The notes beneath the pieces were generated by a model. It saw nothing but the letters and a program-made list of their open reading frames with translations. It was not told the origin of the DNA and ran no database searches. The translations under genes and the position numbers were made by a program. A DNA stretch of 64,000 bases. Origin: Phycisphaera sp. Lineage in GTDB: Bacteria > Planctomycetota > Phycisphaerae > Phycisphaerales > SM1A02. Numbering within the stretch: the stretch's first letter is position 1; every line of letters begins with the position of its first letter. This document shows, piece after piece, positions 1-64,000 of this stretch. The stretch lies in contig WGMP01000002.1 of NCBI GenBank assembly GCA_016124975.1, forward strand, positions 1-64,000, read 5' to 3'.

Positions 1-148
1 CCGCAGCGCGCGCTCCCTCGGGCATATCGCGGTTGGCACGGCCCCTCGTCCGCCAGTCTCCCTCGCCTCTGCGAGAGAGACCCGAAGTCCAACGACCTTC
101 GGAAGCGGGTCGGTTCACCCACACGATTTCCTGAAGCGCCGAAATAAA
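1..148. other. Window edge, no gene recognised
   Basis: I see no convincing reading frame, promoter or RNA here. It lies just beyond the terminator at 149-182 and is probably intergenic or the end of a gene outside the window. Confidence 0.4.
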
Positions 149-182
149 ACCCGCATGTACGCGCGAACGCGGACATGCGGGT
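149..182 (-). terminator. Rho-independent terminator downstream of the 85-aa gene
   Basis: The arms ACCCGCATGT (149-158) and ACATGCGGGT (173-182) pair perfectly. The loop holds a second short stem, CGCG-CGAA-CGCG (160-171). On the minus strand the hairpin runs straight into TTTTATTTC, a U-rich tail. It ends transcription arriving from the gene at 223-480. Confidence 0.75.
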
Positions 183-222
183 GGATTGAGGCAAAGACGG
201 GGTACGCCGAGCGAATGCAGTG

Positions 223-480
223 TCAGGCCGCGACAGACTCGTGCGGAAGCGACCATAGCTCGAAAGGCGCTTCGCCGCGCGCGGCTCGGACGATGCCGCC
301 GCGCCGCACGTTCGGCACGCCCTGGCCCTCGCTGAGCGCGATGCGCGGAATCACACGCGCAGCCTCGACGCGCGCGATCGGCGCCGCGGCGCGCTTGCCA
401 TGCGTGACGAGCGCCCTCTGCACGGTCACGACCGGCCTGGGGTGAGATCGATCCTGATAGGACTGCCCGTCGGCGGCCAT
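223..480 (-). CDS. Small hypothetical protein (85 aa)
   Basis: I do not recognise this protein. It reads MAADGQSYQDRS and ends LPHESVAA. It is mostly Ala/Arg/Val, with no membrane segment or signal peptide, and is probably a small soluble basic protein. It is called a gene because an AGGAG ribosome-binding site lies 8 bases before the ATG at 480 and a strong terminator (149-182) follows the stop codon by about 40 bases. The reading frame stays open upstream to 939, but that stretch is antisense-like in composition and overlaps the neighbouring glycosyltransferase, so the ATG with the ribosome-binding site is preferred. Function unknown. Confidence 0.55.
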   Translation of the reverse strand: MAADGQSYQDRSHPRPVVTVQRALVTHGKRAAAPIARVEAARVIPRIALSEGQGVPNVRRGGIVRAARGEAPFELWSLPHESVAA

Positions 481-718
481 GCGGTCGCTCCTCGGCTCTC
501 GGTGTGTGCTGGTCCGACGCGCCCTGCGTCCCGCCGCGAAGAGAGCGTCACGCGGCTCCGACAAGGTGCGTTGCGGCTGCAGCGCAGGCAAACCCCTCGT
601 CCCCAAACGGGAGCAACTCGCGCGATTCACCCGCCCGCACGACGCGTCGAGCCCGAGCAGCCGTCGCAGGTGTCGCAGACGAACCCTGCTCCCGCCATGG
701 CGGGCCGGCTCCAGGCCG
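481..718. other. Intergenic region, no clear gene
   Basis: This separates the glycosyltransferase stop (719) from the small gene at 223-480, both on the minus strand. Apart from the ribosome-binding site at its left end I can support nothing in it. A 23-codon Cys-rich minus-strand frame near 627-700 has no ribosome-binding site and was not called. Confidence 0.4.
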
Positions 719-1618
719 TCACGAAAGGCTCTTCTCGACCTCGCGACGGAGTTCGCCACGCAGCTTCGCGTCGCGTGAAGCCTCGAGGAGCTTCGCGTCG
801 CAGAGGAAGCGGTACCAGTAGGCCTGCAGGAAGTGGTAGATGCGCCCCTCGGGTCCGTCGAGGAAGCCGAGCCGCAGGTAGTAGCGATAGAGGTAGTAGA
901 GCCATGAACGCCAGGCGGGCGGCACACGACCGTACACATGCTGCTTGAGCCAGCGCATGCGCTCGGCGTGTGTGCCGAAGAGGCGCGCCTGCACGAGCCC
1001 CGGAATCTGCGCGGCTCGTTCGCGCTCGAGGAGGTCGAAGACCTCTCGATCGGAGTACCAGTTGTGCTTGGCGATCCACCAGCGCAGGGGCTTGGCGTTG
1101 TCGTCCTTGATGTCGCCCGCGAAGCGCACGACGCGCCCGGGCACCACCATGTGCTCGTCCATCAGCGCCAGCTCGCAACGCACGCGGCCCGAGCGGAAGA
1201 TGCGCACATGGTGCCGCGGATACATGCCGCCGTGGCGGATCCAGCGGCCGAGGAAGTACATGCGGCGACCGACCTCGATCCCGTCGACATCCGTGGGTAC
1301 ATCGGCGAGCCCCCCGCGGCCGTCGCCGATCGCGGCGGCGAGCTCGGGCAGGACCTCCTCGTCGGCGTCGAGGCGGAAGGTCCAGGTCGTGTCGATCGCG
1401 GTGTGGTCCAGCCCCCAGTTGAGCTGGTCGGCGTAGTTGCGCCACGCGTGTTCGTAGACATCCGCACCCGCCGCGCGAGCGATCTCAAGCGTGCGGTCGG
1501 TGCTGCCCGAGTCGACGACCACCACGCGCCGCGCGAAGCCCTTCACGCTCGCAAGGGCCTTGGGGAGGTTGTCCTCCTCGTTCTTCGTCAGGATGAGCAC
1601 CGTGATGTCGGCGGTCAT
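719..1618 (-). CDS. Glycosyltransferase family 2
   Basis: Predicted cytoplasmic or membrane-associated GT-A glycosyltransferase of the WaaE/KdtX-like group, which adds sugars to lipopolysaccharide core or other envelope glycans. The fold is clear: a first strand TVLILTKNEEDNL near residue 6, a nucleotide-sugar motif DSGSTD at residues 36-41 and a metal-binding DADE at residues 84-87. The C-terminal half is rich in Arg, Trp and Tyr, as in this group. The ATG at 1618 is chosen because the sugar-binding strand begins right after it; an in-frame GTG at 1636 would add six residues. The acceptor cannot be deduced: no other polysaccharide genes are adjacent. Confidence 0.85.
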   Translation of the reverse strand: MTADITVLILTKNEEDNLPKALASVKGFARRVVVVDSGSTDRTLEIARAAGADVYEHAWRNYADQLNWGLDHTAIDTTWTFRLDADEEVLPELAAAIGDGRGGLADVPTDVDGIEVGRRMYFLGRWIRHGGMYPRHHVRIFRSGRVRCELALMDEHMVVPGRVVRFAGDIKDDNAKPLRWWIAKHNWYSDREVFDLLERERAAQIPGLVQARLFGTHAERMRWLKQHVYGRVPPAWRSWLYYLYRYYLRLGFLDGPEGRIYHFLQAYWYRFLCDAKLLEASRDAKLRGELRREVEKSLS

Positions 1619-1726
1619 AGGCGCAGGCCTGGGCACGGGGTCGGAAGCGGCCTCCGCGCCGCGCGCGGGGCCCGACTTCTATCGGCCGCAGGCGCGGGCA
1701 GGTTCCAGAATGTCCGACGCGCCGCC

Positions 1727-2137
1727 TCAACCAGCCCAGACGAACTCGATCGCGGCGTCGATATCGGCGTGCAGGCTCTTGTGGACGGGGCAGGTGTGGG
1801 CCGCGTTCTCGAGGAGCGCGCGCTGCGGGTGATCCGCGGGAAGCGGCAGCGTCAGCACCGTCCGCAGGCTCTTGATGCGCCGCGGACCCTCGGATGTCAT
1901 CACCTTCTCGGTCCGAGCCGTCATGCCGCGCACATCGAGATCGTGGCGCGCGGCCACGATGCCGATGATCGTCATCATGCAGGTCCCGAGCGCTGCGCCG
2001 ACGAGGTCCGTCGGCGAGAACGCCTCGCCCTTGCCGTGGTTGTCGATCGGAGCGTCCGTGACGACCGTCGACATCGAGGGACCGTGCTGCGCCGTGCAGC
2101 GCAGCTCGCCCTCGTAGCGCATCGTGATCTCGACCAT
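1727..2137 (-). CDS. OsmC family peroxiredoxin-like protein
   Basis: OsmC/Ohr superfamily protein of 136 aa, a cytoplasmic thiol peroxidase family that reduces organic hydroperoxides. The two conserved cysteines are Cys53, in LVGAALGTCMMT, and Cys116, in HTCPVHKSL. The C-terminal CPVHKSL motif fits the OsmC/YhfA-like branch better than Ohr. The ATG at 2137 follows a GGAGG ribosome-binding site; the longer frame upstream is Arg/Ser-rich noise. The cyclophilin gene lies just upstream on the same strand (stop 2157) and could be co-transcribed. The physiological substrate is not shown by the sequence. Confidence 0.85.
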   Translation of the reverse strand: MVEITMRYEGELRCTAQHGPSMSTVVTDAPIDNHGKGEAFSPTDLVGAALGTCMMTIIGIVAARHDLDVRGMTARTEKVMTSEGPRRIKSLRTVLTLPLPADHPQRALLENAAHTCPVHKSLHADIDAAIEFVWAG

Positions 2138-2156
2138 GGTGCCTCCGTGCGCGCGA

Positions 2157-2591
2157 TCAGTCCGCGAGCTCGACCGACACGATCTTGTCGCCGGCCTTGA
2201 TCTTGTCAATCACCTCGAGGCCTGCGACGACCTTGCCGAAGCAGGTGTGCATGCGGTCGAGATGCGCGGTGTTCTCGCGGCCATGGCAGATGAAGAACTG
2301 CGAGCCGCCCGTGTCCTTGCCCGCGTGGGCCATCGAGAGGACGCCGCGGTCGTGGCGCTGGTTGCCGCCCGAGGTCTCGCACTTGATGTGGTAGCCCGGG
2401 CCGCCCGTGCCGGTCCCCTTCGGGCAGCCGCCCTGGATCACGAAGTTCGGGATGACGCGGTGGAAGGTCAGGCCGTTGTAGTAGCCCTTCGCTGCGAGGT
2501 CGCGGAAGTTCTTGACGGTGTTGGGGGCGTCCGCGTCGTAGAACTCGACCTGCATGTCGCCCTTCTCTGTCTTGATCGTTGCCTTGGACAT
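2157..2591 (-). CDS. Peptidyl-prolyl cis-trans isomerase, cyclophilin type
   Basis: Single-domain cyclophilin of 144 aa without a signal peptide, so a cytoplasmic proline isomerase. Active-site landmarks are FHR (43-45), the PNFVIQGG strand (48-55), MAHAG (87-91) and GSQFFI (96-101). The length matches the short bacterial PpiB-like class. The ATG at 2591 is preceded by GAGGAG, about 13 bases upstream, and a second GAGG closer in. A TATCCT hexamer near 2620 is a likely -10, giving a short leader. It is divergent from the AMP nucleosidase gene, sharing an 85-base intergenic region. Confidence 0.92.
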
Positions 2592-2664
2592 GTGTACCTC
2601 GTTTGCTCCTCGTTCCGGGGGTCGGGAAGGATAGACGATCCGCCGCCGCCGCGCGGCCTTTGGA

Positions 2665-2670
2665 TACGCT
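2665..2670 (+). promoter_or_regulatory. -10-like element 6 nt before the AMP nucleosidase start
   Basis: TACGCT is followed by six cytosines and then the ATG at 2677. No Shine-Dalgarno sequence is present. The spacing fits a leaderless transcript starting at or next to the A of ATG. Confidence 0.5.
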
Positions 2671-2676
2671 CCCCCC

Positions 2677-3447
2677 ATGAAGACCAAGGACGAGATCGTG
2701 CGCGACTGGCTCCCCCGCTACACGGGCCGCAGGCTCGAGGAGTTCGGCCAGTATGTGCTGCTCGTGAACTTCTCGAACTACGTGGAGATGTTCGCCGAGC
2801 GCTTCGGCGTGCCCGTCGTCGGGCGCGACCGGCCGATGCTGTCGGCGACCGCGGAAAACATCACGATCCTCTCGTTCGGCATGGGAAGCGCGATGGCCGC
2901 GACCACGATGGACCTTCTCTCCGCGGTCGCTCCGAAGGCCGTGCTCTTTCTCGGGAAGTGCGGCGGGCTCAAGAAGACGCGGATCGGCGACTTCATCCTT
3001 CCGATCGCGGCGATCCGCGGCGAGGGAACAAGCAACGAGTACATGCCGCCCGAGGTGCCCGCGCTGCCGTCGTTCCGCCTGCAGCGCGCGGTGAGCGAGG
3101 CGATCATCAAGCACGGCCGCGACTACTACACGGGCACGGTGTTCACGACGAACCGCCGCGTGTGGGAGCACGACGAGAGCGTGAAGGACTACCTGCGGAA
3201 GATCCGCGCCGTCGCGATCGACATGGAGACGGCGACGATCTTCCTCGTCGGCTTCACGAACGGAATCTCGAAGGGCGCGCTCCTTCTCGTCTCCGACAAC
3301 CCGATGACCCCCGAGGGCGTGAAGAGCGCGGAGAGCGACCGCACCGTCACCGCGCAGTTCGTCGGGCTCCACCTCGAGCTCGGGATCGACGCCCTGCGCG
3401 ACCTGCGCGACTCGGGGAAGAGCGTGAAGCACCTGCGGTTTGAGTGA
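2677..3447 (+). CDS. amn: AMP nucleosidase (nucleoside phosphorylase superfamily)
   Basis: Cytoplasmic enzyme of purine salvage that hydrolyses AMP to adenine and ribose 5-phosphate. At 256 aa it matches the short AMP nucleosidase form known from Bacteroidetes and related phyla, which lacks the N-terminal regulatory domain of the E. coli enzyme. Visible landmarks are the phosphorylase loop [28 protein letters not shown] (ribose/base binding), [10 protein letters not shown] (the Met-Glu of the ribose site) and [11 protein letters not shown]. It converges with the doc gene, with only 3 bases between the stops. The start is the first ATG, with a TACGCT box 6 bases upstream and no ribosome-binding site. 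Another nucleoside hydrolase or phosphorylase activity is possible but less likely. Confidence 0.85.
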
Positions 3448-3450
3448 GGG

Positions 3451-3909
3451 TCAGCGCTGCCTGCGCTTCATGTGCGCCGCAAACCACTCGGAGAGTTCGG
3501 CTTCGGAGAGGTCCCCGGCGGCGAGTCCGTAGATCGCCGCGTAGGCTTCGGACTCGGTGGCGGATACGCGGGATCCGTTGAGTTCCACGAAGAGAAACGA
3601 CGCGATCAGAGCTATGCGCTTGTTGCCATCGTTGAACGGGTGATTCTTCGCCAATCCGAATGCAAGCGATGCCGCCAGTTCAGCGAGCGATGAATCCGGC
3701 TCGTAGACCGCGCGGTTCCTGCAGCGCGCGAGCGCCGACTCGAGAAGGCCCTCGTCACGGATTCCCTCGAGGCCGCCGTGCTCGGCAAGCGACTCGCGGT
3801 GCAAGGCCTCGACCGCGGTCCGGCTCACGTGCCGAAGCTGGCGTGAACCTTCAGCGTGGCCGGGCTTTCGTGCCGCCTTCTTCTTCGATTGGCGCCGTGG
3901 CTTTGTCAC
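3451..3909 (-). CDS. doc: Doc-type toxin (Fic superfamily)
   Basis: Toxin of a type II toxin-antitoxin pair, 152 aa. Doc proteins phosphorylate EF-Tu and stop translation. The signature motif HPFNDGNKRIAL, with catalytic His followed by Asp and the Asn-Lys-Arg anion site, is intact, so the enzyme is probably active. The Doc-type helices around LAASLAFGLAKNHPFNDGN are also present. The first 25 residues (RRQSKKKAARK) form a basic tail not needed for the fold; a later start is possible. The gene overlaps its antitoxin by 4 bases (3906-3909), which implies translational coupling and antitoxin-first order. The partner is AbrB/MazE-like, not the classical Phd. Confidence 0.88.
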   Translation of the reverse strand: MTKPRRQSKKKAARKPGHAEGSRQLRHVSRTAVEALHRESLAEHGGLEGIRDEGLLESALARCRNRAVYEPDSSLAELAASLAFGLAKNHPFNDGNKRIALIASFLFVELNGSRVSATESEAYAAIYGLAAGDLSEAELSEWFAAHMKRRQR

Positions 3910-4130
3910 TTTGCCAGCTTCCTCAGCGCACTGCGGTAGCGCTTCATGACAGCACGGCCCGCCTTGAGCTCGGACTCGAGGGCCGGGTCGTACGGGGTGA
4001 GCTCGATGCCGCGAGGCGTCTCGACCACGTGGAGTTCATCTCCCTTGGCAAGCCGGAGGCGTACCGCGAGATCCTTCGGAATGATGATCCCAAGCGAGTT
4101 GCCGATTGAGGTGACCTTGAGCGCGCTCAT
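3906..4130 (-). CDS. AbrB/MazE-type antitoxin
   Basis: A 74-aa swapped-hairpin (SpoVT/AbrB-like) DNA-binding protein, the antitoxin for the adjacent Doc toxin. The N-terminal half, VTSIGNSLGIIIPKDLAVRLRLAKGDEL, is the classic dimeric beta-hairpin domain that binds operator DNA. The basic C-terminal helix (GRAVMKRYRSALRKLAK) is where such antitoxins usually grip the toxin. It is first in the operon. A perfect inverted repeat sits in its promoter (4138-4155), so autorepression is likely. Confidence 0.88.
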   Translation of the reverse strand: MSALKVTSIGNSLGIIIPKDLAVRLRLAKGDELHVVETPRGIELTPYDPALESELKAGRAVMKRYRSALRKLAK

Positions 4131-4135
4131 GACCT

Positions 4136-4164
4136 GAGTATAACGTATGTTATACGTTGGTCAA
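4136..4164 (-). promoter_or_regulatory. Promoter and operator of the toxin-antitoxin operon
   Basis: Read on the minus strand: TTGACC (4159-4164), a 16-base spacer, TATACT (4137-4142), then only CAGGTC before the ATG at 4130. The perfect inverted repeat GTATAAC-GTAT-GTTATAC (4138-4155) covers the spacer and most of the -10. A bound repressor would block polymerase. The 6-base gap to the ATG predicts a leaderless mRNA. This is the best sigma-70-like match in the window. Confidence 0.75.
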
Positions 4165-4176
4165 GGCTTCGGGTCA

Positions 4177-4932
4177 TCAAGCCCGCATTTCGCGCGCGAG
4201 AAGCGCGAGCTCCTCCGCGCTGAACACCCCCTCTCGGCGGCACGACGCGTGGAGGTGCGGCGACACCGCGAGCCACGCGCGGGCGTTCGCGGCGCGCACG
4301 CCGCCGCCCGGGATCACCTCGACGGGCGCGCGGCCGAGGCGCGTGGCCTCGTGCGCGGCGTTCGCGACATCGCGCCCGACCACTGCGGTGCGTGTATCGA
4401 GCGTCGCGACCGACGCGTCCCAGCCAAGGACGCCCGCGGTGATGAAGCGGACGAAGCCGAGCGCGGCGAGGTCGCGCATTCCGCGGTCGCGGTCGACGAG
4501 CAGGTCGAAGGTGCGTAGGAACGCGGGCACGAGGCCGAAGCCGCGCGCAAGCGCGATGAGCTCGCCGTTCGCCTCAAGATCGACGAATCCGTCGGGAGTC
4601 AGCAGCGAGAAGCCGACCGAATGGGCGCCCGCGCGGGCGCTCATCTCGATCTCGCGCTTTGCAAGGTCGAGGAGTCGCGGGGTCGTCGCAAAGGCGGCGA
4701 CATCGAGCGCGCGCCGGCAGCCGGCGAACTCGGGGCGGATCATGGCGACGAGCGTGCACGGCGTCCCCTCGACCACGGCGCGGGCGGCGCGGATCAGGTC
4801 TTCCTTCGGCGTCCAGCCCTCGCTTGCGAGGTCGTGGCAGAGCTCGAGCCGCGTCGCGAGCGGCGCGGCGAGGCGGACGGCCTCGATCGAATCGACGGGG
4901 ACTTCGAGCGTGCGCTCGGGGTTTGCGGCCAT
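4177..4932 (-). CDS. cutC: CutC family protein
   Basis: TIM-barrel protein of 251 aa, family CutC, historically linked to copper tolerance but of uncertain biochemical role. Family motifs in order are LELCHDLASEGWTP, MIRPEF, SARAGAHSVGFSLLTPDGFVD, FLRTFDLL, FITAGVLGWDASV and EVIPGGGVRAANA. The barrel is complete. CutC usually has FHRAFD where this has FLRTFD, so one conserved position differs. No copper ATPase or chaperone is nearby, so a copper role is only by family name. It is divergent from the sulfotransferase gene, 42 bases apart. Confidence 0.85.
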   Translation of the reverse strand: MAANPERTLEVPVDSIEAVRLAAPLATRLELCHDLASEGWTPKEDLIRAARAVVEGTPCTLVAMIRPEFAGCRRALDVAAFATTPRLLDLAKREIEMSARAGAHSVGFSLLTPDGFVDLEANGELIALARGFGLVPAFLRTFDLLVDRDRGMRDLAALGFVRFITAGVLGWDASVATLDTRTAVVGRDVANAAHEATRLGRAPVEVIPGGGVRAANARAWLAVSPHLHASCRREGVFSAEELALLAREMRA

Positions 4933-4974
4933 AGGCGCGAGAGACTACCCGAGTCGTGCCGATAGACGGGACGC

Positions 4975-5544
4975 ATGCGCGACTTCGTGACCATCGTCTC
5001 GGGACTCCCCCGCTCGGGCACCAGCATGGCGATGCAGATGATCGTCGCGGGCGGCATTCCGCCCGTGACAGACGGCCTGCGTGCGGCCGACGCCGACAAC
5101 CCGCGCGGCTACTTCGAGTTCGAGCGCGTGAAGCAGCTGAAGACCGACAAGGCGTGGCTCGAGGACGCGCGGGGGCATGTTGTGAAGGTCATCCACATGC
5201 TCGTGACGGAGCTCCCCGACGACCGGCCGTATCGCGTGGTGTTCCTCGACCGCGACCTCCGCGAGGTGGTGAAGAGCCAGTCGACGATGCTCGCGCGCAA
5301 CGCGAAGTCGGGCGGCGCGCTTCCGCCCGAGCGCCTCATGGCCGTCTACGAGGCGCAGCTGAAGCAGGTGCACGCGTGGCTTGCGGCGCGGCCGAACTTC
5401 GCGGTGCTTTCTGTGAAGCACGCGGACCTGATCCGCGACGCAGCGGCAGAGGCGCGGGAGATGAACGCCTTCCTCGGCGGAGGGCTCGACGAAGCCGCGA
5501 TGGCGGCTGCAGTCGATCCGTCGCTCCACCGAAACCGCGCCTGA
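4975..5544 (+). CDS. Sulfotransferase-like P-loop protein
   Basis: Soluble 189-aa protein of the PAPS-dependent sulfotransferase superfamily. The N-terminal phosphosulfate-binding loop SGLPRSGTSM (residues 9-18) is excellent. A second family feature, VVFLDRDLREVVKSQ, resembles the 3-prime-phosphate-binding strand and helix. It is shorter than most family members (250-300 aa) and ends soon after the equivalent of that region, so the acceptor part is reduced. The start ATG has TAGACG 6 bases upstream and no ribosome-binding site. The acceptor molecule is unknown. Confidence 0.75.
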   Translation: MRDFVTIVSGLPRSGTSMAMQMIVAGGIPPVTDGLRAADADNPRGYFEFERVKQLKTDKAWLEDARGHVVKVIHMLVTELPDDRPYRVVFLDRDLREVVKSQSTMLARNAKSGGALPPERLMAVYEAQLKQVHAWLAARPNFAVLSVKHADLIRDAAAEAREMNAFLGGGLDEAAMAAAVDPSLHRNRA

Positions 5545-5552
5545 CCCCGACC

Positions 5553-5607
5553 GGTGCCCGGCACGTGCCAACCAGTGCCAGGCACCGCACGGCACGTGCC
5601 GGGCACC
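5553..5607. repeat. 17-bp perfect inverted repeat with an inner palindrome
   Basis: GGTGCCCGGCACGTGCC (5553-5569) pairs with GGCACGTGCCGGGCACC (5591-5607). The 21-base loop carries its own palindrome GTGCCAGGCAC (5575-5585). The element fills the space between two convergent genes, ending 2 bases before the stop codon at 5610. It has no U-tract. It may act as a bidirectional stem-loop or be a REP-like dispersed element. Confidence 0.8.
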
Positions 5608-5609
5608 AG

Positions 5610-7676
5610 TCAGACGGGCGCGAGGCCGTCGCGCTTCGCGAACGCCGACGGTCCGAACGGCGCCTCACGGGGGCGCTCGGTCACGCTCGACAGCAGCCGC
5701 CTCACCTCGGATCGCGACGCCTCCGCCTGCGCGCGGTCGCCGAGCTTCTCCGCGACCAGCGCGAGCCAGCGATGCGCGTCCACCTGCCCCGCCTCGAACT
5801 TGACCGCGAACTCGAGGCTCTTGCGCGCGTTCGCAAGATCGCCGTACCACGCGAGCGCAGCGCCGAGCAGGAGATGCGCCTCGGGCAGCGCCTGCGTGAT
5901 CTCGAGCGCGTCGAGCGCGTGTCCCGCCGCCTCCTCGAAGCCACCGAGCGCGAGCTGCGACCGCGCGAGGCCGAGGTGCGCGGAAGGGTCGCGCGGGTTT
6001 CGCCGCGCCGCCGACTCGAACCAGCCGCGCGCCTCGGCATGGCGGCCGCACGCGGCGTAGGCGCCCGCGAGCGCGGCTCCGTACTCATGGCGACGCGCGA
6101 CGGCGCGCGCGATCGCGTCGAGCTGCGTCCGCGCCGCCGCGTCGTCGCCCGCGAGGGCAAGCGCGGAGGCGCGCACCAGCTGCATGTCGACGCTCGACCC
6201 ATCCTGCGAGAGGAACGCATCGGCCGCTCCCACGGCATCGCGGAACCGCCCCGCCGCGAGAAGCGACTGGGCGAGACACACCGCGTATCGCTGCTCGGAT
6301 GGCCTGCGCGCCACGAGTTGCTCGAAATGCGCGACCGCCTCATGCGGGCGGCGACGGGACATGAGCGCCACGCCGAGGTTGAAGAGGCTCTCGCGCCGCA
6401 CGAGGTCGACCTGGGCCTGCTCGTCCTCGGGCAGCGCGGCCATGTAGCCGAGATCGACGAGCTGCTGCAGCGCGTCGGCGGCCTCGAACGGATCCATGCG
6501 GAGGTCGGCGGGATGAAGACCCGCATCGCCCTCGACCAAGTCCCACGATGGAATCCGCGCGGGCGCTTCGCACGCGATCGCCTCGGCGAGCACCCGTCCG
6601 TCGAAGTCCTCGCCCGCAGGCAGACCGAGGAGCGCCAGCGCGGTGGGCGCGACATCGAGAATCGTGGGCGACGCGATCTCAGCCCCGCGTTGAACGCCGG
6701 GCCCCGACATCACCAGCACCCCCTTCGGGCGATGCCAACTCGCCTCGAGCTCCATGCGCCGTTCGGGCGGGACCTCCGAGAGGTTCGGACGCAGGTGGTC
6801 GCTGTGGAACCCGTGGTCTGAGAGCAGGAGCACCGTCACGCCCTCGCCCGCTGCCTCGAGCAGCCGCCCGAGCGCCGCATCGTGCCATTCGTACACGCGG
6901 TCCATCACGCCGCCGAAGAGCCGCTGCTCGCGCTCGGAGACATGCGCCATCCTGGGCGCGACGAACTGCATGAAGTGGTGCCCGACCGTGTCGATCGCGT
7001 CGAAGAACACCATGGCGGCGTCCCACGGTCCAGCGCGCAACGACGCGAGGGCGGCGCCCTCGATGGATGCCGCGTACGACATCAGCTTGACGAGCGACGC
7101 AACGCGCGGATCGGCCGAGCCGACCTCATCGACCTTCGGAAGCAGCGCCCGCAGGATGTCGTGTGGGAACGCGCGGGCGCGCTGGCGCGCGGCGGCGATG
7201 CCCTCCGCGAGCCCTTCGGGGTGCACCGCCCCAGGCACGAGCGGCCACGGCGCGGCGTCGAGCGCAGGCTCCCCCTCCTGGAGCAGGTTCGTCACCACGC
7301 TCCCGCGAATCGGCTCTGCGGGATGCGATGCGTACCAGCCCACGACACGCGTGGACAACCCCGCCTGGGACAGGATGTTCCACAGCGCCTTCGTCTTGCG
7401 GCTCGTCGAGGTCGAGACCCGCAGCCCGCCGCCCTCTGGCTTCGGCTCGACGAAGTTCAGGATGCCGTGCTTGTCGGCGGTCTTCCCCGTGGCGATCGAG
7501 CTCCAGAGGAGCGGCGACAGCTTCGGCTCGAGCGTGCCGAGGTCGGCGCGTGCGCCCGATGCGACGAGCCTGCGGAGGTTGGGCATCCTGCCAGCCGCGA
7601 AGAGCCTGTCGATGATGATCCAGTCGGCGGCGTCCCAGCCAACGATGAGCAGCCGCTGCGCGATCCGTTCGGGCAT
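5610..7676 (-). CDS. Alkaline phosphatase-fold protein with TPR repeats
   Basis: A 688-aa protein in two parts. Residues 5 to about 390 are a type I phosphodiesterase/nucleotide pyrophosphatase domain of the alkaline phosphatase superfamily. The metal ligands appear in LLIVGWDAADW and LLLSDHGFHSDH, with PLLWSSIATGKTADKHGI around the nucleophile. Residues from about 430 onward are TPR-like helical repeats (LFNLGVALMSRRRPHEAVAHFEQL and several following). Planctomycetes encode many such fusions; the substrate is unknown, with phosphoglycan or phospholipid head groups plausible. No signal peptide is obvious. A TAGCAT box lies 6 bases before the ATG and there is no ribosome-binding site. Confidence 0.85.
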   Translation of the reverse strand: MPERIAQRLLIVGWDAADWIIIDRLFAAGRMPNLRRLVASGARADLGTLEPKLSPLLWSSIATGKTADKHGILNFVEPKPEGGGLRVSTSTSRKTKALWNILSQAGLSTRVVGWYASHPAEPIRGSVVTNLLQEGEPALDAAPWPLVPGAVHPEGLAEGIAAARQRARAFPHDILRALLPKVDEVGSADPRVASLVKLMSYAASIEGAALASLRAGPWDAAMVFFDAIDTVGHHFMQFVAPRMAHVSEREQRLFGGVMDRVYEWHDAALGRLLEAAGEGVTVLLLSDHGFHSDHLRPNLSEVPPERRMELEASWHRPKGVLVMSGPGVQRGAEIASPTILDVAPTALALLGLPAGEDFDGRVLAEAIACEAPARIPSWDLVEGDAGLHPADLRMDPFEAADALQQLVDLGYMAALPEDEQAQVDLVRRESLFNLGVALMSRRRPHEAVAHFEQLVARRPSEQRYAVCLAQSLLAAGRFRDAVGAADAFLSQDGSSVDMQLVRASALALAGDDAAARTQLDAIARAVARRHEYGAALAGAYAACGRHAEARGWFESAARRNPRDPSAHLGLARSQLALGGFEEAAGHALDALEITQALPEAHLLLGAALAWYGDLANARKSLEFAVKFEAGQVDAHRWLALVAEKLGDRAQAEASRSEVRRLLSSVTERPREAPFGPSAFAKRDGLAPV

Positions 7677-7682
7677 CCCGAG

Positions 7683-7688
7683 ATGCTA
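7683..7688 (-). promoter_or_regulatory. -10-like element 6 nt before the gene at 7676
   Basis: On the minus strand TAGCAT is followed by CTCGGG and the ATG. No Shine-Dalgarno sequence. It fits the leaderless pattern seen across the window. Confidence 0.5.
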
Positions 7689-7704
7689 ACAGGGCACGAA
7701 AGCA

Positions 7705-7734
7705 GCACGGGCGACCCCGTGAGGTCGCCCGTGC
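7705..7734 (-). terminator. Rho-independent terminator of the first PEP-CTERM-like gene
   Basis: The 12-base arms GCACGGGCGACC (7705-7716) and GGTCGCCCGTGC (7723-7734) enclose a 6-base loop. On the minus strand CTGCTTTCG follows. It lies 37 bases past the stop codon of the gene at 7771-8373. Confidence 0.7.
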
Positions 7735-7770
7735 GATGAATGTCTGCTCGCTGCGCGCGCGGCGGCAGGC

Positions 7771-8373
7771 TCAGCGTCGACGACGGCCGACGAGCCCCAC
7801 AAGCCCGAGGAGCGCAACGGCACCTGGGGCGGGGGCCACGGTGACCGACTCGCCCGCGTTGCCGTACTCGATGAAGAGCAGCGTGCGGGTCGCCGCATTC
7901 GCGCCAACCTGCATCGCGCCGTAGCCATAGTTGATGGCGTTGGTCGTGTTGTTGTGGAAGCGGAAGCCGAAGTAGTTGATCGCGTTCAGCGTCCACCCGT
8001 TGGAACCCACGCCAGCCGAGGTGATGACGGCGGAAGTGCTGTTGGCGAACTGACTCGAGGGGCCGATGACAGTGCCGCCCGCGAGGCTGCTCGGCCCGCC
8101 GCTCGCCTGGGTGCGGACATAGGTCGAGGCGGGGTTCGGCGAGGAAGTCGAGGCGAAGAAGTTGAGCGTGGTCGATCCGTAGGGATTGATGTCCCAGCCG
8201 GAGAACGAGCTCGTGCCCACCTGCTGCGTGTCGATCTTGATGTAGAGGCCATCGCTGTCCGCCGGGATGACCGTGTTGACATTCCACACGACGATCGCGG
8301 CGTTCGCGCCCGCGGCGAAGGCCGCGGCGGCGGCGGCAGCTCCAAAGTGCCTGAGAAGACGGTTCGAGAGCAT
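7771..8373 (-). CDS. Exported PEP-CTERM-like protein, paralogue 1
   Basis: A 200-aa secreted protein of unknown function. Residues 1-25 form a signal peptide (MLSNRLLRHFG, an Ala-rich core, ending ANAA). The body is rich in Ser, Thr, Asn, Gly and aromatics, typical of an extracellular beta-sandwich. The C-terminus PAPGAVALLGLVGLVGRRRR is a PEP-CTERM-like sorting tail: short motif, hydrophobic helix, Arg cluster. Such tails are cut by an exosortase or archaeosortase-like enzyme. An AGGAG ribosome-binding site precedes the ATG. The gene at 8688-9311 is a close paralogue with the same start, body and tail, so this is a tandem duplication. Confidence 0.85.
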   Translation of the reverse strand: MLSNRLLRHFGAAAAAAAFAAGANAAIVVWNVNTVIPADSDGLYIKIDTQQVGTSSFSGWDINPYGSTTLNFFASTSSPNPASTYVRTQASGGPSSLAGGTVIGPSSQFANSTSAVITSAGVGSNGWTLNAINYFGFRFHNNTTNAINYGYGAMQVGANAATRTLLFIEYGNAGESVTVAPAPGAVALLGLVGLVGRRRR

Positions 8374-8606
8374 CTGGGACTCCTAGGAAAGCGAGGAGAC
8401 CCGCGCAGGGAGGCGCTTGAACGCGCGCGTGACCTGCTCCCAGGCGACGAAGCCTCGGACCCAGGTTCACGCCCAGCGGGGCCCCGTTGGAGTCAGAGCG
8501 TGAAGACGAGTCGGCGCCTGTCATGGACTTGCCGATTCCCTTGCAATTGCCACACATTGCCTGGTACACGGTCGAGCGCGCGCGCCTTCCGAGGTGCAAA
8601 AAGCAG
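8374..8606. other. Leader region between the two PEP-CTERM-like paralogues
   Basis: This holds the ribosome-binding site of the downstream gene and presumably its promoter, since a terminator (8607-8634) isolates it from the upstream paralogue. I could not fix a -35/-10 pair. A minus-strand frame starting MCGNCKGIGKSM near 8552 is open but lacks a ribosome-binding site and was not called. Confidence 0.4.
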
Positions 8607-8634
8607 CGTGGGTGCCCCCGTCGGGGCACCCACG
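8607..8634 (-). terminator. Rho-independent terminator of the second PEP-CTERM-like gene
   Basis: The 12-base arms CGTGGGTGCCCC (8607-8618) and GGGGCACCCACG (8623-8634) pair perfectly around a 4-base loop. On the minus strand CTGCTTTTTG follows, a clear U-tract. It lies about 50 bases after the stop at 8688. Confidence 0.85.
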
Positions 8635-8687
8635 CGATGCTTGTCGATTCGCCTCAAGCGGAGCTTGGGGCGCCGAGTGGCGTTGGC

Positions 8688-9311
8688 TCAGCGACGACGA
8701 CGGCCAGCGAGGCCGGCGAGGCCGAGGAGAGCGATCGCGCCAGGAGCGGGGATCGCGCCGGCCTGAATGCTGACGCCGGCCTGAGACTCGTACGCGTACT
8801 CAACGAGCGTGCGGGGCTGCGCGGAGAGCGTGCCCGCGAGCGACACGCGGAACCATCCGTAGTGGATGGTGCTCGAGGCCTCGTTGAAGAAGCGGAAGCC
8901 AACGATGTTGCTCGAGCTGTTCAGGTTGAAGGGGTTCGTGCCCGTCGTCTGGGCAGCGCCCGCCGTGTAGAGCGACGTAGCGCCGATTTCCGTGCCAGCG
9001 GCGAGGTTGCTGACGCCCGCGACCGCGGCCGAGGTGCGCACATAGACGCCACCCGTCGGGTTCGAGGGGTTGAAGAAGCTCAGGCCCGTCGAGGACCACG
9101 GATTGATGTCCCAGCCCGGAACGGTCGCGCCGCCCGTGCTGCCGGGCATGTTGTTCGCGCCCGTGATGACATTCAGGTAGAGACCGTTGGTGGTCGACGC
9201 GATCTCGATGTTGACCAGGCCCGACCAGACGATCGCGGCGTTGGCGGATCCGACGACGACGGCGGCCGCAGCCGCTGCACCGAAGTGCTTCGCAAGACGA
9301 TTCGACAGCAT
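8688..9311 (-). CDS. Exported PEP-CTERM-like protein, paralogue 2
   Basis: A 207-aa secreted protein matching its neighbour at 7771-8373 along its length: signal peptide MLSNRLAKHFG, shared body phrases (GWDINPW versus GWDINPY, VYVRTSA versus TYVRTQA, FNEASSTIHYGW versus HNNTTNAINYGY) and the same PAPGAIALLGLAGLAGRRRR sorting tail. The start at 9311 is chosen by that alignment and by AGAGAGAA upstream; the longer frame adds 13 unrelated residues. Function unknown, probably anchored at the cell surface. It has its own terminator (8607-8634), so the two paralogues are separate units. Confidence 0.85.
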   Translation of the reverse strand: MLSNRLAKHFGAAAAAAVVVGSANAAIVWSGLVNIEIASTTNGLYLNVITGANNMPGSTGGATVPGWDINPWSSTGLSFFNPSNPTGGVYVRTSAAVAGVSNLAAGTEIGATSLYTAGAAQTTGTNPFNLNSSSNIVGFRFFNEASSTIHYGWFRVSLAGTLSAQPRTLVEYAYESQAGVSIQAGAIPAPGAIALLGLAGLAGRRRR

Positions 9312-9624
9312 GATTCTCTCTCTTCTCTTAGGAACAGGCCTGCGCACCACTGATCCTCGGCACCCGCCGCGGAACTTGCAGACGGGCTCTTCGGAACGCC
9401 CTTAGAAGCCGAACAGATCAGACAAGGGGCACAAACCTACCCTGCGACGATGCCACGGCCTCGGGATGAGTCAAGAACCCGTTCCCGTTCTCGTGCAAAA
9501 AGTCTGAACGGATGGAACCAACGGACGAACCCGCAAGATCATCCCGATTCTGGCGTCAAAGGCTTGTTATTCTAGGACTTCGGGCGGCCCCTGACGGGGT
9601 TGCGCCTTGCCTAGGAGATCCCGA
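9312..9624. other. Divergent intergenic region
   Basis: This 313-base stretch separates the divergent genes starting at 9311 and 9625 and must hold both promoters. TATTCT near 9571 is a possible -10 for the rightward gene, with no good -35. The ribosome-binding site AGGAG of the rightward gene is at 9613-9617. Nothing else is evident. Confidence 0.4.
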
Positions 9625-10647
9625 ATGCCCTCGAAGCGCGACAAACGAGCCGAAATGACCCTCACCCGCCGCCAGACGCTCGGGGTCGTGGCGGCGGCTG
9701 CGGCGGCGGGCTGCGGCACCGCCCCGCGGAGCGCGAGCGAGAAGTCGAGTGCTCCCGGCCCGAGTCCCGCGGCCGTTGGACGCCTGGCCCGCCCCCCCGT
9801 TGCTCTCGCGACCTGGGACCACGGCCTTCCCGCCAATGCAGCGGCCCTCGCGCGGCTCGGTGCTGGCGGAACCGCGCTCGATGCGGTCGAGGCGGGATGC
9901 CGCGCCGTCGAGGCAGACTGCCCCGACATGACCGTCGGTCTCGGATCGCGTCCCGACCGCGATGGATTCGTCACGCTCGACGCCGCGATCATGGCCGACG
10001 ACGGGCGCGCGGGCTGCGTGGCGTTCGTCCAAGGCGTGGCCCACCCGATCTCGCTCGCGCGCCTCGTGATGGAGAAGACGCCGCATGTCCTCCTTGTCGG
10101 GCGCGGAGCGGAGGAGTTCGCGCGTGCGGAGGGAATCATCGTGCATCCGCCGCGCCTCACGGCCGAGGCCGATCGCCAGTGGCGCGAGTGGCTCAGGGAA
10201 CGCCGCTACGAACCCGTCATCAACATCGAGAACCACGACACGATCTCGATGCTGGCGCTGGACGCCCAGGGGCGGATGGCCGCGGGCTCCACCACGAGCG
10301 GGCTCGCCTACAAGATGCATGGCCGCGTGGGCGACTCGCCGATCGTCGGCGCAGGCGTCTTCGTCGACGCGCCCGTTGGCGGCGCGATCTGCACGGGGCT
10401 CGGCGAGACGGTGCTCCGCACGCTCGGCGCACATCTGGCCGTCGAGGCGATGCGCGCGGGCGCGACGCCGCAGGAAGCGTGCGAGCATGCCATCGCGCGC
10501 ATCGTCGCGAAGAACGGCGACCCGTCGCGCTACCAGGTCGGCATGCTCGCGCTCGACTACGAGGGGCGCGTGGGCGCCTTCGCGGTGCAGCCCGGCTTCA
10601 CCTACGCGCTCGGCGCCGAGCTCGCGCGCGCGCCTTCGGCCCGATAG
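9625..10647 (+). CDS. Glycosylasparaginase (N-terminal nucleophile hydrolase)
   Basis: Exported N4-(beta-N-acetylglucosaminyl)-L-asparaginase of 340 aa, which cleaves the GlcNAc-Asn bond of glycoasparagine. It carries a twin-arginine start (LTRRQTLGV) followed by a lipobox ending at Cys30, so it is probably a TAT lipoprotein. The self-cleavage site is intact: IENHDTISML, with Thr206 the predicted nucleophile, followed by AAGSTTSGLAYKMHGRVGDSPIVGAG. An AGGAG ribosome-binding site 7 bases before the ATG fixes the start; an ATG 18 bases upstream has none. It is divergent from the PEP-CTERM-like genes. Plain asparaginase activity is an alternative. Confidence 0.87.
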   Translation: MPSKRDKRAEMTLTRRQTLGVVAAAAAAGCGTAPRSASEKSSAPGPSPAAVGRLARPPVALATWDHGLPANAAALARLGAGGTALDAVEAGCRAVEADCPDMTVGLGSRPDRDGFVTLDAAIMADDGRAGCVAFVQGVAHPISLARLVMEKTPHVLLVGRGAEEFARAEGIIVHPPRLTAEADRQWREWLRERRYEPVINIENHDTISMLALDAQGRMAAGSTTSGLAYKMHGRVGDSPIVGAGVFVDAPVGGAICTGLGETVLRTLGAHLAVEAMRAGATPQEACEHAIARIVAKNGDPSRYQVGMLALDYEGRVGAFAVQPGFTYALGAELARAPSAR

Positions 10648-10990
10648 CGTCGCGTGCGGCAGCCCCGAGGGCGATGCGAGACGCTGAACCGCGATGCGGG
10701 ACGCTGAATCAACACAACGGAGGGATTCTTTGGGCCCTCGGCTTCGAATGAGACGAAGACCTGCTAGACTCTTCCTCTTGCGCCGGTGACCTCAGGTTGG
10801 CTCGATGCCGACTTTCGAACTGAAACTCGACTGGGAATCAGCCGGCAGCACGCGATACGACCTGCGGAACACGGTGTTCCCCAGCTCTGCGTGCGCCACT
10901 TGGCTTGATCCCGTCCCGCCGGCGCAGCCGACCGAACGCGATTCCGCCCTTGATGAAGCCTGCGGCCCATGCCGCGGGCGAAAGGTGTTT
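10648..10990 (+). other. Leader of the DEAD-box helicase and a 20-bp duplication
   Basis: A 20-base unit containing GCGATGCGAGACGCTGAA is present twice in tandem at about 10671-10710. TAGACT at 10765-10770 is a likely -10, which would give the helicase an untranslated leader of about 210 bases if translation starts at 10991. The frame is open from an ATG at 10805, but its codons lack the strong third-position GC bias of the helicase, so I treat it as leader. Confidence 0.45.
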
Positions 10991-12679
10991 GTGACGACAG
11001 CTTCTCCTTCCGTCGGTTCCGTTTCGTTCGCCAGCCTTCAACTCGCCCAGCCCCTGCTCGACGCGCTCGTCGCAGACGGCTACCAGCACCCGACGCCCAT
11101 TCAGGCGCAGTCGATCCCATCCGCGGTCTCGGGCCGCGATGTCCTCGGCATCGCGCAGACGGGCACAGGCAAGACGGCGGCGTTCGCGCTTCCCATCCTC
11201 CACCACCTCCTCGAGCGGATGCCGCGCGGCTCGCGGCCGCCGCTCGGACGCAAGCCGAAGGCCCTCGTCCTCTCGCCGACGCGCGAGCTCGCGGCGCAGA
11301 TCGGCGAGAGCTTCGCAAGCTACGGCCGCCACACGCCGCTCCGTCACGCGGTGATCTTCGGCGGCGTCGGGCAAGGCCCGCAGGTGCGCGCGCTCCAGCA
11401 GGGAATCGATGTCCTCGTGGCGACCCCCGGCCGCCTCATCGACCTCCTGCAGCAGCGGCTCGTCAACCTCGGCGAGATCGACTTCTTCGTCCTCGACGAA
11501 GCCGACCGCATGCTCGACATGGGCTTCATCGACCCGATCCGCAGGATCGCGGCGCTGCTTCCGACGAAGCGGCAGACCATGCTCTTCTCGGCGACGATGC
11601 CGAAGGAGATCCGCCACCTCGCGGACTCCCTCCTGCGCGACCCCGTCACAGTGACCGTCACCCCCGTCTCGAGCGCGGTCGACCGCATCGACCAGAAGCT
11701 CTACTTCGTGCTGAAGGCGCAGAAGACGCAGCTCCTCGTCCATCTCTTCGATGCGCTCAAGATGGACCGCGCGGTCGTCTTCACGAAGACCAAGCACGGC
11801 GCCGACCGCCTGACGCGCAAGCTGAAGGCCGCCAACATCCGCGCCGAGGCGATCCACGGCGACAAGGCGCAGAACCAGCGCATCCGTGCGCTCGAGGCGT
11901 TCCGCTCGGGCCGGTCGCCCGTCCTCGTCGCCACCGACGTGGCTGCGCGCGGGCTCGACATCGACGATGTCACCCATGTCGTGAACTACGACCTGCCCAT
12001 GGAGCCCGAGGCCTATGTGCACCGCATCGGCCGCACCGCGCGCGCGGGCAAGTCGGGCCACGCGATCTCGTTCTGCGACGTCGAGGAGAAGGGTCTCCTG
12101 AAGCAGGTCGAGCGCCTGATCAAGTTCGAGATTCCGCGCGAGCGCGTGCCCGTCGAGGTGCCGAAGTCGGACGAAGCGGCGGCCCGCGTCGCGATCCATG
12201 GTCGCGCCGCGATTCACGAGGACGCGGTCGAGACGCCGCCCGTCGTGCAGACCGTGCGTCACGCCCCGCAGCAGTTGGCGCCGCGACCTTCGCACGGAGC
12301 GCAGCGCGAGAATCGGGGTGAGAATCGGGGTGAGAATCGGGGCGAGAATCGCCGCGAGGTGCGACGCGACGAACGACACGATCCGCGGCCGCAGCCGGCC
12401 CACCCGACGCGCTCCGACGCGCCGAGGTCCTTCGCGGGGCCGAACGCGCGGCGCACGAAGCAGCTCGATCGACCTGTCGACGAAGTCCGCGACGAGCGGC
12501 CTCGATCGCACGGCGGTCGCCCTGCGGGCGGCGGCCATGGCGGCCACGGCGGCCACGGCGGCGCACGCCCTCACGCGAAGGCGGGCGGGCCGAACAAGTC
12601 CGGTGGCTTCAAGCCTGGAGCCGGCGCGCGCGGCGGCGGCGCCGGGGCTTCCGTCAAGGGCAGACGCCCCACGCGCTGA
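10991..12679 (+). CDS. DEAD-box ATP-dependent RNA helicase, RhlE-like
   Basis: Cytoplasmic RNA helicase of 562 aa that unwinds structured RNA, typically in ribosome assembly or mRNA decay. Motifs in order are a Q motif (GYQHPTPIQAQSIP), AQTGTGKT, PTRELAAQ, TPGRL, DEAD, SAT, then VATDVAARGLDI and HRIGRTAR. After the core comes a low-complexity basic tail with four 12-base repeats (12308-12355) encoding ENRG units and a Gly-His repeat (about 12533-12562), like the RNA-binding tails of RhlE/CsdA. The GTG at 10991 is preferred (GAAAGG upstream, family homology starts just after); an ATG at 10805 would add 62 residues of poor codon bias. Its last 26 bases overlap the convergent gene at 12654. Confidence 0.88.
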   Translation: MTTASPSVGSVSFASLQLAQPLLDALVADGYQHPTPIQAQSIPSAVSGRDVLGIAQTGTGKTAAFALPILHHLLERMPRGSRPPLGRKPKALVLSPTRELAAQIGESFASYGRHTPLRHAVIFGGVGQGPQVRALQQGIDVLVATPGRLIDLLQQRLVNLGEIDFFVLDEADRMLDMGFIDPIRRIAALLPTKRQTMLFSATMPKEIRHLADSLLRDPVTVTVTPVSSAVDRIDQKLYFVLKAQKTQLLVHLFDALKMDRAVVFTKTKHGADRLTRKLKAANIRAEAIHGDKAQNQRIRALEAFRSGRSPVLVATDVAARGLDIDDVTHVVNYDLPMEPEAYVHRIGRTARAGKSGHAISFCDVEEKGLLKQVERLIKFEIPRERVPVEVPKSDEAAARVAIHGRAAIHEDAVETPPVVQTVRHAPQQLAPRPSHGAQRENRGENRGENRGENRREVRRDERHDPRPQPAHPTRSDAPRSFAGPNARRTKQLDRPVDEVRDERPRSHGGRPAGGGHGGHGGHGGARPHAKAGGPNKSGGFKPGAGARGGGAGASVKGRRPTR

Positions 12680-13910
12680 GCAGTACCGCGAGGTCGGGCG
12701 CGCCGATCGCGCCATCGCCATCGAGGTCGGCAGAGCCGCCAAAGCTGCCCCACGCGCTCAACAGCGCGGCGAGATCCGATGCACCCACCTCGTCGTTGCC
12801 GTCGAGGTCCGCGGGGCACGGCTGGGCGCTCTCGCGGAGGTCAAGGACGAAGGGCGAGCTTCCGATCGGGCCGTAGGCGGTTCCGACGATCGTCAGCGCG
12901 TCCTCTGACATGCCAAGCACCTGGCTCAGCTGCCAGCCCTCGGGGATCTCGACGCCCGCCTGCGCGGCGAGCGTGGCCACCGAGACATAGCCGCTCTCCG
13001 CTGTCCAGAGGTAGGCGCCCGCGCTTCCGATCATGCCGAAGAAGCAGAGGACCTTCGTGCCGTCGTGGTTCGCGGCCACGGGGTATCCGATCGCGCCGCC
13101 CGCAGGGTTCGTGCCGAGCGGCTGCACACCCGTCGCCTGGCTCCAGCGATAGACCACGCCGTTGTTGAAGCCCCCGCGGCCGATGCCGTAGACCCATTGG
13201 CCGTTGCCGCTCACGACGCCGGCTTCGGACATCTTGAAGCCGCCCGAGCTCAGGTTCGTCTGCACATAGGCGCCCTGCGCGTTCCGCACCCAGACGGCTC
13301 CCTGGCGCCAGCCCGTGTAGTCGTCGTTCCATCCGCAGACGGTGCCGCCGTCGGAGCTCACATCGTTGGCGCGCGAGGGCTTGTAGAAGTAGAGCGTGCC
13401 GAGATTCGTGCGAACGCCCGTGGTCTCGTCGCGCACATACGCGATCGCGCTGCACTGGGCCTGCTCCATCAGTCCGCAGGTGAAGCGCTTGTCGCGCGAC
13501 ATGCCCCAGATGCTGTTGCGCTCGCCGTCGCAGTGGAAGCCGTCGTTTCCGATCGGCGCGAAGTCGGCCCACTGGATGTCGTAGATGGTGCCTTCGGCCT
13601 TGAGCGGCTTGCCCTGCAGCGTGCTGACGGACATGTAGCGTCCGTCGCCGCTGATGTTGGCGCTGCCGCCGACGCTATTGCCGGGCGGAACGGTCGTTCC
13701 GATCAGCTGCACGACGCCCGTCTCGCGGGTCCAGTACCAGTACGACTGGGTGTCGTATCCGGCGACCACACGGCCGTCGTCGCTGGCGTCGGTCGCGTAC
13801 GACTGCGGAACGAGGCCGAGCAGAAAGAGCTCGCCCGCATCGGCGGCGGGAGCGAAGGCGAGCGAGGACGACGCTGCGAGGAGCACGGACGCGGAGAGCG
13901 TGCGGATCAT
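12654..13910 (-). CDS. Exported protein with HAF-like repeats and dockerin-like tail
   Basis: A 418-aa secreted protein. Signal peptide: MIRTLSASVLLAASSSLAFAPAADA. The body has repeated units of the form DASDDGRVVAGY, ANISGDGRYMS, and VVSGNGQWVYGIG, resembling extracellular HAF-type beta-propeller repeats. The C-terminus has two dockerin-like EF-hand units, CPADLDGNDEVGASDLAALLSAWG and ADLDGDGAIGAPDLAVLLSAWG, ending CP. In Phycisphaerae this GC-type dockerin domain is a common C-terminal module of surface proteins. No enzyme motif is visible. Its stop codon lies inside the convergent helicase gene. Confidence 0.82.
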   Translation of the reverse strand: MIRTLSASVLLAASSSLAFAPAADAGELFLLGLVPQSYATDASDDGRVVAGYDTQSYWYWTRETGVVQLIGTTVPPGNSVGGSANISGDGRYMSVSTLQGKPLKAEGTIYDIQWADFAPIGNDGFHCDGERNSIWGMSRDKRFTCGLMEQAQCSAIAYVRDETTGVRTNLGTLYFYKPSRANDVSSDGGTVCGWNDDYTGWRQGAVWVRNAQGAYVQTNLSSGGFKMSEAGVVSGNGQWVYGIGRGGFNNGVVYRWSQATGVQPLGTNPAGGAIGYPVAANHDGTKVLCFFGMIGSAGAYLWTAESGYVSVATLAAQAGVEIPEGWQLSQVLGMSEDALTIVGTAYGPIGSSPFVLDLRESAQPCPADLDGNDEVGASDLAALLSAWGSFGGSADLDGDGAIGAPDLAVLLSAWGVCP

Positions 13911-14010
13911 GGATGTTGTGCCTTGGCGAGAGAGGACTCGGTCGGAGAGAGAACGGTCGGAAAGCCCAACGCCTGGGTTTCCCCAGGCGCGGGCGGGTGG
14001 ATGACCTCTG

Positions 14011-15888
14011 TCAGTTGCAGGAGCCCCACGCGGCGAGCAGTGCCGCGAGGTCGGCGGCGTTCACGCTGCCGTCGCCGTCGATGTCGGGGCTGGTCGTGCC
14101 CCAGCCCGCGAGCACCGCGGCGAGGTCGGTCGCGTCCACGGCGCCGCTGTTGTTGACATCGGCGGGGCAGCCCGCCGCGTCGTCGCCGAGGAAGATGCGG
14201 GCGATCGCATAGCGGCCGTTCGCGGTGTCACCGGCGCGCACCACGAGCCAGCCCGTCGTGCTGAAGCCCGTGTGGCCGCCGTCGCCGTTGTTGCCCGTCG
14301 AACCGATCAGCGAGAGCTGGTTGATCGGCGTGCCCGTGAAGTTGGTGTCGCCCGTCGGCGGGAACGGTGCCGCGTTCGAGCTCGACGCCTTCGCGAGGAG
14401 GCGCAGGCCGGCCGCCTCGTCCCACGCGAGAAGCGCGTCGCCCGACTCGCTCTGGTCGGACTTCGACATGCCCGCCCGGAAGACGACGGTGCCCGTGTCG
14501 CTCACGCAGAGGCTCGTGGTGCCGCTGAGGCTGCCCATCGTCCAGTCGGGCAGGCTCGGCACGGGGTCGCCCTGACGCGCGACGGTGATGATGGTGCCGT
14601 CGGCCTTGCGCACACCGAAGAAGGTGCTGGGCGCGGGCGAGCTGATCGGCGTTCCGTCCGCGTTCATCAGGATGCCTTCGAAGGCGAGAAGCCCGTTGCG
14701 GTTGCGCACGAAGCCCGTCGAGTTCGGCACGGAGAAGACCTTGCCCGCGAAGTTCGGATCGACCGAGTCGGTGATGCCCGGGATCGCGTCGCCCCTGCGG
14801 AGAAGGATCGTGAAGGTTCCAGCGTTCTCCGTCATCAGCGCGGAGTTGTCGAGCGCCGTGGCGCTGCCGCCGAGCGTCGCGACGAAGGTGATGGTGCCGT
14901 CGTTCGCGAGCGGACGCTGGCCGAAGGCGAGCGACGAGGTGTTCGCGATGGTCAGGCCCTTGAACCCCGGAATCGGGTCGCCCTCGCGGGCGAAGATGCG
15001 GACGCCGTCTCCCGCCGAACCCGCGCTTGTGAGGTAGACGCTGTCGTTCGCGGTCGAGATGCCGCTTCCGACGAGCTTGCCCGAGAACAGAACGGTGCTT
15101 CCGTTGAGGAAGAGACCGAAGGAGTCGGGGTTCACGGCGAGGCCATCGAGCCCCGGGGCGGGGTCGCCCTTGCGCATGACGAGCTCGTCGGCGCCTTCCT
15201 TGAGGAGGACGATGGCAGAGTTGTTCGCGGTCACCGTGTCGCCGCCCGTGAGCGAGACCGAGAAGAGCGATTGGCCGAGGCTGTTCGTGCGCTGGCCCGA
15301 GCCCGCGGTCATGGCCGTCGAGTAGAGCGCGCCCGCGGTGCCTGGGCACGAGTCGAGGCGCTGCGCGAGAAGCACGGGCGAACCGTTCGCAGGGACGAAC
15401 CACATCGCGGTGTCGTTCTGCGTCGTGGTGCCCGAGTTGATGATGGTCGGGCCCGTCATGAAGCCCGAGACGAGCACGCCGCCGTCCTCGGAGATGTTGT
15501 TCGCCGAGACGATCGAGTTGTTCGGGCTCGCGGTGCGCGAGAAGATCGCGCCCGCGGGCGTTCCGCCGGGAACGCCCGCATTGTTGCGCGCGATCACAGA
15601 CCAGCCGCTGGCGTCACCCTTGACGAGCACGATGTGGTTCGCGGTCGCGCCGAGGTTCGTGATGCCCGGGCCCGCGATGAGGCCGCGGAAGTAGACGGTG
15701 CCGTCCTGGCCGATCGCGGGGTTGTTGAACTGGTTCGGCACCCAGACGGCGTTCGCGATGCCGTTGATGTTGGCAGGCGACTTGCCGTCGGCAAGCGCGA
15801 CGACCTCCCAGTCGCTTCCCGCAAGCGCGGAGGCCGACAGCGTTGCGGACAAGAACAGACCGACGAAGAACTTCGATTGAGCGCGCAT
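14011..15888 (-). CDS. Exported protein with GDPxPG repeats and dockerin-like tail
   Basis: A 625-aa secreted protein of unknown function. Signal peptide: MRAQSKFFVGLFLSATLSASALA. The body repeats a pattern in which a strand is followed by RKGDPAPGLDG, REGDPIPGFKG, RRGDAIPGITD and RQGDPVPSLPD, each 70-90 residues apart, which suggests a beta-propeller or repeated beta-sandwich (similar to the DUF7453 type, by recall). The tail carries two dockerin-like units: ADVNNSGAVDATDLAAVLAGWG and DIDGDGSVNAADLAALLAAWG. It sits next to another dockerin-tailed protein (12654-13910), separated by 100 bases, so the two could be expressed together. Confidence 0.8.
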   Translation of the reverse strand: MRAQSKFFVGLFLSATLSASALAGSDWEVVALADGKSPANINGIANAVWVPNQFNNPAIGQDGTVYFRGLIAGPGITNLGATANHIVLVKGDASGWSVIARNNAGVPGGTPAGAIFSRTASPNNSIVSANNISEDGGVLVSGFMTGPTIINSGTTTQNDTAMWFVPANGSPVLLAQRLDSCPGTAGALYSTAMTAGSGQRTNSLGQSLFSVSLTGGDTVTANNSAIVLLKEGADELVMRKGDPAPGLDGLAVNPDSFGLFLNGSTVLFSGKLVGSGISTANDSVYLTSAGSAGDGVRIFAREGDPIPGFKGLTIANTSSLAFGQRPLANDGTITFVATLGGSATALDNSALMTENAGTFTILLRRGDAIPGITDSVDPNFAGKVFSVPNSTGFVRNRNGLLAFEGILMNADGTPISSPAPSTFFGVRKADGTIITVARQGDPVPSLPDWTMGSLSGTTSLCVSDTGTVVFRAGMSKSDQSESGDALLAWDEAAGLRLLAKASSSNAAPFPPTGDTNFTGTPINQLSLIGSTGNNGDGGHTGFSTTGWLVVRAGDTANGRYAIARIFLGDDAAGCPADVNNSGAVDATDLAAVLAGWGTTSPDIDGDGSVNAADLAALLAAWGSCN

Positions 15889-16181
15889 GGGATTCTCGGG
15901 AACGGACTTTGGGAAGCTCCGCCGAACGGGCGGGCGCAGAGGACTCGGGCACGAGGGACGGACCGCGATCGCCCCGACGCAGCCGTGATCCGGTCAGCCG
16001 CGGGCCGATTGCAGTGGCAAATCTATGTGCAGATTTCGGAGCCGCAACCTTCCCTAGGGAAAATGTCGCGATATCCTCAGGGAAAGTTTCTTGCGCCTTC
16101 TCAGGAGCCTTGCACGCCTCGTGTCGGTCTGAGTCCTGTAAAGTCGGAACCTCCGACCCCGCGGCATCCCACCTTTTCAGC
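15889..16181. promoter_or_regulatory. Divergent control region with palindromes
   Basis: This region lies between the start at 15888 (minus) and 16182 (plus). It is AT-richer than its surroundings and holds a 12-base palindrome TTCCCTAGGGAA (16050-16061) and an inverted repeat AAATCT-ATGTGC-AGATTT (16019-16036). TAAAGT at 16139-16144, preceded by TG, is a plausible -10 for the rightward gene. The palindromes look like regulator sites, but the regulator is unknown. Confidence 0.45.
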
Positions 16182-17477
16182 ATGAACACAGGCCGACCCA
16201 ACACCTCGCGCAGGGCACCGCTCGCCAAGCGCCGCCCCTCAGGCGACGGACGCGATCCATCGCCGATTCGGGCGGAGAGCCTTGGCGCGTTCCGCGCGGA
16301 GTGCGATGCGGCGATCGGCGCCATCAAGGGCGCCGTGCGCGAGCTCTGCGAGTCGGTCGGAGTCGATCCGCTCAAGCCGCAGGAGGTCGGCAGGCAGCTC
16401 AAGCTCAACAAGAACCTGACCTGGAAGTTCGCGCGCATCCTGCTCGAGCGGGATTCGCTCGACGCCGCCCCGATGCTCCCGGGACCAGAGGGTCTTGCGA
16501 TCTACCTCCGCGCGTTCGAGACGGCGGGAGCGCCCGCAAAGGCCATCGGGGGGCTTCGCGAAGCGATCGCGGCCTTCGATGCGATGGTGGATCGCCACTT
16601 CGGGGGGCGCTCGGACTTCGAGCTCGTTCTCGACGGCTTGCGCTCGGGCGCCAACCTCGAGCAGTCGCGCCGTCTTGCCTTCCGAGGCGCGGCCGCCGTC
16701 TTCGGCGTGCAGGCGGCTGCGCGGGTGACGGCGCACATCCTTGCCCCGAACAAGACCGACGCGTCGATGGTCGACATCGCGCTCATCGTCGGACTCGCGG
16801 GCCTGCGGCGCCTTCGGCCCCTCGCAAAGCTGCCTGTGTTTCGCTCGACGATGCTGTCGAAGGGAGCGATTCCGCCCGTGCGGCCCCTGTTTGTCGGGCG
16901 CGACACCGGCCCAGCGGATTTCCTGCTGCGGGATTTCTCGTCGTTTCCGCATGCGGGCGTGACGCGCAAGGAAGTCGACGGCAAGCTGACCGTCGAGCTC
17001 GACGGGGGACCGATCGGCCGGGTCGGCGAGGCTGATCTCTTCTTCGGAAGCTTCGCGGAGCGCGCCTACTCCCGCACGGGATCCGCCGACGACCCGCTCG
17101 CCCAGTTCATCACCGCCGTATCGATCCCGTCGGAGTCGTTTCTGTCCGACATCCTCGCGCACCGCTCGATCCGAGGCTCGGAGGCCGCTGAGGCCGCGAT
17201 GTTCGGCGCGCTGACGGGGCCCATTCCTCTCGACCCGAACGCGCGCGAGCCCGCGCGCATCCCGATCGACTGTACGCCCGTGGTGATCGAGGAACTCGAA
17301 CCTGACACGCTCGCGAGCACGGTTGAGGTTGCGAGCGTCCCCAACTACGCGGCGATTCTCGAGCGCGCATTCACGGCTCTCGGCGAGGATCCGCGCGACT
17401 ACAGGCTGATCCGAGTGGCGATGGCGCATCCGCCGATGCCGGCGTCGCTCGTGGTTCGCTGGACGCTGCCCACCTGA
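16182..17477 (+). CDS. Conserved-looking protein of unknown function (431 aa)
   Basis: I do not recognise this protein. It is a soluble 431-aa protein with no signal peptide. The N-terminal part is basic. Residues about 60-100 (QEVGRQLKLNKNLTWKFARILL) look like a helix-turn-helix-like helical bundle, followed by a Leu/Ala-rich helical segment and a C-terminal alpha/beta part. Codon use has the strong GC third-position bias of neighbouring genes, so it is a real gene. The ATG at 16182 is preferred because the upstream frame runs back over the divergent promoter region. A DNA-binding regulator is possible but unproven. Confidence 0.65.
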   Translation: MNTGRPNTSRRAPLAKRRPSGDGRDPSPIRAESLGAFRAECDAAIGAIKGAVRELCESVGVDPLKPQEVGRQLKLNKNLTWKFARILLERDSLDAAPMLPGPEGLAIYLRAFETAGAPAKAIGGLREAIAAFDAMVDRHFGGRSDFELVLDGLRSGANLEQSRRLAFRGAAAVFGVQAAARVTAHILAPNKTDASMVDIALIVGLAGLRRLRPLAKLPVFRSTMLSKGAIPPVRPLFVGRDTGPADFLLRDFSSFPHAGVTRKEVDGKLTVELDGGPIGRVGEADLFFGSFAERAYSRTGSADDPLAQFITAVSIPSESFLSDILAHRSIRGSEAAEAAMFGALTGPIPLDPNAREPARIPIDCTPVVIEELEPDTLASTVEVASVPNYAAILERAFTALGEDPRDYRLIRVAMAHPPMPASLVVRWTLPT

Positions 17478-17486
17478 CGCCGCGCT

Positions 17487-17975
17487 TCAGACGGCGATGA
17501 ACCCGAGATGAAGCTGCGCGTGGCCGAGGTGGAGCCGCATCCACTCGTCGTGCGTCAGTCTGCCGAACGCGGGACTTGCATGCGTACAGCGCGCGCCGCC
17601 GTCGATGCGGTCGATCACCCGGCGAAGGCGCGCGAGGCCGTCGGCCGTCGACGCGCCCGGCGACGGCAGGAACGCCGCGGACTCCTTGGGCAGCTTGAAG
17701 CCGGCAAGAAGCGTCCGACCGCTCGTGACGCGGCCCTTCATCATCCGCGCGATGATGCGGACAGGCCACGCCACGCGGACTTCGGGCGGGAAACCGTCCA
17801 CGGAGAACTCGATCGTCTTCGCGACATGGTCGAGGATCTCCCCCGCCGTCCAGTTGCCCGTCGTGCGCAGCGTGCCCGCGCGCTCGGCGGCCTCGATCCT
17901 CGCGAGGTCCTCCTTCAAGCAACCCGTGCAGTGAAAGGCGAGTTCGCGGCGCTGTGACTTTCTCGTGTCGACCAT
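17487..17975 (-). CDS. DUF1569 (DinB-like) family protein
   Basis: A 162-aa cytoplasmic protein resembling DUF1569, a DinB-like four-helix bundle family with a possible metal site. Supporting features are GNWTAGEILDHVAKTIEFSVDGFP (first helix with its His) and HDEWMRLHLGHAQLHLGF (C-terminal helix with three His). The ATG at 17975 shares its A with the TGA stop of the upstream gene (TGATG), so it is translationally coupled to the PA14/sorbosone gene. A role in thiol or detoxification chemistry is only a guess from the DinB fold. Confidence 0.75.
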   Translation of the reverse strand: MVDTRKSQRRELAFHCTGCLKEDLARIEAAERAGTLRTTGNWTAGEILDHVAKTIEFSVDGFPPEVRVAWPVRIIARMMKGRVTSGRTLLAGFKLPKESAAFLPSPGASTADGLARLRRVIDRIDGGARCTHASPAFGRLTHDEWMRLHLGHAQLHLGFIAV

Positions 17976-20071
17976 CACTTCCCGTCGTCCTTTCGCGACA
18001 AGAGGAGATCCGCCGCCACGGCGGGCGATTCCTTCGTCGGCTTCGCGTTCATGGTGTACCACGCCTCGGCGGACCAGATCTTCTCGCCGTCCTGCGAAAC
18101 GGGATTCGTGTGGAGAGAGACGACGCGGCCAGCCTTGATGCCAGGCGCGCGCAGGAACACCGAATCGCACGCCTCGCCGGGCACGGCCTCGACGACCTCG
18201 ACGGGCTCCTCGTCGATCTTCGGCCCGCCGTACTGCTCGGTCGCCTCGTAGCGCCACTGGCGCAGCGTGAAGTTCCTCGCGTCGCCGAGCCACGCGGCGT
18301 CGATCGGGCGCGTGAAGCGCACCGTGAGCCCGTCGGGCTCGGCGGAGACGCGTGCGATCTCGAACGCGTCCTTCCCCGTCGGGCGCAGGCGCTCGAGGCC
18401 GAAGCGCCTGTCGCGCCAGTTCCAGTTGCCGCCCGAGCCGATCGAGCCCGCGTAGAGGCAGCCGTCGGGCCCGTACACGAGCCGCTGCACGCCGCCCTCG
18501 AGCCCGTTGCCGACGCGGTATGCGCAGCCCTGCAGCTCGCCCGCGACCCGCTCGAGCGAGACGCGGTTGATGCCGCCGAGCGTGAGCTCCGACAGCCACA
18601 AGTCGCCCTTGTAGCGCCCGTCGCGGATCACAAGCGGCGTGGTCGGCGAGTTCGCGATCTCGTTCTGCGGCAGCCACACCGCAGGCGGCGACGGCGGGTT
18701 CTCGCTGTAGAGGCTCGCGTGGCCGCCTTCAGGGTAGACGCGCGACTTCTGGCGCCCGTTGTAGTGGCCGTAGAAGCGCCCCTGCCGCGCGTGGACGAGC
18801 TTGCTTGCGGGCAGCCACGCGCCCTGGTTGTCGCTCACGAACACATCGCCCGAAGGCGTGACCTCGACGCCGTTCGGCGTGCGGAATCCGCCCGAGATCC
18901 ACTCGATCTCCTTCGTCTCGATGTCGATGCGGTAGAGCGTGCCGCGGTGCGGCGGGTTCGGGCCATTCAGGCCGGGCGTGTCGCCGATCACGCCGTCGTG
19001 GTCGATGGTGTTGCCGAAGTAGATCGAGGTCGACAGCGTGCCGTAGATCCAGCCGTCCTTCTCCTTGAGACCGAAGGAGAAGTGGTGGTAGTTGTCGCCG
19101 ACCCACGGGCGCGCCCACTCCTCGCGGGTCTCGAAGACGCCGTCCTTGTCGAGGTCGCGCAGGCGGTCGATGCCCGGGCGGTGCGAGATGTAGAGGTCGC
19201 CGTCGACCGCGACCACGCCGCACGGGTCGTGGTACTCGCCGGGAAGCGGTTCGACCTTGACCGACTCGGGCGTGCCGCCGACGACATTCGAGAGGATGAA
19301 GAGCCGGCCGTTCGGCTTCTCGCGCAGCTCGCCATTGTTCATCGGCTCGAAGTCGGTGACGACGAGGCGGTTGTCCGCGAGGAACGCCATGCCGCCGATC
19401 CGCGGCTCGAAGCCCGCAGGCCGCAGCGGCTCGACCGCGAACATCGGGTGCGCGGTCTCGATCGGGAGGCCGTCGCCCGGGCGTGCGTTCTCGCGGCCGT
19501 CCTTGTAGACCTTGGTGCCCGCCGACACCACGCGCGTGACGCCCTTCTCGGTGCGGAACGCCTCGGGCGGAACGAGCGCGAAGCGGCCGCTGCCGGGCTT
19601 CTTCCAGTTGAGGAGGAGCGCGCAGCCGCCCTGGTTCTCGAACATCTCGATGCGGAAAGGGTGCAGCCCCGCCGACAGCGCGACGGTGCCCTCCTTCGGC
19701 GTCGGCGCGTGGACGCCGTCGTGCACGACCACGGGCTTGCCGTCGATCTCGAGGCGCGCGCCGTCGTCGGAGCGGAGCTCGAAGGTGTAGTCGCCCGCGG
19801 TGTCGATCGAGAGGTAGCCCACCGCCTCGACCGCGAAGAAGTCGACGGGGCCTCCCGCGCCGACGAGCGACGACTCGTCGTTGAAGTCGATGCGATCCTC
19901 GAGGCGGTCGATGTTGGGCGTGGCGTCTTCCGCGACGCGCGCAAGGCGGTCGAGCGGACGACCGATGTCATAGACCCGCAGCGTGTAGCCCTGCTCGAGT
20001 TCCTTCGCGGGCGCCGCGTCCTGCAGCAGAAGGCTTGTGGCGACACCAGCGATCAGGGCTTCAACGGGCAT
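17975..20071 (-). CDS. PA14 domain and sorbosone dehydrogenase-like propeller protein
   Basis: A 698-aa protein of a type abundant in Planctomycetes. An N-terminal hydrophobic stretch ending LLLQDAA may be a short signal sequence. Residues about 60-160 match a PA14 carbohydrate-binding domain (GYLSIDTAGDYTFELRSDDGARLEIDG, LSAGLHPFRIEMFENQGG). The rest is a six-bladed glucose/sorbosone dehydrogenase-like propeller (YHDPCGVVAVDGDLYISHRPGI, FRTPNGVEVTPSGDVFVSDNQG, RLVYGPDGCLYAGSIG). No CxxCH haem motif is present, unlike many relatives. It probably acts on sugars or polysaccharides in the periplasm or at the surface. A TAGCAT box lies 6 bases before the ATG. Confidence 0.82.
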   Translation of the reverse strand: MPVEALIAGVATSLLLQDAAPAKELEQGYTLRVYDIGRPLDRLARVAEDATPNIDRLEDRIDFNDESSLVGAGGPVDFFAVEAVGYLSIDTAGDYTFELRSDDGARLEIDGKPVVVHDGVHAPTPKEGTVALSAGLHPFRIEMFENQGGCALLLNWKKPGSGRFALVPPEAFRTEKGVTRVVSAGTKVYKDGRENARPGDGLPIETAHPMFAVEPLRPAGFEPRIGGMAFLADNRLVVTDFEPMNNGELREKPNGRLFILSNVVGGTPESVKVEPLPGEYHDPCGVVAVDGDLYISHRPGIDRLRDLDKDGVFETREEWARPWVGDNYHHFSFGLKEKDGWIYGTLSTSIYFGNTIDHDGVIGDTPGLNGPNPPHRGTLYRIDIETKEIEWISGGFRTPNGVEVTPSGDVFVSDNQGAWLPASKLVHARQGRFYGHYNGRQKSRVYPEGGHASLYSENPPSPPAVWLPQNEIANSPTTPLVIRDGRYKGDLWLSELTLGGINRVSLERVAGELQGCAYRVGNGLEGGVQRLVYGPDGCLYAGSIGSGGNWNWRDRRFGLERLRPTGKDAFEIARVSAEPDGLTVRFTRPIDAAWLGDARNFTLRQWRYEATEQYGGPKIDEEPVEVVEAVPGEACDSVFLRAPGIKAGRVVSLHTNPVSQDGEKIWSAEAWYTMNAKPTKESPAVAADLLLSRKDDGK

Positions 20072-20077
20072 TCCGCC

Positions 20078-20083
20078 ATGCTA
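20078..20083 (-). promoter_or_regulatory. -10-like element 6 nt before the gene at 20071
   Basis: On the minus strand TAGCAT is followed by GGCGGA and the ATG. The hexamer is identical to that of the gene at 7676. No Shine-Dalgarno sequence is present. Confidence 0.5.
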
Positions 20084-20112
20084 ACGCACGATCCTGCGAT
20101 CGCGACGGCCGT

Positions 20113-21186
<1,074 letters not shown>

Positions 21187-21233
21187 TCAACCGCCGCGGA
21201 AATGCCGCGGCGCGTGCCGCGTCGGCCGCCCGT

Positions 21234-21239
21234 TACACT
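21234..21239 (+). promoter_or_regulatory. -10-like element 7 nt before the channel gene
   Basis: TACACT is followed by CGCGCAA and the ATG at 21247. Its position decides the start: the alternative ATG at 21202 lies upstream of this element, inside the hairpin CGCCGCGG-AAATG-CCGCGGCG (about 21190-21210). Confidence 0.5.
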
Positions 21240-21246
21240 CGCGCAA

Positions 21247-22338
21247 ATGCCTCTCCCCGCGGTCCAACCGACCGCTCCAACCGCGGCTCCGCCCACCGAG
21301 GCGGCATCGGACCCGACCCTGCTGCGCGTCGGCGTCTTCGATCTTCCGCCGTTTTGCGAGCCGCTGGGAGACGGGCGCTGGGGCGGCGAGGGCGTGCGGC
21401 TTTTCGAAGACCTCGGCTCGCGTCTCGGCGTCTCGGTCGAGTACAGGGCGGCCGACGAGGCGACCATCCTGCGCGACCTCGCGGACGGCACGCTTGATGC
21501 ATGCGCATCGCCGATCGTGCCGTCGAGCGACCTCCTCGGGACCGTCGACTTCTCGCATCCCGTCGCGACGGTCGGACTGGGCGTCGCCGTGCGCGACGCG
21601 CAGGGCGTGCTCGACAGCCTCGGCACGGTGCTCCAGAGCCTGCTCGGCACGCCGCAGCGCCACCTCGTCGTGGTGATCGGGCTCTTCATCCTCATCTCGG
21701 CGTGCGGCGTGTGGCTTGCGGAGCGGCGCCACAACCCGCACTTCGATCAAGGCGCGACCAAGGGGATCGGCGCATCGCTCTGGTGGTCGGTCGTCACGCT
21801 GGCGACCGTCGGCTACGGCGACAAGGTTCCGCAGACGGTGACCGGCCGGCTTCTTGCGGCCGCATGGATGCTGGTCTCGCTCGTGCTCATCACGGTACTG
21901 ACCGCGACGATCGTCTCGGCGATCACGGTGGGCTCGCTCGCGACGCGCGCGATCCACTCGGCGAGCGACCTGCGCGGCATCCGCGTGGCCGCGCCGCGCG
22001 GAGGCGAGGCCGCGGACTGGCTTGCGGCGAACGACGTGCCGATCGTCGGCGCGGGCTCCGTCGAGGACGCCGTCGCGCTGCTTCGCGACGGCGCGGTGAA
22101 CGCGGTGGTCGCGCCGCAGGACGAACTCGCGATCGCCATCAGGAACGACCGCGGGTTCACGCTCTCGCCGGCACGGCTCAAGGACGACTACGCCTGCCTC
22201 GCCTTCCGCCGCGGGCTCGGCGAGGACTTCATGCGGCGCGTCGACGCCGCGCTTCTCGACGCGCGCGGCGCGACCGCGCGGGGCGACGGAACGGTCCGCG
22301 CGCTGCCGCGGGACGCAGCGCAGAAGGACGAGAGATGA
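21247..22338 (+). CDS. GluR0-like ligand-gated potassium channel
   Basis: Predicted inner-membrane ion channel of 363 aa with the layout of prokaryotic ionotropic glutamate receptors. Residues 25-130 form the first half of a periplasmic substrate-binding domain (LLRVGVFDLPPFCEP, ILRDLADGTLDACASPI). Then come TM1 (139-157), a re-entrant pore with the potassium filter TVGYGD (187-192), TM2 (203-228) and the second half of the binding domain (ASDLRGIRVAAPRGG through VVAPQDELAIAI, 240-345). It lacks the third transmembrane segment of animal receptors, as in Synechocystis GluR0. The ligand is probably an amino acid. The N-terminus is proline-rich and not a clear signal peptide. Confidence 0.85.
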   Translation: MPLPAVQPTAPTAAPPTEAASDPTLLRVGVFDLPPFCEPLGDGRWGGEGVRLFEDLGSRLGVSVEYRAADEATILRDLADGTLDACASPIVPSSDLLGTVDFSHPVATVGLGVAVRDAQGVLDSLGTVLQSLLGTPQRHLVVVIGLFILISACGVWLAERRHNPHFDQGATKGIGASLWWSVVTLATVGYGDKVPQTVTGRLLAAAWMLVSLVLITVLTATIVSAITVGSLATRAIHSASDLRGIRVAAPRGGEAADWLAANDVPIVGAGSVEDAVALLRDGAVNAVVAPQDELAIAIRNDRGFTLSPARLKDDYACLAFRRGLGEDFMRRVDAALLDARGATARGDGTVRALPRDAAQKDER

Positions 22339-22348
22339 TGGACCAGCG

Positions 22349-23206
22349 ATGATGGACCAACCGCCCATGACCAAGCCCTACCAGCCCCGCCCGATCGCCG
22401 CGATCCTCGGCGCGCCGCGCGCCATCGTCGCGATGGTGCATCTCCTGCCGCTGCCCGGCTCGCCGCGCGCAGCCCACACGCCGCGCGAGATCGCGGCGCA
22501 CGCGGTCGCGGAGGCGAAGGCGCTCGCGGCGGCGGGCTTCGACGCGATCCTTCTCGAGAACATGCACGACGCGCCGTATCTTCCGCGCGCGGTCGGCCCC
22601 GAGGTCGTGGCCGCCTTCACGCGCGCCGCATGCGAGGTGCGCGCCGCCGTGTCGGTGCCGCTCGGCGTGCAGGTCCTCGCGGGTGCGAACGAGGCGGCGC
22701 TCGCTGTCGCGGTCGCGGCGGAATGCGCGTTCATCCGCGCAGAGGGCTTCGTCTTCGCGTCCGTGGCCGACGAAGGGCTTCTCGCCGAGGCGTCCGCGGG
22801 GCCCCTGCTCCGGCTGCGTCGCGCGCTCGGCGCGGACGGCCTCGATGCGGGGAGGGTCGCGATCTTCTGCGACATCAAGAAGAAGCACTCGGCGCACGCG
22901 CTGACGGCGGACACCTCGCTCGCCGACCACGCGCACGCGGCCGAGTTCTTCGGCGCCGACGGCGTCGTCGTCACCGGAAACGCGACGGGCGTGGCCACGC
23001 CGATCTCCGATCTCTCGGCCGCGCGGAAGTCGTGTGCGCTGCCCGTCCTCGCGGGCAGCGGCGCGACGGCCTCGAGCGTGCGCGAGGTGCTCTCCGCGGC
23101 GGATGCCGTCATCGTCGGCAGCGACCTCAAGGTCGACGGCCGCTGGTGGAACCCACTCGATCCTGCGCGCGTCGAGCGCTTCGTGCGCGCGGCGCGGAAC
23201 GGCTGA
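22349..23206 (+). CDS. BtpA/SgcQ family protein
   Basis: TIM-barrel protein of 285 aa in the BtpA family, named for a cyanobacterial factor needed to stabilise photosystem I; elsewhere its role is unknown, though related proteins look like sugar or nucleotide-metabolism barrels. Family motifs are AIVAMVHLLPLPGSPRA, FDAILLENMHDAPYLP, LGVQVLAGANEAAL and GVVVTGNATGVATP. No photosynthesis genes are nearby. It starts 10 bases after the channel gene, within a plus-strand run, so they may share a transcript. The ATG at 22349 or 22367 could be used; a GATGATGGACCA duplication around 22335-22359 creates the choice. Confidence 0.82.
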   Translation: MMDQPPMTKPYQPRPIAAILGAPRAIVAMVHLLPLPGSPRAAHTPREIAAHAVAEAKALAAAGFDAILLENMHDAPYLPRAVGPEVVAAFTRAACEVRAAVSVPLGVQVLAGANEAALAVAVAAECAFIRAEGFVFASVADEGLLAEASAGPLLRLRRALGADGLDAGRVAIFCDIKKKHSAHALTADTSLADHAHAAEFFGADGVVVTGNATGVATPISDLSAARKSCALPVLAGSGATASSVREVLSAADAVIVGSDLKVDGRWWNPLDPARVERFVRAARNG

Positions 23207-23260
23207 CGCGCGGTGGTGGTAGACTCGCCGCGTCGCGCCGCGCGCGAGGAACGGATTCCC

Positions 23261-24130
23261 GTGCTCATCCATCTCAACGGTTCCCTCGTCGATGAAGCCG
23301 ACGCGCGCATCAGCGTGCTCGACCGCGGATTTCTCTTCGGCGACGGCGTCTACGAGCTCGTGCGCTTCTTCGCCGGCCACGGCGTCGGCATGGACGCGCA
23401 TGTGGCGCGCCTCGCGAAGAGCCTTGCGCTTGCACGGATCGAGGGCTTCGACGCGGGCGATGTTCCGACGCTCTGCGCGGAGCTCCTCGCGGCGAACGCG
23501 CTCGAGGACGCGGTCGTCTACCTGCAGGTGACGCGCGGTGCGGGGCAGACGCGCGCGCATGTGCCGCAGGAGCGGCTGCGCCCGACCGTGATGGCGATGG
23601 CGTCGGCCGCGGAGCCGCTCTCGGCGCTGGTCGCGCCGCAGGAGATCGCGGCGATCACCGCGGAAGACCTGCGCTGGCGCCGCTGCGAGATCAAGACGCT
23701 CTCGCTGATGGGCAACATCCTGCATCTCCTCGACGCAAGCGACGCGGGCGCGCAGGAGGCGATTCTCCACCGCGGCGGCATCGTCGGCGAGGGCGCCTAC
23801 TCGAACGTGGCGATCGTGTCGGGCGGTGTCCTCGCGACTCCGCCCGTAGACGCGGACCCGCCGATCCTCCACGGAACCGCGCGCATCGACCTTCTCGACG
23901 CGGCGCGCGACGCAGGCGTTCGCGCGGAAGTGCGGGCGATCACGCTCGACGAACTGCATCGAGCCGACGAGATCCTCATCACCTCGAGCAGGCGCCTTGC
24001 AAGCTCTGTGGTGAAGCTCGATGGCCGCCCCGTCGGCTGCGGGCACGCGGGGCCCGTTGCGCGTACCCTCTTCGCCGCGATGCGCGAGGCGATCGCGCAG
24101 CGACGGGTTCCGGCGTCGGCTGCGCGCTGA
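23261..24130 (+). CDS. Aminotransferase class IV (D-amino acid aminotransferase-like)
   Basis: PLP-dependent fold-type IV enzyme of 289 aa. Landmarks: LDRGFLFGDGVYE near the N-terminus, RWRRCEIKTLSLMGNIL with the PLP lysine at residue 145 (the same number as in Bacillus D-amino acid aminotransferase), EGAYSNVAIVSGGVL and DEILITSSRR. These fit D-alanine aminotransferase better than branched-chain aminotransferase or aminodeoxychorismate lyase, though the latter cannot be excluded. The GTG at 23261 is preferred, with GAGGA about 10 bases upstream and homology beginning right after; the frame is open 48 bases further back. TAGACT at 23219-23224 is a likely -10. Confidence 0.82.
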   Translation: MLIHLNGSLVDEADARISVLDRGFLFGDGVYELVRFFAGHGVGMDAHVARLAKSLALARIEGFDAGDVPTLCAELLAANALEDAVVYLQVTRGAGQTRAHVPQERLRPTVMAMASAAEPLSALVAPQEIAAITAEDLRWRRCEIKTLSLMGNILHLLDASDAGAQEAILHRGGIVGEGAYSNVAIVSGGVLATPPVDADPPILHGTARIDLLDAARDAGVRAEVRAITLDELHRADEILITSSRRLASSVVKLDGRPVGCGHAGPVARTLFAAMREAIAQRRVPASAAR

Positions 24131-24163
24131 CGGCCCGCGCCCGCGCTCTCCCAGGACCCCGCC

Positions 24164-25096
24164 ATGTCGATGCCTCCGCACCAGCCTCCCGTTCTCGCGA
24201 TCCAAGTCGGCAACACGCGGATCAAACTTGGACTCTTCAAGTCGGCCGATCCCGAGGAGGTTGTGTTCGTGCCGCGCGAGGACCTCGCGGGGGCGATCGA
24301 AGCGGCGGCCAGGCTCTTCGAGGCGATCGGCGCAGAGCCCGATGCCGCCGTGCTCGTGGCCGACGTCGACCGCACCACGGGCGACGCGCTGGTCGCTGCG
24401 CTGCGCGACCAGCTTGCGTGCGAGGTCTATCGCGTGCCGCAGGACATGCCCGTTCCGATCGGAACCTGCCTCGCACCTGGCGCGAAGCCCGGCGTCGACC
24501 GTCTGCTCAACGCGGCGGCCGCCTACGACCGCCTTCGGCAGGCGTGCATCGTGATCGACGCTGGAACCTGCATCACCGTCGACTTCATCGATGGCGAGGG
24601 CGTCTTTCACGGCGGCGCAATCGCGCCCGGCCTTCGCATGCAGCTGAAGGCGCTCCACGAGCACACCGCTGCGCTTCCCGCGATCGACTTCGCGGTGCCC
24701 GAGGGAACGGCGTGGGGCGCCGACACGCGCGAGGCGATGGTACGCGGCGTCTACCACGGCGCCCGCGGGCTCGCGTGGCGGCTCATCGAGAAGTACGCCG
24801 AGCAGTACGGTGGCTTTCCGATCGTCGTCGCGACGGGCGGCGATGCCGCCACGCTGTTCGGCGATGACGAACTGGTGAACCAGGTGGTGCCGGACCTCGT
24901 CCTTCGCGGCATGGCGATCGCGGCGCGTTGCGCGCTGGAGCCCGAGCGCGGCGACCGTGAGGAGCCTGGGTTCGGCGCGCTTCCCGAAGGAGGCGACGCA
25001 GAGGGCCCCGCCGCCCGCCCGAGGCCGGGCGCGCGCTCCCGCCTTGATGGCGTCGATCCAGGGTTCGCGCCGCGGTTTGAGGTCGACGAGGACTGA
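24164..25096 (+). CDS. coaX: Type III pantothenate kinase (altered first motif)
   Basis: CoaX phosphorylates pantothenate, the first step of coenzyme A synthesis, in the cytoplasm. Recognised from IVIDAGTCITVDFIDG (Asp132 region), PGVDRLLNAAAAY (Asp112, the catalytic position of the G-x-D-R motif), GGAIAPGLRMQLKAL and VVATGGDAATLF. The N-terminal motif is normally D-x-G-N-T; here it reads IQVGNTRIKLG, with Gln14 in place of the metal- or ATP-site Asp. The protein is 310 aa rather than the usual 250-265, with a Pro/Gly/Arg-rich tail after about residue 255 unlike the family. AGGA upstream supports the start. Confidence 0.85.
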   Translation: MSMPPHQPPVLAIQVGNTRIKLGLFKSADPEEVVFVPREDLAGAIEAAARLFEAIGAEPDAAVLVADVDRTTGDALVAALRDQLACEVYRVPQDMPVPIGTCLAPGAKPGVDRLLNAAAAYDRLRQACIVIDAGTCITVDFIDGEGVFHGGAIAPGLRMQLKALHEHTAALPAIDFAVPEGTAWGADTREAMVRGVYHGARGLAWRLIEKYAEQYGGFPIVVATGGDAATLFGDDELVNQVVPDLVLRGMAIAARCALEPERGDREEPGFGALPEGGDAEGPAARPRPGARSRLDGVDPGFAPRFEVDED

Positions 25097-25221
25097 GCGT
25101 CGGGGCGCACAAAGCCCGATCTTCTCGGACGGTTCTGGGCGGCACCTCCGATTCTCTCCGATTCGCACGCGATTTGCGGTTTGCCTTGCGCCCCTCCGGG
25201 AACCGACCGATCTATCCGTCA

Positions 25222-26331
25222 ATGTCCGGCTCCCCCGAGCCATCCAACCAGCCCACGACGGGTCCCGCCGCGGGTCCGCTCGAGGTCGCCTGCTACCGCG
25301 CGACTCCGCACGGCGCAGGAGCTGTCGCCATGATCGAGTTGATCGGCGATGTCTCCGCATGCCTGCAGGCGCTCTGCGGGCGCGATGTCGCGGTCGGGGG
25401 GCTGAGCCTGCGACGCTTCGGCAAGCTTGACGACGGACTCGTGGCGCGGCTCGCGCCCGAACGGTGCCAGATCATGCCGCATGGCGGCATGCGCATCGTC
25501 GAGAGGCTCGCGGAGTGGCTTGCCGCCAACGGCGCCAACTGGATCGACGACCCGCTCTCGGCGCGTGCGTCGCTCGACCCGCTCGAACTCTTCCCAGAGG
25601 CGTCAGACCGCGTCGAGGCGCTTGCGCTCGCGACGATGGCGCGTGCGGCGAGTCCTCTCGCCGTCCGCCTTCTCCTCGCGCAGAGCGGCGCGTGGACGAA
25701 GCACGGCGACGCACCGTTCACGGACGAAGATCGCGCGCGCTGGAAGCGCCTCAACCGCCTCGTCGATCCGCCGCGCGTCGCGCTGGTCGGGCTGCCGAAT
25801 GCGGGCAAGAGCACGCTGTCGAACGCGCTGCTCGGCGAGGACTACGCGCTGGTTTCGCCCGTCGCAGGAACCACGCGCGACGCCGTGAGCGCGCGCATCG
25901 ATCTCGCGGGACTCGTCGTCGAGTGGTTCGACCTGCCCGGCATCCGCGAGACCGAGGACATCGACGAGAAGACGGCGATCGAGCTGTCGCAGTGGCTCGT
26001 GCGCGACGCCGATTTCGTGGTCTCGCTCGCGGCCCCAGGGCTCCCGTGGCTCGAACTCCCGCGCAAGCCCGACCTGCTCGTCTACGCGAAGGCCGACGAT
26101 CCAGCGTCGAGGACCGATCCGCTGCGCGCGCAGGCCGACCTCGAGGTGAGCGCGCACTCGGGCGAGGGCCTCGACGCCCTGCGCCAGATCGTTCGCGAGT
26201 CGCTCGTGCCCGCCTCGGACCGTGAGAGCCCGCGCCCGTGGGCCTTTGACCCCGAGCTTGTCACCGCGCGCGACGAGCAGGCCGCGTGCAGGCAAGAAGG
26301 CGAAGGCGATGTACGCATGAGCGACCGCTGA
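25222..26331 (+). CDS. MnmE/TrmE-like GTPase lacking the catalytic C-terminus
   Basis: A 369-aa GTPase related to the tRNA-modifying MnmE. The N-terminal region (ACYRATPHGAGAVAMIELIG) resembles the MnmE tetrahydrofolate-binding domain, and a helical domain follows. The G domain has G1 GLPNAGKST (190-198), the TrmE signature SPVAGTTRDAVSA, G3 DLPGI and AKADD as a weak G4. MnmE ends in a C-[IL]-G-K motif needed for tRNA modification; this protein ends RQEGEGDVRMSDR without it and is about 80 residues short. It may therefore be a paralogue with another role. It follows coaX by 125 bases on the same strand. The ATG at 25222 is chosen over 25174 by homology. Confidence 0.8.
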   Translation: MSGSPEPSNQPTTGPAAGPLEVACYRATPHGAGAVAMIELIGDVSACLQALCGRDVAVGGLSLRRFGKLDDGLVARLAPERCQIMPHGGMRIVERLAEWLAANGANWIDDPLSARASLDPLELFPEASDRVEALALATMARAASPLAVRLLLAQSGAWTKHGDAPFTDEDRARWKRLNRLVDPPRVALVGLPNAGKSTLSNALLGEDYALVSPVAGTTRDAVSARIDLAGLVVEWFDLPGIRETEDIDEKTAIELSQWLVRDADFVVSLAAPGLPWLELPRKPDLLVYAKADDPASRTDPLRAQADLEVSAHSGEGLDALRQIVRESLVPASDRESPRPWAFDPELVTARDEQAACRQEGEGDVRMSDR

Positions 26332-26364
26332 CGCCCGATGACGGGCGTCGCGCCCGCCCGCGCC

Positions 26365-27147
26365 TCACAGACCCATGATCGAATAGCCGCTGTCGACGTA
26401 CAGCACCTGTCCCGTCGTGCCCCGCGAGAGGTCCGACAGAAGGAACGCAGCCGCATCGGCGACCTCCGCCGCCACGATGTTGCGCGGCAGCGGCGCGACC
26501 TGCGGAATGCGGTCGAGGATCGCGTCGAACCCGCCCACGGCCGACGCGGAGAGCGTCTTGATCGGGCCCGCGGAGACGAGGTTCGCGCGCACGCCCTTCA
26601 CGCGGCCGAGTTCCATCGCGAGGTAGCGGTTGGCGGCCTCGAGCGCCGCCTTGGCGACGCCCATCACGTTGTAGCCGGGCACGGCCTTCTCGGCGCCGTA
26701 GTAGCTGAGGCCGATCATCGCGCCGCCCTCCTTGAGGACGGGCAGCGCCGCGTTCGCCATCGCCATGTAGCTGAAGGCGCTGATATCCATCGCGTTCGTG
26801 AAGACCGCGCGCGGAGTCGCCGCGAACTTGCCGAGCTTGAGCCAGTCCTTGTCGGCGAACGCGATCGAGTGCACGATGAAGTCGATCTCGCCGAAGTCCT
26901 TGCCGACGCGCTCGAAGCACGCCGCGATGTCGGCGTCCTGGCCGACATCCATCGGCTGGAGCCACGGGTTCGCCACGCCGAAGCCCTCGACGATCTTGCG
27001 CGTGCGGCGCTCCATCTTCTCGCCCGGCATATGGGTGAAGATGCACTCCGCGCCCTCGCGGAGAAGGCTCTGGGTGATCGCGGTCGCGATGCTCGTCTCG
27101 TGAAGGACTCCTGTGACGAGTCCACGCTTGCCTTGCATGATTCCCAT
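26365..27147 (-). CDS. fabI: Enoyl-[acyl-carrier-protein] reductase [NADH]
   Basis: FabI performs the last reduction of each fatty-acid elongation cycle, in the cytoplasm. At 260 aa it has the normal length. The NADH-binding start is GKRGLVTGVLHETSIATAI. The catalytic Tyr-x6-Lys is YNVMGVAKAAL, and SYYGAEKAVPGY supplies the second active-site Tyr. SAGPIKTLSASAVGGF is the substrate-binding loop targeted by triclosan. An AGGAG ribosome-binding site before the ATG fixes the start; the frame runs on upstream over the divergent tRNA but is antisense there. Confidence 0.95.
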   Translation of the reverse strand: MGIMQGKRGLVTGVLHETSIATAITQSLLREGAECIFTHMPGEKMERRTRKIVEGFGVANPWLQPMDVGQDADIAACFERVGKDFGEIDFIVHSIAFADKDWLKLGKFAATPRAVFTNAMDISAFSYMAMANAALPVLKEGGAMIGLSYYGAEKAVPGYNVMGVAKAALEAANRYLAMELGRVKGVRANLVSAGPIKTLSASAVGGFDAILDRIPQVAPLPRNIVAAEVADAAAFLLSDLSRGTTGQVLYVDSGYSIMGL

Positions 27148-27222
27148 GGTGAGCTCCTGAAGCGGGAAAGGTAGCACTTCCCGCCGAGGCCCGTCCGCGC
27201 TACGCTGTGCGTCGAACTTCGT

Positions 27223-27296
<74 letters not shown>

Positions 27297-27297
27297 T

Positions 27298-28461
27298 TTG
27301 CTTCACCCCGCCGCCCGCGATTGCATCGTCGCCGTCGAGCAGGCCTTCGCGGGCGACGCGAGGGCGACGCCCGACGCCGCGCTCGCGAAGGCGGTGGAGC
27401 GGCTCTCCGACCTCTACACGGTGGAACGCGGACGCCTCGCGCGCGAGCAAGCCGACGCCATGCATCTCGCGGCAAAGCGCGAGTACTTCCTCGCAAGCGA
27501 CGCACCGAAGGTGGCGCTCGCGCTCGCGGAGTGCGCGGCGCGCAGCGAGAGTTTCGCGCGGCTCGCCGCGCTCGACCGCGTGCGCGTCGCCGATCTCGGT
27601 GCGGGCGTCGGCGCGACGAGCGTCGGGTTCCTCGCGTGGCTTGCGGGCGCGCGGGCGGCGCGCGGCATCTCCGCACCGATGCGCGTCGCGCTCCACGCGG
27701 TCGAGGTCGGCGCGGCGGCCGCAAGGTCCTACGACGAGGCGGTGCGCATCGCGGCCGAGGCGAGCGGCGTCGAACTCGCCGTCACGGTCGAGGCGCGCGA
27801 CTTCCGCGGCGCGCGGCTTCCCGAGTCTGACCTCATCCTGTGCCAGACCGCGCTGAACGAACTGCTCGGCGCGGGCGCGTCGGACGAGGTGCACGCCGCG
27901 TCGACCGTCGACCTCGTCGCGGGCTGGGCGGCCGCGGCACCGCTTCTCGTGATCGAGCCTGCGCTCCGCAGCACGACGCGCGCCCTGATGGCGCTGCACG
28001 ACGAACTCCTCGCGCGCGGCGGGGTGCATGTCGTGGCCCCGTGCCCGCACCAGCGCCCCTGCCCGATGCGCGCCAAGCCCGCAGACTGGTGCCACGAGGC
28101 GCGCCGCATCGACGGCACCCCGCGCGTGGCCGCGATCGACAGGATCGTCGGTCGCCGCGACGGGCGGGCACTCTTCGCGTTCCTCGCCACCGCCCCTGGG
28201 AACGCGCCGTCCGCGGGTGCTGGCACGCCGCCACTCCTCAGGATCCTCACCGAACCCCTCGGGAGCCGCGGCAAGACGGAGCGGGTCCTCTGCGGGTCGG
28301 ACGGCGCGCTGCACCTCGTGCGGCTCCTCGACCGCGAGGTGCGCGACGGAAACCGCCCGTATCTCGAGCTCGAGCGCGGGGAGACCGTGTCCATCGAGCC
28401 TGCGCCCGAGCGGGACCGCATCTCGCCCGAAGCGCTCGTCAGGGTGCATCCGAGAAGTTGA
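27298..28461 (+). CDS. Rsm22-like ribosomal RNA methyltransferase
   Basis: SAM-dependent methyltransferase of up to 388 aa in the family of mitochondrial Rsm22, which assists small-subunit ribosome assembly. The SAM site is VADLGAGVGATSVGFLAW. The family hallmark is a Cys/His cluster, VVAPCPHQRPCPMRAKPADWCHEARRI, thought to bind metal. A helical N-terminus and a C-terminal beta region complete it. The frame runs back through the tRNA gene, so the true start lies after 27296: TTG at 27298, GTG at 27394 or 27421, or the first ATG near 27460. None has a strong ribosome-binding site, so the N-terminus is uncertain. Confidence 0.8.
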   Translation: MLHPAARDCIVAVEQAFAGDARATPDAALAKAVERLSDLYTVERGRLAREQADAMHLAAKREYFLASDAPKVALALAECAARSESFARLAALDRVRVADLGAGVGATSVGFLAWLAGARAARGISAPMRVALHAVEVGAAAARSYDEAVRIAAEASGVELAVTVEARDFRGARLPESDLILCQTALNELLGAGASDEVHAASTVDLVAGWAAAAPLLVIEPALRSTTRALMALHDELLARGGVHVVAPCPHQRPCPMRAKPADWCHEARRIDGTPRVAAIDRIVGRRDGRALFAFLATAPGNAPSAGAGTPPLLRILTEPLGSRGKTERVLCGSDGALHLVRLLDREVRDGNRPYLELERGETVSIEPAPERDRISPEALVRVHPRS

Positions 28462-28502
28462 CGCCGCGAACGATTCAGCACCCGCGTCTTGCCGAGTGGA
28501 GC

Positions 28503-28520
28503 GCGAGGGCCTACCCTCGC
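28503..28520. repeat. 7-bp hairpin after the Rsm22-like gene
   Basis: GCGAGGG (28503-28509), loop CCTA, CCCTCGC (28514-28520). A perfect stem, but without a U-tract. It may slow or end transcription between the methyltransferase and the His-rich gene. Confidence 0.45.
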
Positions 28521-28564
28521 CGTCCCACGCCGCGACCGCCTGAGCCCCGCGCCGCTCCGAACAG

Positions 28565-29059
28565 ATGTACTCCCTCGTCCGCAGACATCATCCACTCGCG
28601 CGATTCGCGGCGTTCGCCGTGCTGTTCGCGGCGCTCTTCTCGGGTGCGGGCGTGGCTCGGACGCTGCATGTCGCCATTGCCCACGGGGGTGGAGCATGCG
28701 GGGCAACGGTCTGCGGCACCCAAGTCGCGACCGCGGCGGCAGGCGACGCCTGCCACCGATCCGCCGCCGCAGAGGCATGTGGCCTCGGCGCGATCGACCG
28801 TCTGCTGCATGGTCACGCGCACGACGCCCCCCGCGAGCAGGGCGCGGACCACGAGCACGATCGCAACCACCACCACTCGCCCCACGACTGCGCGATCTGC
28901 CTTGAGCTCGCGCTCCTGACGCCCGCGCTCTCGCTCGTCGCGCCGTTCGTCGCGTTCTCAGAGCCCACCGCGATCGTCGACGACGCGGTCCACGCCCTCG
29001 CGCCCTCGCCCGCGGCCCCCGAGGTCTGCGCGGCGCGGCCGCCTCCAGCCTGCGCCTGA
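28565..29059 (+). CDS. His-rich exported protein, DUF2946-like
   Basis: A 164-aa protein with an N-terminal signal or anchor (LARFAAFAVLFAALFSGAGVA). The middle holds a dense His/Asp cluster (HGHAHDAPREQGADHEHD and following HHH) that should bind Zn, Cu or Ni. Then comes HDCAICLELALL, a Cys-x-x-Cys in a hydrophobic context, and the protein ends in a Pro-rich ARPPPA tail. The His cluster, CxxC and RPPPA end resemble DUF2946-type membrane proteins found near metal genes. It begins a plus-strand cluster of exported proteins (to 31633). Metal binding is inferred from composition only. Confidence 0.65.
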   Translation: MYSLVRRHHPLARFAAFAVLFAALFSGAGVARTLHVAIAHGGGACGATVCGTQVATAAAGDACHRSAAAEACGLGAIDRLLHGHAHDAPREQGADHEHDRNHHHSPHDCAICLELALLTPALSLVAPFVAFSEPTAIVDDAVHALAPSPAAPEVCAARPPPACA

Positions 29060-29210
29060 TCCGGTTGCGTTGCACTCGCGTCGCGCGTCACCCCCGTGGT
29101 GTCGCCCGTCGCGGCTCCCGTCCACGGTTCTCCCCGCGGCCTCCGACCCATCGAGGTCGGCTTCCACCGCGCCAAGAGTCCCAGGTGCCGACCTCGGCAG
29201 AACAGGCTGC

Positions 29211-30029
29211 ATGATGCCAGTTCATCTGAACGCGGCCGATGGCACGATCCATCGGCGCGGTTCGCGCGGCTTCACGCTCGTCGAACTCCTCTCGGTCGTC
29301 GCGATCATCGCGGCCCTCGTGTCGCTTGCCCTTCCCGTGGCAAGCTCCATGCGGCACCGCGCGCGCGCGGCGACCTGCCTCTCGAACATCCGCTCGCTCC
29401 AGCTCGCGTCGATCGCCTACTCGACCGACGAAGCCGGTTGGCTGATCGACGCCCGCCTTCCCCACGGCGGCATCGACCAGGGCGGAAACGAGAGCTTCGT
29501 CGAGGTGCTCGCACGGCGCGGCTACGCGGACGCCTCGCTCATCCGCTCGCCGCTCGACGACAGCCCGCACTGGCCGTCGTCGCTCGGAGGCGAGGGCGTG
29601 CCGGTTCCAAACTCAGGCGGGCTCTTCCGCCGCACGAGCTATGGCCTCAACAACCATCTCGCGCGCGAGTTCTCGCCGTGGGCCGCGGTCGACCCCTCGA
29701 AGGCGACGGATCGCCTCTCGAAGGTCTCCGACCATGCGAGCACGGTGCAGCTTCTCCTCATGACCCCGACAGGCGAGTTCGCAGGCGCGGACCACCCGCA
29801 TGTCGAAGGCTGGGGAGCCGCACCTGGCGCCCCGCTCGTCGCCAACGGCGAGGTGGCGATCACCGCCGTCTCGCGCGACGGCCCCACGACGGGCGCCGTC
29901 TCCAACTGGGCGTTCCTCGACGGTCATGTCGAGAGCGCTGCGTTCGGGCAGGTGTACATCGACGAGTCGCGCAACCGGCTCGATCCATTCGTGAGTCCGT
30001 TCTTCGCACGCTTCCCCTCCGCGAACTGA
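29211..30029 (+). CDS. Prepilin-like protein with type IV N-methylation motif
   Basis: A 272-aa pseudopilin-type protein. The leader ends in RGSRGFTLVELLSVVAIIAALVSLALP, a textbook prepilin peptidase site (G|FTLVE) followed by the hydrophobic helix. The rest is a large globular head with FLDGHVES near the C-terminus, the FxDGH element frequent in the planctomycete family of pilin-like proteins. Those families are highly expanded and probably act as surface or secretion components rather than as pilus fibres. Start: ATG at 29211 or 29214, with no clear ribosome-binding site. Confidence 0.82.
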   Translation: MMPVHLNAADGTIHRRGSRGFTLVELLSVVAIIAALVSLALPVASSMRHRARAATCLSNIRSLQLASIAYSTDEAGWLIDARLPHGGIDQGGNESFVEVLARRGYADASLIRSPLDDSPHWPSSLGGEGVPVPNSGGLFRRTSYGLNNHLAREFSPWAAVDPSKATDRLSKVSDHASTVQLLLMTPTGEFAGADHPHVEGWGAAPGAPLVANGEVAITAVSRDGPTTGAVSNWAFLDGHVESAAFGQVYIDESRNRLDPFVSPFFARFPSAN

Positions 30030-30057
30030 ACCTTCGCGGCGGACACGGAGAATCTCC

Positions 30058-30849
30058 ATGCCATTCCACGCTTCGGCTGTGCGGACGCTGTCCGCCTCCG
30101 TCCTTGCAGCGTGCTGCGCAGCCAGCTTGGCCGCCCAGCACATCGGCGACATCAATCTCACCGTCGACGACGGCGCGATCCACACGGGCGCGACCACGGC
30201 GACGGGAGTCGAGGCCGAGCGCGTCTTCGGCGCGACCTTCGGCGACACGGGCGTCGCGCGCTTCACCTCGAACCCAGGGTTCGAGGCGGCGCCGGGCACC
30301 TTCGCCACGGGTTCGCGCGTCGGCTTCACGCCGCGCACGGGCCTCCTTCGCTTCACGGGCTCGGCGGTCGAGCCCGTGGCGAACGAACGACTCGAGGTTA
30401 AGTTCCTCACGCTCGTCTCGGTGCTCGGCGCCGAACCCGTTCCAGGGTTCGACCTCGCCGTCCAGTCGAACGGCGGATGGCACAGGCACCTCGGGTTCCG
30501 TCTCTTCGCGGCGAAGGGGTCGCTTCCACCGTCGGGAATCTACGCCTTCGAGCTCGAGCTCTACTCGAACGACGGCGTGACGCTTCCGAGCGCACCGTTC
30601 TGGCTCGTCCTCAACGACGGGCGCAGCACGGAGGAGCTCGAGGCGGCGGTCGCGTGGATCGACGCCAACCTCGTCGATGGCGGAGCGCCCTGCCCCGCCG
30701 ATCTCGACGGCGACGGCGCGATCGGCGCGTCCGACCTCGCCACGCTGCTCGCGGCGTGGGGAACGGACGGCGCGGATCTCTCGGGCGACGGACTCACGGA
30801 CGCAGGCGACCTCGCGACGCTCCTCGCGTCGTGGGGCGCGTGCCCCTGA
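30058..30849 (+). CDS. Exported protein with dockerin-like tail, paralogue A
   Basis: A 263-aa secreted protein. The signal peptide ends SLAAQ. The domain from about residue 28 to 205 resembles that of the next gene: AIHTGATTATG versus ALRTGSWNHDTG, ERVFGATFGD versus ERVFGAEFGE, GIYAFELELYS versus GIYLAAFTFAS, and FWLVLNDGRSTEELEAAV versus FWIVFNLGLDEAAHEAAE. The tail is two dockerin-like units, ADLDGDGAIGASDLATLLAAWG and a second less regular one. The domain recalls the All3515-type Zur-repressed proteins of cyanobacteria (from memory, unverified). A GGAG ribosome-binding site lies 8 bases before the ATG. Confidence 0.78.
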   Translation: MPFHASAVRTLSASVLAACCAASLAAQHIGDINLTVDDGAIHTGATTATGVEAERVFGATFGDTGVARFTSNPGFEAAPGTFATGSRVGFTPRTGLLRFTGSAVEPVANERLEVKFLTLVSVLGAEPVPGFDLAVQSNGGWHRHLGFRLFAAKGSLPPSGIYAFELELYSNDGVTLPSAPFWLVLNDGRSTEELEAAVAWIDANLVDGGAPCPADLDGDGAIGASDLATLLAAWGTDGADLSGDGLTDAGDLATLLASWGACP

Positions 30850-30949
30850 GCGCTTTCGTTCGTTCCTCCACTTTCCTTCTTCAGTTCCCCCAACCACATC
30901 ATGGCGCGCCACTGCGCGGCCATCCAATCAAGAGAAAGACGAATACACC

Positions 30950-31633
30950 ATGCAGTTCGACAACCGTTCCACCATCGCGTTCGCCGCATCCCTCTCGCTC
31001 GCCACCGCCTTCCTCGCCTGCGCGTCCTCCGCGCGCGCCGATGAAGGCGAGGCGCACACCGACATCTGGGTCTACTCGAGCGAAGGCGCCCTCCGCACCG
31101 GCTCATGGAACCACGACACGGGCGAGGTCACGAGCCTGTCCGAGCGCGTCTTCGGCGCGGAGTTCGGCGAGGATCCTCAGTTTCCGTTCAGCATCGACGA
31201 GCCGGGAATCGGCTCTGATCTCGTCGGATCGACCCTGACCATGAACCTCCTGCAAGGCCTCGGCGCGTGGAACGGCAACGGCTTCGACGCCGCCAACGCC
31301 AATCTGCTCGCAAGCTACGGCGGCCAGGACGCCTTCAGCAGCACGGGCGGGTCGTTCAGCTTCCTCGTGAGCGAGGGCCTCGATCTCCACGCCGACTTCA
31401 CCATCCTCGGCCTCGGCGACTCGGACCCTGCGAACGGGATCTACCTCGCCGCGTTCACCTTCGCCTCGGCGAACCTTGCCACGAGCGAGACCTTCTGGAT
31501 CGTGTTCAACCTCGGGCTCGACGAGGCCGCGCACGAGGCGGCCGAGGAGTGGGTCGCGGCGAACCTCGTCCCGGCCCCGGGCGCGCTCGCGCTTCTCGCG
31601 CTCGGCGGAGCGCTCGGACGGCGCCGTCGCTGA
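30950..31633 (+). CDS. Exported PEP-CTERM-like protein, paralogue B
   Basis: A 227-aa secreted protein sharing its central domain with the preceding gene but ending in a different anchor: VPAPGALALLALGGALGRRRR, a PEP-CTERM-like tail. The signal peptide is MQFDNRSTIAFAASLSLATAFLACA and onward. The domain begins HTDIWVYSSEGALRTGSWNHDTG, which is the part that most resembles All3515-like proteins. AGAGAAAG lies upstream of the ATG. A strong hairpin terminator follows at 31667. Function unknown; a zinc-responsive surface protein is the leading guess. Confidence 0.78.
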   Translation: MQFDNRSTIAFAASLSLATAFLACASSARADEGEAHTDIWVYSSEGALRTGSWNHDTGEVTSLSERVFGAEFGEDPQFPFSIDEPGIGSDLVGSTLTMNLLQGLGAWNGNGFDAANANLLASYGGQDAFSSTGGSFSFLVSEGLDLHADFTILGLGDSDPANGIYLAAFTFASANLATSETFWIVFNLGLDEAAHEAAEEWVAANLVPAPGALALLALGGALGRRRR

Positions 31634-31666
31634 AGCCCCGACGCCTGCGGCATCATGCATCATGCG

Positions 31667-31697
31667 AAGGGCGCACGCAGAGATGCGTGCGCCCTTT
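31667..31697. terminator. Terminator between convergent genes
   Basis: The 13-base arms AAGGGCGCACGCA (31667-31679) and TGCGTGCGCCCTT (31684-31696) form a perfect stem around GAGA, followed by TTCC. The A/T ends on both sides let it work in both directions, between the stops at 31633 (plus) and 31723 (minus). Confidence 0.78.
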
Positions 31698-31722
31698 CCA
31701 TTCGATCGGGCGTGCGGGCGGA

Positions 31723-33378
31723 TCAGTCGGGCCGACGGGCGCGGATCGCCTCGGCGACCTTCTGGTTCGCAAGGAGGATCTCGGCGAGCTCGGGGTCGAA
31801 GTGCTTCCCGGCCTCGGCCTCGAAGTAGGCGGCGATCTTCGCGGGCGCCCACGCCTCCTTGTAGCTGCGGCGCGCGCTCAGGGCGTCGAAGACATCGGCG
31901 ACGGCGACGATGCGCGCGAAGAGCGGAATCTCCTCGCCGCGCAGCCCCTGCGGATAGCCGCGGCCATCCCATCGCTCGTGGTGCGCGAGCGCGACCGACG
32001 CGGCGCTCTCGTCGAAGTCGGTGCGGATTCCCGCGAAGAGATCGGCGCCGATCTGCGTGTGGCGTCGCATCTCCGCGAACTCGGCCTCGTCGAGCCTGCC
32101 GGGCTTCTTGAGGATCGCGTCGCGGATGCCGACCTTGCCGATGTCGTGGAGCAGCGCGCCGATCCTCAGCGAGTCGCGCGTGCGAGGCCCGCGGTCGGCG
32201 CGGTCGGGATGCGCGTCGCACCAGCGGTCGTAGAGCATGATGGCGAGGTCCGCCACGCGGCCGACATGGCCCGCGGTCTCCGTCGGGTCGCGCAGCTCGG
32301 CCATGGCGATCATGCGCAGGATCATGGCGCGCACGAGCTGCGCGCGCTCGACCGCGACGGCCGCGAGCGACGCGAAGTGCGTGACGATCTGCTCGTCCGC
32401 CTCCTCGAAGCCGTGCGCGTCTCGGCGGATCGCGTGGCCGTCGAGAAGCGCGATGCAGCCCATCACGTTTCCCTCGGCGCGCACCACGGGCACGATCAGC
32501 GCGCTCTTCGTGCGCGGGCCGAACATCTCCTCGGTGCCGATCGCAGCGAGGTCGCGGCCCGCGCGGGCGCACTCGATGCGGTCGAGCCGCGCGAGCTCGC
32601 CGCTCTGCGCGACGCCGCCGACGAAGGTCGAGTCGTCGAGCGGAAGCCGCGCGTGCGCCGCGCCCGTCGCGCCGATCGCCTCGGCGGCGCGGAGCGATCC
32701 GCCCTCGACGAGATAGACCACGCCCGAATTGCAACCCGCGAGCGACACGGCCTCCCGCAGGATCGCCGTGAGCATGATGTCGAGGTCCTGCACGCGGGCG
32801 AGGTCGGCCGAGACGCGCGCGATGCGGTCGAGCCGCTCGCGCTGCGTGCCCACATCGACGCGAAGCTCGCGGTTCGACTGCGCGAGGCGCACGTTCACCT
32901 GGTCGAGGAGCGCGTTGCGTCGCGCGAGCTCCTGCTCGGCGGCGGCGAGCTCGCGGAACGCGGCGTCGCGCTCGCGCTGCGCCTGCGACGCGGCGGCGTG
33001 GTAGCGCACGCGGGCGATGAACTCCGCGGCGGGCGGCAGCTTCACGATGTAGTCGTTCGCGCCGCGGGCGAAGGCATCCGCCTTCGTGCGCGCCTCCTCC
33101 TCGGCGGAGAGGACGACGACCGAGGTGAAGGCGAGCTCGCCCGCAGCCCTGTACTGCGCCACGAGCTCGAGCCCGTCGCCGTCGGGCATGTGGATGTCCT
33201 GGAGGATCACGGCGGGCTTCAGCGCGCGGGCGCGGGCCAGCGCCTCCGCCGCCGCCGCGCACACCTCGACGCGCGCCTGCGGAAGCGCCGCGAGGATGCG
33301 GCGGACGCCCTCGCCGATGATCGGCTGGTCGTCCACCACGAGCACGGTGAATGGCTGAAGGGCGGCTGGGTCGCTCAC
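31723..33378 (-). CDS. Response regulator with GAF and HD-GYP domains
   Basis: A 551-aa signalling protein, predicted to hydrolyse the second messenger cyclic di-GMP. Domains: REC (about 10-130; acidic pair Asp16-Asp17, phospho-acceptor Asp61 in ILQDIHMPDGDG), coiled coil (about 135-190), GAF (about 195-340) and HD-GYP (about 345-545). The catalytic HDIGK and HHERWDGRGYPQGLRGEEIP are intact, so phosphodiesterase activity is likely. The GTG at 33378 overlaps the stop of the upstream methyltransferase gene by 4 bases (GTGA), which fixes the start and implies coupling. No partner histidine kinase is adjacent. Confidence 0.9.
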   Translation of the reverse strand: MSDPAALQPFTVLVVDDQPIIGEGVRRILAALPQARVEVCAAAAEALARARALKPAVILQDIHMPDGDGLELVAQYRAAGELAFTSVVVLSAEEEARTKADAFARGANDYIVKLPPAAEFIARVRYHAAASQAQRERDAAFRELAAAEQELARRNALLDQVNVRLAQSNRELRVDVGTQRERLDRIARVSADLARVQDLDIMLTAILREAVSLAGCNSGVVYLVEGGSLRAAEAIGATGAAHARLPLDDSTFVGGVAQSGELARLDRIECARAGRDLAAIGTEEMFGPRTKSALIVPVVRAEGNVMGCIALLDGHAIRRDAHGFEEADEQIVTHFASLAAVAVERAQLVRAMILRMIAMAELRDPTETAGHVGRVADLAIMLYDRWCDAHPDRADRGPRTRDSLRIGALLHDIGKVGIRDAILKKPGRLDEAEFAEMRRHTQIGADLFAGIRTDFDESAASVALAHHERWDGRGYPQGLRGEEIPLFARIVAVADVFDALSARRSYKEAWAPAKIAAYFEAEAGKHFDPELAEILLANQKVAEAIRARRPD

Positions 33379-34460
33379 GGTGGGAGAGTATCGGCTTGCG
33401 GACCCTCGTTCTTGCAAGAGGCGCCGCCCTTTGCCCGCCTGCCCCGCTCCTCCCAGCCCTCCGCGAGGCGGAAACAGCGGTGAATCCTGCGGTTTCTGAA
33501 GTCCTCGGGCACGGAGCGGTGGCTGATCTCCTGCACGCCGAAGCCCCCCGGGACGACCGCCGGGTCGAACTCGAAGCTGCGGGAGTTCGTCGAGAAGAAC
33601 ACCTCGCCCTTCGGCGCCACGAAGCGCGCGATCCAGCGCAGGAGCTCGGGGTAGTCGCGGTCGATCGCGAACGAGTCCGCCTTCATCCGCTTCGAGTTCG
33701 AGAATGTCGGCGGGTCGCAGATGACGATGTCGTACTGCTCGCCCGCGGTCGGCCCAGCCTCGAGCCACTGGAGGCAATCGGCGTGCACGACCGTGTGGTC
33801 CGCATCGGGCGCGAAGCCGTTCAGCGCGAGGTTGCGCACATACCAGTCGAGGTAGGTGCGCGACATGTCGACGGTGGTCGTCTTCAGGGCGCCGCCCGCG
33901 CGCGCATGCACGCTGAACGCGCCCGTGTAGCTGAAGAGGTTGAGGACGCGCTTTCCCCGCGCGCGCTGCTGCACCGAGAATCGGGTCGGACGATGGTCGA
34001 GGAAGAGCCCCACGTCGAGATAGTCGGAGAGGTTCACCTCGAACCTGAGTCCGTGCTCGCCCACGACCTTCACCGCGCCGCGCGAGTCGAAGCGCTCGTA
34101 CTGGTCGCGCCCGCCGTCGTCGGCGCGCTGGCGGCCGCGGTACTTGATGTGGAGGCGCGAACGCGGGATGTTGAGCCCCGCGAGAATCTCGGCCTCCGCG
34201 TCGATGCGATAGTCGCGCTCCTTCTCGAGGGTGTCGTCCTTCGTGCGGTGGAAGAACCACGCGACCGCGTCGCCCGCGTTTGGCGCAACGGCCGCATCCT
34301 CGCCCCAGCCCTTACCCCCCCAGCCCTCGTCGCCGTACCAGTCGACGATCATCGGAAACTCGGGGATGTCCTTCTCGTAGAGGCGAAAGCAGGAGATCCC
34401 CTGCTTGCGCGCCCACTTGGCGACATGGCGCATGCGGTTGTCGAGGCGTTCGCCGAGCAT
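33375..34460 (-). CDS. RlmK-like 23S rRNA methyltransferase
   Basis: SAM-dependent methyltransferase of 361 aa, resembling the RlmK half of the fused E. coli enzyme RlmL/RlmK (m7G2069). Landmarks: an N-terminal NRMRHVAKWARKQGISCFRLYEKDIPEF, the SAM site VLNLFSYTGAFSVHARAGGALKTTTVDMSRTYLDW and the catalytic DIVICDPPTFSNSKRM. The RlmL half (THUMP domain) is absent, so it is a stand-alone RlmK-type enzyme. RlmI-like m5C activity is an alternative. It lies 7 bases after the TIGR01777 gene and overlaps the next gene by 4 bases. Confidence 0.85.
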   Translation of the reverse strand: MLGERLDNRMRHVAKWARKQGISCFRLYEKDIPEFPMIVDWYGDEGWGGKGWGEDAAVAPNAGDAVAWFFHRTKDDTLEKERDYRIDAEAEILAGLNIPRSRLHIKYRGRQRADDGGRDQYERFDSRGAVKVVGEHGLRFEVNLSDYLDVGLFLDHRPTRFSVQQRARGKRVLNLFSYTGAFSVHARAGGALKTTTVDMSRTYLDWYVRNLALNGFAPDADHTVVHADCLQWLEAGPTAGEQYDIVICDPPTFSNSKRMKADSFAIDRDYPELLRWIARFVAPKGEVFFSTNSRSFEFDPAVVPGGFGVQEISHRSVPEDFRNRRIHRCFRLAEGWEERGRRAKGGASCKNEGPQADTLPP

Positions 34461-34467
34461 CGTCGCG

Positions 34468-35430
34468 TCAGGCTACCCGACCCGCGCGGGCGCGGGCGCA
34501 GAGTTCGCGCGCGGCGGCAGGCCACTCGGGGTATTCGAAGGCGAAGCCCGCGTCGACGAGCCGCACGGGCACCACGCGGCGGCTCTTCAGGATGAGCTCT
34601 GTCTCGGTGCGCAGGAAGACGGCGCCGACCTCGAGGAGCGGCGCGGGCGCGGGAAGGCCGATGGGCATTCCCCACGCGCGGCGGAGCTCGCGCATGAAGT
34701 CGGCGTTGGTGACGGGGTTCGGCGCGCAGACATTGACCGCGCCCGAGAGATCGTCGCGCCCGACGAGGAACTCCACCGCACGCACGAAGTCGCGCTCGTG
34801 GATCCACGAGACCCACTGCCTTCCGTTGCCGCAGGTCCCGCCGAGCCCCTTCTTCACGAGCCCGAGCAGCGTGTCGAAGATGCCGCCCTTGTCGGGGCTG
34901 AGCGTGAGCGACGAGCGCAGCGCCACGCGGCGCGTCGCGGGCGTGGGCGCCGCGAAGAGCGTCTCCTCCCAGCGCACGGCGATCTCGACGCTGCGCGCCC
35001 AGTGCCGGGGCACGCCCTCCTCGCGGCCGCCGATGACGCCCGTACTCTCGTCGTTCGCGGCGTCGAAGCGGTGCGCGTAGATCGTGGCCGTGCTCGACTG
35101 GAGCCACACCCGCGGCGGACGCGCGGCGGCGGCGATCGCCTCGCCGACGACCCGCGTCGAGTCGACGCGCGAGTCCATCATCTCGCGCAGGTTCTTCTCG
35201 CTGTAGCGGCAATTGACGGTGCGGCCGGCGAGGTTCACGACCACATCGGCGCCGTCCACTTCACGAGCCCACGCGCCGAGCGTGCGCCCGTCCCACGGCA
35301 CGATGCGCACATCGCGCGCGAGGCACGGCCCGCCGCGCGAGAGCACGGTCACTTCGTCGCCGCGCGCGCGGAACGCACGCGCGAGCACCGCGCCGATCTG
35401 ACCGCTGCCGCCTGGAAGAACGATTCGCAT
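34468..35430 (-). CDS. TIGR01777 family NAD-dependent epimerase-like protein
   Basis: A 320-aa short-chain dehydrogenase-fold protein. The nucleotide-binding start is MRIVLPGGSGQIGAVLARAF, followed by VVNLAGRTVNCRYSEKNLREMMDSRVDSTR, which is highly typical of TIGR01777 (YfcH/SulA-like). WIHERDFVRAVEFLV and the C-terminal DUF1731-like part (ELILKSRRVVPVRLVDAGFAFEYPEW) are also present. The biochemical role of the family is unknown. The ATG at 35430 shares its A with the TGA stop of the upstream oxidoreductase (TGATG), so the two are coupled. Confidence 0.9.
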   Translation of the reverse strand: MRIVLPGGSGQIGAVLARAFRARGDEVTVLSRGGPCLARDVRIVPWDGRTLGAWAREVDGADVVVNLAGRTVNCRYSEKNLREMMDSRVDSTRVVGEAIAAAARPPRVWLQSSTATIYAHRFDAANDESTGVIGGREEGVPRHWARSVEIAVRWEETLFAAPTPATRRVALRSSLTLSPDKGGIFDTLLGLVKKGLGGTCGNGRQWVSWIHERDFVRAVEFLVGRDDLSGAVNVCAPNPVTNADFMRELRRAWGMPIGLPAPAPLLEVGAVFLRTETELILKSRRVVPVRLVDAGFAFEYPEWPAAARELCARARAGRVA

Positions 35431-36875
35431 CAGGTCACGGTAGGCAGCTCGAAGCCCTGGCGGTACTCGCGGCGGACGCAGGTCTCGTTGGCCTCGTCGT
35501 GCGGCGAGCCATCGGGGTTCGCGAAGGCGAGCCTCGCCTTGTCCCAGAGAAGCTCCTGCTGCGGGAAGCGCGCCGCGCGAGAGCAGAGAAGCCCCGCCTC
35601 GGCGATTCCCGTCGCGTAGGAGAACGGCGTCTGCACGAACGCGTCGGGCTTGCCGAGGATCTTGTCGACCCACGCATGCCAGTGGTTGCGGCCGCGCAGC
35701 GTGCCCTCGCCGTCGACGCCGCGGCCCTTGATGTCGGCAAGCGCGACCTTCTTGCCGCCGATCCACACCTCGGGGTCGCCATCGGGCTGGTTGAAGATCG
35801 CGCCGCCCTCGCAGACGATCAGCGTGCCGCTTCCCGCCCACCTTCCAGCAGGAAGGCCGAGCGACGCGCGCGACGGCGCCTGGCTCTGGTCGCCGTAGTG
35901 GATGACGAAGCGGTCGCGCGCGAACATCGCGCGGTTCGCGGCCTTGGAGACGTCGTAGGTGAGCGTCGACATCACGCCGCGCGCGTGATAGAAGTCGCTC
36001 GGCGCAAGCGTGTGCGCGACGACCGAGATGGGCGACGGCAGGTCGAACGCGAAGTACGGAAGATCGAGGAGATGCGTGCACCAGTCGCCGAGCTGGCCCG
36101 TGCCGTAGTCCCACGACGAGCGCCACTGGAGCCCGATCAGCCCAGGGCGGCACGGCGCATCGACCGCGGCACCGAGCCAGAGCTGCCAGTCGATGTTCGC
36201 GGGCGGCTGGATCGGGTCCCTGAGGCCGCCGTACCAGAAGTACCCATCGGTCCCTTCGCCAGGTCCGCCGACCCAGACATGCGACTCGACCGCCTTGCCG
36301 AGGAGCCCGCGGCGCAGGATGTCGACCGTGTGCTGGCGGCCAAGAGGCCCCATGCGCTGGTTGCCCGTCTGGGTGACGAGCTGCGGCCGCGCAGGCAGCG
36401 CCGTTTCGATCGCCACGACCTCGGAGAGCTGCTGGACAAGCGGCTTCTGCGCGTAGACATGCTTGTTCGCGCGCATCGCCCACAGCGTGATCAGCGCATG
36501 GTTGTGGTCGGGCGTGCAGACGACGACCGCGTCGAACCTGTCGCCGTACTTGTCGAAGGCCTCGCGGAAGTCGCGGCAGGTGAAGGCATCGGGGTGCTCG
36601 GCAGCGACCGACGACAGCGCGTCCGCGTCGACATCGCAGAAACCCGTGAAGACGACATCGGGGTGGTTCTTGAGTTCGTGCCGATCGGCGGGCGCGATCG
36701 AGCCGCCGACACCGACCTGCAGCAGCTGCAGCTTGCCGAGCTTGCCGCGGAATCGCGGCCGTGGCGCGGGCGCAGGCGCGAGTGCACCAAACGCGGAAGG
36801 TGCGAGCAAAGTCGCCGCGGCGAGGCCACCAACGGTGGCCGCCGCAGACTGGATGAGGTCGCGTCGGGTGAGCAT
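35430..36875 (-). CDS. TAT-exported Gfo/Idh/MocA family oxidoreductase
   Basis: NAD(P)-dependent sugar-type oxidoreductase of 481 aa, exported folded by the TAT system. Signal: MLTRRDLIQSAAATVGGLAAATLLAPSAFG. The Rossmann part has QVGVGGSI, TGFCDVDADAL, and VVVCTPDHNHALITLWAMRANKHVYAQKPL, the family K-P motif with Gln instead of the usual Glu before it. The large C-terminal beta-sheet domain follows. Planctomycetes have dozens of these exported enzymes; the substrate is unknown. The promoter fits a leaderless transcript, TTGTGT (36905-36910), 17 bases, TAGCGT (36882-36887), 6 bases, ATG. Confidence 0.88.
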   Translation of the reverse strand: MLTRRDLIQSAAATVGGLAAATLLAPSAFGALAPAPAPRPRFRGKLGKLQLLQVGVGGSIAPADRHELKNHPDVVFTGFCDVDADALSSVAAEHPDAFTCRDFREAFDKYGDRFDAVVVCTPDHNHALITLWAMRANKHVYAQKPLVQQLSEVVAIETALPARPQLVTQTGNQRMGPLGRQHTVDILRRGLLGKAVESHVWVGGPGEGTDGYFWYGGLRDPIQPPANIDWQLWLGAAVDAPCRPGLIGLQWRSSWDYGTGQLGDWCTHLLDLPYFAFDLPSPISVVAHTLAPSDFYHARGVMSTLTYDVSKAANRAMFARDRFVIHYGDQSQAPSRASLGLPAGRWAGSGTLIVCEGGAIFNQPDGDPEVWIGGKKVALADIKGRGVDGEGTLRGRNHWHAWVDKILGKPDAFVQTPFSYATGIAEAGLLCSRAARFPQQELLWDKARLAFANPDGSPHDEANETCVRREYRQGFELPTVT

Positions 36876-36881
36876 GCGGTC

Positions 36882-36910
36882 ACGCTACCGCTCGGGCGGC
36901 GTTCACACAA
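36882..36910 (-). promoter_or_regulatory. Promoter of the Gfo/Idh operon
   Basis: On the minus strand TTGTGT, a 17-base spacer, TAGCGT, then GACCGC and the ATG at 36875. No Shine-Dalgarno sequence, so the transcript is predicted to be leaderless. Confidence 0.55.
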
Positions 36911-36966
36911 GTTCTCTTGCCGCAATCACCCGAGCAGACCCTGCCACGCGCTCGATGTGCCCGCAC

Positions 36967-37956
36967 TCAGCCCTGCGAGATGCGCGTGAAGATCGTCCTG
37001 CGCGCCTTCGCAAGCTGGATGACCGCGACGCCGCCAAGCATCAGCGCCGCGGCGTAGACCGTGCGCATCCCGATCGATTCGCCGACGAGGAGCCAGCCAA
37101 GCACGATCGCGACGAGCGGGTTCACGTACGCGTAGGTCGCCACGCGCGCCGCCGGCTGGTTGCGCAGGAGCCAGATGTAGGCGGTGAAGCCGACGAGCGA
37201 GCCGAACACGACGAGATAGCCCCACTGGAGCCAGGTCGCGGTCGTCGGTGGATTCGCCATCACCAGCGTCCACTCGTCGTGCCACACGAGTTCCTTCGGC
37301 ACGCTTGCAAGAAGCAGCACCACGCCGCCCGAAAGCATCTGCATGGCGTTCGCGGCAAGCGGCGAGTGGGCGCCGCCCGGGCGCTTCGACCAGACGCTTC
37401 CCATCGCCCAGCCGAGCGTGGCGACGAGCATCACGACGACGCCGAAGGTGGACACGGCCTCCGTCGACTCGAACGCGTCGAGCTTGAGCACCACGACGCC
37501 CGCGACTCCGAGCGCGATCCCGAGCCACACGAGCCGCGACGGCGTGTGGTGCGTGCGGTGCATCCACCGGTCGAGCCACACGAGCCAGAGCGGCGTGACC
37601 GCGGTCAGGAGCGCGACGAGGCCTGAGTCGGTCGTCGCGCTTGCGATGGCGACGCCGCCGTTTCCAAGGAGCATGAGGCACGCGCCGACGATGCCCGCGT
37701 GCGTCCACGAGGTGAGCGTGAAGTCGCTGCGGCGCAAGGCGCCCTGCCACCACGCGATCCCGAGCAGGACGAGCCCCGCCGCCACGAACCGCGCGCCCGC
37801 CATCACGAACGCGCCGTGCTGCGACACAAGCTTGATCGCGAGATAGGTCGAGCCCCAGATGAGATAGACCGCGGCGAACGCCGCGACCACGCGGGTGGCA
37901 CTCGGGCCGCCGGTTGACGCATCGCCCGACTCCGTGACCGCGCCCGCAGCGCCCAC
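36967..37956 (-). CDS. EamA/DMT family transporter
   Basis: Inner-membrane protein of 329 aa with about ten hydrophobic helices and two EamA repeats, resembling YedA/RhaT-like drug and metabolite exporters. Typical starts of the repeats are VYLIWGSTYLAIKL and the segment AMGSVWSKRPG. It probably exports amino acids or other small metabolites. Translation appears to start at GTG 37956, which directly abuts the TAA stop of metH (37957-37959), so the two genes are co-transcribed. A methionine-related substrate is possible from context only. Confidence 0.88.
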   Translation of the reverse strand: MGAAGAVTESGDASTGGPSATRVVAAFAAVYLIWGSTYLAIKLVSQHGAFVMAGARFVAAGLVLLGIAWWQGALRRSDFTLTSWTHAGIVGACLMLLGNGGVAIASATTDSGLVALLTAVTPLWLVWLDRWMHRTHHTPSRLVWLGIALGVAGVVVLKLDAFESTEAVSTFGVVVMLVATLGWAMGSVWSKRPGGAHSPLAANAMQMLSGGVVLLLASVPKELVWHDEWTLVMANPPTTATWLQWGYLVVFGSLVGFTAYIWLLRNQPAARVATYAYVNPLVAIVLGWLLVGESIGMRTVYAAALMLGGVAVIQLAKARRTIFTRISQG

Positions 37957-40900
37957 TTAGCCCTGCACCCTTGCAGCGCTCTCGACCGCGAAGTACTTCG
38001 CCTCGGGGTGGTGCACGACGATCGCGCTCGTCGACTGCTCGGGCACGATCTGCCAGTTCTCGGTGAGGACGCAGCCGATTCTCTCAGGCTGGAGGAGCCG
38101 GAAGAGCTTCTCCTGGTCGCTCATGTCGGGGCACGCGGGATAGCCGAAGCTGTAGCGTGAGCCGCGGTAGTGCTGTGTGAACAGCTTGCGGATCTCGGGG
38201 CTGTCGTCGTTGCCGATCCCGAGCTCTGCGCGCATCCGCTTGTGCCACATCTCCGCGAGCGCCTCGGCGCACTCGACGCCGAACCCGTGGAGATAGAGGT
38301 ATTCCGTGTACTCGTTCCGCTCGAAGAGCTGCTTCGCGCGGTGGCTCGCCTCGAGCCCGACCGTCACGCACTGGAGGCCGAGGATGTCCTTCTCGCCGCT
38401 CTCGCGCGAGCGGAAGAAGTCGCTGATCGAGAGGCGCTCGCGCCCGAGCTGGCGAGGGAAGCGGAAGCGCTCGATCTCGCGCTCCTGGTCCGCGGGGTCG
38501 AACACGACGAGATCGTCGCCCTCCGACTGGACGGGGTAGTAGCCGTAGACGACCTGCGGACGAAGGATGCGCTCCTCGCGGCACTGCCGCGAGAGCCGCT
38601 CGAGCACGGGCCTCGCCTTCTCCTCGATGAAGCGCTCGTACGCCGCCTCGTCCATGTCGCCCTTCTTGAAGCCCCACTGCCCGCGGAAGAGCGCGACGAG
38701 GTTGATGTACGGGTAGACCTGCTCGAGCGGAATCTCCTCGACGAGGCGATGCCCGAGGAACGGCGCCTTCGGCACGGCGATGTCGGTCGCGACCGACGAG
38801 CGCGCGGGAAGCTCGACGCTCGGCGCCGCCGCGCGGGCCGAGGCGATCTTCGCATCGACCTCGCTGCGCTTCTCGACGCGCGCGTCGATCTCTGCGTCGA
38901 TCGTGGCAAGCGTGCCCGACGCGAGCGCGTCGCACACCGACAGCCCCTCGAACGCGTCGCGGCCGTAGTAGAGCGGGCCCTTGTAGATCTTGCGCAGGTG
39001 GCTCTCGGCATAGTGGCGCGTGAGCGCTGCGCCGCCGAGGATCACGGGCACGGTGATGCCGAGCCGGTTCATCTCGTGGAGGTTCTCCTCCATGACCGCG
39101 ACCGACTTCACGAGGAGCCCGCTCAGGCCGATCGCGTCGGCGTTGGTCTTGCGCCACGCGTCGAGGATCGCCTGCAGCGGCTGCTTGATGCCGATGTTGT
39201 GGATCTCGAAGCCGTTGTTCGAGAGGATGATGTCGACGAGGTTCTTGCCGATGTCGTGGACATCGCCCGCGACGGTCGCAAGCACGATCTTCGCCTTCTT
39301 GCCCGCGCCCGCCTCGGCCTTCGGCATGTGGGGCTCGAGGAACGCGACCGCCTTCTTCATCACCGCAGCAGACTGGAGCACGAACGGAAGCTGCATCTGG
39401 CCCGAGCCGAACAGTTCGCCGACCGTCTTCATGCCGCCGAGGAGATGGTCGTTGATGATCGCAAGCGGCGGATACTTCTGCATCGCCTCCGTCAGGCTCT
39501 TGTCAAGATCACGGTCCTCGCCGTCGATGATGTGCTGCGCGAGGCGCTCCTCGATCGGAAGGTCGGCGAGCGTCTTCTTCACGGTCGCCTCTTCCGCGCC
39601 ATCGGGGAAGAGCGAGATGAAGTGGAGAAGCGGATCGAAGTTCTCAGGCTGCCCCTCGGGCCGCGACGCGCCGCGGCGGTCGAAGATGAGCCACTCCGCG
39701 GCGTCCCACTGCTCGGGCGCGATGCGGTTCTTCGGCGTGATCTTCGACGCGTGCACGATCGCCGCTGTCAGGCCGCGCTCGCGCGCGTGGTGCAGGAACG
39801 CGCTGTTCAGGACCGCGCGCGCCGATGGCTTCAGGCCGAACGAGATGTTCGAGAGGCCGAGGATGATGCCGCACTTCGGGAAACGCGCGGAAATCGCCGC
39901 GATTCCGTCGAGCGTCTCGAGGCCGAGGCGGCGGTCGTCGTCGTTGCCCGTCGCGATCGTGAAGGTGAGCGGGTCGAAGAGGATGTCTTCCTCGGGAAGT
40001 CCCCACTTCTTCGTGTAGAGGTCGTGGATGCGCGACGCGATCTCGAGCTTGCGGTCGGCCGTCTTCGCCATGCCCGCCTGCTGGTCCTCGTCGATCGTGA
40101 GCGCGACGCACGCGGCGCCGTACTTCTTCAGGAGCGGGCAGATGCGGTTCATCCGCTCTTCGCCATCCTCGAGGTTGATCGAGTTGACGATCGCCTTGCC
40201 GCCGTGGCGCTTGAGTCCCTCCTCGATGACGACGGGGTCGGTCGAGTCGAACATGATCGGCGCGTTCACCTGGCGCACATAGCGCGCAGCGACCTCGGCC
40301 ATGTCCTTCGGGCCGTTCCTGCCCACGAAGTCGACGCAGACGTCGAGCACCTGCCCGCCGTCCTTGATCTCCTCGCGCGCCATCGACACAAGGCCGTCGA
40401 AGTCGCTCTCGTCGAGCAGGCGCTTGAACTTGCGCGAGCCGTTGGCGTTCGTGCGCTCTGCGACGATGAGGAACGAGTTCTCCTGCTTGAACTCGACGAA
40501 GCCGTAGAGGCTCGAGCAGCCCGGCTCCTGCGGTTCGATCGCGCGGCGCTGCGGCTTCTTGTCGAGGCCGAGGCCATCGATCAGCGAACGCAGCTCGCGG
40601 ATATGTTCCGGCGTGGTGCCACAGCACCCACCGACCGAATTCACGCCGTATTCCTCGACGAATCGCTGCATCGCCTCGCGGAAGGGCTTCGCCTGCAAGG
40701 GGTACTCGGTGCGCCCGTCGACGAGGATCGGAAGCCCCGCGTTCGGCAGCACGCTGATCGCGCGGTCCCAGTGCTTCGAGATGTAGGCCACATGCTCGGC
40801 CATCTCGACCGGGCCCGTCGCGCAGTTCAGGCCCAGCGAGTGGATCGGGAACGGCTTGAGCGCGTTCACGACCGCGGCGATGTCGCTTCCGAGCAGCATC

Positions 40901-41508
40901 GTGCCCGTCGTCTCGATCGTCACGCTCGAGAAGATGGCGCGGTCATCGGGCGTCAGGCCCGCTTCCTTCAACGCGTCGATGACGGCGTTGATCGCGATCT
41001 TCTGCTGGAGAAGATCCTGCGAGGTCTCGATCATGAAGCCGTCGATGCCGCCCGCGATCAGGCCGCGCGCCTGCTCGAGATAGCTCGCGTGCATCTCCTC
41101 CCACGACACCTGGCCGAGCGACACGAGCTTGGTGCCCGGGCCCATCGAACCGATCGCAAAGCGCGGGCGGTCTGGCGTCTCGAACTTCGCGGCGGCCGCG
41201 CGCGCGACCTCGGCGGCGCGCTTGTTCAGTTCGAAGGTCCACGAGGCGAGCTCCTCGTCGAACTCGCGGCCGACGAGGATGTTGGCGCCGAAGCTGTCGG
41301 TCTCGACGACATCTGCGCCCGCAGCGAAGTAGTTCTCGTGGATCCGCTGGATGATGTCGGGCCGCGTCTTGACGAGGATGTCCGTGCAGTTGTCGCGGCC
41401 GAGGTAGTCGGAGGGTGCGCAGTCTGCACACGCGTGGATCTGCGTGCCCATGCCGCCATCGAAGACGAGGGTGCGGGTTTCGAGAGCCTTGACGAGGGAG
41501 CGCGGCAT
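37957..41508 (-). CDS. metH: Cobalamin-dependent methionine synthase
   Basis: MetH transfers a methyl group from 5-methyltetrahydrofolate to homocysteine through methylcobalamin. The 1183-aa protein has all four modules in order: the homocysteine/zinc barrel (SLGLNCATGP and GGCCGTTPEH supply the zinc cysteines), the folate-binding barrel (VAERTNANGSRKFKRLL, RNGPKDM, LGLSNISFGLKP), the B12 domain with the lower-ligand motif GDVHDIGKN, and the SAM-dependent reactivation domain (SRYSFGYPACPD). All key residues appear intact, so it needs cobalamin. The ATG at 41508 has a promoter ending 7 bases upstream and no ribosome-binding site. Confidence 0.97.
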   Translation of the reverse strand: MPRSLVKALETRTLVFDGGMGTQIHACADCAPSDYLGRDNCTDILVKTRPDIIQRIHENYFAAGADVVETDSFGANILVGREFDEELASWTFELNKRAAEVARAAAAKFETPDRPRFAIGSMGPGTKLVSLGQVSWEEMHASYLEQARGLIAGGIDGFMIETSQDLLQQKIAINAVIDALKEAGLTPDDRAIFSSVTIETTGTMLLGSDIAAVVNALKPFPIHSLGLNCATGPVEMAEHVAYISKHWDRAISVLPNAGLPILVDGRTEYPLQAKPFREAMQRFVEEYGVNSVGGCCGTTPEHIRELRSLIDGLGLDKKPQRRAIEPQEPGCSSLYGFVEFKQENSFLIVAERTNANGSRKFKRLLDESDFDGLVSMAREEIKDGGQVLDVCVDFVGRNGPKDMAEVAARYVRQVNAPIMFDSTDPVVIEEGLKRHGGKAIVNSINLEDGEERMNRICPLLKKYGAACVALTIDEDQQAGMAKTADRKLEIASRIHDLYTKKWGLPEEDILFDPLTFTIATGNDDDRRLGLETLDGIAAISARFPKCGIILGLSNISFGLKPSARAVLNSAFLHHARERGLTAAIVHASKITPKNRIAPEQWDAAEWLIFDRRGASRPEGQPENFDPLLHFISLFPDGAEEATVKKTLADLPIEERLAQHIIDGEDRDLDKSLTEAMQKYPPLAIINDHLLGGMKTVGELFGSGQMQLPFVLQSAAVMKKAVAFLEPHMPKAEAGAGKKAKIVLATVAGDVHDIGKNLVDIILSNNGFEIHNIGIKQPLQAILDAWRKTNADAIGLSGLLVKSVAVMEENLHEMNRLGITVPVILGGAALTRHYAESHLRKIYKGPLYYGRDAFEGLSVCDALASGTLATIDAEIDARVEKRSEVDAKIASARAAAPSVELPARSSVATDIAVPKAPFLGHRLVEEIPLEQVYPYINLVALFRGQWGFKKGDMDEAAYERFIEEKARPVLERLSRQCREERILRPQVVYGYYPVQSEGDDLVVFDPADQEREIERFRFPRQLGRERLSISDFFRSRESGEKDILGLQCVTVGLEASHRAKQLFERNEYTEYLYLHGFGVECAEALAEMWHKRMRAELGIGNDDSPEIRKLFTQHYRGSRYSFGYPACPDMSDQEKLFRLLQPERIGCVLTENWQIVPEQSTSAIVVHHPEAKYFAVESAARVQG

Positions 41509-41515
41509 GGCGGGA

Positions 41516-41564
41516 AGGATAGACCCCGCCGCGGTTCCTTTCAACCGTTTATGAGGATGAACGG
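41516..41564 (-). promoter_or_regulatory. metH promoter with adjoining inverted repeat
   Basis: On the minus strand TTGAAA (41539-41544), a 17-base spacer, TATCCT (41516-41521), then TCCCGCC and the ATG at 41508. An inverted repeat, CCGTTCAT-CCTC-ATAAACGG (41545-41564, one mismatch), abuts the -35 on its upstream side and looks like a regulator site. No cobalamin or SAM riboswitch could be recognised; the predicted transcript has no leader to hold one. Confidence 0.7.
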
Positions 41565-41579
41565 ATGAAGCGCTTCCTG

Positions 41580-41607
41580 TTGTCTTTTTTGGTTTTTTTC
41601 TCAACGG
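41580..41607. other. T-rich tract between metH and the S41 protease gene
   Basis: Two T-runs on the plus strand (TTTTTT and TTTTTTT separated by GG) stand out in this GC-rich DNA. There is no hairpin before them, so it is not a terminator. It may act as an UP-like or bent-DNA element for one or both divergent promoters. Confidence 0.4.
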
Positions 41608-41635
41608 CTCTTCCGACGCGCCGCGGACCGCGAGG

Positions 41636-41641
41636 TACACT
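41636..41641 (+). promoter_or_regulatory. -10-like element 6 nt before the S41 protease gene
   Basis: TACACT is followed by CGGGCC and the ATG at 41648. No Shine-Dalgarno sequence is present. The hexamer matches that of the channel gene at 21234. Confidence 0.5.
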
Positions 41642-41647
41642 CGGGCC

Positions 41648-43207
41648 ATGCGGAAGTTCCCCATGTCGACCGTGCGGTCGCGCGAATCCTCCCCCTCCCG
41701 AGCGCCGTTCCGAGCCGTGCGCGTCCTCGCGGCCTGCGCGCTGTCCGCTCTTGCGGTGATCGCCCCGCTCGGCGGCTGCGCGAGCGCGCCCGAGGCCGCC
41801 ATGGCGCGGTCGGCTCCCGCGGCCCTTCCGCGCGAGACCTTCGACGCCGTCTGGACCACGGTCCGCGACCAGCATTTCGACCCGAGCCTCAACGGCGTCG
41901 ACTGGAACGCGGTGCGCGACGAGCTGCGCCCGCGCGCCGAAGCGGCCAAGAGCCAGTCCGAGCTTCGGGGCGTGCTGCAGGAGATGCTCGCGACGCTCGG
42001 GCAGAGCCACTTCTCCGTGATTCCCGCTGAGGCCGACGACGCCGACGGCGCGGCGGAACAGGAACCAGCGAGCACGGCCTCCACAACCTCCGCGGAGCCA
42101 GAGCTCCTTCCGCCAGACCGCGCGGTCGGAGTCCTCGGGCTCGACCTCGCGAGCGTCGAGGGCTTTCCCACGGTCACCCGCGTCACGCCCGGACTTCCCG
42201 CCGCACGCGCTGGCGTCCTCCTCGGATGGCGGCTCGTCGCCGTGAACGGAGCCGAGATCGCCCCGATGGTCGAGGAGACGCGCGCGCGCCTCGCGGAGCT
42301 CGAGTCGAGCGGCCGCGACCCGCACTCGCCCGAGGCCACGCAACTGCGCATGGCGCTCGTGTTCGCGGGACAGCAGCTTCTCGTCGGCCCCGTCGGCTCG
42401 ACGGCGGAAGTCGTCTTCGAGGATGCGTCGGGTGCGGAGCAGAGCGTCTCGCTCTCCTACGAAGCGCCGCCGCTCGGCTCAAGCTCGTTCGGAAACCTCC
42501 CGCCCTTCCCCGTCGATGTGCAGTCACAGGTCCTCGAGCGCCCCGTCGAAGGCGGCGCGCCGCTCCGCGTCGGCTATCTCGCATTCAACATCTGGATGAC
42601 CGGCGCCTCCGACGCGATCCACCGAGGGGTTGACAAGCTTCGACGCTCGGACGGAATCGTCCTCGATCTCCGCGGAAACCCCGGCGGCGTGGCCGCGATG
42701 TCGATGGGTGTGGCGGGGTTCTTCACGGCGGAGCCGTTCAGCCTCGGCACCTTCATCGGACGGGACAACTCGCTTGAGTTCCGCGCAGCGCCTCGGCGCC
42801 TGTCTGCCGAAGGCACGCGCGTCCGCCCCTACACGCGGCCACTCGCGATCCTCATCGACGGCCGCAGCGCGAGCACCAGCGAGATCTTCGCGGGCGGAAT
42901 GCAGGAGGCGGGCCGCGCGCGCGTCTTCGGCGAGACGACCGCGGGCATGGCGCTTCCCGCGCAGGCGGTCAGGCTCCCGAACGGCGATGTCCTCCTGCAC
43001 GCGATCGCGGACTTCGCCACGCCGAAGGGCGTGCGCATCGAGGGCCGCGGCGTGGTGCCCGACGAGGTCGTCCCGCAGCGCCTGTCGTCGCTCCGCGAGG
43101 GGCGCGACGAAGTGCTCGAACAGGCCATCACCTGGATCCGTACGCGCACGCTCGAGTCCCGCGCGGAGCGGGCGAAGCGCGCGGAATCAGGCGCATCCAA
43201 TCCCTAA
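41648..43207 (+). CDS. S41 family peptidase, lipoprotein
   Basis: Envelope serine protease of 519 aa of the C-terminal processing/tricorn-like S41 family. The signal ends in a lipobox, LGGC, so the mature protein is lipid-anchored. Residues about 60-110 form the N-terminal helical domain (FDAVWTTVRDQHFDPSLNGVDW). A PDZ-like domain follows (VTRVTPGLPAARAGVLLGWRLVAVNG). The protease core has LDLRGNPGG and LIDGRSASTSEIFAGGMQEAG with the catalytic Ser, followed by GETTAG. It probably trims exported proteins. It starts a plus-strand run that continues with two LolA-like proteins. Confidence 0.88.
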   Translation: MRKFPMSTVRSRESSPSRAPFRAVRVLAACALSALAVIAPLGGCASAPEAAMARSAPAALPRETFDAVWTTVRDQHFDPSLNGVDWNAVRDELRPRAEAAKSQSELRGVLQEMLATLGQSHFSVIPAEADDADGAAEQEPASTASTTSAEPELLPPDRAVGVLGLDLASVEGFPTVTRVTPGLPAARAGVLLGWRLVAVNGAEIAPMVEETRARLAELESSGRDPHSPEATQLRMALVFAGQQLLVGPVGSTAEVVFEDASGAEQSVSLSYEAPPLGSSSFGNLPPFPVDVQSQVLERPVEGGAPLRVGYLAFNIWMTGASDAIHRGVDKLRRSDGIVLDLRGNPGGVAAMSMGVAGFFTAEPFSLGTFIGRDNSLEFRAAPRRLSAEGTRVRPYTRPLAILIDGRSASTSEIFAGGMQEAGRARVFGETTAGMALPAQAVRLPNGDVLLHAIADFATPKGVRIEGRGVVPDEVVPQRLSSLREGRDEVLEQAITWIRTRTLESRAERAKRAESGASNP

Positions 43208-43305
43208 GGCCGCGCCCCGCGCGTCCCCGCCATCCGAACGCTCCCTTCGAAATCAAGGCACGAACCAACAGGCACGAAACCGCCAGATTCTTGAGATCAA
43301 TCCAC

Positions 43306-44271
43306 ATGAACCCGCTCTCCGACATGAACCTGAACTCCTCCCGCATCCGAGTCGCCGCGCGCACCGCGCTCGTGGCGCTCATCCTCGCGCACGCGCCCGC
43401 AGCGGCCCTCGCCCAGGATGGCGCAGCCCCTGCGCCCGAGGCCGCGAAGCCCGCCGCTCCCGCCGCGAACCTGCCGAGCGCAGCCGACATCCTCGCCAAG
43501 TCGCTCGAGGCGACGGGTGGCAAGGAAGCGTGGTCGAAGATCACCTCGATGGAGTCGAAGGGGTCGATGGATATCCCCGCCGCGAACATCAAGGGCCCGA
43601 TGCACTCGATCATGGCGGCGCCGAACAAGACGGTCGTCCGCATGGAGCTCGCTGGCTTCGGCGCGATCACGACCGCCTTCGACGGCACCGTCGGCTGGAC
43701 GAGCGACCCGACGGGCGGCACGCGCATCCTCGAGGGCGAGGAGCGCGAGACGATCGCCCGCGAGGCGGATGTCCTCGGCAACCCCGATCCGATGTCGCGG
43801 TGGGATTCCGTCAAGACGATCGGCGAGGGTGACTTCGGCGGCTTCGACTGCTGGAAGATCGAGGCCACGCGCGGGAAGGACAAGACGATCCTCTGGTTCG
43901 AGAAGTCGACCGGCCTCGCACGCGGGTCGGAGACGACGGTCGCCACGCAGATGGGCGAGATCCCCATCAAGAGCGTGCTGCAGACCTACACCGAGTACAA
44001 GGGCGATTTCGGCACCGTGAAGCTGGCGACGCGCACCGAGTCGAGCCAGATGGGCCAGAAGATGATCGCCACCATCGACAGCGTGACCTTCAACGCGGTG
44101 CCCGCCGACGCTTTCGCGCTTCCGAAGGAGGTTCAGGAGCTCCTGAAGCCCGAGCCGACGGAAGACGAGGAACTTGGCGAGGAACTCGACGGCGAGACTC
44201 CTGCGGAGGCTCCCGCATCGAAGCCCGCGGCACCGGCGGCACCCGCCGCACCCGCTGCGCCGAAGGCCTGA
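43306..44271 (+). CDS. Exported LolA-like protein, paralogue 1
   Basis: A 321-aa exported protein with a signal peptide ending ALAQ, followed by a Pro/Ala-rich linker. The core begins ADILAKSLEATGGKEAWSKITSMESKGSMDIP, the opening helix and strand of the LolA/LppX-like lipoprotein-carrier fold, and continues as a long beta-rich half barrel. The C-terminus is acidic, then Pro/Ala-rich. The family handles lipids or lipoproteins in the periplasm. The ATG at 43324 is an alternative. The next gene (44369) shares the opening helix and pattern, so it is probably a divergent duplicate. Confidence 0.7.
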   Translation: MNPLSDMNLNSSRIRVAARTALVALILAHAPAAALAQDGAAPAPEAAKPAAPAANLPSAADILAKSLEATGGKEAWSKITSMESKGSMDIPAANIKGPMHSIMAAPNKTVVRMELAGFGAITTAFDGTVGWTSDPTGGTRILEGEERETIAREADVLGNPDPMSRWDSVKTIGEGDFGGFDCWKIEATRGKDKTILWFEKSTGLARGSETTVATQMGEIPIKSVLQTYTEYKGDFGTVKLATRTESSQMGQKMIATIDSVTFNAVPADAFALPKEVQELLKPEPTEDEELGEELDGETPAEAPASKPAAPAAPAAPAAPKA

Positions 44272-44368
44272 GAATCGCGCGTCGATCGGGTGGAACACGC
44301 ACGCGACGCCCCGCGTCCTCCGCGCACGCCGCGGCCGCGCGGCGCTCGCACCGCTCCCGAGGCACACG

Positions 44369-45313
44369 ATGAACTTCGCCGCGTTCTCCACCGCGTTCTC
44401 CACCCGATCGACGCTTGTCGCGCTCGCGCTCCTCGCGACCGCAACCCCTGCGGCACCGTGCGGCCTTCGCACGGCGACCGCGTTCCCGCAAGCGCAGTCC
44501 GACGCGCCGTCCGCGCCGCCCTCTGCCCTCCCCGATGGGACAGAGCTTCTCCGCCGCGCCCTTGATCGTCTCGGCGGCGACGCGTGGAACGCGATCGGTT
44601 CCTTCGAGTCCGTCGCACGCGTCGAGACTCCAATGGGGAAGGGCCGCGTCGCCTACAGCTTCGTCGCTCCGGTCGCGAAGCTGCCCGCTGCGCACCTGCT
44701 TGTGCAGACGATGCCTGGCGGCGACGGCACCGCGTCGGGCGCGGAGACCACGCTCGAGCTCGGGGTCGCAGACGGCGTCGCCTGGATGGGTGAACCGGGC
44801 CGCGCGCAGCCCGTCGAGCCTGCGATGGCGGCCGAACTCGCGGGCGGCGGCGACCTCATCACGCTCGTCCGCTCGCTCTCCGCGCGCTTCAGCGATGTCC
44901 GCACCATCGGCCGCGAGACTGTCGACGGCCGGCCGTGCTGGCGGCTTGCCATGAGGCCCGTCGGGGCGCCGCCCGAGCACGCACCCTGGTCGCTCTTCCT
45001 CAGCGAGCCCGACGCGGAGATCGTCGGCCTCGAGATCCCCCCGCCGCCGCGCGCCGAGGCCGCGAACGCCCCCGTCGCAGGAGGTCAGTCGATGCGCTTC
45101 CGCCGCTGGGAGCCCGTCGAGCGCGGCAACCGCGCGCTCGCCCCCGCTTCCGAGGACACGCCCGCGCGGCTCGTCTCATTCCGCGAAGCGACCATCACGA
45201 CCGCAGGCATGAAGATCGACATGATCTACGAGCGGGTCGCGGTCGATACGCTCGCACCAGGGTCGATCGCCGCCCCAGCTTCGATCGGCGGCGGCGCAGC
45301 GCGGGGCCGCTGA
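44369..45313 (+). CDS. Exported LolA-like protein, paralogue 2
   Basis: A 314-aa exported protein. Signal peptide residues 1-30. The core starts ELLRRALDRLGGDAWNAIGSFESVARVETPMG, parallel to the preceding gene, and shows the same order of later elements (DGVAWMGEPG versus DGTVGWTSDP; VDGRPCWRLAMRP versus FDCWKIEATRG). GAGG upstream of the ATG at 44369 fixes the start; the frame is open about 195 bases further into the upstream gene end. A role in moving lipids or lipoproteins is inferred from fold only. It lies 34 bases before the ABC transporter genes. Confidence 0.68.
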   Translation: MNFAAFSTAFSTRSTLVALALLATATPAAPCGLRTATAFPQAQSDAPSAPPSALPDGTELLRRALDRLGGDAWNAIGSFESVARVETPMGKGRVAYSFVAPVAKLPAAHLLVQTMPGGDGTASGAETTLELGVADGVAWMGEPGRAQPVEPAMAAELAGGGDLITLVRSLSARFSDVRTIGRETVDGRPCWRLAMRPVGAPPEHAPWSLFLSEPDAEIVGLEIPPPPRAEAANAPVAGGQSMRFRRWEPVERGNRALAPASEDTPARLVSFREATITTAGMKIDMIYERVAVDTLAPGSIAAPASIGGGAARGR

Positions 45314-45347
45314 ACGCCGCACGCGGCGCTTCCCGCTGAAAGAACGC

Positions 45348-46364
45348 ATGTTGATGCAGAACACGACTTCATCCTCATCCTCCGTGACAGCCGTCGCGCC
45401 CGCGGCCTCCGCCGCGGGCGCCGTCCTCCTCGAGGGCGTGTGCAAGCGCTTCGGCAAGGTCGACGCCGTGCGCGGCATCTCGCTTTCGATCCCCGAGCGC
45501 TCGCTGTGCGGCTTCCTCGGGCCGAACGGCGCGGGAAAGAGCACCACGATCCGCATGATCATGTCGATCATCGCCCCCGACGCGGGCCGCGTCGAGGTGA
45601 TGGGGTCGTCGGCGCTCGCGATGAAGGACCGCATCGGATACCTCCCCGAAGACCGCGGCCTCTACCGCAAGATGAAGGTCGGCGAGTTCGTCGGATACAT
45701 GGCGCGCCTCAAGGGCGTGCACCCGCAGGGGCTCTCGCGCCGCATCGACGACTGGCTCGAGCGGCTCGAGCTTCCGGGCGTGATCAAGCGCCGCTGCGAG
45801 GAGCTCTCGAAGGGCCAGCAGCAGAAGATCCAGCTGCTTGCGTCGATCATCCACGCGCCCGACCTCCTCATCCTCGACGAGCCCTTCTCGGGGCTCGATC
45901 CCGTGAACGGCCGCCTCGTGCTCGAGCTGATCCGCAGCGAGCAGGCGCGCGGCGCCACGATCATCTTCTCAACCCACCAGATGCACACCGCCGAGGCGCT
46001 CTGCGACAAGGTCGTGCTCATCAACAAGGGCGAGAAGGTGCTCGACGCGACGATGCCCGAGCTCCGCGCGCGCTACGACGACCGTGGCCTCGTGTGCGAG
46101 CCGCTCTCGGCCCCCGACGATTTCGCGGCGCTCGCGCTGCGCTCTGGGCTCGCGATGCACGCGCGCACGCACGAGAACGGCGCGGTCGACCTCGACCTCG
46201 CCGCGGGCGTCGCGGCCGCCGACGCCATGCGGGCGGTGCTCGAGCTCGCGCCGATGCGCTCGCTCGGCCTCAGGCGCATGAATCTCGACGACCTCTTCGT
46301 CGAGCTCGTCTCGGGTCCCGAATCCGGCGGTTCCGCGCGCAAGGGAGCGAAGATCGATGCCTGA
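45348..46364 (+). CDS. ABC transporter ATP-binding protein, NatA-like
   Basis: ATPase subunit (338 aa) of an ABC-2 type exporter. Walker A GPNGAGKST, Q-loop YLPEDRGLY, signature LSKGQQQ, Walker B LLILDEPFSGLD and switch His in STHQM are all intact. The C-terminal 100 residues (DUF4162-like) are typical of NatA/YhaQ-type subunits. It overlaps the permease gene by 8 bases and forms the exporter with it. The YLPEDRGLY form is the same as in sodium-efflux NatA relatives, but the substrate is not settled. Confidence 0.92.
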   Translation: MLMQNTTSSSSSVTAVAPAASAAGAVLLEGVCKRFGKVDAVRGISLSIPERSLCGFLGPNGAGKSTTIRMIMSIIAPDAGRVEVMGSSALAMKDRIGYLPEDRGLYRKMKVGEFVGYMARLKGVHPQGLSRRIDDWLERLELPGVIKRRCEELSKGQQQKIQLLASIIHAPDLLILDEPFSGLDPVNGRLVLELIRSEQARGATIIFSTHQMHTAEALCDKVVLINKGEKVLDATMPELRARYDDRGLVCEPLSAPDDFAALALRSGLAMHARTHENGAVDLDLAAGVAAADAMRAVLELAPMRSLGLRRMNLDDLFVELVSGPESGGSARKGAKIDA

Positions 46365-47736
46365 CCGACCGAATCAGTCCTATCTCGGCAAGGTTGTGCT
46401 CGTCGCCTGGCGCGAGTTCCGCCACACCGCGCTCACGAAGGGCTTCATCTTCGGCGCGGTCGCCGTGCCCGTCGTCATGTTCGGCGTCATCACGCTGATG
46501 CCGCTCCTCGTCTCGCGCGAGTCGCCGCCGCTCGTCGGCACCATCGTCGTCGCGGACCCCGAGGGATCGGTGTCGGCGCGGGCCGAGCAGGTGCTCGTCA
46601 CGCCGCCGAGCGTGAAGGAGGTCCTCGACGAGCTTGCATCCGCCGAGGCGACTCCCGCCTCGCCCGCGGGCACGGCCGAGGCGATCGATGCGGCGTCGAG
46701 CCTTTCCGCGGCGCCCCAGCGCATCGAGGTCACCTGGCGCGTGGAGCCCTCGCTCGACGCGGTCGAGGCGATCAAGCGCGATGTGCGCGAGGGCAAGATC
46801 CTCGCGGGCGCCGCGATTCCGCCCGATGCGCTCGACCCCGCGAACGCGACCGACGGATTCGAGCTCTTCATCCCGAGCTCGCTCTCGCCGAAGCATGTGC
46901 GGCAGATCACCCGCGCGCTCGGCGTCGCGCTCGAGGAGGAGCGCGTCGAGCGGAGCGGGCTCGACGCTGCGCTCCTCGCGCGGCTCAAGGACCGCCCCGA
47001 GCCACGCACGACGCGCATCTCGCCCGAGGGCGACGAGGCAGAGGAGAACACGGAGGCGCGCTTCCTCGTCCCGATCGCGTTCATGTTCCTTCTCTGGATC
47101 ACGGTCTTCACGAGCGCGAACTACCTGCTCACGACCACCATCGAGGAGAAGTCGAACAAGGTGATGGAGGTGCTGCTCGCGGCCGCGAGCCCGCTGCAGC
47201 TCCTCGGCGGGAAAATCGTCGGATACGCGCTCGTCAGCACGGTGATGCTCGTGATGTACGGCGCGCTCGGCGTCGCAGGGCTCACGGCGCTCGCAATGGG
47301 CGACCTCGTGCCCGCGATGCACCTCGTCTACCTCGCGATCTACTTCGTGATCGCCTATGTGATGGTCGCCGCAATGATGTCCGCCGTCGGAAGCGCCGTC
47401 AGCGACCTGCGCGAGGCGCAGTCGCTCGTCGGCCCCGTGATGACGCTGCTCCTCGTGCCGCTCATCCTGTGGATGCCCATCACGCAGGACCCGAACGGCA
47501 TGCTCGCCACGATCACGAGCTTCATCCCGCCCGCGTCGCCCTTCGTGATGATTCTCCGTCTCACCGCGGCCACCGAGCCCGTCCCGATGTGGCAGGTCAT
47601 CGCCGCCACAGTGTGGGGCCTGGCCTGCGCCGCGGGGCTTCTCTGGCTCGCCTCGCGCATCTTCCGCGTCGGCGTCCTCATGCAGGGCAAGCCGCCGACT
47701 CCGCGAGAGTTGCTGAAGTGGGCATTCGTGCGCTGA
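46357..47736 (+). CDS. ABC-2 type permease, NatB-like
   Basis: Inner-membrane permease of 459 aa, partner of the ATPase just upstream. One N-terminal helix (residues 28-48), a large extracytoplasmic domain (about 50-225) and five or six C-terminal helices, the arrangement of ABC-2/NatB proteins. IEEKSNKVMEVLLAAASPLQLLGGKIVG is the conserved coupling region of the family. GGGAG lies before the ATG, and the overlap with the upstream gene ensures coupled translation. Confidence 0.9.
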   Translation: MPDRPNQSYLGKVVLVAWREFRHTALTKGFIFGAVAVPVVMFGVITLMPLLVSRESPPLVGTIVVADPEGSVSARAEQVLVTPPSVKEVLDELASAEATPASPAGTAEAIDAASSLSAAPQRIEVTWRVEPSLDAVEAIKRDVREGKILAGAAIPPDALDPANATDGFELFIPSSLSPKHVRQITRALGVALEEERVERSGLDAALLARLKDRPEPRTTRISPEGDEAEENTEARFLVPIAFMFLLWITVFTSANYLLTTTIEEKSNKVMEVLLAAASPLQLLGGKIVGYALVSTVMLVMYGALGVAGLTALAMGDLVPAMHLVYLAIYFVIAYVMVAAMMSAVGSAVSDLREAQSLVGPVMTLLLVPLILWMPITQDPNGMLATITSFIPPASPFVMILRLTAATEPVPMWQVIAATVWGLACAAGLLWLASRIFRVGVLMQGKPPTPRELLKWAFVR

Positions 47737-47796
47737 CCGCGCCGCCGGGCCCTCGCGTGAATCCACGCGGCGACCGCCGCCGTACCATCCGACCGC

Positions 47797-49278
47797 GTGT
47801 CCGACCTCTCCGCCTGGATCCTCTCGATCGGCCTCTTCCTGGGCGTGGTGGTCCTGACGGCGCTCGCCGCGAGATCGGTCGCGGGCGACCCGCCGCGCGG
47901 ACGCAGGCGCTGCCCACGCTGCTGGCATGAGCTCGGCCCAGCGCGGGGCGACGGAGACGGCCGCCCCGACGACGACGCGGCGATTGCCTCGCGCCGCTGC
48001 GCCGAGTGCGGGTTCACGGCGCAGCGCGAGAGCGACACGGCGCGCACGCGGCGCCAACCCCTGCGCGCGGCGCTCGCGATCCTCGGCGTCGTGGCGCTTG
48101 TCCTCGCGGCCCGCGCGCGATTCATCAGCACCGGCTTCTGGAGCATGGCGCCGACTGCGATCCTGGTGACCGCCGTCCCGTGGGTCGACTCCACGGAGTT
48201 CGACTCTCCGATCCGCGAGCTTGCCCGCCGCATCGGCTCCGCAACCCTTGACGACGGGCAGATCGAGGACGCGCTCGAGCTCGTCGTCGCGGGTGACTCG
48301 GGCGCACGCCCGCCGACGCGCGAATGGCAGCGGAAGTACGGCCTGCTCTGCGATACGCTCCTCCTCGGCATGTGGCGCGACGACGAGCGCCTCCTTCGCC
48401 TGCTCGAGATCCCGCCCGCGGTCGACCTCGTCGGGCTGATGGCTGGCGAAGACGGCACCCACGCGCTTGCGATCGATGTCGCGGCGTGGTGGCCGAGCGG
48501 CCTCGAGGGAGAGGCCGAGGTGCGTCTCTCAGATGGCTCCTCGGCGCGGGCGGTGTTCGATCCGTGGGGCCGCAACGCTCCGTGGCTCGTCGCGCTTCCC
48601 ACGGGGGTCGCGCCCTCGGCGGCCTTCTCGTTCGACCTGCGCGTGCGCCCGCGGGGCCTCGCGGCCGAAGACGCTCCCGACGGCGGCTGGAGGCGGTACG
48701 AGACGATTCACGCGCGCGCCACGCGCCTCGCCGGCCGCGACGCCAACGAACCCAACGCCGAGCCCGTCGACTCGCCCGCGCTCCGCGCCGCGATCGCCGC
48801 AGTCTTCGACTTCGATGACGCCTTCGTGCTCTGGTCGCAAGGGACGCCGCGCGGCGGGCTTCGCTTCAACGAGCGCGCGACCTCCGAGCCCGACTTCGAG
48901 GACATCCTGATCGGCCTCCGCATCGAGGTCTGCGAGGACGGCGTGCCGCGGCGCACGAGCAGGATCTGGTGGCTCGCGGGCCCCCGCGTGTCGCGCCCGC
49001 GCTGGTTCACGCCCGTCGAAGACGCTGCGGCGCTCGAGCGGCTCTTCGCAGCGGACCCCGCGCAGGACACGCGTTGGACGCTGCGGATCACGGGAGACGG
49101 CGCACTCGCGGATCTCGCGCGCCCTCCCCTCGCGGAGCGTCCCACACGCGCCTTCCGCCACTGGAGCGGCTCGTTCGAGGTTCCCCTGCGGGTCCATCGG
49201 ATCGCGCAGCCGTCGCCGGCGCGGCGGTGGACCCCGCTGCCCGAACCAACCGCGGCGCCTGCACCGGGCGCACCGTGA
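47797..49278 (+). CDS. Membrane protein with a zinc ribbon, unknown function
   Basis: I do not recognise this 493-aa protein. A transmembrane helix (residues 5-25) is followed by a zinc-ribbon-like pair, CPRCWHEL and CAECGF (about 36-72), and then a second helix (about 90-110). The remainder is a large mixed domain rich in Arg, Trp and acidic residues, with no motif I can name. Codon bias matches its neighbours. The GTG at 47797 has TACCAT 8 bases upstream, close to the leaderless pattern. It follows the ABC exporter by 60 bases, but a link is not shown. Confidence 0.65.
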   Translation: MSDLSAWILSIGLFLGVVVLTALAARSVAGDPPRGRRRCPRCWHELGPARGDGDGRPDDDAAIASRRCAECGFTAQRESDTARTRRQPLRAALAILGVVALVLAARARFISTGFWSMAPTAILVTAVPWVDSTEFDSPIRELARRIGSATLDDGQIEDALELVVAGDSGARPPTREWQRKYGLLCDTLLLGMWRDDERLLRLLEIPPAVDLVGLMAGEDGTHALAIDVAAWWPSGLEGEAEVRLSDGSSARAVFDPWGRNAPWLVALPTGVAPSAAFSFDLRVRPRGLAAEDAPDGGWRRYETIHARATRLAGRDANEPNAEPVDSPALRAAIAAVFDFDDAFVLWSQGTPRGGLRFNERATSEPDFEDILIGLRIEVCEDGVPRRTSRIWWLAGPRVSRPRWFTPVEDAAALERLFAADPAQDTRWTLRITGDGALADLARPPLAERPTRAFRHWSGSFEVPLRVHRIAQPSPARRWTPLPEPTAAPAPGAP

Positions 49279-49634
49279 CCGCGGACGAGAAAAATGGCAC
49301 GCGCGGGGACCCCGGCGGGAAGCAACGCAGCCCAAAGGGGCGCGCGCGGCAGGTGCCGCCGGGCCGAGGCCGAGCGCAACCTGCACGCCTGTCAGGGACG
49401 AGCGCTCGAACCCTATTGCAAGGTGGGTTCGGCGTCCATCGATCCCGACCTTCCACTCGATGCCTCGGGGCGCCCCGACGGGTCGCGGCGCCTTGCGCAA
49501 AGGAGGCCTGGTCTTCGTCGCGGAACTCGCCGATCCCTAGGGTTCAAGCAAGGTTCGAGGCGATGTGCCTGACAGTCTGCCCGCGGGGGTCTCCGCGCGT
49601 GCGAAGTGGAGTGTAGCCCGCGATTCAACCGACA
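49279..49634. other. Intergenic region, no gene recognised
   Basis: About 350 bases without a frame of convincing codon bias on either strand. I see no RNA gene or repeat. It ends at the promoter of the small lipoprotein gene. Confidence 0.45.
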
Positions 49635-49663
49635 TTGACAAGGGAGCCCGATTCGCGCATCAT
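49635..49663 (+). promoter_or_regulatory. Promoter of the small lipoprotein gene
   Basis: TTGACA (49635-49640), a 17-base spacer and CATCAT (49658-49663). A perfect -35 with a moderate -10. Transcription would start near 49670, leaving a short leader with the GAGGA ribosome-binding site (49676-49680). Confidence 0.65.
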
Positions 49664-49686
49664 GCCGCGACTTTCGAGGATTTCCC

Positions 49687-49974
49687 ATGCGCCGTACCAC
49701 AGGTCTTGCGTCCGTTTCCGTTGCCGCCCTTCTTCTCGCCCTCGGCGGCTGCGCGGCCGATCCCGAGCGGACCGACCTCAAGTCGATCACGAGCAACCTG
49801 ACCCCCGAGCTCCAGGCCACCGCAGAGCGTCCCGTCGACATCGATGTCAACTGGGCCGTGAACGCCGACCAGGACCTCCGCGGCGCGTGGAACGACCTTG
49901 GTCGCTTCTGGCTCACCAACCGTCCGCGCTCGCTGAGCAACTACCCGATCATGTCGACGGGCGGCAACCGCTGA
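49687..49974 (+). CDS. Small lipoprotein, unknown function (95 aa)
   Basis: Predicted lipoprotein. The signal peptide ends in the lipobox LALGGC with Cys22 as the lipid-bearing residue. The mature 74 residues are polar, with an amphipathic segment (NLTPELQATAERPVDIDVNWAVNADQDLRGAWND) and a C-terminal NRPRSLSNYPIMSTGGNR. No family recognised. Its own promoter and ribosome-binding site make it a clear gene, and the good -35 suggests solid expression. Confidence 0.8.
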   Translation: MRRTTGLASVSVAALLLALGGCAADPERTDLKSITSNLTPELQATAERPVDIDVNWAVNADQDLRGAWNDLGRFWLTNRPRSLSNYPIMSTGGNR

Positions 49975-50081
49975 TCGAGCCCGTTGTCCGCGCCGCGCTC
50001 AGGGCTTCGCTCCATCTGAATAGTCCCTCCTGATCGCTCCGCACGGCGCGGCTACGCTGTCCGATTCCCCCGCGGCCACCT

Positions 50082-51455
50082 GTGCGCGATCTCGCCCCGC
50101 TCCTCCTTCCCGTCCGTCTCGTCGGCTCGTTCGCCCGAAGCTTCCACCCCGCCGAACTGCCGCCGATGCTTCGGCGCACCTACGGCCGCGAGCTGGTGAG
50201 CTGGGCCTTTCTGCCGCTCATGCTCGGGGCGATCGAGGGCGGCACCATCGCGATCGTCGTCAAGAAGGCGTTCACGGGGCAGCCGGGGGTCGACCCCTTC
50301 TGGCTCGACCTCGCGACCGCGTGGGTGGGCGCCGCTCCGAACATCGCGAACCTGACCAGCTTCATCTGGGCCGCGGCCGCGCGCGGGCGTCCGAAGGTCG
50401 CCTTCATCTCGTGGCTCCAGATCGCGACCTGCCTTCTGGTTGCCGCGATCGCGCTCTTCCCGCGCGACGGGCTCGGCCTCCTCGGGGTCTGCATCGCGCT
50501 CGGGCTTGCGCGCACGGCGTGGACGGGCGTCATCACCATCCGCGCCGCCGTGTGGCGCAACAACTACCCGACCGCGAGCCGCGCCACGATCGCGGGCAAG
50601 CTCGCGACCGTGCAGAGCCTCTTCCTCGCCGCGGCGGGCGCGGGCGTCGGGTGGGCGATGGACCGCAATCCCGACAACTACCACGCACTCTTCCCCGCGC
50701 TCGCGGTCGCAGGCCTCTTCGGAAACAGCATCTACCGCAAGGTGCGCCTGCGGCGTGCGCGCGCCCTGCAGCGGGCCGAGCTCGACGGCCGCAAGCGCGA
50801 CACGGGCTTCAACCCGCTCGCGATGGTCGCGCTGCTGCGCGACGACCCGCTTTACGCGCGGTTCATGCTCTGGATGAGCATCTTCGGCTTCGGGAACCTC
50901 ATGCTGATGGCGCCGATGACCTATGTGATCGCCGACGAGCTGCGCATGAGCTACTCAGCGGGCATCCTCGCGTCGACCACGCTGCCGCTGCTGGTCATGC
51001 CGATCGCGATCCCCCTGTGGGCGCGGCTGATGGACCGCACGCACATCGTCCACTTCCGCTCGATCCACGGGTGGAGCTTCGTGGCGGCCAGCGCCGCCGT
51101 CACGCTCTCGGCCCTCTTCGCAAGCGAATGGCTCATGTACCTCGGCGCCGCGCTCATGGGCGTCGGCTTTGCGGGCGGCACCCTCGCGTGGAACCTCGGG
51201 CACCAGGACTTCGCTCCCGCCGCGCGCGACAGCGAGTACATGGCCGTGCATGTCACGCTCAACGGGCTGCGGGGAATCCTCGCGCCGATCGCCTCCTGGT
51301 ACCTCTACCAGTGGCTCGCGCCGAAGGGACTCTCGAGCGTGGTGCTTCTGGTCTGCACGGTCGTGAACATGGCGGGCGTGCTCGGGTTCATGTCGATGCG
51401 GGCCGACATCAGGCGCCGCTCCGCGGAGGCTGATCCCGCGACCGTTGGCAGATAA
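50082..51455 (+). CDS. MFS-like transporter, copy 1
   Basis: Inner-membrane protein of 457 aa with about twelve hydrophobic segments in two halves separated by a basic cytoplasmic loop (YRKVRLRRARALQRAELDGRKRD). The pattern is that of the major facilitator superfamily; the substrate cannot be read. The gene at 57098 encodes a protein of the same size and plan. GTG start. TACGCT at 50053-50058 is a possible -10, giving a leader of about 20 bases. Confidence 0.8.
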   Translation: MRDLAPLLLPVRLVGSFARSFHPAELPPMLRRTYGRELVSWAFLPLMLGAIEGGTIAIVVKKAFTGQPGVDPFWLDLATAWVGAAPNIANLTSFIWAAAARGRPKVAFISWLQIATCLLVAAIALFPRDGLGLLGVCIALGLARTAWTGVITIRAAVWRNNYPTASRATIAGKLATVQSLFLAAAGAGVGWAMDRNPDNYHALFPALAVAGLFGNSIYRKVRLRRARALQRAELDGRKRDTGFNPLAMVALLRDDPLYARFMLWMSIFGFGNLMLMAPMTYVIADELRMSYSAGILASTTLPLLVMPIAIPLWARLMDRTHIVHFRSIHGWSFVAASAAVTLSALFASEWLMYLGAALMGVGFAGGTLAWNLGHQDFAPAARDSEYMAVHVTLNGLRGILAPIASWYLYQWLAPKGLSSVVLLVCTVVNMAGVLGFMSMRADIRRRSAEADPATVGR

Positions 51456-51641
51456 CCCTTCTCCGCAGGGGAGCGTTGCCTGCGGGTGGATGTCGCTTCC
51501 CATGCGATGGCGTGGTATCGTCTGCGATTCGCCCCGTCGCCGCGCCGGGGCACCCGGCATCGAGCTCGGACCGTCGTCCGACCCGGAGGTACCCGCGGCC
51601 CGTGCGGGCTTGGAGCCCGCGCGAAGGAAGCACACGCACAC

Positions 51642-53414
51642 ATGGTCGACTACAACCTGATCGAGGATCTCAAGCTGGCGGATGGTGAAGTGGAGCGCAT
51701 GCTCCGCGAGGCGGGCATGGCCGGCGTCGCCACGGGCGACATGGACAGCCTGATCTCGAAGGAAGTGAGCGCCTACGCGCCAGGCGCGATCCTCAAGGGT
51801 CATGTCGTCGGCTTCTCCGGCGACCATGTCGTCGTCGAGGTCGGTCTCAAGAGCGAAGGCCTGATCGACCGCAACGAGTTCGAGGACACCGATGTCGCCG
51901 TGGGCGACCAGGTCGAGGTCCTCCTCGAGAGCCTCGAGGACGAGACCGGCGGCGTGCGGCTCTCGAAGCGCAAGGCCGACCGCATCCGCGGCTGGGAGAA
52001 CATCCTCCTCACCCGCAAGGAAGGCGATGTCATCGAAGGCAAGTGCGTGCGCAAGATCAAGGGCGGCTTGCTCGTCGACATCGGCGTGCCCGTCTTCCTC
52101 CCCGCGTCGCAGGTCGATGTGCGCCGTCCCGGCGACATCGGCGAGTTCGTCGGCAAGCCGATGCGCGCGATGATCCTCAAGATCGACGAGGAGCGCCGCA
52201 ACATCGTCATCTCGCGCCGCAAGCTCATCGAGGATGAGCGCGACGCCGCCAAGAAGCGCCTGCTCGAGAACGTGCGCGAGGGTGACCTCGTCCGCGGCGT
52301 CATCACGAATGTCGCCGACTTCGGCGCGTTCGTCGACCTCGGCGGCATCGACGGCCTCCTCCACATCACCGACATGTCGTGGGGCCGCGTGAACCACCCG
52401 AGCGAGATCGTCCGCATCGGCGACGAGATCGAGGTCAAGATCCTCAACATCGACCGCGAGCGCGAGAAGATCGCCCTCGGCCTCAAGCAGAAGGAAACCT
52501 CGCCCTGGGAGCAGATCGAGGCGAAGTACCCCGTCGGCTGCCGCGCGAAGGGCACGGTCGTCAACCTCATGTCGTACGGCGCGTTCGTGCGGCTCGAGGA
52601 AGGCATCGAGGGCCTCGTCCACATCAGCGAGATGTCGTGGACCCGCCGCGTCAACCACCCGAGCGAGCTCGTCTCGGTCGGTCAGGAGATCGATGTCGTC
52701 GTCCTCGACATCAACAAGGAGAAGCTCGAGATCTCGCTCGGCGTCAAGCAGACCGAGGTCAATCCGTGGGAGCTCGTTGCCGAGAAGTACCCGCAGGGCA
52801 CGATCATCGAGGGCAAGGTTCGCAACCTCGCCAACTACGGCGCGTTCATCGAGATCGAGCCGGGCATCGACGGCCTCCTCCATGTCAGCGACATCAGCTG
52901 GACGAAGAAGGTCGCGCACCCGAACGAGCTCTACAAGAAGGGCGATGTCGTGAAGTGCGTGGTGATCGATGTCGACCAAGAGAAGCAGCGCGTCGGTCTC
53001 GGCGTGAAGCAGCTCACCGAGGATCCGTGGGTCGAGGCGATCCCGTCGGCATACCGCCCGGGCATGATCGTGAAGGGCACGATCACGAAGATCACCAACT
53101 TCGGCGTGTTCGTCGAGCTCGAGGAAGGCCTCGAGGGTCTCCTCCATATCTCCGAGCTCAGCGACTCGAAGGTGGAGAACCCGCAGGATGTCGTCAAGGT
53201 CGGCCAAGAGGTCGAGGTCAAGATCCTGCGCGTCGACACAGACGATCGCAAGATCGGTCTCTCGCTCAAGCGCGCCCAGTGGACGGGCGGCGGCGAGCAG
53301 CGCAGCTCGGAAGAGTTCGACCGGCCCGCGTCTCCGCGCGGTCCGCGTGCGGCGCCTTCCCGCGGCGGCCTCGACAGCCACGGCGCCATGGGCTCGGACA
53401 AGTTCAGCTTCTGA
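51642..53414 (+). CDS. rpsA: 30S ribosomal protein S1
   Basis: RNA-binding ribosomal protein that recruits mRNAs to the small subunit. The 590-aa protein has six S1 domains; the last four have the full signature (GAFVDLGGIDGLLHITDMSW, GAFVRLEEGIEGLVHISEMSW, GAFIEIEPGIDGLLHVSDISW, GVFVELEEGLEGLLHISELS) and the first two are the divergent ribosome-binding ones. A Gly/Arg/Ser-rich tail follows. GAAGGAAG precedes the ATG at 51642; the upstream frame is not coding-like. TATCGT preceded by TGG near 51517 may be an extended -10. A strong terminator follows. Confidence 0.96.
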   Translation: MVDYNLIEDLKLADGEVERMLREAGMAGVATGDMDSLISKEVSAYAPGAILKGHVVGFSGDHVVVEVGLKSEGLIDRNEFEDTDVAVGDQVEVLLESLEDETGGVRLSKRKADRIRGWENILLTRKEGDVIEGKCVRKIKGGLLVDIGVPVFLPASQVDVRRPGDIGEFVGKPMRAMILKIDEERRNIVISRRKLIEDERDAAKKRLLENVREGDLVRGVITNVADFGAFVDLGGIDGLLHITDMSWGRVNHPSEIVRIGDEIEVKILNIDREREKIALGLKQKETSPWEQIEAKYPVGCRAKGTVVNLMSYGAFVRLEEGIEGLVHISEMSWTRRVNHPSELVSVGQEIDVVVLDINKEKLEISLGVKQTEVNPWELVAEKYPQGTIIEGKVRNLANYGAFIEIEPGIDGLLHVSDISWTKKVAHPNELYKKGDVVKCVVIDVDQEKQRVGLGVKQLTEDPWVEAIPSAYRPGMIVKGTITKITNFGVFVELEEGLEGLLHISELSDSKVENPQDVVKVGQEVEVKILRVDTDDRKIGLSLKRAQWTGGGEQRSSEEFDRPASPRGPRAAPSRGGLDSHGAMGSDKFSF

Positions 53415-53446
53415 ACCACGCCGAGCGGACAGAATCGAAGCGTCAT

Positions 53447-53479
53447 CGCGGCGGCCGGCACACAATGCCGGCCGCCGCG
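53447..53479 (+). terminator. Rho-independent terminator of the S1 gene
   Basis: The 14-base arms CGCGGCGGCCGGCA (53447-53460) and TGCCGGCCGCCGCG (53466-53479) pair perfectly around CACAA, followed by CTCTTTGT. It begins 32 bases past the S1 stop codon. Confidence 0.85.
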
Positions 53480-53799
53480 CTCTTTGTGGGAGGCATGCGC
53501 GTCTCCGCCGCGGGCCGGAGGATGACGACAAACCCACGACCGAGAAGTCGCGGGTCGGGTCTCGGCAGGTCGGGTTGAGCAGGTGCGCTCAGAGGAGCAC
53601 GATGAAGGCGAGCACGGTCAGCAGAAGGATCTTCCGCCGCGCGCTGATCGGAGCAAGGATGGTCGAGATGAGCATCTTGGTTTCCAACGACCTTCTCAAC
53701 GCGTCCGGCAGGCGCTCGTCCGCGTGTTTCTCGGTCACTCCGTCCGTGCGGAGCGCGAGCCTCTTGCGGCCTGCGCCAGAGGCGCGTGACGGACGAACT
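53480..53799. other. Intergenic region before the large exported protein
   Basis: Apart from the possible 28-codon minus-strand frame at 53589-53675, I see nothing I can support. The plus-strand frame of the next gene stays open backwards through it, but its codon bias is poor there. Confidence 0.4.
53589..53675 (-). CDS. Possible 28-aa membrane peptide
   Basis: A short frame, MLISTILAPISARRKILLLTVLAFIVLL, on the minus strand. It is hydrophobic at both ends with a central SARRK, and nearly all codons end in G or C, as in real genes here. A weak GGAAACC lies upstream. It faces the S1 terminator. It may be a small membrane protein or chance. Confidence 0.3.
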   Translation of the reverse strand: MLISTILAPISARRKILLLTVLAFIVLL

Positions 53800-55806
53800 A
53801 TGACGCCTGTTCCGAGCGACCGCCAGAAAAATCGCCGCGGACGCTCAAGATGCCTCGTGTTTCTTTTCACGCTCCTCGCCGCGCTCTCCCACCCCCCTCT
53901 CGTCGCCTCGGCGGGGCCCGCGCGGGTCGCGGCCACCGCGGTCGCGTCTGCGGAGCCTTCCGAGGCGACCGCGCTCACCGCCTACCTCGCGGCCCGCGCA
54001 TGGCTTGATGCCGACGCGCTTCCCGCAGAGTCTGACCCCGCCGCGCGCGTGTCGCTCGAGGCCACGACCTCTGTGTGCGTGCTCCTCAGGCTCGATGGTC
54101 GCCTTGTCGGCGCGGGGCACGATGAACTCGACGCGCCGCGATCGACCGCCGCCGCTGCCTCGAACGACTCGGGACTGCTCCTGCGCCGCGCCGTCGGACG
54201 GGCCGTCGCCCGCGCGCTCGCGGACACCACGATCTCCGCGGTGCGCGCCGAACTCGGCGACAAGGTCACCGCACGCCTCTCGCTCGAGGTCGAGCTTGGC
54301 GGCCCGCTGCGGCCGCTCATCGGCCGCACGATCGCGGACGCCGCGCGGCGCATCGCCTCAGGCAACGAAGGAGTGGCCGTGCTGCGCGGCGAGCGGGCGC
54401 ACCGCGCCTTCCCCTCGCGGCTTCTCGCGGCGGACACGGCGGCGCGCACGGACCGGATCATCACGGGGCTTCTCCTCGAGGCGGGTCTTCCCGCGAAGGA
54501 CCTCCCCGAGTTCACCGCGGACGAACGCGTCTCGCTCGCGCGGTTCCAGACGATCCGCCTTCGCGCCGATGCGCCCGACGCGGCGCCCGCCGTGGTGACG
54601 CGCGCAGGGCGCGTGGTCTCGCAGCGCGAGCTCACCGAGGGCTTCGCGCGCGCCTCCGCGGCGCAGCTCGCGGCGCGGCTGGCGGCGCAGGCCGTTCCGG
54701 CCGACCCAAGCCGCGCGGACGGCCCTCAGCGCCTCCTCGGAACGCTCAATCCGACCGCGGACCTCTACGACCCACCCTTCGCGGCGCCGAGCGACGCAGC
54801 GCTGGCGAGCCTCGCGCTCGCCCGCGCAGCGCGCTCGCCGCTCCTTCCCGAACCGATCCGCGTCCATGCGGCCGCACGGGCGCGTGCGCTCATCGGATGG
54901 ATCGCGACGCTTCCAGACGGGGAGTCGGCCGTCTCGGCGGATTGCCTCGCCGCGATCGCGTCGGCCGAGCTTGTACGCGAGGGAGGCGGAGGAGTTGGCG
55001 TCGATGTCGCCGCCACCGCCGCACAGCGCGCGTCGCTCCGCGACCGAATCGGCGTGTCGGTCCGATCGCTCCTCGCCGACGGCGACACCGGTGGCGCGTC
55101 CGATTCCACCCGCATCGCGCTTCTCGCGGCGGCTGCGCACACGCTCGGCGACGCGGTGACCGAGAGCGACCTCGAGGCACTGATTCTCCGCCTTGAGGCG
55201 CATGCCTCGGAGCGACCCGCGAGGCTCGTCGACGCGGCGCTGCCGATCGCGCTTCTCACGGCCTCTTCCAGCCTCGCGGAGCGGCACCGCGCGCCTCTCC
55301 GCGCGCTCTTCGACCGTTTCACCACCCTCGCGTCCGAACTGCAGGTGGGAACCCCCGCGCCTGGGGCCGCCGCCGATGCCGCCGATCCGCGCTCCGCGGA
55401 TCTCGTCGGCGGCATCGAGATCCCAGGTTCCGCAAGCGGCGTCGCGGACACGCAGTCGCTCCTGTTGATGACGGGAATCGCCATGACGGAGGCCGCGCAC
55501 TCCCCCGAGGACTGGACCGCCGATCCAACGGCCCGCGCCACCCTTCTCCCCTACGCCCGATTCGTCGTGCAACACATCGCCACAGATCCCTGGGTCGGTG
55601 GCTTCCGCAATCCGCGGACCCTTCGGGGACTGGTCCGCGGGTCGCTCCTCCGCGACGACTGCCCGCCTGGAGCGACCTCCGCCGCGTTGCTCTTTTTGCT
55701 GTCCGCGGCGGAATCAGGGGTCTTCCGTGACGGAGCGCCTGCCCCGCAGGCATCCCCTGCCGCCGTTCCCGCGGCTCCGTTCGACGGCTCCGCGGGTCCG
55801 AAATGA
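53800..55806 (+). CDS. Large exported protein of unknown function (668 aa)
   Basis: I do not recognise this protein. Residues 1-40 are a signal peptide (basic start NRRGRSRC, core LVFLFTLLAALSHPPLVASA). The mature part is strongly helical, rich in Ala, Arg, Leu and Asp. An N-terminal domain (about 60-230) is followed by long Ala-rich helices that could be an all-alpha toroid-like domain (LALARAARSPLLPEPIRVHAAARARALIGWI, and LLLMTGIAMTEAAHS with later DPWVGGFRNPRTLRGLVRGSLLRDDCPPGATSAALLFL). Codon bias is coding-like throughout. The ATG at 53800 is chosen because the signal peptide follows it. Confidence 0.65.
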   Translation: MTPVPSDRQKNRRGRSRCLVFLFTLLAALSHPPLVASAGPARVAATAVASAEPSEATALTAYLAARAWLDADALPAESDPAARVSLEATTSVCVLLRLDGRLVGAGHDELDAPRSTAAAASNDSGLLLRRAVGRAVARALADTTISAVRAELGDKVTARLSLEVELGGPLRPLIGRTIADAARRIASGNEGVAVLRGERAHRAFPSRLLAADTAARTDRIITGLLLEAGLPAKDLPEFTADERVSLARFQTIRLRADAPDAAPAVVTRAGRVVSQRELTEGFARASAAQLAARLAAQAVPADPSRADGPQRLLGTLNPTADLYDPPFAAPSDAALASLALARAARSPLLPEPIRVHAAARARALIGWIATLPDGESAVSADCLAAIASAELVREGGGGVGVDVAATAAQRASLRDRIGVSVRSLLADGDTGGASDSTRIALLAAAAHTLGDAVTESDLEALILRLEAHASERPARLVDAALPIALLTASSSLAERHRAPLRALFDRFTTLASELQVGTPAPGAAADAADPRSADLVGGIEIPGSASGVADTQSLLLMTGIAMTEAAHSPEDWTADPTARATLLPYARFVVQHIATDPWVGGFRNPRTLRGLVRGSLLRDDCPPGATSAALLFLLSAAESGVFRDGAPAPQASPAAVPAAPFDGSAGPK

Positions 55807-55851
55807 TGGTTTTTCCGTTTCTTCGCCATCGTTCGCGCGAGTTGCCGACCG

Positions 55852-55857
55852 TATATT
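55852..55857 (+). promoter_or_regulatory. Possible -10 of the STN/secretin-like gene
   Basis: TATATT in an otherwise GC-rich intergenic region, about 60 bases before the ATG at 55919. TTGCCGACC occurs on each side of it (55842-55850 and about 55875-55883), perhaps as a regulator half-site pair. Confidence 0.4.
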
Positions 55858-55918
55858 CAGCAACCCGAACGGTTTGCCGACCTCTTAGGACCGTTCCACT
55901 GAACTCTCGGAGCACGCC

Positions 55919-56947
55919 ATGAAGCCCATCAGCACCTCCATCGCTCTCGTGACCGTCGTCGCAGCCGTCGCCTCCGGCCTCGCCTCGGGCACGGCGCACG
56001 CGCAGGGCCTCGCGGAGCGGATCCGCGCCGTCGGCGAGCAGCGCCAGCGCGACCTCGCGAACGACACGAGCCGCGGCCGCCTCCTCGGCGCGCTCCTCTA
56101 CGCGGATGTCAGCGTGAACTTCGACCGCGTCGAGGCGCGCAAGGCCTTCGAGTATGTCGCGAGCGAGATGGGCGTTCCGCTCGTCGTGCGCTACGCGGGC
56201 GAAGGCGGCGCCGACGGCATCGATCCCGAGATGGAGATCTCGCTCGTCATGGAGAACGCGCCTGCGCTGACCGTGCTTGAGCGCCTGCTCGACATCTGCG
56301 CGGTCGACACCGCCTGCACCTGGCAGATCCGCGAGGGCTTCATCGAGGCCGGCACCAAGGACCGCCTCTCTGCGCCCGCTGCGCGCGAGCGCCGCATGTA
56401 CCCGATCCGCGACCTCCTCTTCGAGCCGACCACCTTTGACAACGCCCCTGACTTCAGCCTCAGCTCCGCGCTCGAGCAGGGCAACCAGGGCGGTCAGGGC
56501 GGTGGCGGCGGCGGCTTCGGCGGCGGCGGCGGAGGCTTTGGTGGTGGCGGCGGCGGCTTCGGCGGTGGTGGCGGCGGTGGCGGAAGCGGCGGCGGCAGCA
56601 TCATCGGCGATGTCGACGAGGACCCCGAGCGCACGAGCGACACCGAGCGCGCAGAGCAGCTCATGGACATCATCATGGAGCAGTGCGAGCCCGAGGCGTG
56701 GACCGACAACGGCGGCGAGGCCGCGTCGATGCGCTACTACCAGGGCGTGCTCATCATCACGGCCCCCGACTACATCCACCGCCAGATCGACGGCTATCCG
56801 TTCGCCCCGAAGCGCCCCGCAAAGGCCGTCAGCTCGAACGCCGCGCGGCGCTATGTGACCTTCACGAGCGGTCTTTCGATCGTGAACAACCTCGGCTTCA
56901 AGTCAGTGCCCGTCACGGGCGCCGTCGGCAACGCGAACGCGCGGTGA
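55919..56947 (+). CDS. Exported STN/secretin-like protein with poly-glycine linker
   Basis: A 342-aa exported protein. Signal peptide ending GTAHAQ. Residues about 45-140 resemble a secretin/TonB short N-terminal (STN-like) domain: VSVNFDRVEARKAFEYVASEMGVPLVVRY, then APALTVLERLLDICAVDTACTWQIREGFIEAG. A glycine-rich linker of about 35 residues follows (56493-56600; Gly runs broken by single Phe). A second similar domain comes after it (AEQLMDIIMEQCEPEAWTDNGGEAASMRYYQGVLIITAPDYIHRQI), like the N-domains of secretins and pilus proteins. No secretin beta-barrel is present, so it may be an accessory. CGGAG precedes the ATG. Confidence 0.68.
   Translation: MKPISTSIALVTVVAAVASGLASGTAHAQGLAERIRAVGEQRQRDLANDTSRGRLLGALLYADVSVNFDRVEARKAFEYVASEMGVPLVVRYAGEGGADGIDPEMEISLVMENAPALTVLERLLDICAVDTACTWQIREGFIEAGTKDRLSAPAARERRMYPIRDLLFEPTTFDNAPDFSLSSALEQGNQGGQGGGGGGFGGGGGGFGGGGGGFGGGGGGGGSGGGSIIGDVDEDPERTSDTERAEQLMDIIMEQCEPEAWTDNGGEAASMRYYQGVLIITAPDYIHRQIDGYPFAPKRPAKAVSSNAARRYVTFTSGLSIVNNLGFKSVPVTGAVGNANAR
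56493..56600 (+). repeat. Glycine-linker minisatellite inside the STN/secretin-like gene
   Basis: Imperfect tandem units of about 24 bases encoding repeated glycine runs with one Phe (GGGGGGF). Repeat number may vary between strains by slippage. It lies within the CDS and keeps frame. Confidence 0.75.
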
Positions 56948-56970
56948 TCGCACACGACCCCGCATGAACG

Positions 56971-56998
56971 AAGGCGCCCCTGCACACAGGGGCGCCTT
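56971..56998 (+). terminator. Rho-independent terminator
   Basis: The 12-base arms AAGGCGCCCCTG (56971-56982) and CAGGGGCGCCTT (56987-56998) pair perfectly around CACA, followed by TCTGTT. It ends the transcript of the STN/secretin-like gene. Confidence 0.8.
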
Positions 56999-57097
56999 TC
57001 TGTTGCCGCCCCATCCTGCCTCCAGCTCCTCGCCTGAAGGCGGATGACGCGCCCCGCACGCGCGACGGGTGACGCGTGATACGCTCCGCCGCCACGG

Positions 57098-58426
57098 ATG
57101 GCCCGCGCTCGACCGCATTCCGAACTCCGCTCCGACCTCCACGCCTGCACAGGCGACGGGATGACCTACTCCTTCATGGTGGGGACGGGCGAGACCTACT
57201 TCGCGGCGTTCGCGGTGGCGCTTGGGTCAAGCGACCGCACCGCGGGGCTCGTCGCGGCCGTGCCGCCCTTGGTCGGGGCCACGCTGCAGCTGTTCGCGCC
57301 CGTGCTCGCGGCGCGTGTGAGTAGCCCGTCGCGGTGGATCCAGACCTGCGCGACGCTGCAGGTGCTGAGCTTCGTCCCGATGATCGTCGGCGCGCTTCTC
57401 GGGGCGCTCCCGATGTGGGTGCTCTTCATCGTGGCGGGCGTCTACTGGACGGCCGCGCTCGGCGCGGGCGGCGTCTGGAACACCTGGGTCGGGCTCTGCT
57501 TCCCACGCGCGATCCGCGCGAGGTACTTCGGCATCCGCAGCAGGCTCTGCCAGGCGACGCTGCTTGCGGCGCTCGTCATCGCGGGAGTCATCCTGCAGGC
57601 GACGCACGGGACGGAGTGGGCGCTCGCGGGCTTCGCGGCGCTCTTCACGCTTGCCGCGGCCGCGCGCGCGGCGAGCATTCCCTTCCTCCGCAGGCAGCGC
57701 GACCCCGCGGAGTGGCCGGCGCACAAAGGTGTCCCGCTCTGGCACTTCCTCTCGGCGTTCTGGCACCGTGCGGATGCGCGGCTCCTCGCGCTCCTGCTCG
57801 CGATGCAGGTCGCGGTGCAGATGGGGCAGCCGTTCCTCAACCCCTATCTCCTCAAGCAGCTCGATGTGTCGCCCGCGCTCTACCTCGGGCTGATCGCGGC
57901 GGGATTCGCGGCGAAGAGCCTGGCGCTCCCCTTCCTCGGAAACCACGCGAAGACGCGCGGCGCGCGCAGCCTGCTCGCCATCGGCGCGGTCGGCACCGCG
58001 CTCATGATCCTGCCTTGGATCTGGGTCGACTGGGTGCCGGGCATGTTCGCGATCCAGGCCGCGAGCGGCGTCTTCCAGGGCGCGTGGGAACTCGCCGCGT
58101 TCCTCCTCTTCCTCGAGACGATTCCCTCGGAGGAGCGCACCAGCGTGATGACGGGCTACTTCTTCCTGAGCTCGCTCGCGATGGCGGCGGGCTCGCTCGT
58201 CGGCGCCGCCATCCTCGGCGCGTCGCCCGATCCATCGAGCTATGCGCTCGTCTTCGGCATCTCGACGGGCGTGCGGCTTCTCGCGCTCGGCCTGCTTCCG
58301 TTCGTGCATGTCGAGGTGCTGCGCGCGATTCCCATCATCTCCTCGACCCTCGCCGTGCGGCTCAACGCGGGCTCGATCGAGACGCCGATCCCCGACTCGA
58401 TTGACGAGCGCGGGAAGCGCGATTGA
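57098..58426 (+). CDS. MFS-like transporter, copy 2
   Basis: Inner-membrane protein of 442 aa with about twelve hydrophobic segments. FYRAIRARYFGIRSRL-like basic loop (PRAIRARYFGIRSRL) after TM4 and a second cytoplasmic loop (RRQRDPAEWPAHKG) mark the usual MFS halves. The same architecture as the gene at 50082, though sequence similarity seems low. TACGCT at 57080-57085 would leave a leader of only a few bases. It lies 9 bases before the GT39 gene and is probably co-transcribed with it. Confidence 0.8.
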   Translation: MARARPHSELRSDLHACTGDGMTYSFMVGTGETYFAAFAVALGSSDRTAGLVAAVPPLVGATLQLFAPVLAARVSSPSRWIQTCATLQVLSFVPMIVGALLGALPMWVLFIVAGVYWTAALGAGGVWNTWVGLCFPRAIRARYFGIRSRLCQATLLAALVIAGVILQATHGTEWALAGFAALFTLAAAARAASIPFLRRQRDPAEWPAHKGVPLWHFLSAFWHRADARLLALLLAMQVAVQMGQPFLNPYLLKQLDVSPALYLGLIAAGFAAKSLALPFLGNHAKTRGARSLLAIGAVGTALMILPWIWVDWVPGMFAIQAASGVFQGAWELAAFLLFLETIPSEERTSVMTGYFFLSSLAMAAGSLVGAAILGASPDPSSYALVFGISTGVRLLALGLLPFVHVEVLRAIPIISSTLAVRLNAGSIETPIPDSIDERGKRD

Positions 58427-58435
58427 AATGACCCC

Positions 58436-60148
58436 GTGACGGATTCCGACGCCCCAACGCCGCCGCTGCGCGACCCTCTGCTTCTCGCGGCGTGCGCACT
58501 CGGCGTCGTCTGCGCGGCGCTCGCGCTCGTTCCGACCGCCACCTTCGCCGAGGCGTTCGCGCATCCGCAGCGCGTGGCGCGGCTCGGCGGTGCGATTCCC
58601 GAGGCGACCGTGCGCGGCGCGGGGTTCTTCCGCGCGGCGCTCGCGGCGGGCGCGGTCGCGATTCCCGCGCTCGTGTGGTGGCTTGGGCGCGCGTGCCGCG
58701 GCGGAGAGACGCGAGGCCCCCGCGATCTCGGCGCCGCGGCCGCTCTCCCGTGGTGGCCGATGTCGATGACGGGTTCGCTGCAGCTCCTCAACTGGATCGT
58801 GCTCGGCGCGATGCTCCGCCTCGTGCTGGCGTCGCAGAGCCTCTGGTACGACGAGATCTCCGCGCTCGTCTCGTTCGCGCTCGAGGGCCCCGCCGTCGCG
58901 TTCGGGTCGTACGCCATCCCGACGAACCATGTGCCCATGACGCTCGCGGTGTGGCTCTCGACGACCGCGCTCGGCTCGGTCCATGAAGTCGCGGTGCGGC
59001 TGCCCGCGATCGTGGCGGGAGTCGCGACGATTCCCGCCGCGCACGCGCTCGGCGTCGCGCTCCGCGATGCGCGGCTCGGGAATGCGCTCGCGCTTGTCGC
59101 GGCGGTCGCGCCGCTCGCGGTCCTCGAGAGCGCCGAGGCCCGCGGCTACGCATTCGTGATCCTCGGCGCCACGGTGGCGGCCGCTGCGCTCGCGCGCGCC
59201 GCGCGCACGGGCGCGCGCGGCGACCACGCGCTCTTCGCGGTCGCCTGCGCATTCGCGGCGTGGTCGCATCCGGTGGCGATCCTGCTGCCCTTCGCGGCGG
59301 GACTCGTCGGTCTCGCGCGCGATCGGCGCCTCGCCGTCGCCGCGCTCCTGTCGGGTGTGCTCACCGCGGTGCTGCTTTCCCCGCTCGTCGGCGATGTCCT
59401 GGCGACGCGCGGCGACTATGCGCGCACGGACGCCGCGCAGCCGAGCGTCTTCTCGCGCGAGGGCTACGAGACGCTGACAGGCCTCGCCCTCTCGTGGAGC
59501 CGTTGGTTCCTGACGCCCGCGCCGATCCTGACCGCGCTCTTCATCGCGGGCGCGGCGATCGTCCTGCGCGCCCGCGACGACGGCGCGCGTCGTGCGCGGC
59601 GCGCGCTCGCGCCGTTCGCGCTCGCCTTCGCGCTTGCGCTCGCGCTGCCCGCAATCCTCGGATCGTGGACCTACGCGCGCTTCACGCTCTTCGCGCTTCC
59701 GATCGGGCTCGTCGCCGTCGCGCTCGCGCTCGATGCGCTCCCGAAGCGCGCGTGGAGCGCGTTCGTCGTCGTCCTTCCCTTCGTCGATGCGTTCGCGTCG
59801 CTTGCGTTCTACCGCACCAAGCAGCCGATCCGCGAGGCGGTCGCAGTCGTGGCAGCGCTGCGTGCGCCTGGCGATGCCGTCGCCGCCATCGGGCTTCCCG
59901 ACAACGCGGTCGGCTTCTACGCGCTCCGCTCCGGCTTCGACGCGACTCCGACGGGCTTCCTCGGCGAGGATCTCGACGCCGTGGTTGCGCGTGATCGCCC
60001 CGCGTTCGTCGTGGTCCTCTATCCCGAGCGCCTGACGGACGAGACATTCGCGTCGCTCGACCACAGCTTCGACCGCACCCATCGCCTCGCAGGCTGGGCC
60101 GACTGGGGCGAAGGCGCCGTCGAGGTCTGGCGGCGCAGCGAGGGCTGA
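58436..60148 (+). CDS. Glycosyltransferase family 39-like membrane protein
   Basis: Inner-membrane protein of 570 aa, resembling dolichyl- or undecaprenyl-phosphate-sugar glycosyltransferases (GT39/ArnT/PMT type, GT-C fold). The first luminal loop holds the family catalytic acidic motif, YDEISALVSFALEGP, after the helix MLRLVLASQSLW. Ten or more hydrophobic helices follow, ending in a soluble C-terminal domain (FDATPTGFLGEDLDAVVARDRPAFVVVLYPERL). It would use a lipid-linked sugar to modify proteins or envelope glycans. GTG start; the upstream MFS gene ends 9 bases before. Confidence 0.82.
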   Translation: MTDSDAPTPPLRDPLLLAACALGVVCAALALVPTATFAEAFAHPQRVARLGGAIPEATVRGAGFFRAALAAGAVAIPALVWWLGRACRGGETRGPRDLGAAAALPWWPMSMTGSLQLLNWIVLGAMLRLVLASQSLWYDEISALVSFALEGPAVAFGSYAIPTNHVPMTLAVWLSTTALGSVHEVAVRLPAIVAGVATIPAAHALGVALRDARLGNALALVAAVAPLAVLESAEARGYAFVILGATVAAAALARAARTGARGDHALFAVACAFAAWSHPVAILLPFAAGLVGLARDRRLAVAALLSGVLTAVLLSPLVGDVLATRGDYARTDAAQPSVFSREGYETLTGLALSWSRWFLTPAPILTALFIAGAAIVLRARDDGARRARRALAPFALAFALALALPAILGSWTYARFTLFALPIGLVAVALALDALPKRAWSAFVVVLPFVDAFASLAFYRTKQPIREAVAVVAALRAPGDAVAAIGLPDNAVGFYALRSGFDATPTGFLGEDLDAVVARDRPAFVVVLYPERLTDETFASLDHSFDRTHRLAGWADWGEGAVEVWRRSEG

Positions 60149-60149
60149 G

Positions 60150-60266
60150 GCCACCAAGAGCCGAGGCGCGCGGCAGTTTGCCTCAAGCGCCGAGGCGCGC
60201 AGCAATCTGCCTCAAGCGCCGAGGCGCGCAGAAATCTGCCTCAAGCGCCGAGGCGCGCAGAAATCT
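60150..60266. repeat. 29-bp tandem repeat (3 near-perfect copies plus one degenerate)
   Basis: Copies at 60180-60208, 60209-60237 and 60238-60266 start GCCTCAAGCGCCGAGGCG and differ at one base; a degenerate copy precedes them (about 60150-60179). Each holds the palindrome GCGCC-GA-GGCGC. Read on the minus strand the unit encodes the last residues of the gene at 60241-60552, so the repeat duplicates that gene end. Confidence 0.9.
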
Positions 60267-60552
60267 GCCTGTCTGCATCCGCGAAACGCATCCGCGCCAT
60301 CGCGGCGTCGAGCCGCTCGCGCAGCGGAAAATCGCGCCGATGGGCCGCGAAGAAGCCGAGAACCGCGCGCCCGACATCCGCAGGCGTCCGAGTTCCCTCA
60401 GGGCAGAAGATGTTGTAGTCGGCCCATGAAAGCCGCAGTTCATGCAGCGTCGAGCCCTCGGGGGCGTCGATCGACGCGTGCCAGATCCACGCCTGGTCGG
60501 CCTCGCGCTCCGCGCCGAGGCGGATCGTCGGCTCGGATTCGTCAGGGTCCAT
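60241..60552 (-). CDS. Small hypothetical protein (103 aa)
   Basis: I do not recognise this protein. A soluble 103-aa protein starting MDPDESEPTIRLGAEREADQAWIWHASIDAP and ending ARMRFADADRQISARLGA. It looks like a mixed alpha/beta domain: WIWHASIDAPEGSTLHELRLSWADYNIFCPEG could be a beta-hairpin region, followed by two helices. TATCCT lies 6 bases before the ATG and no ribosome-binding site is seen. The stop codon lies in the tandem repeat, whose next copies repeat the final codons and stop. Confidence 0.65.
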   Translation of the reverse strand: MDPDESEPTIRLGAEREADQAWIWHASIDAPEGSTLHELRLSWADYNIFCPEGTRTPADVGRAVLGFFAAHRRDFPLRERLDAAMARMRFADADRQISARLGA

Positions 60553-60558
60553 CGGAAG

Positions 60559-60564
60559 AGGATA
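60559..60564 (-). promoter_or_regulatory. -10-like element 6 nt before the gene at 60552
   Basis: On the minus strand TATCCT is followed by CTTCCG and the ATG. It overlaps TACCAT (60563-60568) on the plus strand, a possible -10 for the permease gene at 60599. The two divergent promoters would then share bases. Confidence 0.5.
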
Positions 60565-60598
60565 CCATCGCCTCCCCGCGCGTCCGCGGGTGCGAACC

Positions 60599-61933
60599 AT
60601 GACCCCGGGATTCCTCCTCGAGATCCTCCGCCTCGGCCTGCGCAACCTGCGGCTCCACAAGCTGCGGTCGACGCTGACAAGCCTCGGCATCATCCTCGGC
60701 GTCGCCGCCGTGATCGTGGTTGTCGCGGTCGGCGAAGGCAACAAGATCGGTGCGCTGCGCGAGGTCTCAGCGCTTGGCGCCACCAACATCATCGTGCGTT
60801 CGTCGAAGCCCCCTGAGGCTGCGAACTCGGGCCAGGCCCGCACCTTCTTCGTCGCCTACGGACTGCTGCGGCAGGACCTGCGGCGCCTGACGACCGCGCT
60901 TCCGGACGCGACAGCCATCGTGCCGCTCAAGGCCGTCGGCTCCGATGTCTCCTACGAGAACCAGCGCATCACGAGCCAGGTCTTCGGCACCACGCCCGAC
61001 CTCCTCGATGTGGCCAGGCTGCGGCTCGAGCCGCGCAGCCGCTATCTCAGCGCAGAGGACATCGCCGCCCGCGCGCCCGTCTGCGTGATCGGCAGCGAGG
61101 TCGCCAAGCAGTTCTTCCGCTTCCGCGACCCGATCGGCGCGACCATCAAGGTCGACAACACGGTCTTCCGCGTGATCGGCGTGCTCGAGCCCGTCGGCCT
61201 CGCGGGCGGGCGCGGCTCAGCGCTCGTCGGGCGCGACCTCAACAAGGACATCCACATCCCCATCACGACCGCGGAGACCCAGTTCGGCGACATGGTCATG
61301 CGCCGGCAGTCGGGCTCGTTCAGCGGCGAGCAGATCGAGGTGTCGGAGATCTATGTCGTCGCGCAGGAGACCGACGAGGTGGTGCCGCTGGCGGAGCGCG
61401 TGCGCCGCGTGGTCGAGGCGGGCCACCCCGGCCTCACCGACGTGCAGCTGATCGTGCCGTGGGAGCTCCTTGAGAACGCCAAGCGCCAGATGATGGTGTG
61501 GAACGTGATGCTGGTCGTGGTGGCCGCGATCTCGCTCCTCGTCGGCGGCATCGGCATCATGAACATCATGCTCGCGAGCGTGACCGAACGCACGCGCGAG
61601 ATCGGCATTCGCCGCGCCCTCGGCGCCACGCGCAAGCACATCGTGCTGCAGTTCCTCGTCGAGACGGGCGCGCTGAGCACCCTTGGCGGCGTGCTCGGCA
61701 TCCTGCTCGGCGTCGGCATCTCGTGGGGCCTGAAGCCACTCGTCGAGGTGATCGTGCGGCTGCCGTTCCTCGCGGGCGCGTTCGACGGGCGCCTCACGCT
61801 CGAACCGAGCGTGACCGTGTGGTCGATCGCCGTGAGCTTTTTCGTGGCGGCGGGCGTCGGCCTTGTGTTCGGCATCTACCCCGCGATCGTCGCGAGCCGC
61901 AAGGATCCGATCGTGGCGCTGCGGCATGACTAA
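60599..61933 (+). CDS. MacB-like ABC transporter permease
   Basis: Inner-membrane protein of 444 aa with the MacB/FtsX plan: one N-terminal helix (LRSTLTSLGIILGVAAVIVVVAVGEG), a large periplasmic MacB_PCD domain (about 55-310), and three C-terminal helices in the FtsX domain (MMVWNVMLVVVAAISLLVGGIGIMNIMLASVTERTREIGIRRALGA). That GIMNIM-TERTREIGIRRALGA stretch is diagnostic. MacB-type systems export peptides, lipoproteins or antibiotics with an ATPase and an adaptor protein; neither is next to it here, so partners are elsewhere. The ATG at 60599 is chosen by homology. Confidence 0.88.
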   Translation: MTPGFLLEILRLGLRNLRLHKLRSTLTSLGIILGVAAVIVVVAVGEGNKIGALREVSALGATNIIVRSSKPPEAANSGQARTFFVAYGLLRQDLRRLTTALPDATAIVPLKAVGSDVSYENQRITSQVFGTTPDLLDVARLRLEPRSRYLSAEDIAARAPVCVIGSEVAKQFFRFRDPIGATIKVDNTVFRVIGVLEPVGLAGGRGSALVGRDLNKDIHIPITTAETQFGDMVMRRQSGSFSGEQIEVSEIYVVAQETDEVVPLAERVRRVVEAGHPGLTDVQLIVPWELLENAKRQMMVWNVMLVVVAAISLLVGGIGIMNIMLASVTERTREIGIRRALGATRKHIVLQFLVETGALSTLGGVLGILLGVGISWGLKPLVEVIVRLPFLAGAFDGRLTLEPSVTVWSIAVSFFVAAGVGLVFGIYPAIVASRKDPIVALRHD

Positions 61934-61937
61934 TCCT

Positions 61938-62091
61938 CAGCGGTCGCCGCGTATCTGAGCGGTCGCCGCTGCGGCGGCTTCCTCTGGTGGGGATGGCGCG
62001 CGGGGTTTGAGCGGTCGCCGCGTCTTTGAGCGGTCGCCGCGTCTTCGAGCGGTCGCCGCTGCGGCGGCTTCCTTTGGTGGGGATGGCGCGC
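61938..62091. repeat. Compound direct repeat downstream of the permease
   Basis: Five copies of a GAGCGGTCGCCGC core begin at 61938, 61957, 62009, 62028 and 62047 (first copy CAGC). Copies followed by CGT are 19-base units. Copies at 61957 and 62047 instead begin a 45-base unit (61957-62001 and 62047-62091, one mismatch). The pattern suggests duplication of a segment containing both unit types. Confidence 0.85.
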
Positions 62092-62115
62092 GTCGGAGTC
62101 GAAAGTCAGGTGTGC

Positions 62116-62173
62116 CAGCAGACTTCAGTCTGCTGAACGACAACCGTCGGAGTCGACGGCTGGCGTCAGCCGT
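62116..62173. repeat. Two short hairpins after the compound repeat
   Basis: CAGCAGACT-TC-AGTCTGCTG (62116-62135) and ACGGCTG-GCGT-CAGCCGT (62156-62173), both perfect. GTCGGAGTCGA flanks them twice (about 62092-62102 and 62147-62157). They lie between the convergent permease and kinase genes and look like REP-type elements; the first could also help end transcription. Confidence 0.7.
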
Positions 62174-62234
62174 TCCGTGAACCGAGGTCCACGGGCAGCC
62201 GTGACTGTCGCTTCGAGCGCGTCGTCGCCGCGCT

Positions 62235-63803
<1,569 letters not shown>

Positions 63804-63810
63804 GGCCGCG

Positions 63811-63816
63811 ATTCTA
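63811..63816 (-). promoter_or_regulatory. -10-like element 7 nt before the histidine kinase
   Basis: On the minus strand TAGAAT is followed by CGCGGCC and the ATG at 63803. No Shine-Dalgarno sequence. Five of six bases match the TATAAT consensus. Confidence 0.55.
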
Positions 63817-63856
63817 CGGCCACCGAGGATGCGCGGCGACCGCGCGGAGAAACGCA

Positions 63857-64000
63857 GTGTTCCGACCAGGCACCGACGAGACCAATGTCCAGTACGAGGA
63901 TGTGCTCTGCAACTTCTGCCACCGCGCATGGGACCCAGACGACCCCGCGCGGCCGCTGATCGAGGGGCACCATGGCAGCCACCTCTGCGGCGAGTGCCTG
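63857..64000 (+). CDS. CxxC zinc-finger protein, 5-prime part only
   Basis: The first 48 codons of a gene that continues past the window. It reads MFRPGTDETNVQYEDVLCNF and continues with two Cys-x-x-Cys pairs, CNFCH and CGEC, joined by WDPDDPARPLIEGHHGSHL, so it starts as a zinc-binding treble-clef-like domain. GGAGA lies 8 bases before the GTG start. It is divergent from the histidine kinase, 53 bases away. The remainder and function are unknown. Confidence 0.65.
   Translation, partial: MFRPGTDETNVQYEDVLCNFCHRAWDPDDPARPLIEGHHGSHLCGECL

Follow-up and report, generated by a model that had tools for sequence, protein, structure and literature searches.

GluR0-type channels stand in for the ancestor of neuronal glutamate receptors, and the question raised by the gene followed up here, in the window (that is, the whole stretch of 64,000 nucleotides that was analysed), is whether a planctomycete protein built on the same plan is a receptor for glutamate at all. 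Its architecture makes the channel a K+ channel homologue of the GluR0 type (Group 1). As for function, the residues found at its ligand site suggest that it has probably ceased to be a conventional glutamate receptor.

Architecture and predicted fold

The order that the first-pass annotation had read as that of GluR0 – S1, TM1, a pore with TVGYGD, TM2 and S2 – agrees with the ORF and with three Pfam domains (Table 1), all above their gathering score, that is, SBP_bac_3 (E 5.9e-09, ends 27–288, split round the channel), Lig_chan (E 1.9e-13, residues 142–243) and Ion_trans_2 (E 1.2e-14, residues 157–227). Set against the groups of Ger et al. (2010), the protein has (i) two TM helices and a pore loop set between the solute-binding halves S1 and S2, and (ii) a K+ selectivity filter in that loop, which keeps it out of Group 2, whose pore has no K+ signature. 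It has neither (iii) the conserved Arg and Asp of the amino-acid site, which are Leu96 and Pro290 here, nor (iv) a signal peptide placing S1 outside, a trait with exceptions in Group 1 that is not strictly defining (Ger et al., 2010). In a sequence search of the PDB, the best match of the pore (residues 143–216) was KCNQ2 (E 8.7e-13), and in its own genome the channel is the sole match at E 0.001. One frame of the opposite strand of the ORF is likewise free of stops.

Table 1. Positions, in the window, of the channel gene, its parts and its neighbours.
Feature	Positions	Strand	Basis or remark
GAPDH (gap), 340-aa ORF, divergent neighbour	20113..21135	-	name by eye
Putative -10-like element TACACT, 7 bases before the ATG	21234..21239	+	conserved in genus
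GluR0-type K+ channel homologue P0001, 363 aa + stop	21247..22338	+	ORF, Pfam domains
Pro/Thr/Ala-rich N-terminus, residues 1-23, in place of the signal-peptide-like segment of relatives	21247..21315	+	pLDDT <50 at residues 1-19
S1 lobe of clamshell, about residues 24-118	21316..21600	+	SBP_bac_3, model, fold match; end approximate
Leu96 codon, at the alpha-carboxyl-binding Arg position of GluR0	21532..21534	+	alignment anchored on S1 segment of Ger et al. (2010)
TM1, about residues 135-158	21649..21720	+	model helix 135-159; Lig_chan
K+ selectivity filter TVGYGD, residues 187-192	21805..21822	+	sequence
TM2, about residues 202-231	21850..21939	+	model helix 198-232
S2 lobe of clamshell, about residues 235-343	21949..22275	+	Pfam, model, fold match; ends approximate
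Pro290 codon, at the alpha-amino-binding Asp position of GluR0	22114..22116	+	alignment columns
BtpA-family protein (presumed)	22349..23206	+	same strand within 400 bases in 52/54 locus members
PLP-dependent class IV aminotransferase-like protein (presumed)	23213..24130	+	seen in 50/54 locus members
CoaX-like type III pantothenate kinase (presumed)	24164..25096	+	seen in 16/54; many fetched stretches too short

The conserved hexamer upstream suggests that the start is at 21247, on a leaderless mRNA: a TAnnnT lies 6–7 bases before the candidate start in 11/11 same-genus locus members (TACACT in 10/11, a count without a shuffled control) and, clade-wide, 4–9 bases before it in 42/52 rows, the three g6 members lacking a signal peptide having none before their start. 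An alternative ATG upstream, at 21202, would give 378 residues and no gain of a hydrophobic stretch. The divergent intergenic region is 111 bases long (21136–21246), and on its GAPDH side, which is nearly identical in L002 (the nearest relative, of the same genus), there is a TATCCT on the minus strand (21162–21167).

An AlphaFold2 model built on an eight-sequence alignment has a mean pLDDT of 74 (lobes mostly 75–90 in ten-residue blocks) and a pTM of 0.49. Compared by VIA-align across the inserted channel, its residues 23–347 match amino-acid-binding proteins, which are its best structural matches, and the two solved GluR0-type cores, that is, the GluR0 ligand core 1ii5 (Z 21.4, 3.7 Å, 207 residues aligned) and 2pyy (Z 21.7, 3.6 Å, 199 aligned, residues 25–345). 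The top Foldseek matches are AMPA receptor LBD–TMD chains (~360 columns, best E 3.2e-18), and whole-receptor TM-scores range from 0.43 to 0.58 among the matches listed. With such scores, the pTM and so shallow an alignment, the predicted arrangement of lobes and pore cannot be trusted; the predicted clamshell can. The idea of two halves of one binding domain, which the first-pass annotation was prepared to give up if a structure prediction kept them apart, survives, since in the model S1 and S2 come together in one GluR0-like clamshell that aligns to 1ii5.

A clade fixed at the GAPDH–BtpA locus

The channel, probably inherited vertically, belongs to one clade fixed at a locus that runs GAPDH, channel, BtpA, aminotransferase and CoaX, the last three being what we take the products downstream to be. 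Of 90 aligned rows, the 54 that have one or more genes of this shared block close to the channel are here called locus members; 52 of them enter a tree of 82 rows, where a branch with 97% SH-aLRT support sets them apart from 30 relatives from elsewhere. Wherever GAPDH was seen (42 locus members), it is upstream on the opposite strand, no more than 400 bases away in 18 of them (own genus, g17 and g6) and ~1–2 kb off in 24. GYGD is intact in 54/54 locus members, so the K+ filter recognised at first pass holds throughout the clade, TVGYGD is found in 51/54, and W179, W180, T184, P195 and G200 are invariant, which together indicate a constrained pore.

Rows were dropped before counting where a gene was repeated under a second locus id, where the match was to a plain K+ channel (L023, L025–L030), where the pore was not of the K+ type (six loci) or where the sequence was cut before the S2 site (L098); L135 is the same gene as L061 and hence was not added. 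Further listed matches without a locus of their own were fetched in part, with no selection by residue state. The six non-K+ loci, from genomes of the family (L022, L024, L095, L097, L115 and L116), have pores such as TGRGR or TGKTSYKG, intact Arg and Asp, and a resemblance to Group 2 of Ger et al. (2010). In Halomicronema sp. CCY15110 (L037:1449-3641), a long N-terminal solute-binding domain, which by eye looks to be of the glycine-betaine ProX type, is fused before a GluR0-type channel with intact Arg and Asp. Two genomes of other families have two GluR0-type matches side by side (G511:C1:2933989-2935966 and G641:C1:4479741-4481730).

Prokaryotic members had been called rare, a description that does not fit the 73/181 genomes of the family (E 1e-20), 62/301 of the order (E 1e-12) and 27/294 of the phylum (E 1e-15) with a match, own genome included each time, although these counts also take in Group 2-like paralogues and members that do not belong to the locus clade. 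At E 0.001, 42/61 related genomes (own included) have matches, many of them pore-only, as are the second matches in G022, G136 and G244 in the order search. Closer to home, the channel is at the locus in 11/16 same-genus genomes, and in four (G007, G008, G013 and G014) GAPDH adjoins BtpA directly with no channel between them, so the channel is dispensable there; the spacing in these loci (L119–L122) is about 140–230 bases. There was no BtpA match in G009 (same genus, 78% complete), nor in G024, and two genomes of genus g44 (G079 and G233) have BtpA with neither channel nor GAPDH in the fetched stretch.

Amino-acid site and signal peptide

The ligand site was read in two columns of the 90-row alignment, those of the Arg in S1 and the Asp in S2 (R485 and D705 by the animal numbering), which in iGluRs hold the alpha-carboxyl and the alpha-amino group of the ligand, respectively, as described in the accessible part of PMC12226733; the GluR0 segments printed in Ger et al. 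(2010) align to the same columns with R and D. Both residues are kept in 30/30 K+-type relatives outside the locus clade and in 13/13 from other planctomycete families, that is, in all 43 examined. Inside the clade (n = 53), seven members have both, five Arg alone, eight Asp alone and 33 neither, figures that become 10 with both and 20 with neither in a lenient recount admitting an Arg within -2 to +4 columns and Asp or Glu. Arg is replaced by Leu, Ser, Asn, Phe, Gln, Thr, Ala, Gly, His, Tyr or Glu, and Asp by Pro, Ser or Glu. The Pro is common to the channel, L002, L003 and the four g17 members, and L002 and L003 retain the Arg. The loss is not uniform: Glu stands for Asp in 10 members, where it could partly serve, and there is a neighbouring Arg in L005, L007, L039, L040, L050 and L085. 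Simple misalignment of the S1 Arg was considered and rejected, there being no Arg near Leu96 in the channel and the lenient count rising only from 7 to 10/53. Judged by these columns, what the clade holds is the pore, not the amino-acid site. As a statement of function, 'glutamate-receptor-like' thus goes too far for a protein with Leu96 and Pro290 where the backbone-holding residues should be, which is better filed as a variant of the GluR0 architecture than as a glutamate receptor.

The second departure from GluR0 is at the N-terminus, where signal peptides were called by Kyte–Doolittle hydrophobicity, not by a signal-peptide predictor. Before the S1 lobe, the top mean over 11 residues is 1.28 in the channel, and a stretch of at least 1.85 is found in 83/90 aligned rows (the channel itself among the 90), so its short proline-rich N-terminus, singled out as unusual at first pass, is indeed so. 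Besides the channel (L001), the rows below 1.85 are (i) L020, L091 and L096, which are the genus g6 matches, three in all, (ii) L084 and L092, on cut contigs that begin inside or near the gene and were therefore left out of the signal-peptide count, and (iii) L037, where the channel sits behind another fused domain; in a few rows (e.g. L061, L081–L083), no start turned up in the 40 residues that precede the hydrophobic stretch. The nearest orthologues (L002, L003, L004 and L038–L040) all have a hydrophobic stretch behind the start codon, the channel being the only one in its group of seven without, and the stretch as such is present in 13/13 relatives from other planctomycete families, which means that the loss is derived. 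By this hydrophobicity measure, the signal peptide is really missing, and its absence is derived, the clade as such having one. The first-pass annotation was right to find it unusual, and what it left unexplained now has an explanation in this loss and a precedent, two members in each of Groups 1 and 2 having been noted as lacking signal peptides by Ger et al. (2010), who considered a pseudogene, another route of insertion or an opposite orientation. The possibility of a signal peptide hidden further upstream, whether in a different frame or after the ATG at 21202, was rejected: between 150 bases before and 120 bases after the start, none of the three frames encodes a hydrophobic stretch.

Counted by fewest changes, on a quickly built, long-branched tree (L021 falls beside g6) and as figures that give no direction, losses number seven for Arg, five for Asp, three for both and at least two for the signal peptide, the last too few to test an association with loss of Arg.

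How the channel may work, and how it compares with known systems

The reading that we favour, with a probability of about 0.55, is that of a vertically inherited GluR0-type subunit whose K+ channel would be leaky or gated by something other than an alpha-amino acid, with no canonical opening by amino acids. Four such subunits would presumably make up one K+ channel of the inner membrane, in which the S1–S2 clamshell would face outwards and the K+ pore, inverted, would lie between the two lobes. Canonical opening by glutamate or another amino acid would have been lost, and either (i) the channel would be partly open by default, the clamshell setting its open probability, or (ii) gating would be by a small molecule other than an alpha-amino acid. 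Lacking a signal peptide, the protein would depend on TM1 for targeting to the membrane, and its acidic N-terminal lobe of some 130 residues would have to cross as an N-tail, a route on which the channel may miss its right topology. The idea of a K+ pore deaf to amino acids is guided by two animal cases: an iGluR without the equivalent Asp (D705) carries a constitutive leak current, according to the part of PMC12226733 at hand, and insect ionotropic receptors (IRs) without the glutamate-contacting residues act as olfactory receptors, according to that of PMC2924276. The leak would thus be an analogy with an animal receptor. As reported in the accessible part of PMC13099474, E. coli LB2003 can take up K+ with the help of cyanobacterial GluR0, and KCl shock makes cells shrink faster when GluR0 is missing; adjustment of K+ or turgor would, by analogy, be the default guess for the job of the channel.

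The main doubt is whether the copy in this genome still works. It may be in recent decay, the signal peptide and the Arg having been the first things to go in a dispensable channel whose protein is now inert, which we regard as unlikely though deserving of a serious hearing. Judged by identity to L002, the channel is the fastest-evolving gene of its locus (47%, with 93% for GAPDH, 83% for BtpA, 82% for CoaX and 71% for the aminotransferase). Its dN/dS against L002 is 0.65 (S1 0.63, pore 0.45, S2 0.89), with neighbour genes far lower at 0.18–0.39, a value that fits a weak constraint as well as a new role, and against L003 it is 0.44, with neighbours at 0.14–0.20; the method is simple and rough in G+C-rich DNA, dS exceeding 1 in several pairs. 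Decay would also fit a channel that, alone of its group of seven, has no signal-peptide-like segment, close relatives that keep the Arg, four genomes of the genus cleanly without the channel, and a small excess, with every one of five outgroups, of changes private to the channel over those private to L002 (47/43 with L003, then 43/35, 37/34, 42/40 and 43/37). As a sign of decay, however, this branch excess is too small to be accepted, and L002, which evolves about as fast, retains its signal-peptide-like segment. Moreover, the ORF is fully open, with filter and promoter-like element intact. Across the clade, dN/dS is 0.05–0.44 in 18 close pairs (not all independent) and 0.09–0.12 in four control pairs outside it. 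The g6 copies without a signal peptide persist in three species and, with a dN/dS of 0.22 for L020/L096 (0.11 in the pore), the gene in that genus is under purifying selection.

That the channel is an ordinary GluR0-like receptor gated by amino acids through a rebuilt pocket, which was the first-pass reading, has on its side the domain order, the match to the GluR0 fold and amino-acid-binding proteins as its best structural matches. By analogy, other residues could have taken over amino-acid binding in the pocket; in the part of PMC12226733 that is accessible, GluE2-alpha receptors are predicted to bind glutamate although they have no R485. However, both backbone-holding residues are replaced in the channel and both are kept in every one of the K+-type relatives outside the clade, and amino-acid gating is unlikely, to the point that we give this reading little credence.

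A flipped topology, that is, a KcsA-like insertion that would make the clamshell a cytoplasmic sensor of an internal metabolite, seems to us very improbable. It would suit the missing signal-peptide-like segment of the channel and of g6, and opposite orientation is among the explanations of Ger et al. (2010) for such members. However, Lys and Arg are more numerous in the TM1–pore–TM2 loops than in the flanks in 4/4 members without a signal peptide (the channel being the weakest, with 5 in the loops and 3 in the flanks), in 43/49 other locus members (the reverse in 3/49) and in 30/30 GluR0-like relatives outside the clade. By the charge rule, this is the pattern to be expected for the orientation of GluR0 (N-out, inverted pore) and does not favour a flip; in PhoA fusions, some of them not significant, GluR0 appeared opposite to KcsA in orientation, as stated in the accessible part of PMC13099474. 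Finally, an assembly error in a draft genome, suggested by nearest relatives that have the segment and by a second genome of the species not having been found, is hardly credible, given a contig of 105 kb, the same loss in three genomes of another genus and three frames without any hydrophobic stretch, so that no single indel explains it.

A bolder reading is possible, although we put it forward tentatively and would not count on it: the GAPDH–BtpA clade would be a prokaryotic counterpart of the insect IRs, having repeatedly given up the amino-acid site and kept the pore, with a clamshell that reads other molecules or sets a leak, and two of its lineages, having lost the signal peptide, would attain export and orientation by a route new to the family. 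A clade in which the channel stays and the amino-acid site is lost time and again is a set of natural experiments on the gating role of the clamshell, with a bacterial parallel to the ligand switching seen in animals, and its members without a signal peptide are a test of how such a receptor attains its topology. There is also a caution in it, namely, that domain order alone is no ground for annotating these proteins as glutamate receptors. In a literature search that covered few subscription journals, no paper on GluR0-type channels of planctomycetes or Phycisphaer members was found, nor was a GluR0-type channel without the amino-acid site described in the accessible text of the matches listed.

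Among known systems, the nearest is GluR0 of Synechocystis PCC 6803 (Slr1257; 1ii5, 1iit and 1iiw), which has the same order of S1, TM1, K+ filter, TM2 and S2, and shares with the model of the channel the clamshell fold and a like charge pattern round the membrane segments. GluR0 has the Arg and Asp, whereas the channel has Leu and Pro, no signal peptide and a fixed GAPDH–BtpA locus. The same architecture is found in the other 'putative glutamate-sensitive potassium channels' of Group 1 (Ger et al., 2010). The clamshell of the Nostoc punctiforme GluR0 homologue, the 2pyy match noted above, was solved with bound L-glutamate according to the structure title, whereas the channel is without the anchoring pair. 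The insect IRs are a comparison of workings only, being eukaryotic and with no close kinship shown, and their pore and an extra TM differ from the channel. The placozoan receptor AKDF1 has, like the channel, lost the alpha-amino-binding Asp (D705), and its constitutive leak is blocked by ligands, according to the accessible part of PMC12226733. Lastly, K+ channels of the KQT/Kv and KcsA types have a pore like that of the channel but no clamshell, and the orientation predicted for the channel is opposite to theirs.
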